64,000 bases of DNA from NCBI RefSeq assembly GCF_964019385.1, contig NC_088643.1, positions 73,022,574 to 73,086,573 on the forward strand. The letters are read 5' to 3'. Shown in pieces: positions 1 to 64,000 of the stretch (position 1 is its first letter; the number at the start of each line of letters is the position of its first letter). This DNA is from Sycon ciliatum (taxonomy: Eukaryota; Porifera; Calcarea; Leucosolenida; Sycettidae). The translations under genes and the position numbers were made by a program. Under the pieces are notes generated by a model. It searched no databases. It had not been told where the DNA came from and saw only the letters and a list, made by a program, of their open reading frames with translations.

Positions 1-2672
1 ATGATGTACTGGTCACAAAGACCATGCTGTTGCAACCTGGGTGAGGGGTTGTGAGTGGCGACATTATACTGCATGTACTGAGTAGCATTAATTTATTTGT
101 AAAGGCCATCGCGCCATATCAATTCAGCTGGTTCTGTTCGTTGCGATTCTTTTAAGAATTGTTTGTGTCCTTTCTTCGCTAGAATATCTGTGACCGGAAT
201 GGTAGATCTCACCTTTCCATCCGTGTAGGCAGTGATATTTAAAGGTTGCCATACACTGCCTACAATGAGCATGAGGTGCAATACCTGTAGACAGTTACAT
301 TGCAGAGGTCTTTCACAGCCACGGTACGGTGGACTTGACATGGATGCTCATAATGATGCCAGTAGTAGTGCTGCAGACAGCGCATCTTTCTTTTCTAATG
401 CCAGTGCCAGTGCATTGCTAGTAGAATCTCAGTGGCTGGCTGACACGAGGGATAGGTGGCAAGGAGACAAGTCACTGGCTGGACTGCTGAATACTTAGTG
501 CCCTGATTCCTGTATGATAAATTTCAGTGTGTCTTTTGCAAATGTCAATTTGCGATAGATCAGGTCATCAGGCTGATGCGCCTTACAGCACAGTTGAGCC
601 ATTACAGATGCGCTCACAGTTCACTGTGCTCAAGCAGACTGCGTCAGTGGTAACTGCAATACCACATGACATCACATTAGAAACTACTGGTAGCAATTAA
701 ATTTATTACGGGCCCAACTACATTGTAGCTCAGTAAGACTTAGTGTAGTGCATCACAGTGGTCACAGTGGTCACAGTGGTAGGTGGAGAAGGGAGGGGGC
801 GAACCATGCCCATTGGACACCTGGTCCTGAGTGAGAGTGCACTGTGCATGGGCTGTGGAGCTATCATGCTAGGGAGATATGCCTTGGAAAGCCTCCAGGC
901 ATGCCATCATGACATTATCATTGCCAGTGACATAGCCTGAGGACTGTTGTGGTCTGTCACAGTTGACAAGGCATTGTTGCTGTGAAAAGGTTGCGCATTA
1001 CCATCATTGGGCAGCCTTCAGTGCTGGTGTCACATTGTGCCTACCTGTGACAGGTCATGATTGTCTGCAATCTCTGCCATGCATTCAGGGGCTCAGTCTG
1101 CAATCTCTGCCATGCATTCAGCCTGGGCTCAGTCCCAGTACCATGGCATGAGTACTGAGGACTAGTAGCAGTAGCAGTGTTAGTAATGCCGTGGTGTACT
1201 GACCACCCTGCTGGCCCAGTTCGGACCACCCTAGGCCCTACTAACTCAGATGTATGTAGGTGTGCACTGGTGACTGACAAGTCATACTCATAGTGTCATG
1301 GGGGGGGGGGGGGGGGAGAGGAGATCTAACAGGACCGCGTGTTATTCCTGTGCACTGAACCTCCTGATTGCTGGCCAAGCAACTCAAAATATACTATTAG
1401 CAGTGTGTGGTGCTAACAAGTTACAACCCGTCATATGCGTGTGTAATAGGTGTGTTTATGCTAAGACAGTACAATACTCACTATTCGTATTTTCCCGCTC
1501 CTTCACCATAGCAATGAGATACCATCAAGTATAGAAGAGCGCATGCTCCAGTGGTTCTCTAGTTCTAGTCTTCATGTCTATTCTTCTCACTCTTGTCTAC
1601 TCTCTTGTCTAAATACTTCTTCCGCATAATTAGTCAATACTACAAAACCCTGTGATCTGAAAGTGTGAGCGGACTGCGTTTAGCAGGGAGCTAACACTGG
1701 TGGCAGCGGTGGGATTCGAACCCACGCCTCCGGAGAGACTGGAGAGGTGCGTTTAGCCGGGAGCTAACACGTCTATGAAACGAAATGGGCGGCTGCGAGA
1801 AATGGATGCTTCTCCGGCAACCGAGACACCTGTTGGCTGAGCACTTCGCACCCCATCACCACTCCTCTATTTACAGGCCTTCAATGTCCTCTGTATCGTC
1901 TTCCTTATGATTTGTAGTTAACTATAATTAGTAAAAAAATCTCCGCCCCTTGGAAAGGACCTATGATCACGTGATGCGGCTGGTGATGTTGTTTGATCAT
2001 GAACTTCTAGATGTGGCAAAAAGTGTTGTGTTGCACGTCACACGTGTATCCCAGAATTGGTCCATTTTATCATGAATGTCCAAAACGTAGTAAAACGCTA
2101 GCGGTACCCCCTCCCCCCCCCCCCCCCCCACACACACACAGCACATACGGGTCATTTTCTGTTCACACGCATCTAGAGGATTGAGATGACGAGTCAACTC
2201 GCTTGTCTTCATATTTGCCGTACCACTCGTGGGATTGGGTAGACAATTTTGCAGTTGGATCTACTCATGTTCCCACTCTGCATTCCTTTGATTGCACCCT
2301 GGTGAAAGGCGTGAGTTGCATTCACACCTGCATACAATCACCAGAATACAATCTATTGCAGGTTTTGTTTCCAAAATAGAGGCAAGAAATACGATCAAGT
2401 GACTTCCACGGTATATTTCAAAAGAGGGGCCAACTTTTGTGAATGCGGCTCTGTGGGAGAAACATTCCCGTGCTTAGAAACATGTTTTTTTAGAAGCCTT
2501 GCGTCATCCCAGCCTTGACTGGTAACACACATATTCGTGCATGGGCACGGAACAACTCTCGATGATGTACACAACTTTGAGTATTTGTCCCATGCGTGTG
2601 CAAGATTGTCATTTGATGGGTGTTGTGTGTATGTGTGTGTGTGCGTGCGTGCGCGAATGTGCTTACTTGCAG
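1..2672. other. 5' flank or intron upstream of the first recognised TET exon
   Basis: No exon is supported here. It holds a G run (about 1301-1316), a tRNA-Leu-derived fragment with flanking repeats (1676-1771), a C run with CA repeat (about 2108-2140) and a GT-rich stretch just before the TET acceptor at 2671-2672. The missing TET start exon could lie here or before the window. An open stretch at 232-498 ending in TAG was considered, but no donor joins it in phase to 2673. Confidence 0.5.
1698..1746 (-). repeat. tRNA-Leu 3'-half-derived fragment including CCA
   Basis: Read on the - strand this is the variable arm, T-arm (GGGTTCGAATCCC) and acceptor 3' strand of a tRNA-Leu-like molecule followed directly by CCA. 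The 5' half is not intact: no matching acceptor 5' strand is seen. A direct repeat (TGCGTTTAGC, then A or C, then GGGAGCTAACAC) flanks it at about 1676-1697 and 1748-1770. The CCA implies copying from mature tRNA. On the + strand it begins TGG, as a retroelement primer-binding site would, but the match is far longer than the usual 18 nt. Confidence 0.6.
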
Positions 2673-5600
2673 TCTGCATTCAGCGGTGAACAAACGGCTT
2701 CACCTTCAGAAAAAAGTAGAGAATCTAGCGAGCCCAGCGCTAAGAAGCTATACCATGGGCCGGCATCATCTACTGCCACTTCAGCCCCTTTGAATCTACA
2801 AGACCAGCCAGCCCCCGCCACAGTTACTGCCCCTGTGCCCTCATTGTCATCGGCAGCTGCACAAGCTGCGCCAGCCGCCGCAGCAGCAGTTGCAGCAGCA
2901 CAAGCCGCACCAGTCCCCACTGCAGCGGCATCAACAGTGCCGACTGCTACGATACAAGGAGCCAGTAATGGCAATGGCGTCATGCAAGGAGCAGGCCAGA
3001 GTGTTCTGTTCCCCCCGATGGCGCCTTGGCAATTGGCAGCTTCAGCCGCTGGTGTTGGCTTTCCTGCGGCCTATGCAGCTGCTGGTGCTGCCTCAATTTC
3101 AAATGCCGCTGTGCCTGACAGCACTGCTAACAACCCAAGTGCAGCAGCTTCTGCTAACGACAATGAGAGCATGGTGGCGGCCATGGCGGCTGCAGCAGCT
3201 GCACCGCCTGCTTTCCCGTTCCTCAACAGTTACCTCCCACCGCCAATGCCGCCTGGTCAACCCAACATTGGTGGCGACACTAGCCAAGATGTCACTAATG
3301 CTCCAGCTTCAGGCTCGGTCACACTCAGCACGTTCGAATTAGCTGCTATGTTGTCTGCGGCCAGTCAAGCAACAAATACTCTGTCATTAAGTCCAGAGAA
3401 TGTTGCTGCAGTGCTGGCCGCATTACAACAAGGTCAGAACTCGGAAATGCCAGCTGAAGCTACTAATGGCACTAAGGCCCCTGCGCCAAGCGCTCCACCA
3501 GCCGAGCCTCCGCAGGCACCTCCTGCTGCGGCAGTGGCAGCTTATGCAGCGCTGCCTGCCCCAACAGCGACCACTGCACCTCCTGCTGCAGCTGCTGCTG
3601 CGGCGGCAACAGCGTCTTCACCAACAGCAGCCGCCGCCGCTGCAGCATCATCATCATGCAATGCGAAAACAACTGTGGCGACGTCAGTGGCGGGCGCGGC
3701 CGCGGCACAGGGGACTAAGCGTCCACCAGGCATGAGTGTGGCAACAAACCGAGTCCTGATGAAGGCAGAGAAAAGAGTTTTGAAGGGCAAAAAGGTGAGA
3801 ACAATCTCGTTAGCTTTCTGCTCCTTTGTGTTCTTTTTGCTGCTGCTGCTGCTGCTGTATTTAGGGTTGCAGGTTAAATTTGCAGGCAAGCCGCAGGAAC
3901 AAATTGTCAGTGTAGGGGAAGGATGGAATTTTACGGAGGGGCTTGCGTGTTGACTGTCTTATCCCATAGTACGGTAGGAAACCATGGATCCAGCCAATCA
4001 GCAGCCGTTATTTCCGGGGAATATAGCACGATATTCCCTGGAGTTCCGGGAATATACATTCGTACACATTCGTACCACCTTTGACCCCAGGCGTTCTACG
4101 TACGGTGGTGCACTGCCACTGCACCAGACCCTGCCGCAAAGGCAATTATTATTTTTATTATTATTATTCCACAATCACGATGACATAGTGCCAATAAACA
4201 TGTAATGTGGGCGATTTTAACCAGCATGGTGGGGAAAACTGAGAAAAAGAAGGAGAAAAAAGAACAATGAAAGCAAAACGAAAGGAGTACTAACTACCGT
4301 CGTCAATCCAACGTAGGCAATGCCTGGTACGGTGGCAGTACTCCAGCGCACGTAGAACACATGGGATCCACGCACGCACCCCCCCCCCCCCCACACACAC
4401 ACCACATGTCTTTGCACAATACAGAACAAGAATACTTACGTGTGCTTGCAATGCAATAGTACTGTCAATACATGAAGTTATTATTCAGTTTATTGTCCTA
4501 ACACCAAAGTCGATGCACGAAAGGCCCACGATGGGAAAGAAGAATGACTGGCATCATCATTACAATGTGGCAAGAATACTAGGAAGCTGCAGAGCATCTA
4601 ACGTTAGAACGAATAAACAATGTATTTCGAAATGGCATAGATCACCAGACCGGCCGTTTATCTAACGTTAGAACGAATAAACAATGTATTTCGAAATGGC
4701 ATAGATCACCAGACCGGCAGTTTCCTTTGTAACTGACAACTACTTTGTAAGGTTAATGCACTTCAAAATGCACCTAAAACCTAAAAGGTGAGTTTGAATT
4801 CTCAGCTGCATGTGTAAAGCATTACAGCACCCATTAATCGCACTTACTCCTATCTCTAGTCTAAACTAGTCACCGTAGTTTGGTTCAACAGCAGCTCCAA
4901 AGCTCCACAGATTCAGCTACATGTAACGTCTGTTCCACGAGCTGACGAGCGCACAATTCAACATACCACTGCAAAACACAAGATGCATTTATCTACTTGA
5001 ACTCAATAAACTGTAACTAAATGTATAAGGAAGAAAATCGTCTGTAAGATGTATGGATCAAAGGAGAAAGCTCCTTCTGATCTTGCCCGACGTTTCCTTC
5101 ATATGACAGCTGAGTGATGTCTTCCTCCTCCTCTTACCTTACTTCAAGATACTTGTCTAGGACGTCCAGACCACAGTACATGTACCGGTACAACCATCCA
5201 TGCCATACGATTAGCACAGTTCATACTCCAGATTGTGGGAAAAGTTTGACCTGACCTGGGATAAATGCAGTATCCCATTCGTAGTCGGGGTATACCGTAT
5301 CTCTCATATTTCCCTCCGTACCTGCGGTACTCGGGAAAATATTCGGCGATATACCCCTCGGACTCATGGGATAATCCATACTTAACCATTGCTACCAGAT
5401 TTGTGATAGACCTACTTCGAGTACAAGTAGTACAGGTATTTCGTGGGAGAATGTACACACGTTCACTTGCTCGGCCATCGATGACTGTCTTTTATGTGTA
5501 CCGCATGTGTAATGAATCAAGGTGCAGCATTGATAATGATGTGAACGCCCACAAACCTGGTCTTGTCTTTTCTCTCGGATAAGGAGCTGCCCACGGCTAT

Positions 5601-8600
5601 AATTGTAATTATTATCGATCATTTACATGAAACGAAAAAATTCGTTTGTGGGTGGGTTGCGAAGAGTTTCGTTTAGAAAAAATGTTAATAGTTGAAACAT
5701 CAATCCATTCTAGCAGCCAAGTCATTATATTTTCCGTTCAGGGAGGTGGAGGAAGGTGATAACTAAACCTTTCACTCCTTGAAATATTTTTAAAATTACC
5801 GACAATGCCGGATGGCCCCTAACCTAGTTTTGTTTCTCTGTGTTTATGTTCAGGCGGATGCGGACGTCATTGCCAAACTGAACCAGTTGACCCGGTCGAA
5901 GAAGCCTAAAAGATCCAGTGGTGCCAACGCAGCACCATCAGTAGCTCCACCCTGTGGCTGCACAGGTAAAAAAGCACAGATACATGACGTCATACTGTTC
6001 TTTCTCTTCGTCCCTGTCGCAGGTGGGGTGAAGTAATTAGTTCTCGTTCATGTCCTACGACATAATGCTACTCGAAGTGGTGTATTTTTTTTGTGAAAGC
6101 AGGAATGCGCGTCACAAAGTAGAGCATGCACAAACCACATACACATGTCAGTTGTGGCTACATATCTTGTGTTTGTGCTTCGCATGTACGGACACCATTC
6201 AGTTCTTAGAACTTCCTACTCTGACAACGATTATGTTGTTCTGCTTTGCTGTTCTTCCCGTGTACCATGTGTGCAGCGTCTGTTGATGTAGATGGCCATT
6301 ACTACACTCATTTCGGCGCTGCAGCTGATGCTCAGCAGCTTCTTGAAGTCGTGCAGAAATGGTAGGTAGTTAGTTTGCTCAGAGGCACTTCTTAGTTCTG
6401 AAAGACGGGCCCAATATTGCAAGTTTGCAGATCAGTGTATTTGTGAGCATATGGTTTGTATCGGAGGAGCTCTTGGATGCAAAGGAGCACTGCTTTTATG
6501 CTAAAGATACTTATTAGCGACGGTCGGTGCTGTGCGGACTCTGCAGAGTGTTCTAAGCGAATGTTTTCAAGATTGATTGCTATCATTCCATGGTGCGTTC
6601 TGCGCCAGTGTACACACACCTGTTATTGTGTCCAGTACTCCTCATAAGCTTCTTTTGTTTGCTGCTGTAGGTACAACGTTCCTGCTTCCGGCATACGCAT
6701 GGTTGAAGTAAGTGAGCCCCCAGCCAGCAGAAACCTGAACATGTGTAATTTTTTCAAAAATTATTTTTTCCCTCGAAATTGTTTCTACACTATTAATCAT
6801 TCAAGTTATCAAGTTTGGTGACAATCTGATAAGCGAAAGCATGAAAAATAGAGTTTGAAGTCACACAGGTCAAGATTCGGTACAGTTGGTGCAGCATCCA
6901 TGCCTAGTGACTCCATGCAAGTTGATCCTACAGTTTCTGATTGTGATGTGGAACAGGTACATGTAAGTAAATAGAATGCAAGTCAGGCTTGCCCTCTTGG
7001 TGCTGCAGGCATGAGTAGTTCAGAAGTGTGACGATATTCCGTATACATCACTGCCTTCTTTACAACACCAGAGTGCAAAACGATGATTGGTGGCTGGCCT
7101 TCCAAATTGTGTTCAGGGACCTCTGCGCCGGCAGTTTGAGCATTGTCCCAAAGCTTGCCATACTGATAGATGTACTGACCAATACCACTGACATCCACTC
7201 CCTTGCACACTTTCACTCAGACCATGATTTCAGCATAATTGTATTTCATTGATATGAGCGAATACTCGCGTTTTGTAGCACGTGAAGATGTTGCCCCAAA
7301 GCGTTCAGCCGGTTTGAGTTTTTAGGAATCCCCTTTCTCACCACAGGCAGCAGCCAGCTTGGCGTCGTCTGGCAAGGTAGAGTACTGATAATACTACGCT
7401 CAGATTTGCGCCGTGAGAAGCCCTCCATCAGTGTCTGCAACATCATTGTTGTCGATGTAGAAATACGGATCGCTCAGCGGGTCGACATTCAGCTTCTCCT
7501 CGCAGTCGCTATTACTCCAGCACTGACTATCGTCGCCACCAGTATCCAGTGTCGATTTTATGAGGGCTCTTCGTTGCTATGCATATGAGACTCGCCACTG
7601 CTGGACAAACTCAGCGAGATCGCCACCAAAGAAATAATTCCGATCGCGAACTAACTTTCAGCGCCGCTTCGTACAGGGAGTCTCACGCAGACAACTAACT
7701 CCTAAGTCTTTGTCGCGACACCTGTCGCCATCGCTGTGTCTAAACTCAACCTCCGTGTGACGAGCTCTCACCTAGCGCTAAAATCAATTGGCCAGAGAAA
7801 TTTGAAGACACTTGAAACTCCTTTGACAACAAAGACACCCACTCGATCGAAAAAGAATCTTCAAAAGCCAGCTCACTGCGCGTCCCAAACTTTGACGTCA
7901 CATTTTGATGATTGATATCAAGTACACAAGTGCTGGTTTTCGCTGGCCGGGGCTCATAATTATTAGTTTTAGGCATGGTCCTCCTGGTGCCTACATGCAT
8001 GCCACTCTACACATACCTTTCCTTATATTCTCCGAGCTTTCCTGGTCTTGGAATGCGTACGAAAACTGACTGGGTGAAGGTTTCAATCAGCATTAGCCGT
8101 GTGGCGTGTGCTATCCTTTCTATTAGTTGTGATCTGCACCACTCTTGTTGGTACATACTTCATTACCTGCATGTCTGTGGCGAAAAGCCCCGCTTTTGTA
8201 TAGCCGAGCTTAATTGGATGATTCTTGATGACAAGGAAGTGACAGCATCACAGTACCATCACAGCTACACTTGCAGGCGGATACATGTATCGCACTGTCA
8301 TCCAGGTACTGATTTTGACATCGTCTAATGCCGAGTATGTGTACGTGCACTCTCTGTGATCTTCTTCAGCTCAAGTTCACAGGGCGGGGTACGAGGTCGG
8401 ACGGATGCCCGAAGCACAACTGGGTGAGTTTGTGGAGACATTGGTACTGCTACTGTTGACTAGTAGAAGCAGGAATAAAGTGAGAAGAGCAAGAGAAGGA
8501 GCGGGATATGCAGTAGTTTACGTACCCTACCTGCAATATTGTCATTCCGCTTGAATACCACGTTTCGCCAGAATATATAAGTTTTCCACGAATGTTCATA

Positions 8601-11600
8601 GCACAATTTCACACATCCATATGAGCAGTGAAATCTTCTCCCGGCACCCAGAGTCACCAGGATGTACAAGCATCTTGGTATGGTCAGCATCCCTGTACTT
8701 GCCACCTTGTCATTGCTAAGCGCATGAGCAATCTCGGAGTTGTGACTGTTCCATCTTGCCCACCGTTGTGCTGCTTTGTGTAGCCAAGCTTTACCACATA
8801 GCCTTAGGTACAGAGGCTGCACTCACAGCTGCCTCTTTGTAACACCTTTCATGCTATTCTAGCTGTAGGTGAACAGTTCAGCCAGCCTTGTTTGTGTGTG
8901 TGTGTGTGTGTGTGTATGTGTGTGTGTGTGTGCACGCGCGTGTGTGTTTTTTGCGCGCATGTGCGTACCAGCCATTACTCACAATATGATGTGTGTATGT
9001 ATATTGTGTGTATGTGTCCGTGTCTGTGTGTATGCGTATGCGTATACAACGGGTTTTGCAGACACTGCGCCGAGAAGTGCCAACTGAAACTCACATGGTC
9101 TTGTATCGGCAACACAAGCAGCATAAATGCCAGAAGAAGTTCACTGTGATTGCCATTGTTCACTGGGACTTTCTACCAACAATATATTGCACAAACTTGT
9201 ACCGCATGCTGACAGCAACACTGCCTGATCATGGACTGCCATCGAAGAGAAAGTGTTCTGCTAACGAGAGGTAAGTACTGGACACTGGTTTTCTCTGACC
9301 GAGTCCACTTGCTTCTGTGTGTGGGTGTGTGCACATGCGTGTGTGTGCATGTGTGCACGCGCATGCTATTTGGTTACTGTATTCTGCCAGCCTGCAGAAT
9401 GGCTGCCTTCGTTCTAGATAATTTAGGGATTGGACTAGTTTCGACTCCACAATCCAGTGTTTAACTATTACCTTTTATGGTGAGGGTGTTGGTACTTCAA
9501 GGTAAACGGCTCTCAGTTTGCAGAGCTCAGGTGCCAGGACTGGTTGCTGAAGTAACTCCATTTTCACTTCAGGATACCAGTGCCTCTATTGTCTGCTTCT
9601 GTAAGAGCAGCATGTTGACTCTATACTGGTTGGAGCAGCAAGTGTAGGGTGTGCGTAGCTGTAAATGAACTTTCTTGGCCGTTTTATGCCCATGTACTCT
9701 GTGAGGTGTAGACCAGGTGTGCATTGGGAGGTCGATTCACATGGCTTTGTGAGTGATGTGAATCGGACAGCTATCTGGCGGAAGTCTTGATCCGCTTCAT
9801 TTCGATCTTTTCCGTTATCATTGCTATAAGAGATAGTCTGTGGGTGTGCACTGTACCCCCGGTGCATTTGCAGATCGGCGTGCTTCTCCGCTTTTGACGG
9901 GCGTACATGTTTCATTGTGTTGGGTTCCTGTGTGTGGCCTGTGTTCCACTGGCTGCTGCAGCACAATGACCGCACTGCAGCACAATGACCAGTGACTGCA
10001 CTGCAGCATAGTGACCAGTGACTGCACTGCAGCACAATGACCGCACTGCAGCACAATGACCAGTGACCGCACTGCAAGTCGTTTCATGTGACTTTCTCCA
10101 CCTGTCCTTAGGAAAACGTGCAATTGCATGGGCGATCCGGATGATGGGGCGTGTGCATATGCCTTCGGCTGCCTGTGGAGCGTCTATTATCATGGCTGCA
10201 AGTTTGCTCGAAGCAAGATCGTGCGCAAATACAAACTCAACTCACCTGAGAAGGACAAGGTTATTCCGGTAGGTGTTGGGCAGCCATCGTTGGACAGCTG
10301 GGCGTTTTCTTTGTGGCGGGACAACATTGCTGTGAAGTTGAGCAGTGAAGTTGAGCAGTGAACTAAGAGAGATTCAGCTGAAACATGTCTGATTGTACAT
10401 GTAGATAGGAGCGTGAAGTGCAGAGCAGCGGGAGTATCTGTTTCTCAGCTGTGCTTGATCTCAAATTGGAATGGCTAGAAATTCTGAGAAGAGAAATCAC
10501 AGGGACAGCTGAACACCTACCAATCCAGCACGTGTGCTTCATTCTAAAAACATGTGTTGGCTGCAGTTTTTGAAATGTTGACAGCGTAGCTTACCAGGCG
10601 AAGACCACCTTCTACACGTTCTTACAATCCCGACGTTATTGTAAATGCGGCATAGTCAGTCAGAGAGTGTGCTCGCATGACACGTAAACTAATGCTTGCA
10701 GGGAACGGAAAGACGTATACCCGCTTAATAAAACAAACCCGTGCTCACCCAGAATGGTTTTGAAAAAATCGGGCAGTACGAAAAAGGTCTCTAGTGCGCC
10801 TCCTGTTCTTTTTGATTCTGTTCTATTTCTCTGTGGGCTTCTTTAGCTGTAGCCTTGTGTCTGGACATATTGAAGCAGGCCCCAGGCAAAGATAATAATA
10901 GTGTGGCAAGCGACGAAACAGTGAGAAGAGTCATAGGAAAACTGTTTTCCCGTTTCGACACTCACCCTTTTTGACCTTGCAGGGAAGACGACTTGGGCTA
11001 CATCGTGCCACACCTTTCCGTAAAGGGAAGAAAGTGTGATATACATGTATATGGTGAGGCAAGGGTGAAAGAGATATGAAGACATGCTATGCAATGGTGA
11101 GGTATTTCTTGATATTGAGTTTCTGATTCTGATGCGCTTGGTTTAGGACGAGACTCGACTGGAGGAAGACTTGGATCGACTGGCCACTGTCCTGGCACCA
11201 GAATTGGAAGCCCTTGCGCCAGAAGCTTATCGAAATCAGGTGGGTCAGAGATTAGTGTTAGTGAACTTGTGGACCTATACCTTGGTAGTGGTGGTGGTGG
11301 TGTGTGTGCGTGTGTGTGTGTGGGGGGGGGGGGGGGTGTACATGTTATAGCAGCAGTGGTCTTCTTGCCATCACCACTTTGCACTACCGTTGCTGGAGGA
11401 AGAGCTTACAACATCGCTTCCGGACAGCTGTTGCCCATGCGGTTCGTTCTGAAGTGTCCATTGGTGACCTGTAGTCGGGTGGGAGGTATCTCAAGGCTCT
11501 GTTCTGGGTCGCGTTCTTTTCACAATCTACATATGACATGTAACAGACGTCCCATGAACTCATACTCTATGCCGAAGACATAGGACACTTCAACACGATC

Positions 11601-13912
11601 TAAAACCGACTATCAGAGAGCCTCGCAGCGTTACAATCACACCGCACGGAACTGGACCTCCTACTGAACCCCGACAAAATGCGCAACTATTAGCCGCCCA
11701 TCGGAAGACGAACCGAGTTCCACCAATGTTCGCTGTCCTGTGTGGCCTTCCCAGTGTGTCCCCTTCCGAGTGCGTTCCCTTCCCAGTGTGTTCGCTACCT
11801 CGGAGTGCGAGTCGGCCAGCACCCCGCCTTCGAGGAGCAGGTCCTGAAAGCTCTTGCTGATGTCAACTGCAAGCGGGCCGCATCTCGCAGGATACGACAT
11901 CACCTTACTGCTTGCTTTGGGCGCAGCAGTGTTCCTTCTACCTCAGCAGCGTTATAACATGCAAGCCACCAGGGAACACACTAGCAACTGCTATGTGTAC
12001 ACGTCATATTAATAATCTTGTACGACAAACTAATTCAATGATTCAAGCGTTGCCTCAGGATAACATTCGCCTAGCCACCCTGCCAGCAAACATCCCTGGT
12101 TTTCTGTTAATCATCCTGTGCTTATTCATGTGCTTGCAGATTGCCGATGAAGTCGAGGCACCGGACTGCAGAATTGGACAGCAGGGCGACAGGAAGCGAC
12201 CGTTCGCCAGCGTATGTGCAGGATTCGACTTTCCCTGCCATGGACATGCAGAGCCGTCAGATCTTGACAACGGTGCCACACTGGTTAGTAGTAGTGTCAA
12301 TAGATAGCAACGCCACGTCCCCCGGTCAAACAGCATTGCGTGCGGTGCAGCAGCACAGCGCATACTACACTATTTTGCTGAGTACTCAGTACTCAGTACT
12401 TGACATTTCTACCACCTACTTGGTCCGTTTCATCGCAATTGTCGCTTATCTATCGCAACTAAGAACAGGAGTTATTTTATCGCTCTGTAAAATTTCCGAT
12501 ACGCATAGTGAAGAAGCATGATACAGGATTCCTGTCCGCCACAAGAAAAATAATTCAGCGATGGAATCTGATGAAGCAAGTCGAAGAAAGGAAGCAAAGG
12601 TTACACAAATGTACAAAAGAAAACAGCGACGGAGCGAGTTCTTGCACTCACGCTTTAGTTTATCTGACTCTGGCTCTGTATCACTCGACCTAATGTCACT
12701 TGAGCTGACATTCGCTGGTGTGTATACATGTAGCTGCTGGCGTAGAGTATCTCTTGCTTTCTCCGCTTGGCGTATGGCAGTCGTGGGCAGCGTGACCTGT
12801 GTGTCACCACTGTGTGTTTCAACAATGTTTTTGAATCAGGCACACATCCCTCTCCAGACAGCTGTCATACGCTCTGCTGGATACACTGACCACGGCTCTT
12901 GTACTGCCGCTGCCAGGTCGGACAATGTCTTCTTTGCCACCATCTCCCCACAGTTTGCAGGCTTGCAAAGAATGCCAGGTCGTTGCACTTGCAGTTCAAA
13001 CGTGGCGACTGAGCTGGCTGGCCTCCGTGACTGTCACGCTCTCCAGGTCAGGATGTCGATTTCCCCTGCTACAGTTTCGAGCTGCGCTTGGCTTTTCGCT
13101 GCAGTGAATGTGTGCATTCACTGCAGCGAAAAGTTCCCCACTTTCCCATCACAATCGTACGAATCGCGATGCCATTGGCGCTAGTCTCGATCGTTTTTTT
13201 CTTTCTGGTCTCCTTTGATCTTGCCATCACAACCTCCCAAACGAATGTGAGTTAGATATCGAGATCGGACCGGGTTTTACCTGTCAAAAGGCGTGTGGGA
13301 GATAAGCGACAATTGCGATGAAACGGACCAAGTACACAATCGTCGCCAAAACAATCCGGCCAATGCCGATACAGCCGTATGGTACGCGGACACGGTGGTG
13401 CCACACGGTAGCATGCACATGCTTTTACCAGTGTCTGCTGTAGGTGTAGCAGCACCGCATGCACTGACTATGCAGCTACGTATAGCTACGTATAACTTTA
13501 GTTATGATAGGTATAGGTGCTGTGGTAGTGCATGTGTTACACTAGCATGTACAGCGAAAGGGGAAAGGGGATTATTTTGGTGATGACTGTAGTACAGTTA
13601 TGTAGTAGGTGGTCCAGCACCAGCAGCAGCAGCAGCAGCACCAGCCCTTGCTCTTCATTGTGTATCAGCAATCAGTAGGCAGTTGTGTTTGAGCGGTTTC
13701 CGCACGCTGAACTGGTGGTGTGAAGTTCCATCCCTGGCAGTATACACTACCTGAAACATGGCATGGAGAATGGATAGGGGTTGGGATTGTAGATCAATGG
13801 TATTTACGACCTCTGGTTTTGCTCATTGTCTTCCAGATGAATAACAGCCTTCGGAACACAGGGAATAAAACTTGGCAAGGCCTATGTGTATGACGTTGCC
13901 TGTCCCTGCCCC

Positions 13913-13951
<39 letters not shown>

Positions 13952-13960
13952 CGTGCGTGT

Positions 13961-14005
<45 letters not shown>

Positions 14006-16241
14006 ATATGTTTGCAGGTATGCACTCTGCTTGGTAAAGAGGTACCCAACTCTACTGCTGATCCAAGCGAGGAACAGCTGCATATCTTGACTGCCTACAG
14101 TTTGGCTGACAGCACTGAAGAAGGTGGAGGTGTCGGCTTAGCCCTGGGCAACGGTTCCATCTTGGTCAAATACTGCGTGAAGGATGTGTATGCGAACACA
14201 GCTCTTGTGAGGCCGAATCGGAAAGCTCCGGCTCGTATTTCTCTTGTCTTCCAGCATGGCCGTCAACTGAACCGCCTCAAGCATGGTACTGCTGAAATTG
14301 CAGACAAGATGAAGAAGATACAGGAGGAGCGAGAAGAAATGATGGCAGAGGCTGTCAAGCAAGCAGAGATCGATAAGGTGGAGAAGGCCGAGGAAGACAA
14401 GAAAAGCGCAGCAGTAGCAGCAGCAGCGGCAGCAGCAGCCGCTGCCGCCACTGCTGCGGCCCCTCAGCCAAATGTATTGTCAGTGTTGGAACAGTCTGGT
14501 AGCACCGGTCAAAAACTTACCGTAGAAAATGCTGCTAGTCAATTTGCCCAATGGCAGCAGCAGCAACAGCAACAACAACAGCAGCAAGGAGCTGCCGGTG
14601 GCGCTACACTAGATGGAGTCCTGACAGAGCTTGTTCTTGATAGTGGTGGCGGTGGTGGAGCACAAGCAGAGGCGACCAACGCAACTGGCCTGGGTTTGCC
14701 GCCAGAGTCTGTGTCCAGTTTCCTGATGATGAATGATCTGTTTGGTAGCTTCACTAATCAACAGGCTAGTGCAGCTGAAGGAGCTGCAAACGAGGCTCCG
14801 GGGGCTGCTGTGTTGGAAGGCGGCGGACAAGAAGGACAGGATGCTAACTGGAGTGCTCCATCTCCCGAAATGCCCAGCCTGGTGGATTTGCTGAACAAGC
14901 CTGGCGACGACAGCCTGCCCATCATACCGCCGCCCAGCTATGCACTGCCTCCAGCTCCAGCTGTCCCTGCCCAAGACAGCAGCGCGGCGGTGTCTGCCAG
15001 CACCAATCCCGCTACAGCTAACGTTCCATTGGGCGCTACGTCTACTGCTGCGCCGGTGGTTGCGGCGGAAGGTGGCTGGGCTGCTAGCCTGAATGCATTA
15101 GCAGCACCACCAGCTGCAGCAGCAGCAGCAGCAGCAACAGCAGCAGGTGGTGACCAGGAACACACCGGTGGTGGTGCTGGTACCAGCCAGGAATCCGTCT
15201 CCACACCGCAAGGTGGGGGCGCTGATGTGGCCTCTGCTGGCGACAATGAAGAATCTCCAGCACCAGCTGCCGTGGGTGGTGACGATCCGGCTCGTCTGAG
15301 CGAACTGTCGCTTGGCAGAGCCTCCGAGCCGAGTCACACTCCCCTTGCCGGTGTGTCTGGCCCCAACTCAGTCGCTGCTCAGGATGACCCTGTACAACAG
15401 GCCACCGCGCTGATGCAAGATGGCAGTGAGCAGCCAGCTTTGCAAGTTGCCAGTTCACCAGCTGAAGACCAGCAGCAATTACAGTGGCAAATGCAGCAAC
15501 AGCAGCAGCAGCAACAGCAGTTTCCTGCACAATCCCCACCATTGATGGCACACAATATGCTCCAACAGCTGTATCCTGGGTTGGTACAACGACAGCAGCA
15601 ACAGCAACATCAGCAGCAGCAGCAACAACAACAGCCGCAGCAACAACTACAACAACAGCACCACCAGCAACTTCAGCAGCAACTCCAACAACAACAGCAC
15701 CAGCAACATCAGCAATCAAAAGAGCAGGTCCAAAAAGAGGATGAGAGTCATCAGGAGTCTGGTCAAGCCCAAAGCCAAGCAGCCGCTGCTCAGATTCAGC
15801 TGCCAACACAGCAGTATTTACAACAGCTGCAACTTCAGCAGTTCCAACAACAAATGCAGCAGCGACAGCAGCAGCTGCAACAAGTCCAGCAGCAGCAGAC
15901 GCAAGCCCAGCTACAATCACAACAGCCACATCAACTTCATACACAACACCAGAGGCCACCGCAGCAGCAGCAACATGCAGTGCGACAGCCGATCAGTTCT
16001 CCTTCTCTGGCTGCTCCTAATCAGGCTGAAGAGAAAAAGGAAAGAAGTCCCACAACAGAAGAAAAGCCTGTTGTATATGCTGGCAGTCAGCAGATGGCAC
16101 AAGTACAGCAGCAGCAGCAGCAGCAGCAGCAACAGCCAGATCAAAAGAGTGTACTGCAAATGCAACAGGCCCAGGTTAAACAAATGAAACGAAACGAGCA
16201 GCAGCAGCAGCAGCAACAACAGCAAACACAACAGCACCAGC

Positions 16242-16276
<35 letters not shown>

Positions 16277-17752
16277 CGACATATGCAGCAACAGCAGCAA
16301 CTGCGCCAGCACCAACAAAGGCACCAGCTGCAGCAGGAACAGGCGCTGCAGCAACAGCAGAAGGAACAGGCGCTGCAGCAACAGCAGCAGCAACAGGCCA
16401 GTAAGCAACAGACTAAACCGCGACGAGGGGCGAAACCAGTGAAGGAAAACCCAGTCGCTGCCATTGTTGGCCCGCCAAGCCATGGATCAGAGGAGCAGCA
16501 GGACCGTAGTGCCACGAATTCTCCGCAGAATATGGCAGCAGCACAGTACTTGCAGCAACGGCAGCAACAGGCAATGCAGCAAAGACAACAGCCAACTGCA
16601 CAGCCAGTGCAGCAGCCGCAACATCACCATCAGCAGCAACAGAAGCAGAAAGCACAGCAAGAAGCGCATGCAGCACATCAAGCTGCACAGCAGCAAGCAA
16701 AGCTGCAGCAAGAACAGCAACTGAAGTATGAAATGCAAGCTGCACAGCATGAACAGCTGCGCCTCGTGCAAGAGCAGAGAGCACAAGCGCAACAAGCTGC
16801 ACAACAGCAGCAAGCTGCACAGCAGCAGCAAGCTGCACAGCAGCAGCAAGCTGCACAGCAGCAGCAAGCTGCACAGCAGCAGCAACAGCAGCAGCAGCAA
16901 GCTGCACAGCAGCAGCAAGCCGCACAGCAGCAGCAAGCTGCACAGCAGCAACAACAGCAGCAACAACAGCAGCAGCACCGAGAAAACCTCAAATCACCTC
17001 CCAAAGCTGTGCAACGTGCCAGCAGAACACCCAGCCAACCACGCATCTCTCCAGCATCGCAATCCCCTGCAACACACCAGATTGCGCCAGCCCAGACAGT
17101 CCAGATGGTTACCTCGGCTCATCCGCAGCAGCATATGCTGGTAGCGCAGCAGCAGCAGCAACAGCAACGGTACATTCCGGCACAGCAGCAGTGGCTAACA
17201 TCCACGCACCCTGGTATTCGGCCTCTGTGGCCGTCGCAATACTCCATGGTGCGGCCCGGTCACGCGCTGACGCCAGTTAGCAGCGTCGAATCGGGAGCAC
17301 AGGCAGCGGCGCTCAGTAATCGACAGCCTGTTGCTCACCTCGCGAGTGGCGACCGGGCACTGCAACCAGCTGCTGCTGCTGCATTGGCTGCGGCTCAGCA
17401 GGGTCAGGCAACTCCCACAGCCATACAGTCACCGTATGGTTTCAGCACACAGGCACAGGGGGCACGCGGTGCCGCCCTGCCCATGGGAGTGCCCGCGCCA
17501 CGTCCCGCTGGCATTCCGGTGGACGCAGCCCAGCAGGCGTATGCACGCATGCCCGTCCAAGTGGGCCGCGCTCTTCCGGGTCAGATGCAGCCGCGCATCC
17601 TGCCGCAAGGCTGGCAGCAGGCCATGCAAGGCATGGTGCGCACACCCAATGCTGGACAGCAGCTGGCTGGACAGTTTGCCGCTGCTCCGCCGGGCGTTGC
17701 ACAGCCCAACATTGTTAGTATGATGGCGCCGCAGCAAGATCGCTGGAACTAA
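2673..17752 (+). CDS. TET: TET-family methylcytosine dioxygenase, multi-exon, 5' end not found
   Basis: TET proteins are nuclear Fe(II)/2-oxoglutarate dioxygenases that oxidise 5-methylcytosine. Ten exons join in one frame: 2673-3794, 5854-5965, 6277-6361, 6671-6707, 8370-8423, 9062-9270, 10112-10268, 11147-11239, 12140-12283, 14018-17752 (about 1,915 residues). Order: Ala-rich disordered region (1-374); Cys-rich domain (about 405-650) with CGC, YYTHFG, GCPKHNW, KRKC, TCNC and [18 protein letters not shown]; double-stranded beta-helix (about 650-760) with RISLVF; then a Gln-rich tail of about 1,150 residues in the last exon. Zinc Cys/His and both 2-oxoglutarate arginines are kept, but the iron site reads HAE at 12245-12253 and Tyr at 14189-14191 instead of HxD and His. 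The usual insert in the catalytic domain is missing. No CXXC zinc finger is visible. The first exon opens in phase 0 behind an acceptor, so the start Met lies upstream. Family assignment is secure; activity is not. Confidence 0.93.
4596..4723. repeat. 64-bp tandem duplication, two copies
   Basis: Two adjacent nearly identical 64-bp units, each starting ATCTAACGTTAGAACG, in the first recognised TET intron. One difference is seen at the end (CGGCCGTTT against CGGCAGTTT), so the duplication is recent or an assembly artefact. Confidence 0.9.
5268..5374. repeat. Inverted repeat of about 30-bp arms
   Basis: Imperfect arms around GTATCCCATTC...GGGGTATACCG and CGGCGATATACCCC...ATGGGAT face each other across about 45 bp in a TET intron. 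Probably a small foldback element; no target-site duplication identified. Confidence 0.6.
8891..9050. repeat. GT-rich microsatellite before the TET exon at 9062
   Basis: A clean (TG)n core at about 8891-8930 continues as degenerate TG/TATG repeats to within about 12 bp of the acceptor at 9060-9061. Confidence 0.9.
9956..10075. repeat. Imperfect tandem repeat of a 17-24 bp unit
   Basis: Repeats of CACTGCAGCACAATGACC, with or without an added AGTGA, lie 35-155 bp upstream of the TET exon at 10112. They occupy the usual branch-point and tract zone of that intron. Confidence 0.8.
11464..11957 (+). mobile_element. Decayed non-LTR reverse transcriptase fragment in a TET intron
   Basis: Translated pieces in shifting frames match the fingers/palm part of LINE reverse transcriptases: [16 protein letters not shown], then LYAEDI in place of the catalytic YADD, then a helix with LLLNPDK, then [16 protein letters not shown]. 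Stops and frameshifts are frequent, so it is dead. It lies between the TET exons ending at 11239 and starting at 12140, on the same strand as the gene. Confidence 0.7.
13914..14000. repeat. (TG)n microsatellite before the last TET exon
   Basis: Interrupted TG repeat ending 17 bp before the acceptor of the 3.7-kb terminal TET exon at 14018. It replaces a normal polypyrimidine tract. Confidence 0.95.
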
Positions 17753-18271
17753 ACACACGGCTACAAACAGTATCCGACGCTGATATTCCTGATAGTTAGG
17801 TGGTGCCGGTATTACCGACACGCCTACATATAATGTGCTCCCATTGAGGATGGTGACCAGACCTACTACATACTTTGACTGAATGAAAACGTGACTTCGG
17901 TTGTGGAACCATTGATGTAGTTCTACTGCGGATGTACTGGTCTATTGCTGAACTTTGACGAGCAACAACGGTCCTTGACATTGCACCTTTACGTAATATG
18001 ATATTTGAAGCCCTTTCGAATGGGGCAGTTAGTCACATACACAGAAACTGTCTTGATCAATGCACGACAACATTGCCAGTCTTGTATTTGTTTACTGAAA
18101 GCTACCTGCGAGTACTACCATAATTATCAGATTGCCCTTCACTTGACTTCGTCCACCGCACACATGTCAATGCTTGTACACGCCAGCGGCTGAGTTCATG
18201 AGGTGAAACGAGTATCGCATCGCACGCAACAGCTTTAGCAGCGGCATGCGATCCGAATATTCAGCCAAAAT

Positions 18272-18277
18272 ATTAAA
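18272..18277 (+). terminator. Possible variant polyadenylation signal (ATTAAA) for TET
   Basis: ATTAAA lies about 520 bp after the TET stop codon. I saw no canonical AATAAA closer. Cleavage here is a guess. Confidence 0.2.
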
Positions 18278-18746
18278 TTTTCATAAAAATTCATCCAAAT
18301 ATTATTTGGTTGAAAATTCTCCATCTAATATAAATCGTAGTATCCGTGTCAAACGTCTGTTTGTGCGTTGTAATGCTCCGTTTTCGAATTGCCTCTTCAC
18401 TTGTTTCTGGTCTATTCAAGTACGCCTTAGTTGAACTAACTGATTTTTGTACCAGCTGGCTAATTCTCAAGTTCAAGCCAATCTTGGTTTCAACCATATC
18501 TTGAATTTCACTGCACAGTGCAATTGCTACTTTCTACTGTATTTGTCTTAATGTTCACTGTACAGTATACGTGTCTTCGTGTTGTGACTGCACTTGATTT
18601 CTTGGATGGTGTTTTGCTTGCTTGGCTTTTCGGTTTGAGAATGCTTGACTTGCGTAGTACTTGTCTTGTAGAGAAGTTTTCGATTACTGTTTCCTTGAGC
18701 AAACCTCTACCTTGATTGACCCTGAAAAAAATGACTGATGTGCTGA

Positions 18747-18882
<136 letters not shown>

Positions 18883-19118
18883 CAGCTAGTTCGGTTGGTG
18901 GGTACACTTATGCCTGATTGTGTTGGGTCTGTTGCCAACGGGCTTGGCTGCTTGAAGGTGTAGTAGCAAGTATCACCTTCACTGGGGGCAGGGGTAACTG
19001 CAGTTGGATCCCGGGATGGATACCCTGATGCCGTCAATCCTTCTTCTGCGCCTTGTCCTCACTCACTTACTGAGGTGTGGTGAGCCCATAAGTGGGATCA
19101 TTTTCAAGTCCACCCAGA
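18883..19118 (+). repeat. Dispersed repeat family B, copy 1 (short form)
   Basis: Starts CAGCTAGTTCGGTTGGTGGG and ends near AAGTCCACCCA. A second copy at 30164-30488 is highly similar but carries about 90 extra bases in the middle. Both copies are preceded by TG repeats and contain GGGGTAACTGCAGTTGGATC. Confidence 0.85.
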
Positions 19119-19262
19119 GTTTTGGGGATTTCAGGGGGTATCGGTCGTTGGGCGGTTCAATAGCCAATTAAGTCATCTTTCCAAGATTCCTTTTTAGTCT
19201 CTCTCCCGTCTCCCGGGGAGACCCACGTGACCAGTTTTGGCAGTGAGCAACACGTACAAGTA

Positions 19263-19451
<189 letters not shown>

Positions 19452-19679
19452 CACGTGATCGTATCCCATGTAAATGTACATCGTAAGGAAAATGCCCTGC
19501 CCGTAGACCATGGCATGCTGGCTGATATCTTGAACACAAGTAAAAACGGATGTGGAAGATGGACCATCGCGGCATCGGTGCAGTGGCAGGCCTTTAGGTA
19601 CTAACTGAACTAGAAATGGCATACTTGAATTGTAAAGAAAGCCCTCGTTTGCCTGTGTAAGAAATTCAAAAGGGACTTA

Positions 19680-19937
19680 GGGGACTTCCGTAAATACCGA
19701 TATTTATTTAGAAACGAAAACTAGTCGTTTCTCTTCAACCCCCCTCCTCCCCCCTCCCCCTCCCTGAGAAACAAACATGTACAAATGGTACATGGTATCG
19801 ATATTTTTGATCTTCTTTTCTGGACATGCTCACGCGGGCAAAATGTACATCGATATTTTTCGAGAAACGAACAGGCGCTCCCCCCTAAACGACTAGTTTT
19901 CGTTTCTAAATAAATATCTATATTTACGGATGGCCCC
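19680..19937. mobile_element. Short inverted-repeat DNA element with TTA duplication
   Basis: Terminal inverted repeats of about 54 bp (left begins GGGGACTTCCGTAAATA; right ends TATTTACGGATGGCCCC) flanked by TTA on both sides (19677-19679 and 19938-19940). A 3-bp TTA duplication is the hallmark of PIF/Harbinger elements. It is 258 bp with no coding capacity. Confidence 0.75.
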
Positions 19938-21764
19938 TTACTGTAACGATGCTGCCATGTAATTGTCTCTAAAAAATGAACGTCTTTTCCAGACATAGAT
20001 TGACTACACCACCACTACCACCACCACCATTGTACTCTGTGGCCAACAACACACACACTTCCCACGGCAGCAAGAGATTCCTCAACTTCCTTCCCAATAC
20101 CGAAATAATAATAATTAATAATTTCCTTGGTCTTTCTCGTTTGTATAATAATAATAATTATATTATTATACAACCATGTAATCCCTTTCGACAGCTGTGG
20201 CCACAGAGCCCTACTTCAGCAGAATTTCCAATGGCCGAATGCTGCTGCTGCTTACCTTCTTCTAGAAGTATGACATTGTCCTTTCCAGATGCGAAAGAAA
20301 GAAAAGGTCAATTATTCCTCAAAATAGTAAGGTAACATGCTTGCATGTATTCAACCTCAACGATGGACTGATACTCGTACGATGCAATTGTTGGCTTTCG
20401 AAAGTAAAAATCAAAGCAAGAATCTAAAATTCAGTCGAAATCAGAAGGGTTCCGTTTCAATTACTGTAGTTCGATTTTAAACCCGCATGCGTATACAGGG
20501 CTGCAGCATCGGTGGCTAGTTCGGACCAGGGAGTCGTCCTGGTTCGGACATTACATGGCCGGAACTTATTTTCGAAAAACTTCAAAAAGGTTGACCACCC
20601 AATTCATGCAAAATGGGGCGAAGGTCAATAAGATCAATTTCTGGTCAAGTATCCCATGCCGGACCACCTGAAGAGAAGCAGTGATTCTTGACCCTGTGAC
20701 TGTGTTGTAAGCTTTTCGTTGGTTGTGGGTGCAATGCAAACAGTGCCAAACACGTATGGTCAGTATTACATGTACATGTACAATGTGCTTCGAAGTAGTT
20801 TTGCCGATGCGCAAGTGAAGCTGTGTCTGGACATGCAACTACATACCATGCCTTGTTGCCGTAACACTGGCACAATGTACTGGAACAGTACACGCCCACC
20901 GTGTGCAGTCCGTCAATGTCCGCACCGGCATACAGCCTACTGGACGGGGTCACAGATTCGCTGAAAATCAATGAAAAAACAAGAAAATTACAAGGTTTCG
21001 ATGGGTAATGCTAAATTAGCGGAAACCTACGGAAATCGCGGCATTTGCTGCGATTTCCAAGCCAAGGACAGGGTACAGCTGTACCCTCGTTAGCGGGACG
21101 ACATCGGTTACAAGACAAACCTCAATACAGTAGTAGACATGACAACCATCCAAACAATCCCCTGACGAAATGCGTTCAGCAGTCGTACATGCACGTCTGG
21201 ATAAGAGATATTTTGTTTGTGGACGTTGCAACGTCACCTTCAGCTGTCGCACAGGTTCGATTCCCTCATTACAAGACTAAGCAAATGGCCATGGATAGCT
21301 CGATCGATGTTTCATGTTGTCTTGTATCGGGGTCGGGTCCGATGGAAAAATTGTCTAATAACGGGTTGTCTTGTACAGGGAGGGGTCTGGGGAAATTTTT
21401 TGCTGAGGAAACATCATTTCTGAGGTGGATACAATATGAATAATGTAAAACAGCAGAAAAATATGCAAATCCGGATAGTAGATACAACTCGTTACAACAA
21501 CTTATTACAAGAGAAACATGTTGAAACCCCTATGGTTGTCTACTACCGAGGGTAGACCTCAGTGTAGAGACTGGCCTGGGCCCTCCCGACCTGGCACATA
21601 CTCCTAACGCAGAAAAATTCACACCTGCGCGACACGAGGGACCTACTCACCACATACACACAATATTGTGTACATGTACGTCTACTGTACTTCGTTAGGG
21701 GCAGAGTGGATCCAATTAAATTTATTTGTTTTATCTGTTGACTTCTTATGTCATGACTTTCAAG

Positions 21765-22179
21765 TAGGGCTGAAACCATCGTGGATTTTCACCTATCGAT
21801 TACTCTTTAGCTTACCGATCGATTAATCGATTATCATCGTTAGCAAACAGTGTCAGGATTTTGTGCAAAAATTACTCTGTTTCCACAAGCTATGCCTTCA
21901 TAATACTAAAAAAATTCGTTAGTGAAAGTGTGGCTCTGAAACACGGCAGTTTTGAAGTCAATTGAAACTCAGAACATGAACCATACCCCTTGCAACTAAC
22001 TGCATACTCACAGCGGAAACTGAATCGAACTTCACAAAAGAGGGGGTTTCAGTACTTTTTGGATTCAAAATCCCAAACAATTAATTAATCAGATCATCTA
22101 TAATGTAACGATTAGTTGACTGTGGAGAAAATATCGATCGATTACCGAGTATTTGGTTTGTATAATCGTTTCAGCCCTA
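21765..22179. mobile_element. hAT-like non-autonomous element, TAGGGCTGAAAC family, copy 1
   Basis: Begins TAGGGCTGAAACCATCG and ends ATAATCGTTTCAGCCCTA, forming terminal inverted repeats, with AT-rich repeated ATCGATTA motifs inside. The flanks resemble a decayed duplication. A better preserved relative lies at 33632-34000. Confidence 0.75.
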
Positions 22180-23491
22180 CTCAAGCTCATGCACTACATC
22201 ATTTTCGTGCATGTTCAAGTGCATAATTATTGTATTGTCGTTTGTTCATGGCGGTGGCTCATGAAGGCTGGGCTCGTTGCTACTAAAAAACACTCTCTTG
22301 AAGTAGCAATGGTGCTATTGCAGAGTACAGGATTAGGTTCTGCCGTGTGAGTACAGGATTAGGTTCTGCCGTGTGTGATTGCTCAATTTGTAAGTGCATT
22401 ATTAATTTGTATCCCTTTATTCCCTTCTGCAGGTACCAGTAGTGCAAATATTATCAAAGTTAAAATAATTACCGGTACCCTCCCCCCCCCCCCCCCACAC
22501 ACACACATACCCCCTGTCCCCTCTCTCTCACCTGTCCTCAAAGCAGTGGGCATAGGCAAGTCGTGAACAGTTCTGTTGCCCCAACTGGCTTCACACTGCA
22601 CTCAGCACGGGTCGGTGCACCGTTGTGTCTTCAATGTTGTTGCCAGCACGGTATTGCCCATTTCCAGAGAGAGTGGGCGAGTCCATTAGTAGGGTTTACA
22701 TAGACAGAATGGTACTAGTAACCAAACACCAAAACAGTCATCATGCTACACCCCCCAGGATATAATCAGATACATACATAACTTCATAAGTCAAGCACTA
22801 GTACATTGTACAGTAGTAACAAACAGTGCTGGGAGTCGATAGTTTTGCTGCTCACTCAGTGCTCAAACTCTGGCAGGGACTTTCCCTACCTCGCTGTAAG
22901 GATTACGTCATCTTTTATGTCTATGTACTGTGACGTCGTGACTGCATACCAATAGCTAGAAAATAGTTACACAATCTGAATCCACTCGAATCATTCGAAC
23001 TAGTAAAAGATCAAGAAGGCTCTTGCAGTTGTCTTGGAAGACTTGTTTGTCATCGCAGATTCGCATTGTCCATTCCGATCAGACGGAGGCCGGCTAGATT
23101 AAATCTACATACAGGTTATTTGGGGAACGTAGAGGATTGGATTCCTGTTTGCGGGCTATTTCATTTCGGGGTACACTCAGCTGTGAGCACAGTCATTGCT
23201 GTGTATTGTTGCTCGCCTCGTCAAGAATAAGAATGGTGCGTTTCTTGCCTGCTATCAGGGTTTTGAATACAACTGTTTGTACCCTAGAACACTGAAGAGG
23301 GAAAGGTGATGATAGAGTAAGAGTCTGTTTACATGAGAAAAATAAGCCCAGGCCTATTTGCATCGGGTTTATTTTTCAACCTTTAGGGCCGGGGCCCGGG
23401 GGGGGGGGGGGGGGGTCACACTGAGGGAACAATCCTCAGATTATAAACCCTAAATCATTTTTTTGACTTTTCATCATGGTCCCACTGGATA

Positions 23492-23610
23492 GAGCTTTTT
23501 CAAGGTTGTACCAACGGTCACTTTTTGGGGTCCCGGTGTGAGAAATTGTTTGAATCGCTGGTGAACAGGCGAAGCCCAGTTCGCGTTCACTTTGTATGGG
23601 AATGGATGCG
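23492..23610 (-). repeat. Partial copy of the AGAGCTTTTTCAAGG element
   Basis: Begins AGAGCTTTTTCAAGG and, inverted, matches the right half of the element at 48099-48449, including the segment GGTGAACAGG. Only one end is recognised. Confidence 0.65.
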
Positions 23611-23863
23611 TGTAGGTGAAAGAAGCAGTAGAATAGCGCTCCTCTTTCTAATCACACATGTACGCAGTGGCAAATATTCGTGAATGACGAATTTGGATCA
23701 AGAAGTACCTGTTCACGGCCCTACTGCCTTTCCGGTTGTCGCATATTTTCGAGAAGGCAAAGTCTCCACTCAACAAAAAGTCATATGAAAATGTGCCTAG
23801 AACAAAAACAAAAGAGGCGCACTGTCTACGACGATATCCTCTCCGGCCAGGACTTATTTTCTT

Positions 23864-24070
23864 GGCCGTTTACATGAGAAAAAGAAGCCCCAGGGGTTGG
23901 ATAAGCTCGAGGTCTGGGGTAGTGCTAGTTGAGCTCGGGGCGAGCTGAGTAAGTCGGCCACACCATGTAAACGCCCGCACTCTGAAATGATGGGTAGCAG
24001 ATCAAGAAGGGCGTACCGTAAACGCAGGGCTGAATAAGCCTGGGCGTATTTCTCTCATGTAAACGGCCCC
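23864..24070. mobile_element. Inverted-repeat element with GGCCGTTTACATGAGA ends
   Basis: Left end GGCCGTTTACATGAGAAAA and right end TTTCTCTCATGTAAACGGCC are inverse copies. A further lone copy of this end lies at about 23327-23357, so related elements are nested or fragmented here. Confidence 0.75.
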
Positions 24071-24115
24071 TGATGAGCGTGAATGAATGCGAAACGTTAA
24101 GTCTCAACACAGCTC

Positions 24116-24116
<1 letters not shown>

Positions 24117-24175
<59 letters not shown>

Positions 24176-24194
24176 CCTCCCCCCCCCCCCCCCC
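24117..24194. repeat. (CT)n microsatellite followed by a C run
   Basis: CT array of about 55 bp, then a poly-C run; a GA array follows at about 24222-24239, giving a local inverted arrangement. Confidence 0.95.
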
Positions 24195-24349
24195 GCTCCT
24201 GTGTGTAATAGAGAAGTGATGAGAGAGAGAGAGAGAGAGCTCTGCTCAGGACCCTCGTTATGCTTAGTTGCACACCGCACCTGGCCCGCCACACTCACTG
24301 CTGTCCTGTCACGTGGTTCATGCCTGCCTGTGACACACAACGCAGATAC

Positions 24350-24487
24350 GAAATAAAGCACTGTGGACCCTGGCTAGCGCCAGACGCTACTGATATCTTT
24401 TGTATAGCGTTGGGAATAAAGCGCTGTGGACGCTGGCTAGTGCCAGGCGCTACTGATAGTTATCTTTTGCATAGCCTTGGGAATAAA
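24350..24487. repeat. Tandem duplication of about 65-74 bp
   Basis: Two diverged copies of a unit containing AATAAAG, CTGTGGACSCTGGCTAG and GCTACTGATA. The AATAAA strings are part of the repeat and are not taken as polyadenylation signals. Confidence 0.7.
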
Positions 24488-24600
24488 TTTGGCCGGGTCA
24501 TGGCTGAGTTAAAAACTCATGCATTGCATGGAAGCAAAACAGAACAGGTGTGGAAAAAGCAGTCAGTTTGGTTCGAGTATGTAAACATCTAGAGTTCATC

Positions 24601-24704
24601 ACATACATACATACATACATACATACATCCATACATCCATACATCCATCCATACATCCATACATCCATCCATCCATCCATACATACATACATACATACAT
24701 ACAT
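24601..24704. repeat. (CATA)n / (CATC)n microsatellite
   Basis: Tetranucleotide array; related CATA arrays recur at about 24870-24910 and 25730-25840. Confidence 0.95.
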
Positions 24705-24908
24705 GTACCATGTATACGCCCGTCGCAAGAGAAGCACGCAAATCTGCAAATGCACTGGATGTGCACCCACAGATTTTCTCTTTATAGCAACGATAGCGGA
24801 TCTGATTCTGATTGAAACAGATCAAGACAAGCGCCAGATAACTGTCTAATCCACACAACTGGCGAAGCCATGCATACATACATACATACATACATACATA
24901 CATACATA

Positions 24909-25729
24909 CAGTTGTGGCAAGTGAAATCCAACACTTGGCATAAGGGACTGCACCATGCAGTCTGCAGCCCTGCATACGTACAGTACATGTGTTACATACA
25001 ACTTTAGGCCACGCCGTTTTTTTTCTATGTTTCGCGTCACCTTATTCGATGAAATCAATGAGGGAGGGCGAAAAAAATAAAAAAGCCATCCAAAAAAAAC
25101 AGTGTACGTGCATTGCATGTACAGTGAAGCGACGCGGCACTGTTCATAATATTATACTTGTACATGTACATTGACAATCGTCATGCACATGTACAAGTAA
25201 CATGTACATGAATACATGAGTGTATCCCCTCTGCCATGCTTGTGGTCCAAACACAGGCGGCATGATGATTGTGTGACTTGCGGCCCAGCTTATTGCACAC
25301 ACATGTACTGTGTGTGAGCTGAGTTACATTTTCCGGTTTTCTGGGTTTGCATTACATTTGTATTGCATTTTCAAAAAAAAACATTTCCGTTTTTTTAATT
25401 TTTTTAAAACTCCGGCTGTGAAATACATGCGCGCGGGGGACGCGAAACATAGATAAAAAAACGGTGTGGCCTTATCTGTCTGATGACGAAACTCGTACTC
25501 ATCACAGTCAAGGTTCGAAAGGTGCTGGCAAAAATGAATGGGGATTGGATACCAATACTCCTTATGTGTACCATATTTGTGAACTGCGTGTATCTATGCT
25601 GTGACCTTTCGATCTGTTTGGGATGCATACGGCTCTATAGTACAAATTAGGTGCAGTGCATTACATCATTGGTGTCCATTTGTGGCGCTGTCCCCTATGG
25701 CAAGTGTCGGATTTCACTTGCCACAACTG
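24909..25729. repeat. Inverted pair of a dispersed element with CATA arrays at both outer ends
   Basis: The left copy (24909-25041) reads CAGTTGTGGCAAGTGAAATCC through GGCCACGCCGTTTTTTT to TCGCGTCACC. The right copy (25436-25729) carries the same blocks in reverse orientation, with about 160 extra bases. A CATA array abuts the outer side of each copy, so the microsatellite seems to be the element's tail. The centre (25042-25435) is AT-rich with A and T runs. Confidence 0.65.
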
Positions 25730-25840
25730 TACATACATACATACATACATACATACATACATACATACATACATACATACATACATACATACAATTACAT
25801 ACATACATACAATTACATACATACATACATACATACATAT
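25730..25840. repeat. (CATA)n microsatellite
   Basis: CATA array with two AATT interruptions, attached to the right member of the inverted pair ending at 25729. Confidence 0.95.
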
Positions 25841-26602
25841 GAGTATTGGGACTGACTGTACTTGTACTTGTCCGGTACTGGTGTCACAAAGGTGAGACTA
25901 GGGAATGGAGATACCCAGTAATACCAACAGTACACTGGGCATATGCAAGATTTAATTTTGAGAACATTTTATGTGGAACAGGTCGGTTAGAAGTGTTTGA
26001 AACTTTTGTGACTTGTTTGATTTCATGCACAGGCTCTCTTCCGTGGGGCACTGCTTACGAGGAGTGCTCTCTCTGCATCTGTGCCAGCACTTTGTCGTCA
26101 GCATGCGTCGCTTGTCAGACGAACTCCTCTTTCGAAATGTAACATGGGTGCGTCGCTTTCCTCCTCCTTGAAGGTTAGCTGTTTGATTTGGATTTGGTAG
26201 TCTGGTTTTTTTGGTGATAATTTGATAACAGTACATGCTATTTTGAATATCTGCCGAAGAGAGCTACATTGCTTCTTTTTTTTTCACGATTTAGTCATGC
26301 CTGAAGTTTAATATTCACAAGTATATCTCATCTTTTTTATAATTGAAGTCCTTGTCAGCTGCTGGTTGTGGTGACATATCATTAGTTACTGTGGCAGAAG
26401 CGGTCCATCCATTACAATACAGTAGAGTCATCCATTACAATACATGTAGTGCTCGACACACGATATGGCAGAGCCTACGGTACACACACACAATCAGCAG
26501 TGGAAGACTGAACACCTAATGTATTATATCCGCTACTACTCAGAGTTCCATTCGCAGGTGACACTCATCAGCCGACGTAAACTATAATGATCAATTGTTG
26601 GC

Positions 26603-26989
26603 GTAGAGTAGAACCCGGGTTAAGGGTCCACCTAACTCTGCGCGGACATAGCTGGACTCAGTTGTACAGGGATGGGCAAAAAGGTGTGCAAAACGACTTC
26701 TTGTGAGTAGATGGACCTCGGAAAAATAGTTTGGAGCGAAAAAAGTTACGGCTTCCTCGGCAACCGACGGGGGACCCCCCCCCCCTTGGGCCGGAAATTA
26801 AATCCCGGTATAAGGATCACCCGTACAATGTACATGCCAAGTGACCCACGGGCCCACCCCCCCCCCCCCCCCCCCCCCCCGGGCTCCGAAGGATCACCCG
26901 CACAATGTACGTGCCAAGTGACCCCCCCCCCCCCCTCCCGGGCTCTGATCCCTAATCCGGTGTGACCCTTAACCCGGGTTCTACTCTAC
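26603..26989. mobile_element. Inverted-repeat element with TA-flanked GAGTAGAACCCGGGTTAAGG ends
   Basis: Terminal repeats of about 24 bp ending in TA on both sides, consistent with the TA target of Tc1/mariner-type elements. Inside, a unit with GGATCACCCG and GTGCCAAGTGACCC occurs twice, separated by C runs (about 26860-26881 and 26922-26935). Confidence 0.7.
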
Positions 26990-27011
26990 AGTACAGTCAG
27001 ACTTCGCTTAA

Positions 27012-27250
27012 GGTGGCCCTCTGAGCTTTGGGGGTCAAAAACCCGACTTTCTTGGATTGCTCCCAAAGTGCAGTCAAATCCTTCCTATATCATCCAAGAA
27101 CACACAAAAAAATTTGAGGGCGGTATTCAAAGCCGTTCCGGAGATATAGCCGCCTGAACATAGGTGAATACATGTGAAATTTCGAAATAATAATAGTAAA
27201 TTCCAATAATTGCAAGTTGGTTTAAAAATTTCATACAGACATACACACAA

Positions 27251-27332
<82 letters not shown>

Positions 27333-27977
27333 GGAGGCAAACACACAGACAGACATACCTATCCAAATAAGATCATACCGTTCTCACACCACTATTTACC
27401 CTGTAAAACACATTTACATAAATCAAATTTTGGTACCCAATTTTCTCTCTTTTTCAGCCATTGCCGGACCTTGTAACCAGGCTGTGGCTTCAGTTGTTGC
27501 TTCTACACCCCCAAAAGTATATATTTTCTGAATCCGTGGACCTTTGGCTAGGTGCTAAAACTCAATGTGGCCTGTTCTCAGGTAGTATAGGCTGTAAAGA
27601 GCATCTCCAACATGTGTCGTTCTTTTGCGCATTTGGACTATGGTTTTGTGTTTTCGATATTGGAAACCTTTTCTGAGGTTTTCTTTGTATATTGTTGTTT
27701 TAGCACCTGAAGTTGGATGTAAAGAATGTACTCCATGTGAAAAATGTCATGATAAAAACATTGGTATTTCTGAGTGCTGGTTACGAGTTCTATATACGGC
27801 AATTTTCGTAAATTCACATCCACACCGACAGTGCTTGTGAAGAGGTCCATTTTTCCTGGTGAAGATCAGACTATGGGATCTCAGGAATTAGTGTTGAAAA
27901 TTTGAACCAATTATATGCATTGTAACCAAAGTTACGCTGTTTTCCGGGCGGGGTGCCGTAAAGCTCAGAGGGCCACC
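27012..27977. mobile_element. TTAA-flanked element nested in the pogo-like element
   Basis: Terminal inverted repeats GGTGGCCCTCTGAGCTTT and AAAGCTCAGAGGGCCACC lie directly inside TTAA at 27008-27011 and 27978-27981. TTAA duplication is typical of piggyBac-type transposition; the terminal sequence itself is not one I recognise. It contains a (CA)n array at 27255-27329 and no transposase. Confidence 0.7.
27255..27329. repeat. (CA)n microsatellite
   Basis: Pure CA array of about 75 bp inside the TTAA-flanked element. Confidence 0.97.
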
Positions 27978-28203
27978 TTAACCGCACACATCCGTTTTCC
28001 ACAAATCTATCCGGATAGGCGAGAGGACCGGATAATCGAACACATGCTGTATGTATTCATGACATATGCTGTAAATCGGTAACCAACAATATTCTTCCGG
28101 ATGGCGAGGGATCCGGATAAGCGAGATCTGACTGTACCGTCGGGTGCGGAAGAATGGGGGGGGGGGGGGCAGTGTCAAGGCCAAAAGGTCGTTCTTATTT
28201 TCC

Positions 28204-31200
28204 ATGCGGTCGAGTCACTGCGTAAGTATGGGCATGTTGTGCTGGGCGAAATCCTACCGGTACCCTGTTTGTTCTGTGGCACACTGTTCTTGGGCGCCCG
28301 GCAGTACTGCATTGCGTGCTCAGTGCCCTATTTCAGAGCAGCACACCGTTCTTGGACGCCCGGCAGTACTGCATTGAGTGCTCAGTGCCCTATTTCAGAG
28401 CAGAAAGTTGGCCGGCCATGACTGATTACTCTATTCTGATGATGTGCTGCAGAACTGCCTTGGGTCGTTGCGTCGCTGCGCCACCAAGCAAGCACCACCG
28501 TCTTCGCCCGCAGCCGGCCTGCCGTCACGTACCGATCGCATTGTGGGCAAATGGCTACTAGGCTGTGCGGGTATGGTGGTGGGAGCAGTGATGCTTGGCG
28601 GTGTTACCCGCCTCACCGAGTCTGGCCTGTCCATGACCGATTGGCATTTGATTCGGGGCATGAAGCCGCCAGTGTCGCAAGAGGAGTGGGAGGCCGAGTT
28701 CAACCGTTACAAGCAATTCCCAGAGTTTGAACAGTGAGTGTTCGTGTGCCCGGCACTTTTATATTTTGTTTGGAAATACGCAGAACAACACACGGCAATT
28801 AAGGCTAGTTAGTCGCTACTCAGGGTTTCATGCTTTCGCAATCATCAGGCAAGTTTTGGAAATACATGTAAAACATTCTAGTCTCTGAGCATTATCGAAG
28901 ACTACTATTCACCGCACAGCTTTCTCCAGTCCTTGCCCACACCACCAGTTCGAATAGATATCTTCTAAATTGTCACCTATGAGGCTATTATTATCAGGAA
29001 TGGGGAGAAGAACATCTCGGATAATTAATACATTTCACGGTTCGCGTGAGACTCGGCTGGAAGCCAAGTTTTCCGCATCCGCCGTGGGAACGCCACCACC
29101 CTCTAGGATCAAGGCGCAGATGCAGCGCCGAAACGGTGGGAGGTGAGTAGATCAGACCCACCACCAAGTGGTCAAAGACCGAAATCCCGTTAGCTGCATC
29201 TCGGATACAGAGACTAATACCGGGTTCAAGGTAGTACTACAAATCAAGCGCCCACCATTCACACAGGTAGCGATATATCAGTAGGGCCGGTATGGTATAC
29301 TATAGTGCTGTAGCACAAAGTTCAGTAGCAAACACATTATGTAACGTTGGTGACAGACTAGAGGTGATAGCTATGTGAGCGCAGAGGTGTGCTGTGTAGA
29401 AAAGGAGACAATAATGGATGCGGATAGGAATGGGTGGGTGGGTGAATGGGTATGTGTGAATATGTTGCTGTTATGTATGTCACTACCAGTATTCCTGAAT
29501 ATTCGCTGAATATTCTCAAGTCGGCTTTGCACCTTCTAATGGTGACTCCTCTATCCACATATTGTCATTGAGTGCGACGTCTCAGAGCATCAGTTCATCA
29601 TTTTTTCCCTGTGCTATTGCCATTGCTTGTCCGTTCTTCTTTCGTAGATTTTGAGCAGCGGGTCTGTGGACCTATTTGTAACGCTAGCCCTGCAGACACT
29701 AAAAATGTACACACAAACCACTACTCTCACCGCCGTTGCACTTAGCTATTCCCGTATTCTCCGGGTTGTGTACTTGGTTTAAGTGCTCTTTGTCTTTCCT
29801 CTTTTGTTTGCTGTTATTTTGTCAGAGTTCACCATGACTTCCAGCTGGCAGACTTCAAGAAGATTTTCTACATGGAGTACATGCATCGCATGTGGGGCCG
29901 TGCCATAGGTGTGGCATTCGCTCTGCCTGCTGCCTTCTTTGCCTACAAAGGCTGGCTGAACAAGGGGATGAAGATCCGAGTGGGAATCTTTGGAAGTCTC
30001 ATCCTTTTTCAGGTAGGCTGTATGTTGCGTGGTACCAGCACAGCTCATACGATAGTACCATGCACAGCCTAAACGAACTCGAACTTTGTAGTAAAACTGG
30101 CTGTAGAGTGTGTATGTGTATGTGTGTGTATGTGTATGTGCGTGTGTGCGTGTCACTGTGTGTCAGCTAGTTCGGTTGGTGGGTACACTTATGCCAAATA
30201 TTGTGGGGTCTGTTGCCAACAACGGGCTTGGCTACTTGAAGGTGTAATGTTGCTTCTGGCTAGAGTAACCCTTGTGTAATCAATGGTGCTAGTGAAGCTT
30301 ATATCAGATCCACTCTGATTTAGCCACACACTAGTAGCAAGTATTACCTTCACCGGGGCAGGGGTAACTGCAGTTGGATCCTGGGACGGATACCCTGATG
30401 CCGTCAATCCTTTTTCTGCACCTTGTCCTCACCCACTTACTGAGGTGTGGTGAGCCCATAAGTGGGATCATTTCCAAGTCCACCCATAGTGAGGGGGTCT
30501 CCTACTTGTAACTCTGCTCTAAGCGTCTTCAATTCGTGGGAACCAAATACCTGACTGTATAAGACATCAGGCTCAGTGACTCTTGATACATGTACTGGTA
30601 CTCGGTACTCGTTTAAAATATTATTTTAATCGAGTACCAGTATCAAGAGTCATTCAGCTGGATGGTTTTAGCTGTTACTTGACATCGTCCATTTGCCTGT
30701 TGTGTCTGGTCTGGGTATGCGCCACACCACTGTGCAGGGTCTGTTGGGCTGGTTTATGGTGAAGAGTGGTCTGGAGCAGCCAAAGGAAGCCACCGACATT
30801 CCACGTGTCAGCCAGTATCGCCTCGCCTCGCACTTGGGCTCAGCTCTGCTTCTCTACATTCTCATGTTCAGCTCGGGCCTGAAGATACTGTTGCCGCACG
30901 CACAGGTATGCCTTGCACTTGTCAACTGACTACTGTGTGCAGTGTAGTAGTCGTGACGTGGCGTTAGTTTCTTTGTTGAAACGTGCACATGAAGTATTGA
31001 ACTGTCCGTGTCCGAAGTCTGAACACACATTGTGTACTGCATGTAGAAGCAGGGTTGTGAGAGGCATATCTAGTTCATTGTAATTCGTAACCCAGCTCGT
31101 TGATGTGTTGACTTGCTACAGTACTGTTGTTGTGTTGTTATTCCGCTGCTGGTATACAGTGCCTACGTTTATGCTACTTTTTGTTGGCATAGTTCTTGTT

Positions 31201-34200
31201 TTTGTTGTGACTCTGACTGTGTGGACGTGTGTGTCTTCTTTCTACGTATGCTATAGACGGGAGGTGCACCGCCTGCTGGTTTGGGGCGTCTGCGTGGTGT
31301 TGTTCACTCTGTCAAGGGATTGACGTTCATCACTGCCTTGTCCGGTAAGTGGCGTTCAGTCAAATGGCTGTGTGTGTGTGTGTGCGTGCAGTCGTAAGCA
31401 AGAGGAAATGTGACCTTGTGCACTCAATACTGGGCTTGCTGAGTTCATTGCACGGCCCAGTGTTAGTTAGCACTACTGCTACGGACTTCTCCCGCGGCGC
31501 TGGGATGCAGCTGCAAGACAAGAACACGGACATCGGGTTATGGCTCTGCAGGCTTGGTCTCGAAACGAAACGCAGCAAGCTGAGACGACACTGCGGCAGC
31601 ACATTCACGTGCCACGTGGATATCAGCCACGTAGTTGTCAGCTTCAACAAAGTCACGCAGGACCCACTTCACAATGATATCCAGAGACTTGGGAGCAATG
31701 TAGAGACCAAGCGCCATCCTTTCCATCACATAACGCTGGCCGTCAACGAGTACAACTTGAAAGGGCAGCAATGACGTTGCAACATGGACCTGGAGGTAGG
31801 CCTTCCGTATGTCAAGCAGAACATACTGAGGGGCAGCAGAACATACTCAGGGGCAGCAGAACATACTTAGGGGCAGCAGAACATACTCAGGGGCAGCAGA
31901 ACAAACTCAGGGGCAGCAGAACATACTCAGGGGCAGCAGAACATACTCAGGGGCAGGTCCAGCTTGAGTGAATCTGGAATGACAAGAAACAAATTCGTCG
32001 TACATGGCAAATGAACAGCTGCGTCGTGTCGAGACACCTGCCGGGAAGCTCCACCATGTACAGGCACACTGTTACCATCAATAGCAGTCAGGGGAAGTGA
32101 ACTGCCTGAAAAGAGAAGAAAAAAATGCCAGACCCACCAGGACCCGAACCCGGGACCTTTCTTGTCATGAGCGCGAGTGGTTAGAGCATTGCTCATGACA
32201 AGAAAGGTCCCGGGTTCGAGTCCTGGTGGGTCGGGCGTTTTTTTCTCTTTTCAGGCAGTTCACTTCCCCTGACTGTTAATGTTTACCTTGGATTAACTTA
32301 ACCTATTCAGGGGCGTCACCGGACCCCTTCACAGGGGGGTGCACAGGAATTTTGCACAGGAAAAATTGTGCACAGGAAAACACGAAAAAGTTCGCTGATA
32401 GTGAGCTGGCCAGACGCTTTCCTTTTTCGAGAAGACGACATTTTGAGAGGAAACAGCTCCAAAGACTCTTCAAGTGTGGTGACCTGACTAACTTACTTGC
32501 GACCACACTGAAATTATTTATTTCTTCTGTTTCAAACAAACACCCAGCACGCCGCCGCGCGTGTACATGTATTGAATTTGTAGATTCTAGTACAAGGCCA
32601 AAGCCTGCAAAGGATGCAGCGCTGCGCACAAGTGCACGCGCGTAGTAGGTAAGTACTAGCATTAGTATAATCGGTCATGTACATGCACTCGCTCCACGCA
32701 CTCACGCGATCGCGGCAGACAAGTACAACTACTGAACTAGTTTTTATAGTGCATGCAGTTTATTAGTAGATCTAGATTCTACCAGCACTACACTTTTCAT
32801 AACCAGGAGTTCGCAAAAAACCAAGGTCGAATTTTTTAGGGGGGTGCACGTGCCCCCCGTGCCCGTCACGGGTGACGCCCCTGCTATAACATGCATGGTT
32901 GAAAGGACACAGAAGAGAACAACAACCAAGAAAAGCCACTGAAATCGCTGTCATCAGCAGAAACGTGCGCGGTACGCTGAGTTCGCTTGTGTCACCGAGT
33001 GTACACTGTCACAGGTAGGGCACATTTTGCGTGTGACAGCGATTTGAGTGGCTTTTCTTGGTTGTTTTCTCTTCTCTCTCCTTTCAACCATGCACGTAAT
33101 AACTGTGTTCCTTTTTTTCTTAAAAAAAACCTGGTCTTTTGGCTTGTGTACGGGTTGCATGGTGGAGTGCATGACTGAGGAGCGAGGGGAATGATTAGAA
33201 TCATTGGATATCACTACCAAGAGTCCATACCCCCTCCCCCAGAGTGTGCAACTCTGATCTCCCAGCTACGGTTGCTCTGCGCGTCGCGCTGCCTTTGTCA
33301 CATAGTGAAATGACGATCAAGCTGACTGGTTTTGTCCTTCGGTTAAGTGGCAGAGTTGCACACTCTCCGAAGGCTGTGTACTCTTGGTACTACATCTCAG
33401 GATGTATGTGGCATGCTGTTACATTCATGTGGTCCGGTGTGAGTTGCAGCAACCGTACTGCATGCATTACATTTTTATCAATTTTTTACTTACAAGTATT
33501 ATTTTATTATTTAGAGTTGAAGAACAAACAGGCAAATTTACCTAATTATATGATATCGACTAAAAAGGAGAATAAATTATAAAAGGCCAGTGAAGGTACA
33601 TGTAATGATATTGAATAGAGTAGGTAATAAATAGGGCTGAAACGATATGCAAAAACTGCTTAACGATAACACTTATAGCTTAGCAATCGATATAACGATA
33701 TAGCGATATTCGCGCTCGCTGGGTCAGTGTACGCACTAACTCAACAGTAACTGTCTACCACCAGTGTATAATGTGGTAGTGGACAAGTGCCATGCCAGTG
33801 CACAGCGCGGTTTGGACCCCGTACACACAGTAACACAGTGCACGCAGCACTCACCGCACTGTTACTCGCGTTCTGGCACCTTACACACGTACATCTACAT
33901 AGTTCAGTAGTATTGTTATATCGTTAGTGACAGCTAACGATAATCGATAATTTCCTTAGCGATTAGCAAACGGTTAATCGATCATATCGTTTCAGCCCTA
34001 GTAATAAAGTATTACAAGCCAGTTAGGCCAGTAAAGGAAATGATAATAAAGCGGGGATATAATGCTTACCATCTTGATGCTTGTACAAACTGGTTGCTGT
34101 GTGTGTGTGTGTGCGCGCGCGCGTGCGTGTGTGTGCGTGCATCATCTTGCTTGGCCACTTGGTTACCTGTATACATGTACATGGTCAAATGGATCCGAAT

Positions 34201-35348
34201 TAGGTGGTTTGCTCAATTCTTGCTCGATTCATTCTAAGACCGGTCTCTGACTCACTTGTCTTTGGTCTGGCCTGCAGGTGCATTTGTAGCCGGACTTGAT
34301 GCTGGACTGGTCTACAACTCATTCCCAAAGATGGCTGACCGTTGGGTGCCAGAGGAAGTGCTTGCTATGAAGCCCCGCTGGAAGAACTTCTTTGAGAATG
34401 CTGCCACCGTGCAGCTTGATCATCGCATTCTGGTGAGCAGTTTCTGTTTGAAATAGCCCATGCTAAAGGAGTGTTAGGATTGTGCTCATATAGTACTGCT
34501 ACACTAGCTTTTACATCAGTACTTCCTTGGCAGCTAACCCAGATACTGAAAACGCCTGGATGATTTGGAAGCAGACTGAAATCGGACTTGGCGATGGTAG
34601 AGTTCAGCGTATAGGCATGTGCATACGCATGCGTTTCAGGTTCATTGCTAGAAATAAAATCAGTAAGGTCAAGTGTTGGACTTGGTCGCAAGTAGGTTAA
34701 TTCCACGTCTGCAGCCAGATTTCAGCTGGGGTAGCTGCTGATTGCATGACCCCAGTGGAGGGAAAGGTGGAGGGTGTGTTGCAATTAGAGATGCATTGTC
34801 AGGGAACCGGTGTGGGTGCTCATACACCCACGCTAAGGGTAAGTCCACATTGTCAACAGTGGACTGTACCATGTGATACACCGGGCTATAACCAAGTCCC
34901 GTGTCATGTGATACTCCAGGCTATAACCAAGTCACGTACCATGTGATACATTAGGCTATAACCAAGTCATGTGATACACCAGCTGGTGCACTACCTCCGT
35001 GGAACATAGAGTACCTTTTTTAGAATGCAACTGACATTACTGTAACAGTGATACACAGCATTCTAGGCCTAGGGATTATTTGACTTCAATACCGCAACAC
35101 AAGTCCTTTAGTGCTTTATGACACAACTGTTGTTTCTGCTGCTGTTCTCATTATCATTGCCACTACCTTGATACTTGTTGTTGGTGTTCAGGGTAGTACT
35201 ACAGCTACTTGTGCTGTGGGAGCGTGGGCACTCGCCAGGACTGTAGCCCTACCGCCACAGGCACGTCTCGCTGCGCACTGCATGGCTTTCATGGCCATTG
35301 CCCAGGTATGCCCCTCAGTGTGCGACTGTGCGTGTCTGTGTGTGACCT

Positions 35349-35401
<53 letters not shown>

Positions 35402-37290
35402 ACGTGTGTGTTGTGTGTGTGTCTGTGTGTGTGTGTCTGTGTCTGTGTCTGTGTCTGTGTGTGTCTGTGTCTGTGTGTGTCTGTGTGTGTCTGTATGTGT
35501 CTGTGTGTGTCTGTGTGTGTCTGACCTGGTGCTAGCTAGATGGCTAAATCTGATCTGTGTTGTGCATGTAGCTGTTTGTGGGCTCAGCAATCAATTGCTG
35601 CAGTCCAGTTTTCATGATCAGGGTTGCCCCTGAAACTACACTACAAAACTGCGTGTGACTTCACAAGATTAGATTACGCATGAGCTATAACAGACAGCAT
35701 GGAAACGAGAGAGCTTGCGCTCAGGACCTTCGCTATGCTGGTCATGGTCGCACCTTATCTGAGCAGCAATAGCCTGGCTGACGGAGTGTACGAAAGCTGT
35801 TTTCAGGTCGCCGTGGGCAGGGGTATGGTGCCATCGTGTCCGTGCTCTGTTCTTTGCTGCAAGAGCATCATCACACTTTGGTGTCCACCAGCATGGGTTT
35901 GCTGCCCGGATTAAGGGCAACCAAATCCTCATTCAGGTCCCTCACCTGGGCTGCCACAGCTCCTCGATCTTGCGGCTCACCTGCACCTCTCTGTCTGTAG
36001 ACTCCTCGACCAGTATGGATAGCGTCTGCACAATGCCTAGCAGCGAATGCTCTATCCCAGGAAGAGAGGAGCATAGCAATTCCATGTGGGCCTCGCCAAA
36101 AAAAAACCCGCAGAGGAGCTGCTTTCGGCCGGCTTGCCCATGCCGAGGCACTGCCTACTAGCCTGCCAAGCCACTGTCTATACTACCAGTTCTGGCCCTC
36201 CTGTGACATGTACACTTTTTTAAGTCCGAATCAACTCCGAATCACATACATTTTGATGGGGAAAAGCCGTAAATATGGCATACCGGTATGACTGTGACAA
36301 AAGTGACAAACAGCGACAAAAGAGAGTCATATTTCCACTGAAACTCGCCCCAAAGGGTGCCCGGTTGACCAAAGTGCCCGTAAGTTCGGGGTCCAGATAA
36401 CCGAGGTATGAGTGTACTAACTTCTACACCACCTGACCGCCATACTACCAAGAGTACATAAGCAAGAGCGTGCATCTCCTATCGCGAGCTGTGTTGGGTT
36501 CACCATTCACGCGGAATTTTTTTATTGCGTCATTCTTTGGCAAAAGTATGATCAGGTGCGTATGCTTTCCCGCGCTTGTTTTGTAGATACGGTGAAAGTT
36601 CATAAGGCTCAGGAGACATCGATCTATCGTCCGTTGTGCTACTTAGACTACCGTGGCTGCGATGTACAACTTCTTTATAATTTGATCTCTGGCTACGCAT
36701 GATGGCATCAGTGAGCCAAATAGCCGCGAAAGTCTGATGTCATAAAAAACATTCCGCTGTGGGCTGGGGTATTGTCAAGTTGCACACCCTTCGTTATGTA
36801 CTCTTGCTACTACCTGAAAAACAAGGAAAAGCACGTACTTCTTGTTTTGCCGTGATGTACATGTATACTTATTTGGGACAGTGCTATCTGGGAGCTACAC
36901 GCGAATCAAACAGGCCGGACCTGAACCCGTGTACACGAATCCAATCTACGAGATCGTCACGCAACTTTAACCCTTAGGTGTGGATTTTGTGTAACCGTGT
37001 AAGTAGTAAGTGCACAATTCTGCACGGTTGGTCTTGGTCTTGAGGTGTAGTGGCCACTGATGTCTAATCAATGCCCACTAAACACTACAATCAACGGCTC
37101 CTTTTCTAACTGCGTGTGTGTTGTTCATGTTCACCTTGGTGTTTATGCACTTGCGCAGGCATCTCTTGGTATCAGTACACTGCTGATGCACGTCCCCGTG
37201 TCATTGGCAGCAGCTCACCAGTCTGGCTCTCTCGCTCTCCTCTCAATTGTGTACTGGCTGTCACTGGAGCTGAAGCGCTTGGCCAAGTGA
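28204..37290 (+). CDS. COX15: COX15, heme A synthase, eight exons
   Basis: COX15 is a mitochondrial inner-membrane protein that oxidises heme O to heme A for cytochrome c oxidase. Exons: 28204-28221 (proposed), 28453-28733, 29826-30012, 30738-30905, 31257-31344, 34278-34432, 35192-35305, 37159-37290; all junctions are GT-AG and in phase, giving 380 residues against about 410 in human. Seen: [18 protein letters not shown] early, [10 protein letters not shown] (His120), [10 protein letters not shown] (His194), VQLDHRIL (His296) and [12 protein letters not shown] (His357), matching the four conserved heme-ligand histidines, between hydrophobic segments. The N-terminus is rich in Arg, Ser and Ala, as in a mitochondrial presequence. 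The second exon has no in-frame ATG upstream; the 18-nt first exon is my proposal because ATG CGG TCG AGT CAC TGC ends at a perfect GTAAGT donor in the right phase. Stop is TGA. The protein looks intact. Confidence 0.93.
28279..28402. repeat. 62-bp tandem duplication near the COX15 5' end
   Basis: Two adjacent copies starting GCACAC(T/C)GTTCTTGG with a handful of differences. They fall inside the proposed first COX15 intron (28222-28452), or in the 5' leader or promoter if that exon is wrong. Confidence 0.9.
29037..29200 (+). repeat. Dispersed repeat family A, copy 1
   Basis: Contains ACGGTTCGCGTGAGAC, GGAACGCCACCACCCT, AGGATCAAGG and CCAAGTGGTCAAAGACCGAA in the same order as 50089-50250. 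It lies in the COX15 intron after the exon ending at 28733. Confidence 0.8.
30164..30488 (+). repeat. Dispersed repeat family B, copy 2 (long form)
   Basis: Same ends and order as the copy at 18883-19118, with an internal segment of about 90 bp (about 30249-30335) absent from copy 1. It sits in the COX15 intron after the exon ending at 30012. Confidence 0.85.
30578..30658. repeat. Hairpin-forming inverted repeat
   Basis: GACTCTTGATAC...TGGTACTCG faces CGAGTACCAGTATCAAGAGTC across an AT-rich spacer in a COX15 intron, 80 bp before the exon at 30738. Confidence 0.7.
31538..32110 (-). mobile_element. Decayed LTR-retrotransposon protease/reverse-transcriptase fragment
   Basis: On the - strand, 31815 to 31538 reads LDIRKAYLQ (reverse-transcriptase motif A) and then [20 protein letters not shown] and DNYVADIHV, where YVAD replaces the catalytic YxDD. 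Upstream on that strand, 32110-31975 has [14 protein letters not shown], which resembles the region around a retropepsin. A 20-bp repeat array (31820-31957) separates the two. Fragmentary and dead; Gypsy-like affiliation is inference. Confidence 0.6.
31820..31957. repeat. 20-bp tandem repeat, seven copies
   Basis: Unit AACATACTCAGGGGCAGCAG with one-base variants, within the retroelement remnant in the COX15 intron after 31344. Confidence 0.95.
32085..32275. repeat. Large palindrome with a tRNA-Met-like core
   Basis: Arms 32085-32171 and 32191-32275 are nearly perfect inverse copies with a 19-bp spacer. Across the centre on the + strand, 32172-32238 resembles a tRNA: D-arm AGTGGTTAGAGCA, anticodon loop CTCATGA (CAT, Met), T-arm CCGGGTTCGAGTCCTGG. 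No matching acceptor stem is present, so it is tRNA-derived rather than a working gene. Confidence 0.75.
32308..32883. mobile_element. hAT-like element with CAGGGGCGTCACC ends
   Basis: Left end CAGGGGCGTCACC, right end GGTGACGCCCCTG. CAGGGGCG termini are common in hAT elements. About 576 bp, no transposase recognised. The target-site duplication is unclear. Confidence 0.65.
32887..33101. repeat. Inverted repeat with arms of about 65 bp
   Basis: Left arm (32887-32952) contains ATGGTTGAAAGG, AACCAAGAAAAGCCACT and ATCGCTGTCA. The right arm (33035-33101) is the diverged inverse. Directly adjacent to the preceding CAGGGGCG element. Confidence 0.7.
33632..34000. mobile_element. hAT-like non-autonomous element, TAGGGCTGAAAC family, copy 2
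   Basis: Terminal repeats TAGGGCTGAAACGATAT and its inverse ATATCGTTTCAGCCCTA. A perfect 8-bp target-site duplication GTAATAAA lies on both sides (33624-33631 and 34001-34008). Length 369 bp, no ORF. The 8-bp duplication and terminal sequence fit the hAT superfamily. It sits in the COX15 intron before the exon at 34278. Confidence 0.88.
34869..34985. repeat. Tandem repeat of about 41 bp, three copies
   Basis: Unit around CATGTGATACACC, GGCTATAACCAAGTC, in the COX15 intron after 34432. Confidence 0.8.
35349..35520. repeat. (TG)n and (TGTC)-type microsatellite just after a COX15 donor
   Basis: TG array then TGTGTC repeats, beginning about 40 bp after the donor at 35306. Confidence 0.95.
35669..36151 (-). 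mobile_element. Possible LINE ORF2 fragment (linker region)
   Basis: Two - strand open stretches; one contains [21 protein letters not shown], like the PWW-x-x-x-C motif between endonuclease and reverse transcriptase in many LINEs. No palm motif is seen. Located in the last COX15 intron. Confidence 0.4.
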
Positions 37291-37710
37291 TGAGTGCTGA
37301 AAGCAGACTGACCTTGCAGACAGGCAGGTGATACTGAATACTGACCATGCAGACAGGCAGGTTGACGTGGTGCTGTAGCGCTCTGTCGTGTGGATTGAAA
37401 CATTCCTGAAACGCTCGTCCCGGTATCATCACACACCGTACAGTTGTGTACATCATCAGCCGATCGACCTGTGCCAGACACTGATTTACTGCATGTTTCC
37501 ATCAAGGCTTTGTGCTTACGTTAAACGTGTATCAAACTGTACTAGTAGGACGTCTGGCCTGCCGTGTCTTGAGCAGAGTTGGGTGACCAGTTGCTTGGTT
37601 CATGACGGATTCTCAGTACAGGGTGCCTGTATCAACCCCAGACCTCAAGCCAGTGGTGGTACAGTACGGAGCGCAGCACACCCCCTGTTCAGACACGGTG
37701 CCTTCTGCGT

Positions 37711-37724
37711 GCGCGCGCGCGTGT

Positions 37725-37761
<37 letters not shown>
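37711..37761. repeat. (CG)n/(TG)n microsatellite
   Basis: Short CG tract followed by a TG array, about 420 bp after the COX15 stop codon. Confidence 0.95.
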
Positions 37762-37763
<2 letters not shown>

Positions 37764-38251
37764 GGCCAATGCTGGTATGTCGATTGAGGAGGTAGCTGAG
37801 TGTATTGGGAAAGTGCTTCTTTTTCACAGGCCAGTAGTCAGTGATGACCAGTACTAGTATTACAGTATGACTTGCTATACTATAATATTCTGTTCAGTCA
37901 CTTAGCATTGGTTTGGCCATGGCATGAACTAAAGCATGATCTACATTGTACATGTATGCCCAGCCTTTCTTCAACAACTGCTTCAGGTCCGATGCTCGTG
38001 GCGCTTGAATGTACAAGTTTTCGATTATTTTAGTGGTGCAGAAGGTTGACGAGGCTGCTTTTCACCAGCTTGCCCACTTCCAATGTGTTTCTGTGTCTTC
38101 TTTGTCTACCTGACACCTGGGCCCTTAGCCAAGGGCAATGATGGATTGCACTCATTCGTGCATTTACCACGATTGCCATGGTTACGTCATGTGTTACCGA
38201 TGCACAGTTGTACGCTGGTAATGCCTAATGGTGCTTGAACTAAGCAGCTAC

Positions 38252-38588
38252 CTTGAGGCCGAGTAAAAAAAATTACTAGATGATCGTCCTTTTTTTTGGA
38301 AAAATCGGGGAGGGCGGGAGGATTTTATTTTTATTTTTTTACTTTTTACCCTCTCATGCACACAGTGTACACAACAACATCAAGGTTTTTTTTCTCTTTT
38401 TTTCTTTTTTTTTCTTTTTTTCTTTTTCTTTCTTCAGCAGATCGATACTGACGTTGTGATATACTAGTAGTATGTGGTCCATATAGTAAAACTCACGATT
38501 TAAAAAATAAAATATTTCTTGGGGCGCTGACAAAAACTGGGGCGGACGGAGACGATCATCTAGCTTTTTTTTTTACTTGGCCTTAGTC
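38252..38588. mobile_element. Inverted-repeat element with GGCCGAGTAAAAAAA ends
   Basis: Left AGGCCGAGTAAAAAAAATTA...TAGATGATCGTCC and right GACGATCATCTAGC...TTTTTTACTTGGCC are inverse copies with T-rich interior. No ORF. Confidence 0.65.
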
Positions 38589-39329
38589 TTTTTTTTTCTT
38601 TTTTTTTTCTGTCGACACTGCATTTATTCGCACAGCAGAAAAGCAACCAACAGAAAATCACGGAGTCATAGCAAACAAAACAAGATCATCGGATAATAAA
38701 AAGTGTGGCTAGACCGGCTACTCCGCGCAAGAGTCTCAGTCACGCAACTGACAGTCGTTGACTGCCAGCACAACAGGAGTGGCAGCATCCAAACGACTGC
38801 GGTAGGGAGAAGCACGGTGACCACGGAGGCTCATGTTGCAGGATCGAACCAAAGCAAAGGAGACAAGAGAGCGGATCCAGGACATGACGGAGGAGTAGGG
38901 TTCATGCCGCTTCTCCGAAACCATATGGCCAAGACGCTTCAGGAAAGCGTAGGCTACCTTGCCTAGAATTTACAGTCTACTGCACCTAGACTAGTACTAT
39001 GCTTTGGAGTTGAGACTCTTGTGTTGACAGAAGTCCAGTACTGTACCAGGCGTTCCCGTTTACATTGTTGTGCCGAGTAACTCAAGTTCCTCTTCAGAAG
39101 AGAACTTCACCCAAAAACCAAAACTTCATGGTCCGTAGAGTTTTGGACGCTGAGTCGAATGGTGAAGGTCCCACTTCGGTCCGACCAAGCGTTTCTGAGA
39201 TATCTTCGGTTGAAATTGTACTTTCGGGGGACGCGCCAAAACAACATTTACAACTTGAGCTTGATTTTACTCTAGAACTACTGTTACAGTACATTATTGC
39301 TTCGAAGGTTTATTATTTTTTATTCTTAT

Positions 39330-39572
39330 TTAACTAGGGAATTCCCAACAGACGTCTTCGCCTTTTACAGGGAACCCTAAGAAAGTCTTCGATGGATGAT
39401 CGAAATTTAGGCGAGAACGGCGGTAAGCAGGTGGCAGTGCATTCCATCTGTCCGCGCCTACGTAAGAAATTGCACTGAAACCATAGCGTGTGCTAGCGGA
39501 TGGTAAACAGACCAACAAGGGCAACCGAGGCTTGTTTGTCGCTACTGCATGTAGCTGATCCGACGAGTACAT
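39330..39572 (-). mobile_element. LINE ORF2 C-terminal remnant
   Basis: The - strand stretch reads RLPLLVCLPSASTRYGFSA, then GADRWNALPPAYR and SKTFLGFPV. This fits the conserved tail of many LINE ORF2 proteins (Thr-Arg-Tyr-Gly, Phe, Trp-Asn-x-Leu-Pro). Confidence 0.55.
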
Positions 39573-39589
39573 TGTACAACAAGCCAGTA

Positions 39590-40390
<801 letters not shown>

Positions 40391-41562
40391 GTAGGCCTAT
40401 GACTCCTATCTCAATCTCCACTTTTTTCTCTCTAGGATCGTTTTTAGAAGGTGGTTTCCTATCGGATGCACATGTTCCTTTCTCCTTCTTTACCGGCGCA
40501 CATGAATAACAATGAATCCGAGACCCTTGGTCGGAGGAGTTACTTTTGCCTAGGCATAATTATGTGGATAATGCCGGCAGAAAATTGGCAGAATTCGGTA
40601 CCTTTTCTGGTAAGTTTCATGCATGTTTGGTATGTGGATAAAGAAATGGAGCAGAATTCGAGGAATTGCCCGCCATAAGGTTTGTATGGTTCTGCCAATT
40701 TCACTGCTTTTCGAGCATAATCTGCCACCTTTTCGAGCATTATCCGCCAAAGCCTACTTCTGCCCCGCCCCCACTTCCATCCAACATGCCACCGCCCCCG
40801 CTGTGCAGCATCTGATGGTTCCGTGGTAAAAAAAGAAGGAAAAGTCCAATCTTCACGGGATATGCAGTATAGTATGGCATGGTACTAGTACAGCACCGAG
40901 AAAGGCAGCAACCACTTTTTGTTGGGTACGTACCCACGCAACTGGGTACTCATTACTCGGAGTGAGGGTAACATGGATGCAGCTAAACGAGGTTCGCCCC
41001 CTTGTCAGGAGAGTTACCACCTCACCCTCGCCGTTACTAGGCGTTTGGCGCTGCATCTGCCACCGGTGCACCCTGCTGCAGGCATGGTGGTGGCCTGGCA
41101 CGAGCGAAACCGTATGTTTGTTACGTCCTAAGCTGGTTGTGGTTCTCTACACAATTGTATAGTCGGTTGTAAGGCGGACTTACTTTACTTTTACGTGCAA
41201 ATGTATTGTATGACTGTACAATGACATGTAAGTCGTTGGCACTCCCAAGCATCCCGTGTATGAAACGTGTAATGTCTGGCATAATCGTAAGGACGAGGTA
41301 TGAGTACTACTACTAGTACTGTTCTCTGTCAGGCTGTCATTTCGTTTCAGTCAGACTGATCAATGCATAATAATAAATAATACTTACATGACTGTATCGA
41401 TTCTGTCATTACTCACTGTTAATAATAGGCTAGCTTTGCAGCTTTGTAATAGTGCATTTCTGACAACGCCTCCTGTCAGCTCAACAGCTAGCACTACTCC
41501 GCAGTCAGCAAATCCTGCACTGTCTTTTCTGGTCAAGCACCAGTTCCCTTCCCTGTGCGCTC

Positions 41563-41567
<5 letters not shown>

Positions 41568-41632
<65 letters not shown>
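41568..41632. repeat. (TG)n microsatellite
   Basis: TG array of about 65 bp in the COX15-RAS spacer. Confidence 0.97.
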
Positions 41633-41634
<2 letters not shown>

Positions 41635-41832
41635 TTATGATTCATTCTGTCTAGGCCGGTTCATTTTGCCCCACGCGATGGAAGGTTCACTGAGTCTGTA
41701 TTGTACAGATTGTACTGATATGAAGTAATGAACTATTTAATGAACTATTTAATGAACTATAAATGAACTATAAATGAACTACACTGTACATGTATTTTAA
41801 TACTTACTCCATGCTGTGAAAGAAATCATAAC

Positions 41833-42044
41833 TACTGTAAAACATGTAATTTTAGGTGCATTAGAATTTAGGTGCTAGGGACCTGCCAGGTTTTAGGTGT
41901 GATTTAGAATTAGGTGACCAGCGTTCCCTTCACATACAGTGCATATTCTAGTGCCTTTTAGGTGTAATTTAAATTTAGGTGCCTGTTTTCTCTACCGAAA
42001 TCACCGAAATTAAAGTTACACCGATGATTACATGTTTTACAGTA
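41833..42044. mobile_element. MITE with TACTGTAAAACATGTAAT ends
   Basis: Perfect 18-bp terminal inverted repeats (TACTGTAAAACATGTAAT and its inverse), 212 bp in total. Inside, TTTAGGTG-type motifs repeat. TA at both edges suggests a Tc1/mariner-type target. Confidence 0.8.
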
Positions 42045-43069
42045 CCCCCAAACTACTTCAACTTAGTACTTCACCCTTTAGACTTGTACTGGTGCCAAAA
42101 AGCACGAGCAACTACACGTGACGCGTAGCACATGCACAAACTATCTAATTACTTTGTGACAAAGTACATGGCTGTACTATAACATTACTGAGTTTGACAA
42201 ACACTGAAACAATGCCACTGATCTGTGTTGGTGCGCATGGACTGATTTAGCAGTGCCGTAGAGGCGACGGTTTCAAATAGGAAATAGGTTGCAAACCGGA
42301 ACGGACTCAATATTCACTTTCTCTCTTGGTATTTTGATTAGAAAACATATGTCACAGTGAGACTACGATGTGTTATACTCCGAGCCAAAATTTCATGGCT
42401 CTGCGATGACCAGAAGCGCCATATCAAGCAGGTGAGTTTTTGACGTGTTGCTTCGCACTGCGACTTGAGTTTTACGACTTTCGAAAAATCAACTTCTTGT
42501 CGCAGGTAAACAGCGGCTCGCCTCTCGACAATAAAGCACCGCATACCAATCAAAACTAATGGAAGCACACACAAGGCTTATTGTTACTCTGTACTGGCCG
42601 TCGTGGAGCGATAGCAATTACCTAATTTCAGACCCAGAGTGAATTTGACGGGCACTCTAAAACGTGTCCGGTTTGGAGCCACCTCTGATTTGAACTTTTT
42701 TGAAGCGAAAAATTGGGCAACTTGGAGGCAATGGGTCAACACAAAGGAGTGGCTCAGTTCGATTGACTCTGGCCCCAGAGCAAACTTCAACATGCCAGTT
42801 TCCTTCCACAAACATATTTCGAGTGAAAAATCAACGTTGATGATCGTTTTGGGTCTATACAAATTTGGCTGTCAAAACGTTCCGGTATCGAGCCGTCTCC
42901 TCTACATTATACTACACTACATTATCACTCCCTTAGTATTGACTTACATAGATTTTTGCCATGCCTAAGCAGTCAAATATTCCTGCATATTTCACTCCTT
43001 AGGGCTATATTGACCGCTTATATTTGACTCCTTTTTAGCGATTGAACACATGCTTTGGTCAGTCGTGAT

Positions 43070-43180
43070 AAATCTAATATTGACTTCGTACTTGGTCAGT
43101 ATAGGAAATAAAAGACCTCGTAAAAGACCTCGGCTTCGCCTCGGTCTTTTACTCGGCTTTTATTTCATATTGACCTCGTA
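43070..43180. repeat. Imperfect palindrome
   Basis: GGAAATAAAAGACCTCG faces CTCGGCTTTTATTTCATA around a CCTCGGCTTCGCCTCGG core; TTGACYTCGTACT occurs on both sides as a direct repeat. Confidence 0.6.
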
Positions 43181-43630
43181 CTCAGCCAATGATTAGATAC
43201 GTATGATGTGGTTGGTTGGTTTATTTTCGCACAATAAACGGGAGCTAGGCCAAGGCGAATGCATATGCGACAGGTCACAATTTGAAATGAATAAGAAAGG
43301 AAAGGAATTTGTTGAGGCTGCAGATACGAAAGAAAAAGGATCTGACACTGACAGAGGACTCTAGAGGAGTCAAGCCAGTAATCAGGTAATCAGGTAATCA
43401 GGTGATGACTAATGATACTGTAATACCTGTACATGACTGTCTGTAGATCTTGTACTCCATCTCGCCCGACCTGGAGCGCCACTTTTTTGAAGGTCGGCTC
43501 CCTGACTAGTAGTAGTAGTACTAGTACTAGTAGTACATGTAGTACTCGTACATGACAGTCTAGTCATACACTTACTTGTACAGACGTAGACATGTCGACA
43601 GTAGTCATGGTAGTCGTAGCCGCTCCGAAT

Positions 43631-43716
43631 ATCGGAATAGCGGATGACGTACCTCTAGCTCTGCCTCTGATCTGAACTGTACAGTCAATACCAGAGGTAC
43701 GTCATCCGCTATTCCG
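43631..43716. repeat. Perfect 25-bp inverted repeat
   Basis: TCGGAATAGCGGATGACGTA and its exact inverse lie either side of a 36-bp loop, about 750 bp upstream of the RAS start. Confidence 0.85.
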
Positions 43717-44169
43717 ATACATGTATCAGCAAAGATTCAGCAATCAGCATCAAGCACATGTCACACACAGCTGTATGCTCGATGCTGCTTATGCCATGGC
43801 TTGTACTTGTAGTAGGACTAGGAGTGTATGCTGTAGAGGCGTAAATAATAGACTGTCACTGATACACTGTCACTGACTGACAGTCTGTAGACCTCATCGT
43901 AGATCTACTGCATGCATGCTGTGTCAAACGCGAGGCCGAGCTAGCTGGATCCATGGACCATGCCCCCATCCCATCCCATGCTAGCCAGCATGCACTGCAT
44001 GCAGAGTGCAGTAGGCTCGGCGCGGGTACGAGAGGTACCGGTATGGCCGTAAACCGTACAACATTCCAACCGGAGCAATCATAATCATCATGATCATCCT
44101 CGCCTGGCTTGCTTACTTGTATTGGTAGCAGTTGGTGCACTGATATCAGACACAGTCTAGTCCAGTGGC

Positions 44170-44462
44170 TAGTCGTGCATTTGGTTCACCATAGAATGAT
44201 CAACGCGAAAACGGTGTAAATACTGCGGAAATATTTTGTTCTTTGCCTACGCGTGCTTGTAAGTAACAGTTAGTTGTGTGAGATCGTAGTGACCCACCGT
44301 TCCGCAACACATCTGTTGCAGAGCCACCCCGTGTCGCTCCAGTTTAGGGCACAGCACGAGGGAGAGCAAAGAAAAAAGGCTTGGCGCTGAAGCAGAGGGG
44401 AGTATCGTGTCACTGGCCACGACTATTCCATTCGCGTTTGGCCTTGTAATTCGTCTGCAGCC
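44170..44462 (+). promoter_or_regulatory. Presumed RAS 5' leader and start context
   Basis: The 290 bp before the start codon are richer in CpG than the surroundings and contain no repeat. The start sits in CTGCAGCCATGACGG, a good initiation context. No TATA box is evident. The transcription start cannot be placed. Confidence 0.35.
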
Positions 44463-47400
44463 ATGACGGAGTACAAGTTGGTAGTTGTGGGAGGTAGGTG
44501 GTTCGTTCCTGGGTTGCTAGTCATCGTTAGCTGGTTTGTTTGTTTTTACACCGAGAGGCTGTGATTGTAGTGTAGCGCCATATCCATGTCTGTTTGCGCT
44601 GGGGAGCGTCACCGATGGTCAGCGTTCTCTGGACATTGCTGTCATGAAGTAACAGTTGTGTTCCTGTAGCCTATTGTAGATCTCCAATCATTGTATTCCA
44701 ACACGATTGTACGCTCCTGCTTATCGCTGTATCAGTGGTGCCCGCCTGCTCTCGCACTGATTCTATTCGTAGGACCAGGATACAGATAATGTAGTATGGT
44801 CTCCTGGTTCTGGCCTTCTTTCCTTGCTGTCCTGTTTTTGAATGGTTGGTGCATGTAGACGAGCTTGGTACTTCTTATTTTGTTGCTAGGGCACACACGG
44901 ACCCCGCGCGCCAGTGTGTCACATAGACAGTAGACCCGGGTGCTCGAATGAGACACAGGGTACCAAAACAGAAACACCCTGAAATTGTACCTAAACTTGT
45001 TCCGATTTCGTTTAATTTTCACAAATACCATCAACATACGGCCTGCTAACGGTATGCCAAATTTCAGCGCTGCCCGGTAAACACTTTTTGAAATACTCGC
45101 GACCCACTTTTTGCTGGGTCCTTGATTCGAGGATATGGGTCTCCTGTACGGTGCTGCCAAAGACCTGCTGAATCTGCGGCTCCACTGACCATCTTGCTCT
45201 CAAAAATGAAGTAGTAAGTTATTACTCCCTGCCCTCAACTGCCACACCAAGCGTAGACGATGGCAGACCCGTGTGCTTGAATCGGAGACGATCTGACGAG
45301 TTCGCTGTTTCTGATTCGAGCACCCAATTTTCAAATAAAAAATCCGAAGGAAATACGACAATTTTACTGCGTACTGTAGCTTGTGTTGTAGCGCACCCAG
45401 GTTCTGAATTCCTGCTGGGTGGGTCAAGCCAGACTCTCTTCCCTGTTCCATCGCCTCTCCAAAAGTATATTCTGACATTGTTGAGATTTACAGATGAGAA
45501 ATTGCACACCTGTCAAATCGTTTCTGATTCGAGCACCCGGGTCTACGTTTAGACTAGAGAACACTACAATCGACTACTCTACGCCGTGTTCTATGCCATT
45601 CATTAGAAGACAGCTACAAGCTAGATCGTTGGACCATTATGTTCTGCTGCTTGTTTCGTTCTGTACCTGTGTTCTGCTCTTCTAGCGGGTGGTGTCGGAA
45701 AGAGCGCACTCACCATCCAGCTCATACAGAACCAGTAAGCTACATGTAATCGGTCGTCCGGAGGAATTACCTTTTCGCCGAAATTAGATAGGTGCTCTTT
45801 GCACTGAAACAAAAGTGGGTTACTAGTGTTCCGCGCCATTGTACTTTGCAGTGCGTTGTGCGTAGCATTGTTGTATTTATCCCCGCTAGTGACTGGCCAG
45901 TCTGGCTCAAGTGGTTGTTGCGCTTGGCGAGTGCGTTACTAATGGCAGCGTGTTGCTAAATCTGGGAACGAATGATGTTTCACCGGCGCTCTTTTGCAGT
46001 GTGCCTACTCTATGTGGGTCACACGAGCCCGTGTTCGTTTCCAGAACCTGGCCACTTACCTCTAGGATTGATGATCTGTTCCTTCCACTGTTTTGCGAAT
46101 CATTCTTTGATACCATTAAATGCTAGGAGATGTTGAATTAATAATAATAATAATAATGAGAGAAGCATGAAGCTGCGTGTCCACTAAGAAGACTTTTGGA
46201 TTTGTACAATACTACTGTTGTGGACATGGAAATCCGGTCGCACGTCTAGCGGCCCCAGGGTGCTGCCCATGCAGCCGTGGATAAGCGGAACACACATGCA
46301 TTTTACTCAGTATGCGCTGCATGCAGCGCGCTAGTCGCATCGGATCAACATGTGCACTGCACGCAGCATTCTGTACGCACTGAGGGCGCCGACCCCGGTC
46401 AATCGACTGGACTTCCATGTCCGCTACAGTAGTACCAGTCGCGGAGTATTGTGCCAGTACAGTCGAATGTCACTTATCCGACCACTTCGGGAATCAGGCA
46501 TGTTGGATAACTGAATTTGTTGGATAACTGATATAATTTTTTATGTGCATATATGACTGGATTTCACTGATTTATGTACACAATACCCAAATATATTCAT
46601 GCATATTCATGAATTGCTCCATGTACACGTTAACATACTTGACCACATCTACTTCAAGTAAATGCATATTACACCGTATAATATACAAAAAAAGTTTTTT
46701 TAAAGAATTGTACTGTTGAGAGTCATTAAATTACCACTCCCGGGCTTGTCGGATAACCGACGTGCTCGGATAACTGGCGACCGGATAAGTGACATTGGAC
46801 TGTACATGTACAATGTTTGTTGTACTCTCCTAGCTTTATGCCTGATGAACCTGTGAAGTGTGATTAGCACAGTCCTAACCTAACCCTGGTATTCGAACAC
46901 ACACACCCATGCACACACACACACGCACAAACACACACACACACGCACAAACACACACACACACACACGCAAACACACACACACACACACCTTTGGATGC
47001 ACACTGTCTTGTGAAGGGGTGGTCTGGTTAGTTCTGACAACCCCAATCGTTCTGATACTCCAGCAATATGCATTCACATGGCTGTCAAGATGGGGCCAGT
47101 ACTGTATCTGTGTAATGTTATACAACCATATGGCCATGCAGACACTCAAACCGTGCAGTTGAAAAACACACATCGGCATGGTTCTTGGACGGTTGAAAAG
47201 ACACAACATGTGACAGTAGTGTGTAGACCAGAGAGTCGTAGCATCCGGGGAGACGGCACGGGACCATAGTACGACTCGTACTTGCAGTACCCGGTATGAC
47301 GTGTGTTTCGACCCCAGATTCCATGGTCTATAAAACTCTAGAGTCGCGATCATGGCCGCTGCCTCGACCTACTGACTGGCCAACCGCCGCCCACACTATC

Positions 47401-50400
47401 AATGACATATGCAAGCATCCTAAAAATATCAGTCTCACCAAAGGGCGACTCGAACGGGCAGCTCAGCAGCGAAACCCACGTCATTTCAAGTCAGTCCAGT
47501 TCAAGTTCCAGCGCCGCCGTTTCCCTAGATGCTGCAGCTGCCGGGCGTTACGTTTTAAAAGCCAGTAACAAAGTACTCCGTGCATCCATCCCTCTCATGA
47601 AACCAGCTTGGGCTTTCCAAAGTTTCTATGCCAACATGCAATCACACACAAGGCCACACAGCATTCATGCATGGTGCCCAGCTCAGGTCAGCTAGAAATT
47701 TGCGTTACTAGGCTGCAAGAAAAGCGTTTGGTCGAGTATCAGGTTGCTCATGCAATACAGCCCTTATGTTAGCATAGGGTATATCACATTCCTCACGTGC
47801 TGTGGGGTACCACATTGCCCATCTCTGGACTCAGACCCGTGTGCCGCCTTGGATACCTTCTTCTGGCCTCGGGACGCCCAAAAAACGCGACTGACTCGTG
47901 CTCCGTTACAGGGGGTAGGGTTGTGCTTGAAGACAAATGTGTCGGGCTGATGACGGTGTGCTGCTCCTCAAGGAGATATGCTAGGCTAGCAAAGGGTAAC
48001 TGACTACGGTTCATGGTCATTGCATGCAGCTCTCATCTCACAGTCTACGCAGCAATTGGGTTAATCCTGTGCTTGAATTTCCGACCGTTCACCTGCTATA
48101 GAGCTTTTTCAAGGACGTGCTATGCGGCGCTCACCCCGAGATTGTGGTGAACAGGTCGCACATTGAAAAGTTTACGAAATGTGACAGGTTCCTTTCCACC
48201 ATTGCTTCGAGCGATTCTAAAGCTTGTTCTTTTTCGCCCAAGCCATGGAAGGGTTTCCCAGCAGCTGCTCTGACTCAACACAAGTGTTGGACATGAAATT
48301 GAGCGCCATTCTAGTGCTTGTTTCACCTCCACGCGTTCATTCCCGTACAACTGAATGAGAACTGGGCTTCACCTGTTCACCAGCAATTAATAAATTTCTC
48401 GCACGTGATCCCACAAAGTGACCGTTGGTCTCACCTTGAAAAAGCTCTCTTGCTGCGTGTTGTACTGGTTTTAAAATAATGCTGATTCATGATAATGTGG
48501 GAGTCGGTTCTTCCACGTGGTGGTTTGGAAGTTTGTATGTGGCTTTGTTATTCATTGTTGAAAAGCTGGTGCATGGTTTAATTTGTATGTGGCTTTGTTA
48601 TTCATTGTTGAAAAGCTGGTGCATGGTTTAATTTGTTTGTGGCTTTGTTATTCATTGTTGAAAAGCTGGTGCATGGTTTAATTTGTATGTGGCTTTGTTA
48701 TTCATTGTTGAAAAGCTGGTGCATGGTTTAATTTGTTTGTGGCTTTGTTATTCATTGTTGAAAAGCTGGTGCATGGTTTAATTTGTATGTGGCTTTGTTA
48801 TTCATTGTTGAAAAGCTGGTGCATGGTTTAATTTGTATGTGGCTTTGTTATTGATTGTTGAAAAGCTGGTGCATGGTTTAATTTGTATGTGGCTTTGTTA
48901 TTCATTGTTGAAAAGCTGGTGCATGGTTTAATTTGTATGTGGCTTTGTTATTGATTGTTGAAAAGCTGGTGCATGGTTTAATTTGTATGTGGCTTTGTTA
49001 TTCATTGTTGAAAATCTGGTGCATGGTTTAATTTGTATGTGGCTTTGTTATTCATTGTTGAAAAGCTGGTGCATGGTTTAATTTGTATGTGGCTTTGTTA
49101 TTGATTGTTGAAAAGCTGGTGCATGGTTTAATTTGTTTGTGGCTTTGTTATTCATTGTTGAAAAGCTGGTGCATGGTTTAATTTGTATGTGGCTTTGTTA
49201 TTCATTGTTGAAAATCTGGTGCATGGTTTAATTTGTATGTGGCTTTGTTATTCATTGTTGAAAATCTGGTGCATGGTTTAATTTGTTTGTGGCTTTGTTA
49301 TTCATTGTTGAAAATCTGGTGCACGGTTTAATTTGTTTGTGGCTTTGTTATTCATTGTTGAAAATCTGGTGCACGGTTTAATTTGTTTGTGGCTTTGTTA
49401 TTCATTGTTGAAAATCTGGTGCACGGTTTAATTTGTATGTGGCTTTGTTATTCATTGTTGAAAAGCTGGTGCATGGTTTAATTTGTATGTGGCTTTGTTA
49501 TTCATTGTTGAAAAGCTGGTGCATGGTTTAATTTGTTTGTGGCTTTGTTATTCATTGTTGAAAAGCTGGTGCATGGTTTAATTTGTATGTGGCTTTGTTA
49601 TTGATTGTTGAAAAGCTGGTGCATGGTTTAATTTGTATGTGGCTTTGTTATTCATTGTTGAAAATCTGGTGCATGGTTTAATTTGTTTGTGGCTTTGTTA
49701 TTCATTGTTGAAAATCTGGTGCATGGTTTAATTTGTTTGTGGCTTTGTTATTCATTGTTGAAAAGCTGGTGCATGGTTTAATTTGTTTGTGGCTTTGTTA
49801 TTCATTGTTGAAAAGCTGGTGCATGGTTTAATTTGTTTGTGGCTTTGTTATTCATTGTTGAAAAGCTGGTGCATGGTTTAATTTGTATGTGTTTTCCTGT
49901 TTTGTATAGTTTCGTCGAGGAATACGATCCAACTATTGGTAAGCTTTTACTAGGTCTCCTAGAGATTTATTACCTTCCAAGAGTTTGATATGAGTCTGCC
50001 AACGACCAATTTCATATCCCATGCTGAGGTGGCTTCATGCTACATGCCCAGGTTTCTGGATATCTTTTATTGAGCAACAACAAAAATGACGGTTCGCGTG
50101 AGACGCACTCAGACTGAGTTTTCCGCATGCGTAGGAACGCCACCACCCTCAAGGATCAAGGTGCAGATGCAGCTCCTAAGCCGGTGTAGGATCAATAGAT
50201 CCGACACACCCCCCAAGTGGTCAAAGACCGAAAATTCCATTCGCTGCATCCATCAGTGAGCACAAAAAGCAGTAAAAACTAAAAACGAGCTCTCAGCTCA
50301 GTTGATGGCGAGTGGAGAAACCCCTGGGAGCTCTCGTCCCAACCATACGGACCTCTAGACGATTGTACAGGGCAGTTGCTGGGCTGCTCGATGAAATCCA

Positions 50401-51669
50401 ACGGCATGAGCAACGTACATGCTGGGTGCTGTCCAGTCCCAGACCTGCGAGCCCAGGACTGTGTAGGTCACTAACTTGCGTGGAGCATTTTTTCTTACCG
50501 GCGCTGCAGATACGCTGTCCTACCCATCGTGCTTACTCTCGTTCTTTTCCGTTCGCGGAAACCTTTGTTTAGGAAGCCCCATAGTGTGAAGATGGAGTGA
50601 GTAGAATTGAAGTTATGATCCGAACAACATGAGAACGAAATGCAGAATCCTGACATGTTCCTGGTGCTTTTATAGACTAAAAAACCAAGCTGAGATAAAA
50701 GAAGACCTCTTACCCCCGTGAGATTGCAGAAACCACTTAGAGGAAGCGGAGGTGGAGGACCTTCAAGACCCAATGACAGTTCAATGAAAGCATATATTCG
50801 CTTCCATGTAATTGGGCTTATTGCCCGTTTGGTATTGCGAATTCAAATAAAAAGAACAACAACAACAAAGCACCTAAAATGACAAGCAAGAAATGCTGAT
50901 AGAAGGTGTTGGTCGACCGATTCACAATCAGTGAGTCCCTATTTCCACGTTTGCCGTTTCCCATTCACAGAGGATTCCTATCGCAAGCAAGTGGTCATTG
51001 ACGGTGAAACATGTCTACTGGTAAGTATGTACTGTTGATCTACATTTAGTATTAGCTCGTGCATCATCAAGTCGAGGCATGCACTGTTGGTCTACACTCA
51101 GTACAGGTCCCCCCTCCCCCCCCCCCGTTAAAATTCGGTTAGTACAAAAGTATGTGTCACGTAGACCCACGCAACATCTCGGGCTATGTCAGCCACTGCT
51201 GGGCCTGCACCGAGCCTGTATGTGTGCGTATGTCACAGAGGTGTCGGAAATCAACTGGCAGCACGAAAGGGTGAAAGTGGCAAGCTACGTCCCCGGCAGC
51301 CTTGGAATATCAGTCTCACTGTACTGGTGTTATGATGAGAAAGGTATAAATGATTACCCAGTACATTGTACTTCTACAGTCCTTCACAGGGCACAGGGGC
51401 ACATCCATGAAAATGATATCACTTGTGTTATGTATAGTCCTTCACACAGGGGCACATACATGAATAATGACATCATTGTGTTCTGTACTCCAGAACTAAC
51501 GGCGTTTTATGTTCCTGTGAATCGTGTTTTGTATTGTTTGCGACATGTCCAGGACATTCTCGATACGGCAGGGCAGGAGGAGTACAGGTAAGACATACGC
51601 ACGCACACGCACACATGCGGCGCGCACACACACACATGCACACACATGCACACACACACTCACACACAT

Positions 51670-51724
<55 letters not shown>

Positions 51725-51734
51725 CACACACGCA

Positions 51735-51794
<60 letters not shown>

Positions 51795-54700
51795 AGGCTC
51801 CGCATGCACGCACACATGCATGCACATGTACAATACAGACACAAATACTCTAAAAATACCTCTCTTCGTGATCATGAAGGAGTTCAAGCTGTTAGAAAGT
51901 GGCGAAGGATTGCTTACACAGAGCTTTCATTACTATGCTCTATCAGCCAGAGAGTCGAGGGATTGGGGTGCTTTAGGTCTAATATGCGCGGCAACCCGCC
52001 AAGAGGTTTGTATGAAAATTGCAATCTCCTCCAGTGAAACATCAATAGTTTGTGTGTGCATGTGTGCCTGTACGTGACTATGCGTGCCTTTGTGTGTGTG
52101 TGTTGTTGCAGTGCTATGAGAGATCAGTACATGCGCACGGGAGAGGGCTTCTTGCTGGTGTACGCGATCAACAATGACAAGTCTTTCGAAGACATCTCAA
52201 CCTACCGAGATCAGGTTAGTGAGCCGCACCGTGACCTGCTGCCTGCCAACAGTGTACTATTTTGTTTTCTGGCCGTTTTCAGTGCCCTGGCCGACCTACA
52301 TCCAGTCGTGGGGTTTTCCTCCATGCGTAGCAGGAGCTACAAACAGCTACTAGTGTAGCATGGCTACTTTATGACACGTAATTTGTATACACATAAATAG
52401 TACACCGTAGGAATGCATGGATAGCAGTGCGAGTATACTTGGCCAGACTTATTAAAATGTGCCCTTTACTTCGAGCCTCAGGCATGTGTTGAAATGAGCA
52501 CGAGAATTAAAAATTGTTGGCAAGTGTGTCACCCTGCAACACATCCGACATTTTTCATCTCCTCGAGGCTACGTTGCCACGACTTCCTTGATTTTATTCA
52601 CCATAAGGCCGAATTTGGACGATCGCCTTCACTCATTTCCTTTCGCGACTGCCAGAATGGGGGCTGTAGGCATTCCACGATATCTTTGTATGAGGTGAGC
52701 AGGCAATGCCATACAGTGTGAAACGCCACACGTACTTCACGACATCGTTGATGTCCACGGCTAAGTCGATGCCTGTTACCTGGCCGTACTTACCCTTACT
52801 TGCGACGCCCTCTGTGAGGAATGCAGACACTTGTCCTTGAGTGTAATGGAAAGTAGGTCACGGGACTAGGTCCGGGTAACACCTACCATGGCCCTTATAC
52901 CTAGTCTGGAGACCATGTACCTCGCCATCGGCAGCAACCACAGGGGAGAGGGGGAAGAGGAGGAAAGCATTTTCAAGGTAGATGGCAAGAGGGGTCCGTT
53001 GATTGGGTTTTGTTGATTGCATAATACGTATGGACTCATGTAAACAACCCTTTTTTATAGTATTGTAAATCTCTAGGTGCTATTGCTAATATTAGTGCCC
53101 AGTTTGCATTCTTGAACACTTTGTGTTTTGTGGTGGGCATTGCTTGTGATGTTGCTCACTCAGATTCTTCGTGTCAAGGATGTCACAGAGTCAGAAGGTG
53201 TACCAATGATGCGTAAGTCTGATCAATGTATGCATGGGGTGTATTCACCGGGTGTGTGCACGAGGTGTATGTACGAGGTGTATGCATGAGGTGTGTGCAC
53301 AAGGTGTATGCACGAGATGTATGCACGAGGTATATTCACCGGGTGTGTGCACGAGGTGTACTAAGTAGGCACGAGATACAGTGTGTACGTGTTCACAGGG
53401 TTGTTTTTATTTATTTTTTTATGTTAGTTTGTTTCCTGGAAAGTACAATATACAGCCTCAAAGAGGGTCGAACAGAAAGGGAGACAGTAGTAATATTCTT
53501 CTCATCTTCTTTGGGCTAGTTGGTCATACTAGTACAACCTCAAACCTATCTCTATATTTATTTGAAACCATGCTAATATGTGTGATGCAGCACCATAGCT
53601 AGTTGTGGTGGTGGTGGCCCTGTAACCTGTGCACGGTGCGCTTGCTTTCATTGGCTGCTGCTTGGAAGCCATAGCACCAGAATGAAACCGAGATGCCCAT
53701 TTTGGCACGTGACGGCGTCATCAACCAGTTCTTTCTGTGATTGTTTAATCTTGTGCTTAACCAACACACATCAGTTGTAGGCAACAAGGCTGATCTGCGC
53801 CGTGATGTGGAGCTGGAGCGAGCTCAGCAGCGAGCTAAATCCTATAATGTCCCATTCGTTGAGACGTCAGCTAAGACTCGGCAAGGAGTGGTGAGTGTGT
53901 ACTGTAGACACTATGCTTAGACTTAGTGTCGACGACGTTGGCAAGGAGGAGAAATCCTAGTCTTGCAGAAATTCCCTTGACATCAGACTCATCAAGCCTG
54001 CTATATTCCGGCTACGGTTATGAAGGAGTTCAATGGATTGCCGTGACAAAGTGGTACCACTAATGAAATGTGGCTACTAATGAAATGTGGAGGCGGACAT
54101 GTGTTTGGTGTCTCTATGTGTATTGTGCTGTGGCATACCTGTTGTCCAGTCGGTGTGCTCTTGCTGTGCACTATAAACATAACTTACTAGTAGTAAAGAT
54201 CCCGGTTCAAAATGAGCTCTGTGCAGCAGCAGCAGCAGCAGCAGCCCATATGAGCATACAGTTATATATGATGTTCAACAGTGTCCTGCTTCAACATTCG
54301 TAAGCTCTGCTCTTACCGGCGCAGGGATCAGTTGACAGAGGTTGCGCTCTACATAACTGCTACTCTTTCAATTTAGACTGAATCATCATTCGTGTACGCG
54401 CCGCATGTTGCTGCTTCTTCACTTACTGTTTGGCGACCCATGATGAAAAGTCGGGTAGCGGGTCACTAACGCCAGTCTGCTGTTCTGTGTCTGTCTGTGT
54501 CGTCTTGTCTCAGGACGATGCCTTCTTTGGACTAGTGAGAGAAATTCGGAAATATGTGAGTGGCCATTGTACTTACGCCTGTATTTCTCTCACCTTGATT
54601 TCCTACTGCCAGTGACCATTTTGCTGTGTTCAATTTCCTAAATTAATATGCTGATGTTATGTCTGAGCACCCTAAAGTACACTACACTGCATTCATTTTG

Positions 54701-55055
54701 TACTTGACATCTGGAGACGAAATGTTAGCCTCCGTTATGCCCCCAGGTCGGCGCACGTACATCATGCTGACTGATGGGAAAGACGCACCCACCTACGTAC
54801 ACTCACATGCACCTACCTGTATGCACTCGCATCGGCATGCATGCACACATCCAGTCCCATCATTTATTCATTACGATCCAAGAAGCACTTTCTTTGGGCT
54901 ATGGTATCTCCATACCATGGTCACTACTACTGCTGCTCTGGAGCGGTGTCGGCTGATGATGAACGTATTTGTATCTTCTCTGCTGTTCACAGAAGCAAAA
55001 CAAGGGCAACACGAAAGCGAAGGCCAAGCCGAAAAGATTCTGCATGTTGCTGTAA
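44463..55055 (+). CDS. RAS: RAS small GTPase, ten coding exons, complete
   Basis: Ras is a GDP/GTP switch at the plasma membrane that relays receptor signals to kinases such as Raf. Exons: 44463-44493, 45686-45734, 49910-49938, 50971-51020, 51553-51587, 52112-52214, 53164-53212, 53775-53890, 54514-54555, 54993-55055; total 188 residues plus TAA, the length of human Ras. Seen: start [17 protein letters not shown] (P-loop with wild-type Gly12 and Gly13), effector loop YDPTIEDSY, switch [11 protein letters not shown] with Gln61, LVGNKADL, ETSAKT, a lysine-rich C-terminus and a final CMLL. The CAAX box ends in Leu, which by known rules favours geranylgeranylation; there is no upstream cysteine for palmitoylation, as in K-Ras4B. 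The start ATG is in good context (GCAGCCATGA). The effector loop is canonical Ras, not Ral or Rap. Introns cut the gene into unusually small exons (29-116 nt). Confidence 0.96.
44929..45546. mobile_element. Inverted-repeat element in RAS intron 1
   Basis: Left end GTAGACCCGGGTGCTCGAAT and right end ATTCGAGCACCCGGGTCTAC are exact inverse copies. Related partial copies occur inside (about 45244-45345). It fills about half of intron 1. Confidence 0.8.
46460..46802. mobile_element. Pogo-like MITE in RAS intron 2
   Basis: CAGTCGAATGTCACTTATCC at the left and GGATAAGTGACATTGGACTG at the right, with TA immediately outside each end. 343 bp, no transposase. Related in termini to the element at 26994-28134. 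Confidence 0.8.
46900..46990. repeat. Interrupted (CA)n microsatellite
   Basis: CA array with CGCA and AACA interruptions in RAS intron 2. Confidence 0.95.
48099..48449. mobile_element. Inverted-repeat element with AGAGCTTTTTCAAGG ends, RAS intron 2
   Basis: Terminal inverted repeats TAGAGCTTTTTCAAGG and CCTTGAAAAAGCTCTC bound about 350 bp without coding potential. It ends about 90 bp before the 50-bp minisatellite. A partial relative lies at 23492-23610. Confidence 0.75.
48541..49890. repeat. 50-bp minisatellite, 27 copies, in RAS intron 2
   Basis: Exactly 27 contiguous 50-bp units beginning GGCTTTGTTATTCATTGTTG. Units vary at four sites: TTC/TTG before ATTGTTG, AAAAG/AAAAT, GCATGG/GCACGG, and TTTGTATGT/TTTGTTTGT. 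The array ends 19 bp before RAS exon 3 (49910), so its last unit joins the pyrimidine tract. There are no spacers. Confidence 0.97.
50089..50250 (+). repeat. Dispersed repeat family A, copy 2
   Basis: Same blocks in the same order as 29037-29200, located in RAS intron 3. Shared sequence may extend beyond these limits. No coding potential recognised. Confidence 0.8.
50789..50845 (+). repeat. Dispersed tail block (ATTCGCTTCCAT...GTTTGG)
   Basis: TTCGCTTCCATGTAATTGGG followed by TTGCCCGTTTGGTATTGCGAA. Close matches occur at 40316-40372 and 59753-59808. Likely the 3' tail of one LINE or SINE family. Confidence 0.7.
51605..51790. repeat. (CA)n microsatellite just after the RAS exon 5 donor
   Basis: CA array with CATG and CGCA interruptions starting about 17 bp after the donor at 51588. 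Confidence 0.97.
53225..53365. repeat. Degenerate 14-bp tandem repeat in RAS intron 7
   Basis: Variants of GTATGCACGAGGTGT repeated about ten times, starting within 15 bp of the donor at 53213. Confidence 0.85.
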
Positions 55056-55794
55056 AGGCACCCACCCGCCCACCTGGACACGAGGACATCTGCATGGGGT
55101 TTGAGGTTTGCTTTGCTGTTGAATTTGTGTAGCAGCAGCAGCAACAGTAGTTTTGCATGCGCAAAAGCAAATGAGAGAATGTAGTCAGCTGGAAGATGAT
55201 TCCATCATGCAGCACTCTCCAAGGCTTTGGTTTTGCTTGCATCACCGCTCCGAAAGCCGATGACACCTGCAGCCAGTGTTGCGCTTCTGACTTTTGTCAA
55301 CCTGTGATTTGCGTGATTGTGTACATACGGACCGTGTCGGTTTACCAAGGCATGTCTGCTGGCCTGAATGTTTGCCCGCGTTGGAAGTCATTTCACCCAT
55401 GCTCCTGCTCATGCTATTTCCTTTTGACCCCCGTGCATCCCGTTGTGTAACACTGCATGTAGTAAGTTAGTGGACAACGTGAGTAGCACCGGCAGGTTAC
55501 GTACTGCTGTCATTAGAGTAGACCTCTCAATGTCTCTAGTTCCAATTCATAGTGTAGATTTTTTACTCTAACTTCAACGTTGGGAATCTGTTCTAGCTGT
55601 CCGGTACAGTTAAAATGTTCCTGCCAAGAATGCTGAATGCCATGTGACATATTCTTTTCTTATCATTAGCCGGTGCCACGTGGAGCATAGTCAGCTCCGC
55701 TAATTCCTGCAAGCGTCTCGTGTCGCAGAACACTCTCTCCCACTTTGTTTGTGTGTGTGTTTGTGTGTGTGTGATGTGTGTGTGTGTGGGGGGG

Positions 55795-55990
55795 GGGGGG
55801 GGGGGGGTGCAGTGGCATGTGCAGCGATTTCCTATCCAGAGGTTGCGGGTTCGATTCCCGACGATTATGGTCACTCGTATATCTTTCTTCTCTTTCTCAG
55901 GCTCCTGTCCTTTCTTTCATTCTCCTGGGTGGGTACCAACAGCCAGTGCACGCCGGAGTATGTGGTGTGATGTGCGTGCGGGAAAAAAAA
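55795..55990 (+). mobile_element. SINE-like element with tRNA-type B box
   Basis: After a G run, GTTGCGGGTTCGATTCCCG matches a tRNA T-arm/B box. The segment ends in an A-rich stretch (about 55984-56010). The upstream A box is poorly preserved. Confidence 0.5.
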
Positions 55991-56076
55991 ATGAAAAAGA
56001 CCAAAAACCAGGGATTCATTGGCCAGAAAAGCCACTACAAATAGGTGTAGTGTGTGGTGTAGACCAGGTTGAGGAG

Positions 56077-56330
56077 TGGCGGTCAATTCTTCAGCCTTTC
56101 AAGCTGTTGAATGGTGCCATCGCAGCACAAGTTGCTATGGCTTCTGCTGTAGCATCGCTATCATCGCCCCGGGCGATGGGCGTCAAAAGGTATAGGTGTG
56201 GCTGAATAATGGCAGTCAATTCTTCAGCCTTGCAAGCTGTTGAATGGTGCAATGAATCCCATCACAATTTACTATGGCTTCCGCTGTAGCATCGCTATCG
56301 TCGCCTCTGGCGATGGGCGTCAAAAGGTGT
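56077..56330. repeat. Tandem duplication of about 135 bp
   Basis: Two diverged copies sharing GTCAATTCTTCAGCCT, AAGCTGTTGAATGGTG, GCTGTAGCATCGCTATC and GGCGATGGGCGTCAAAAGGT. Confidence 0.85.
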
Positions 56331-56424
56331 GTGTTCGTGTGCGCGCGTGTGTCGTTGTGTGTTCTTTCTATCTGCCTGCCTATCTTAAAAAAAGAGAAAA
56401 ACTAAAGGTCGCACGTCCGTGTTA

Positions 56425-56919
56425 TAGGCCTTGACGGATTATGCTAATATTTTCGTGAAATTATGCTTTTCGCATTGCTGAAAAAAATTCCCGAATTATG
56501 CTATTTTTATGCTAAAAGTTATCATATTTTGCCGCATTATGCTCACATATGCTGCTAATGTACATGATGGTTCTGTGCAAAATAACAGGGTAGTTTTTTG
56601 TAGAGGGCGTTGTACTGCAGTAGCCAAAGTTAGTTCAACGGGGTCAACGCACCGTCCGACCTAGCTACGAACGTCACTGATTGTAGTGGACTGGACATAA
56701 TTATTATCAAGGGAGTCGTAAACCTCCGACTTCCTGGTGCATCTACTTGTACTAAGTCTTGTACTTGTAGAACATTGTACAACTGTATGGAATTTGATGC
56801 GAAAAGGCGGATTATTCCAATTTTAGCGATTCGGATGCAATTAGCCTCGAATTATGCGATTATTCGATTTTGGTAGGAATTATGCGAAAAATTATGCTAG
56901 CATAATCCGTCAAGGCCTA
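56425..56919. mobile_element. hAT-like MITE with TAGGCCTTGACGGATTATGC ends
   Basis: Terminal inverted repeats TAGGCCTTGACGGATTATGC and inverse. An 8-bp target duplication with one mismatch flanks it: CCGTGTTA (56417-56424) and CCGCGTTA (56920-56927). AATTATGC motifs repeat inside. 495 bp. Confidence 0.82.
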
Positions 56920-57240
56920 CCGCGTTACCACCGGCTATACAATAATGTATTGAGAAACACAAGCACTGCAGCTTTTAGGATCTGACTGAGACTGTATGTG
57001 TGAGATTAGTTATTTTGATACCGTGCTGCTCAATGGAATCCGACCAAGGGAGTCATCGCAATGTATGTCTATGCGGAATGTTGCCAGTTGCTGACAAGTC
57101 AGGCCAAACCACCACACAGGAGTAGCGTATTCTGGACGGACATAATGAAAAGCAGGGTAGAAATCATGGCATAATACATTAGTGTATACTGTACTCGAAT
57201 TCGTCTTCTTCAAAGTTCTTTCTCAAACTGATATAGCTAG

Positions 57241-57776
57241 TATCTCGGAGTGACCGTGGACAACACTTTGACATTCAGGGAGCACATTGATAAAGTGGCA
57301 GCCAAGATGGCTCAGAAGATTGGAGCACTCTGGCGCGCACGCCGCTGCCTCAGTGAAGCTGCAAGGGCACGGTACGTGACCTCCGTAGTACTGCCAGACG
57401 CCATATACGCCTCGCCCTCTTTCAGTGGCTCACTGTCGAGTGCTGAGACCAGGAGGCTGCAGGTTCTGCTGAATCGAGCAGTCCGCACTGTCTACGGTGT
57501 GCCCATGCGACACTCAGCTGAGCCTTTGCTGACCCGGCCGCTGGGAGTTTTCCAGGTGTCAGAGCACTTCCACCAGAACACCTTAGCTCTTGTGTGAAAG
57601 AGCCTACACGGTGAGACATCGCAGTCCGTCAGAGAACTAATGGCTCCACAAATGACTAGAGAAACCCGCCTTCAGCAGTAGGACGGACTCAGTCTTCCAG
57701 TTGCAAGAACAAACGCTGGCAAGTCGAGGTACGCCTTCAACGCTACAGGTAATTGTAAATGGAACAGATTACCGTA
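57241..57776 (+). mobile_element. LINE reverse-transcriptase C-terminal fragment
   Basis: Begins YLGVTVDNTLTFREHI, continues KIGALWRARRCL and RRLQVLLNRAVRTVYG; after a frame change, RYAFNATGNCKWNRLP. This is the thumb and tail region of a LINE ORF2. It stops where the next inverted-repeat element begins. Confidence 0.75.
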
Positions 57777-58193
57777 GAAGGCCGCAACCACACTACGTAA
57801 AAATCACAGTACAAATTTTCATGCATATCTCAGTGCAAGTCGGTACGCAACCACACTACACTTTTCGGTCTGCATAGATGACGTTTTCACGCGACCAGCA
57901 CGTGACGTTGTCGTACCAAAGCGTGTGCCATGCGCTGGAAAAGACCGGGAAATAATTTAATTCAAAAACAATGCTGATGCTGATGCTATGTACGATGACC
58001 CGGTACAAAAGCAAAGTTGTACACAGGAGAAGGAGCGCGAAAACGACGAAAACGACAAACGTGGCTTTCTACAGGGGTGCGCCAGTTGCTGAAAACCTAC
58101 AAAGCGCATTTTGCATTTCGCACGCGTCGGCATGACGATTTCTACTGTAATGCCGTTTGTACGTAATTTTGTACCTAGTGTGGTTGCAGCCTA
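57777..58193. mobile_element. Inverted-repeat element with [16 protein letters not shown] ends
   Basis: Left AAGGCCGCAACCACACTACG and right TAGTGTGGTTGCAGCCT are inverse with one mismatch. About 417 bp. It interrupts the LINE tail ending at 57776. Confidence 0.65.
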
Positions 58194-58264
58194 AGCCCAC
58201 CCGCGTATAAGCCCATGCCCGCGCATAAGCCCAGGGTTTGTTCATCACACAGCTTCATCGTACA

Positions 58265-59306
58265 AGCCCATAGGCATAGACGGGTTGCCAAAGTCGCCTC
58301 CGGGGATCCGTTCCCGAGGTGGCTCTGGAGAACACGGATGTTTGAATCGATTTTTCGGGGCAGAGCGACAGGTTGTTTCTCCTTTTTACCTTTAGACGTG
58401 TGTTTCCTTCCCTTTGGTACAGTTATTTGTAGCAACCGGGGATGGGTCAGAATGATCACTGTTGTGCTGTGGGTTGCTCGACAAGGAGAGTGAAAGGAAA
58501 GAAGATCAAATTTCATTTTCTCCCTCGTAAGCCGACAGTGCGAGCCATTTGGCTCACAAGAATCAATAGAAAAGATCTGGTGCCATCCAAGGACACTTGC
58601 TTGTGCTACAAGCATTTCCACAACGGGGAGAAATCCAAGGACCAGCCATATCCGGTATATTTCTCTCACAAGTCGTATCCTTTGTGTAGGAAAGCTCCAG
58701 AAAAGAGACCGTTGAGAAAATGTCCGAAGTCTAAGCCCAAAAAAGCCAATGCCAATGCCAAGAAACCAAGCAGCAGGTCGAAGTTAGTGCAGTTGATGGC
58801 CAGGAACACCTTGTGTTTTTTATCCTTCGTCTGGCTTGCCCAACAAAATGCACTGACTACAGCATCATCATCATCATCCGCTTCAGACAATGATATTGTC
58901 ACAGCATGAACAAAACCCTCCTTTGCAAACTTCTGCCCTCTCTTGAACGTTCTACACCACTACCAAAAATTCTCTTTATAGTTCCAATCGTCAAACCTTT
59001 GAAAGGTTTCAGAGAGTCAAACGGCAGATCCATGCGACTATCCACACTATCGTTGCTATTACTACAAGTCCTACTCTATTCCTACACTACTACTAGAAGT
59101 CGGCAGCAACAAACAACTACCAATACACTAAAAGGAAGGAAACGCAAGTCATGGCACAAGCAAAATAAAACACACAAACACATCAATCCATATGGCCATG
59201 TGTCTCTTTGCCCCGAAAAATCGATTCCGAGCTCCGTGGTCTCCAGGGCCATCTCGGGTACGGATCTCCGGAGGCGACTTTGGCAACCTGTCTATGGGCC
59301 TAGGTC
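58265..59306. mobile_element. Inverted repeats flanking the THAP ORF
   Basis: GGTTGCCAAAGTCGCCTCCG near 58284-58303 and its inverse CGGAGGCGACTTTGGCAACC near 59269-59288 sit inside longer arms of about 45 bp. AAGCCCATGCCCGCGCATAA motifs lie outside both arms as direct repeats (about 58210 and 59420). Together they outline a decayed DNA element of at least 1 kb carrying the THAP ORF. Confidence 0.55.
58442..58909 (+). CDS. THAP-type zinc-finger ORF, probably of transposon origin
   Basis: Single-exon ORF of 155 residues starting at ATG 58442. THAP domains are C2CH zinc fingers that bind DNA, found in host regulators and in transposases such as P-element and Kolobok types. Residues 7-74 fit: CCAVGC, 42 residues, then CYKHF (C2CH), with Trp37 and a YPVYF stretch near where THAP domains carry an AVPTIF motif. 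After that come a lysine-rich stretch (about 84-115) and a serine-rich end; no catalytic domain is seen. Inverted repeats of about 45 bp lie on both sides (58265-58312 and 59262-59306), suggesting the ORF sits inside a DNA element. A second open stretch (58906-59397) overlaps the stop in another frame but resembles nothing I know. Alternatively this is the first exon of a larger host gene. Confidence 0.6.
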   Translation: MGQNDHCCAVGCSTRRVKGKKIKFHFLPRKPTVRAIWLTRINRKDLVPSKDTCLCYKHFHNGEKSKDQPYPVYFSHKSYPLCRKAPEKRPLRKCPKSKPKKANANAKKPSSRSKLVQLMARNTLCFLSFVWLAQQNALTTASSSSSASDNDIVTA

Positions 59307-59944
59307 ATACTGGGAGTCCATAAATTATGGACTATTGGCCATATTGCACAGTGGTTTTCAGCAATGTACTTCACACTTCCTTGATACTTTTCAATAGCAC
59401 AACTTGGTGTCGGCGTATAAGCCCATGCCCGCGCATAAGCCCATGTTCTCGTATAACTATAAGCCCACCGAAATGTTCTTGTGAAACAGATAAGCCCATG
59501 GGCTTATCCGCGGGATTCTACGGTACCTGGAGACGTCCGCTCCAGCACAACGCTGGAGACCTTCAAAGCTGCAGCAGTACCGTACGCAATTGCTCATCGA
59601 CTGTGCCCGATGTATTCCTTGCTAAATACATGCAACAGTAGCAAATGCCATGTTTGACAATGGCGGATCCATACTATTGATCTCCAGCTAGCTGACTATC
59701 ATTTCCAGTGCATACACACTTTTTTCTCTCTCTCTTTTTTTCTTCCCTCTTAATTCGCTACCTTGTCATTGGGAAGAAATTCCCGTTTGGATTTTGCGAA
59801 GTAACACAAAGTTTAAAAAATATAATACAAAAAAGGACAGTCATAGCAGCGCAGAAGATGCAGCGAGTGAATCAGCCTTCATCAAGTGTCCCGGGGCGGA
59901 CGAGATAGTGACGGTTAGTTCGCAAAACTCCGCGTACATGTACG

Positions 59945-61030
59945 ATGTGCTGTCCTCCTTTGCCCTATCTCAACCACAAGCAGCATAATTATGCAGCCTT
60001 CACGCGTGGCCTCGCCAGTAGGTGGACGTTCCTCTGCCGGGTTCAGAAGGAGGCCCCGGAAGCCATGGCACCCGTCGAGCATATCATCTACACCAAACTT
60101 CTACCAAACTTGACGGGACAGCCTATTGACGCCGCTCTCAGACATTTCTTCTCTCTCCCCTGCGGTGAAAGCGGGCTCGGTGTGCTTGACCCGACCGCAC
60201 TGGGAACGCAGTACTGTTCCTCTCGATCCGTCACCTCGTCGCTCGTTGAGAACATCGTCGCTCAGCGCCCACAGCTTGGTGATGCACTGGCCACCGTCAG
60301 CCACATGAAGACCAGGGCACGCAATGAAGCCCGCCGCCGTATTCAGGAGGCTGCTGCGTCGTTCAACAGCGCAGCTCCTGAAAGCCTGCAGCGTACTATA
60401 CTATCCACCTGGTCCGCGAATCTGGAGCATCCAGCTGGCTAACCTGCCGTCCACTGAAGGCTCATGAGTTCTCACTATCCAAGAGTGAGTTCAGGGATGG
60501 TCTAGCTCTGCGGTATGGATGGCAGCCCAGCCGCCTACCATCAGCGTGTGTGTGTGTGTGGTGAGCCATTCGATGTGACCCACGCTCTTTCCTGCAGCAC
60601 TGGCCGGCTACCCGACAATCCGTCACAGCGAGCTTCGTGACGTGACAGCGAATCTGCTCAAGAGAGTTGCCACGAATGTGGCAGTCGAGCCTCGACTCCA
60701 GCCGCTAACTGGAGAAAGGCTGCAGTGTCGAACCGCAATCACTGACGACCAGGCCCGGTTGGATGTGGCGGCTAGTGGTGTGTGGGGTGGAAGATTCGAG
60801 CGTGTGTTTCTCGATGTACGGGTTTTCAACCCTTTCGCACAATCGAATCGGACCTCCTCACTCATCAGCACGTACCAGCGCCATGAGAAGGAAAAACGTC
60901 GACACCATACCTGCCAAGTACTCAGAGTGCTTTTTCTGGATCGCCATGCAGTCCATCCTCAAGCGTGCAAAAAACATATCTCTGCCACTAATCGAGACTT
61001 ACACTGATTTTTGCGCTTTTGGGCCCAAAT
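59945..61030 (+). mobile_element. LINE ORF2 C-terminal half, frameshifted
   Basis: Readable in several frames: AFTRGLASRWTFLCRV, LPNLTGQPIDAALRHFFSLP, GESGLGVLDP; then HEFSLSKSEFRDGLALRYGW, CVCVCGEPFDVTHALSC, TGERLQCRTAITDDQARLDV and FLDVRVFNPFAQSN. The order matches the C-terminal region of a non-LTR element family common in invertebrates, ending in a Cys-rich stretch and a nuclease-like DVRV segment. Several frameshifts make it inactive. Confidence 0.75.
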
Positions 61031-61582
61031 AAGTCTTGATGACGGCAAAAAATAATTGTCAACTGAATACGGAAGTGAACGAATTTGGTCGAAAGTGTCG
61101 AACCACCTTCATGACGAGCAACCGTTTGTGGCCACTGTTTGTGAACTTGGAGCTTGTTATGGTGTGTGTCGGCAGGAATTTTTTTATGGCGATCAGGAAA
61201 CGTTTTTCACATCGAAATCAGTGGTTACCCTTTGAAATTGAGATGTTCAAACAGCGAATTTTCTACGTCGAAATGAAGTTGGAGCACCATCGAGTTTGAT
61301 TATTCCGATTTCCTTGGTGGGCTAAGGTAAGGGTAATTAACAGCTAGACATAAAAATCTCACCTGTTCACGCCCTGTATAATCCAACTTCGACCTTCAAA
61401 GTGGGCGTACTCAAGCAACATAAATCATACATGCCGTATACATAAACCTTTGAAGGGAGCATGAAAACACGCAAACGCATACAGTCAACTTCGCTAATAA
61501 CGACTGCGGATATAACGACAATTCGCGAATAACGACCGAATTTCCATGCCCAGAGCAAAGTCCCATCTAAGGGGCCTATTAT

Positions 61583-61990
61583 ATTATAGCAATAAAAACT
61601 GCTTTATGGCAGTTTTCTAAAAAAAGTTATTGTGTTCTAGTCCATGGACCCCGTCTAAAAAGTAAGAAATTACCGAAATGTGATAGCTGAAAATTAAAAT
61701 TTCACACAAAACCTCACAATAATCACAACACTTGAAATGCTGCTTTCAACTTTAACTTGTACTGCACCAACAATTGGCAACATGCATGCATAGGAGAAAA
61801 GATCACGAGGGGAAAGGTCTTCTACATGTAGCTTTTAATTCTGTGTGTGATTATTGTGAGGTTTTGTGTGAAATTTTAATTTTCAGCTATCACATTTCGG
61901 TAATTTCTTACTTTTTAGACGGGGTCCATGGACTAGAACACAATAACTTTTTTTAGAAAACTGCCATAAAGCAGTTTTTATTGCTATAAT
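61583..61990. repeat. Near-perfect palindrome with arms of about 147 bp
   Basis: Left arm 61583-61730 and right arm 61844-61990 are almost identical inverse copies with about 113 bp between. Arms start ATTATAGCAATAAAAACTGC. Likely a foldback DNA element or recent inverted duplication. Confidence 0.9.
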
Positions 61991-63017
61991 TTCTTTTGTT
62001 TTTTCTGTCACCAATCGTTTTTCTTTGTAATTTTCCATTCATTTTCTGCTTTAATTCATATTTGCTTTGTTTTCCTAGCTTACTATTGCCGTGGCTGGCT
62101 CAACGCCCTTGTCTCAGGGGATTCTGTCCCTGCATTAGCTATGCTTGTCACATGCTATGAGATTGTGTCTAATAATAATAATAATAATAATAATGGAATG
62201 CCCTACATCAAGAGTACATGTACTCTTGCCTACATGTATATCAATATGTAAATGATGGCCTTCACATCATATCAAGAGGTTTATGTACTCTTGATCATAT
62301 CAATACCGTATTATACGCATTGATATGCAAGCCTTTTCTTGCAGAAAATGGCACTAGCATAATGCATGTTCAGGTTTTTACCGTACCGTTTCTATGGTTG
62401 TAGCCAATGAGCGACGTTCCCGCGGTGGCCTTGATGAGCCGATAAAGCCCGTGGTCAATGGATACGGAAAAATACGGTAGCAATAAAGCCCGTCGTCAAT
62501 GGCACCCCGTACTCTGTCAGCCTAGCTCTGCAGGGGTCTGTGGCAGTTTTTCGTTGTCAGCTCAGTTCACATCTCACATTCGACTCTGAACATGCTCTGG
62601 TACCTGGAAACAGCCTGTCCGAAAACGGCATGAAAAGTGTCTACACATCGTGGTCAGTTTTCAACTCAAGTTCTTGTTGTTGTGAGTGGAGATGAAATTT
62701 TACGATAGTTGTGAATAAGCGAAAGAGCATGCACCCATCTATCTGCTAAGAACCAAGCTGAAATAAGTGGCAAACATCGCGATCAGTTTTCCACTTTCTG
62801 TTCTACATGTACCGGTACTAAAAAAAGGAGTTGACGAGTTGCCGAACTTTTCTGATAATTTTGAGGAAGCGAAAGATCATGGACCAAGGATCATCCCATC
62901 CATGAGAAGCGGACGGAGCTGAAACTCACAAGCTGAATCCACCACGTCCCCGACCACCACCCCTATACGTGTCTTGCTTTTATACCAGAAAGGCGAAAGA
63001 CAAAACCTGAAACACCA

Positions 63018-63168
63018 TCATAGAGGTCTGGCAGGACTTTTCGCCTTCATCAAGGCCTCGTGCGTACGGCCGCGGGCGCAGGCCTCGGCGCTACGCGCCT
63101 TGGCCTGCGCCCTTGGCCGTACGCACTCGGCCTTGATTCAGCCGTAAAGTCCTGCCAGACCTCTATGA
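63018..63168. repeat. GC-rich hairpin, arms of about 73 bp
   Basis: Starts TCATAGAGGTCTGGCAGGAC and ends in its inverse, with only about 5 bp between the arms. The inner arms carry GTGCGTACGGCC and GGCCGTACGCAC. Confidence 0.9.
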
Positions 63169-64000
63169 TTGTCTACTTCTGTGGGGGAACATGTGAGTAG
63201 TGGTGGTTATACTTTTTTAGACGCAGGTCATTCTGTGCATGTTGCTGTTGCAGAATTTCATGACTCTGTCATAAATTTGTCTTGCCTTTCAGATATTTCA
63301 GATTTCCCCACCCTCTATCAGATTTATTTGAGAAATGTAGCCATGCGCCAGGTGCGTGTCACAGATGTTTTTGTTGATTCTGTGTTTATAATGGTTTATA
63401 ATCATGGGTTATCGTGATAAGGTCATCCAGCATCATATTGCACTGAAATGGTTATTCTGTTGATGTCAATACAACTTTTGGAAGTAGTTCAATGACTTCA
63501 AACTGTTAGTCCCCGATTTTCTGAAACAACACAGCAAAGGAGGAACAATAAACATGTATTAAAATGTAAACAAATACATTGTTGAGTCCGACACCTCGTT
63601 CCAACAACTACACTGATCCTGAGGATAAAAGGGTCAAGGCTATGGTTGGAGGTACTGATACTGAGAGATAAACAAGGCACTCCATGATAATAAAAGCTTA
63701 CACATCTTTTGGTGAGTATGAATGATATCCAGTTGAACCTCTTTAGGACGAACACCAAGGGACCAATGGTATTTATGCTGTGAGTTTGTCTTAACCTATT
63801 TTATAACCAGTGAATACAATTATTTCTCCAATAGACACACGAATAGATTTCTTCTACAGCGAAAGATTCTAAGCCACGCCGACTCATTGACTCGTCTTGT
63901 ATGAAACAAAAGAGTCACTAGAGAGGTTCTGCAAAACGAAAATGCGTACAAACTTTCGCTCTACATCATGAAGTGCGAAACTTCGCACGAACTTCGCACG

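Follow-up and report, generated by a model that had tools for sequence, protein, structure and literature searches.

A TET-family gene of the sponge Sycon ciliatum, lying in the window analysed here (the whole 64,000-nucleotide stretch at 73,022,574 to 73,086,573 of contig NC_088643.1), encodes a protein with an altered iron site and an intact zinc scaffold, as an earlier sequence-only reading of the same DNA had observed. Its iron triad is HxE...Y, compared with HxD...H in a canonical TET, a member of the enzyme family that initiates DNA demethylation. The gene is probably an old TET paralogue turned pseudoenzyme, bound to chromatin and not oxidising 5-methylcytosine (5mC). The genome also carries, on contig C4, a companion TET gene with the canonical triad (TETb), which is a new observation.

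The TET core is encoded by nine spliced, intact exons (5854-17752, + strand); every intron is GT-AG, and the 1,541 codons run in frame with neither a stop nor a frameshift. Exon 1 (5854..5965; ..PPCGCT) contains the equivalents of C1133 and C1135. It is followed by exons 2 (6277..6361; GHYYTHFGA), 3 (6671..6707; 37 bases, the same length as the paralogue's exon), 4 (8370..8423; SDGCP, with the C1193 equivalent) and 5 (9062..9270; H1219, C1221 and R1261 equivalents), placed by the spliced model and by alignment. Exon 6 (10112..10268) encodes Cys-C with a 12-residue loop close to that of TET2, which presumably faces DNA. Exon 7 (11147..11239; APEAYRNQ) precedes exon 8 (12140..12283), which carries the altered first iron motif, HAE (HRD in TET2). 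The terminal exon (14018..17752) sits inside a 1,303-codon open frame (13841-17752) and encodes the second half of the beta-helix and then a long Gln/Ala-rich tail up to the stop. The interval 12140-14262, proposed earlier for the gene, does hold the altered sites, but it spans parts of the last two exons and the 1,734-base intron between them, and position 14262 is mid-codon. A probable upstream coding exon (2673..3794, + strand) is an Ala/Pro-rich open frame that ends in phase 0 before gtgaga and continues in phase into the exon at 5854; both its putative start and its place in this gene are inferred.

The protein matches the Pfam Tet_JBP domain with an E-value of 4.1e-24 and a score of 85.1 bits, above the curated cut-off of 34.9. 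This is its sole Pfam match at E up to 1, and no JmjC domain was found in that range. Human TET2 is by far its best match in the PDB (E below 1e-80). A CXXC domain with all eight cysteines present is located at C1:73018637-73018759, about 3.9 kb upstream of the window, and is a candidate N-terminal finger of the gene. Such a finger is described for TET1, TET3 and honeybee AmTET (PMC4150289, PMC10415333); TET2 and annelid TETs lack it, so a CXXC finger is not required for membership of the TET/JBP family.

Residue calls were made by reading the window DNA directly and re-aligning the protein to the PDB chains of TET2 (4nm6/9hxv); residues are numbered as in human TET2. The first iron motif is CAT GCA GAG (12245..12253), equivalent to H1382-x-D1384, and GAG at 12251-12253 places Glu at the D1384 position. 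The distal ligand, H1881, is replaced by Tyr (TAT, 14189..14191), which leaves one of the three iron ligands. Changes also affect the base pocket: H1386 is Ser (12257-12259), N1387 is Asp (12260-12262), and Cys stands at the T1372 position and Gly at the C1374 position. All these iron-ligand replacements, and those of H1386 and N1387, had been read correctly before. Further along, the segment RISLVFQHG (14234..14260) retains the R1896 and S1898 equivalents. The replacement of Y1902 by Gln (14252-14254) holds in either alignment, whereas that of H1904 by Gly (14258-14260) holds only in the ungapped one, as a one-residue gap between VFQHGRQLN (window) and VFYQHKSMN (TET2) could keep His1904. With TET2 as the reference, none of the six tested base-pocket residues is kept (H1904 being alignment-dependent), compared with five of the six in the C4 paralogue.

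The scaffold presents a different picture. All 12 zinc-ligand positions listed in the earlier reading are identical in TET2, the window gene and the paralogue. Both arginines named earlier for 2-oxoglutarate (2OG) binding, R1261 and R1896, are kept, and so are H1416 and S1898, giving four of the four tested 2OG-site residues. For three of these, R1896, H1416 and S1898, a place in the 2OG site is described in PMC9749932. The 2-oxo-acid binding signature Rx5a is described as an Arg followed, after five residues, by an aromatic (PMC4150289). In the window protein the Arg is kept and the aromatic, position 1902, is Gln; the 2OG signature is thus not fully intact, and the claim that the protein still binds 2OG is weakened. 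Tet_JBP, the zinc ligands and R1261/H1416/R1896/S1898 are common to the window protein and animal TET dioxygenases (human TET2, honeybee AmTET), and the window protein differs from them in its HxE...Y triad, changed base pocket, lost Rx5a aromatic and the marked shortness of the segment that joins its beta-helix halves.

Since the residues that hold iron and read the base are lost while the protein frame is kept, the product is probably a non-enzymatic chromatin protein. The CXXC finger and the Cys-rich surface would bring it to CpG-rich chromatin; the beta-helix would fold around zinc ions, and binding of 2OG may persist, perhaps with weak binding of a metal ion. The protein would neither hold nor oxidise a flipped 5-methylcytosine; its role would be that of a scaffold or of a factor that binds partners. 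It may also compete with the canonical C4 paralogue for the same sites. Comparable cases are the non-enzymatic function of Epe1 and the non-catalytic roles of mammalian Tet1. A DNMT1-like gene is present in the genome and CpG depletion is observed, which suggest that 5mC exists there.

Known systems offer both support and caution for the pseudoenzyme reading. Replacement of HxD by YxA is reported to abolish the activity of honeybee TET (PMC4150289), and catalytically dead Tet1 is reported to retain key developmental functions (PMC8989540). Fission yeast Epe1, a 2OG-oxygenase-fold protein acting on chromatin, has a natural HXE...Y motif; it is described as lacking in vitro activity, and the Tyr as needed for its anti-silencing function (PMC7192584). 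Epe1 belongs to the JmjC family and is associated with histone, unlike the window protein, and the likeness of the two triads is taken as convergent. A review suggests that Epe1 may be a demethylase despite this, with its Tyr as a possible phosphorylation switch (PMC4687429). Enhancers are reported still to recruit a Tet2 HxD mutant, which supports the pseudoenzyme reading, yet the mutant was functionally inert (PMC5142813); recruitment is thus no guarantee of a function, which counts against that reading. Tyr as a third iron ligand had been called unusual; that stands, with the precedents of Epe1 and PHF2, which had not been named. No natural HxE...Y TET was found among the matches listed in the literature searched, which is weak evidence because subscription papers mostly lay outside its scope.

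An active oxygenase with a changed chemistry or substrate is an unlikely alternative reading of the same residues. Such an enzyme would hold Fe(II) on His, Glu and Tyr (or on His and Glu alone), bind 2OG as usual and have a pocket rebuilt to accept some base or substrate different from 5mC. The retention of R1261, H1416, R1896 and S1898 argues for it, since these residues would be superfluous in a simple dead scaffold. HxE is a hallmark of the PE-type fungal TET/JBP dioxygenases of DNA transposons, although these fungal transposon proteins, predicted to be active, differ from the window protein in keeping the distal His (HxE...H) (PMC12730594). PHF2, in which Tyr likewise replaces the distal His, is reported to have demethylase activity, although it is a JmjC-family protein (PMC11790891). 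That TETs can change their co-substrate is seen in the algal homologue CMD1, though its HxD...H is intact (PMC7854593). Against an active enzyme stand the simultaneous change of both iron ligands, the difference from TET2 at six of the six tested base-pocket residues with the Rx5a aromatic among the losses, the reported inactivity in vitro of Epe1 with the same triad (PMC7192584) and the seven-residue segment between the beta-helix halves. A non-catalytic TET, as the sequence-only reading had proposed, fits the changed pocket and two changed iron ligands, the zinc ligands, the CXXC domain and the canonical TET on C4; the altered activity it had also allowed for keeps the small probability given above.

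The C4 gene could do the chemistry, and its presence answers the earlier call for a second TET with HxD...H. It resembles the window gene in its nine core exons, whose intron phases agree, its upstream CXXC, shortened inter-half segment and long low-complexity tail. It differs in keeping HxD...H, N1387, Y1902 and H1904 and in its changed Cys-C loop (CKFGLSSSNS). Overall, TETb retains 12 of 12 zinc ligands, four of four 2OG-site residues, three of three iron ligands and five of six base-pocket residues. Genome searches found this one other TET gene, with its own CXXC. All of these searches see single exons. Two protein searches of the genome listed these two genes and no third, with every candidate scored (13 of 13 in one, 10 of 10 in the other). 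A Pfam search (five of five candidates scored) listed the C4 gene alone and not the window's own exons, so that a third, very divergent TET could escape it. No relatives were confirmed in collections of viral contigs and genome contigs, both poor places for an animal gene, and a search of the assembly for COX1, meant to reveal the mitochondrial code, gave none.

Changes are not confined to the catalytic pocket, and the earlier statement that loss occurs only there went too far, given the shortened inter-half segment, the more heavily changed N-terminal Cys-rich part and the missing Rx5a aromatic. The segment linking the beta-helix halves is ADSTEEG, seven residues, compared with 25 in the paralogue; 79 residues of the crystallised TET2 chain are unmatched there. 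Changes unique to the window gene were counted against those unique to the paralogue, with TET2 as the reference. The window gene has more overall (63 vs 39, exact p 0.022), in the beta-helix (30 vs 12, exact p 0.008) and in the N-terminal Cys-rich part (21 vs 8, p 0.024); the numbers are 10 vs 10 in Cys-C and 2 vs 9 in the linker. The excess in the N-terminal part is not predicted by a kept DNA-binding scaffold alone. The excess in the beta-helix supports the pseudoenzyme reading. The overall and N-terminal counts, together with a Pfam score of 85 bits against 115 for the paralogue, speak for a decaying gene that has lost catalysis and whose remaining protein is drifting, a reading with a minor but appreciable probability. 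The 1,541 open codons, canonical splice sites, complete zinc ligands (12/12), eight CXXC cysteines, and the Cys-C and linker parts that are no faster than in the paralogue speak against it. The view that the gene is kept for another role agrees with its length and intactness, from which it is drawn.

Each altered iron codon is one base from the paralogue's (GAG vs GAT, TAT vs CAT), which was counted against the pseudoenzyme reading and would suit a sequencing or assembly error, or a hidden alternative exon, making a normal TET look altered. That explanation is close to refuted: many independent pocket substitutions and a shortened segment are unlike single-base errors. A tblastn search of the window with TET2 gave no other TET exon, the matches outside the gene model being weak (E 0.02 or worse, for example one in a GT repeat), and apart from this gene the genome searches found TET exons on C4 alone. 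An in-phase open AG..GT stretch in the intron (12840-13046, 69 codons) is not taken as a TET exon, as it lies within a repeated DNA transposon (12417..13334; 918 bases, perfect 35-base inverted ends); the open frame holding it had no Pfam match at E 0.01. The transposon has many copies in the genome: scoring 40 of 390 first-look candidates gave at least 137 match rows, a number that includes short rows from the terminal repeats.

A division of labour, in which the window protein makes DNA contact and the C4 protein performs catalysis, in one complex or taking turns at sites, is very doubtful. CXXC fingers are carried by both proteins. In the loop 1290-1306, seven TET2 residues are kept by the window gene alone and one by the paralogue alone, and among 13 pocket residues the numbers are zero and seven (loop vs pocket, Fisher p 0.0014, an optimistic value as the loop was picked after the alignment had been seen). 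A region-wide test for different module losses was not significant (p 0.10), and TET2 is a monomer in its crystals, which also counts against this arrangement. A speculative extension, improbable on present sequence comparisons though a little less so, is that two old paralogues share out the TET function: a pseudo-TET that reads chromatin, perhaps responds to 2OG and has an HxE...Y site like that of Epe1 would steer, sense metabolism for, or restrain a catalytic TET with a diverged Cys-C loop.

Work on the non-catalytic roles of TET proteins has used engineered dead mutants in mice (for example PMC8989540). A naturally dead TET kept beside an active one, if true, would represent separation of function achieved by evolution and would reveal the TET parts that matter without oxidation. 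Convergence on the HxE...Y of Epe1 in another oxygenase family would suggest that the path by which a 2OG enzyme becomes a chromatin regulator can be taken repeatedly. As here, an invertebrate with two TET genes is reported in the annelid D. gyrociliatus; the annelid TETs examined are all described as having a conserved HxD motif and as lacking CXXC, unlike the window gene (PMC11292947).

The TET-family gene of the window (C1:73022574–73086573, in a genome of 538 Mb and 313 contigs) lies on the forward strand. Its core consists of nine in-frame exons, 5854–5965, 6277–6361, 6671–6707, 8370–8423, 9062–9270, 10112–10268, 11147–11239, 12140–12283 and 14018–17752; all introns are GT-AG and the joined exons comprise 1,541 codons followed by a stop at the end of exon 9. 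A probable additional exon on the same strand has its 3′ end at 3794, in a phase that fits the next exon. A CXXC finger with eight cysteines (C1:73018637–73018759), about 3.9 kb upstream of the window start, is very probably part of this gene. The core scores 85.1 bits against Pfam Tet_JBP (cut-off 34.9), and a PDB search returned TET2 as by far the best match (E 4e-81 to 8e-81; three of the seven sequences listed), the remaining four having E-values of 0.026 or worse. Judged by sequence, the gene belongs to the TET family by descent. Kilobase-long trinucleotide arrays that read Ser or Val (C1:73002600–73008689 and 73012611–73017437) lie upstream of the exon for the CXXC finger.

TET exons turned up at two loci only, the window gene and a paralogue on contig C4, when the genome was scanned using protein searches with both proteins and a Pfam family search; the last listed the C4 gene alone. 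The second TET with HxD...H that the sequence-only reading had proposed to look for thus exists. Its model, built from genome sequence, has nine core exons (C4:1628866–1638778), with intron phases identical to those of the window gene and four exons of equal length (85, 37, 209 and 93 bases); a CXXC lies upstream (C4:1621784–1621903). The paralogue scores 115.2 bits against Tet_JBP and retains HxD...H, N1387, Y1902 and H1904 (human TET2 numbering), with Leu at H1386. The Cys-C loop of the paralogue is altered (C4:1632512–1632683): YLMSCKFGLSSSNSVRKF replaces the TET2 loop, with a two-residue insertion.

In the window gene, alignment with TET2 gives an iron triad of H/E/Y at H1382/D1384/H1881, bearing out the reading of Glu for D1384 and Tyr for H1881. 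Base-pocket positions 1372, 1374, 1386, 1387, 1902 and 1904 are T, C, H, N, Y and H in TET2 and C, G, S, D, Q and G in the window gene; the last four replacements agree with that reading, the call at H1904 hanging on an ungapped alignment. All 12 zinc ligands named earlier are retained, as are R1261 and R1896, also noted then, and H1416 and S1898. A docking paper places R1896, H1416 and S1898 in the 2-oxoglutarate (2OG) site (PMC9749932). The Rx5a signature (Arg, five residues, aromatic), which binds 2-oxo acids, is described for honeybee and human TETs and requires the aromatic residue (PMC4150289). This aromatic, position 1902, is Gln in the window gene, which argues against a fully intact 2OG site. 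Between its two halves the beta-helix has a segment of 7 residues, versus 25 in the paralogue; the crystallised TET2 chain has 79 residues there that find no match.

Each iron-ligand codon is one base away from that of the paralogue; the remaining pocket changes and the short inter-half segment are, on the alignment, not isolated base errors. An alternative exon with the canonical residues, the other artefact envisaged, was not found in the window, nor was any further TET exon in the 64 kb. One in-phase open stretch in an intron was rejected as a TET exon, since it belongs to a 918-base element of a DNA transposon family (12417–13334); the inverted ends of this element are 35 bases long and match perfectly, and a 19-base hairpin lies inside it. 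Copies of the transposon are numerous across the genome and include a tandem run around C3:45782364–45785756; long copies elsewhere are 82–91% identical.

Identity is 153/372 between the two genes, 145/353 between the window gene and TET2 and 170/353 between the paralogue and TET2; these values indicate that the duplication is old. With TET2 taken as outgroup, an unproven assumption, 348 shared columns hold 63 changes seen in the window gene alone versus 39 in the paralogue alone (exact p 0.022). Counted in the same way by region, the figures are 30 versus 12 in the beta-helix (p 0.008) and 33 versus 27 ahead of it (p 0.52), with 21 versus 8 in the N-terminal Cys-rich part (p 0.024), 10 versus 10 in Cys-C and 2 versus 9 in linker 1323–1366. 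TET2 residues retained by one gene alone number seven in the window gene and one in the paralogue for loop 1290–1306, versus none and seven for 13 pocket residues (Fisher p 0.0014, the loop having been picked after the alignment was seen); a broader region-wise comparison of losses gave no significance (p 0.10).

By its motifs, the window protein does not appear to be an active TET dioxygenase; the likeliest reading is a pseudoenzyme that works at chromatin. It would reach chromatin through the CXXC and Cys-rich region, would not oxidise 5mC and would act as a scaffold or competitor. The best parallel is Epe1, with a natural HXE...Y motif; it has no in vitro activity, yet its function depends on the Tyr (PMC7192584). 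Activity-less Tet1 still sustains development via PRC2 and Sin3a (PMC8989540). Against this reading stand a Tet2 HxD mutant that, in a different context, was inert despite being recruited (PMC5142813), PHF2, reported active with a His-to-Tyr change (PMC11790891), a review that allows for demethylation by Epe1 and for its Tyr being a switch (PMC4687429), and PE-type fungal TET/JBP proteins, in which HxE by itself is normal (PMC12730594). The open-access literature searched yielded no case of HxE...Y combined with a CXXC and retained 2OG-site residues in a gene that has a canonical paralogue alongside.

The window has a CpG observed/expected ratio of 0.70 and a TpG ratio of 1.37. Open frames at about C4:11.641–11.648 Mb carry motifs, including LLCGGPPCQGFSGMNRFN, that we take to be DNMT1-like, and lie near a CXXC at 11.637 Mb; these frames and ratios are compatible with a genome bearing some 5mC. 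Four more DNA_methylase matches lie on C1, C93, C218 and C269; the strongest are on C269 and C93, which could be microbial contigs. The match on C1 (31236551–31236943) lies within a 1,193-codon open frame.

Elsewhere in the window, 11540–11960 and 59912–61007 resemble, by eye, decayed retrotransposon sequence, and two open frames within the latter have no Pfam match at E 0.01. Another open frame ends at about 51556–51591 in 12 residues that form a G-domain motif of Ras-like small GTPases; its only Pfam match is sub-cut-off and to another family. An open frame at 58433–58909 encodes a THAP domain (Pfam E 2.4e-10); it may be a gene or a fragment that stems from a transposase.
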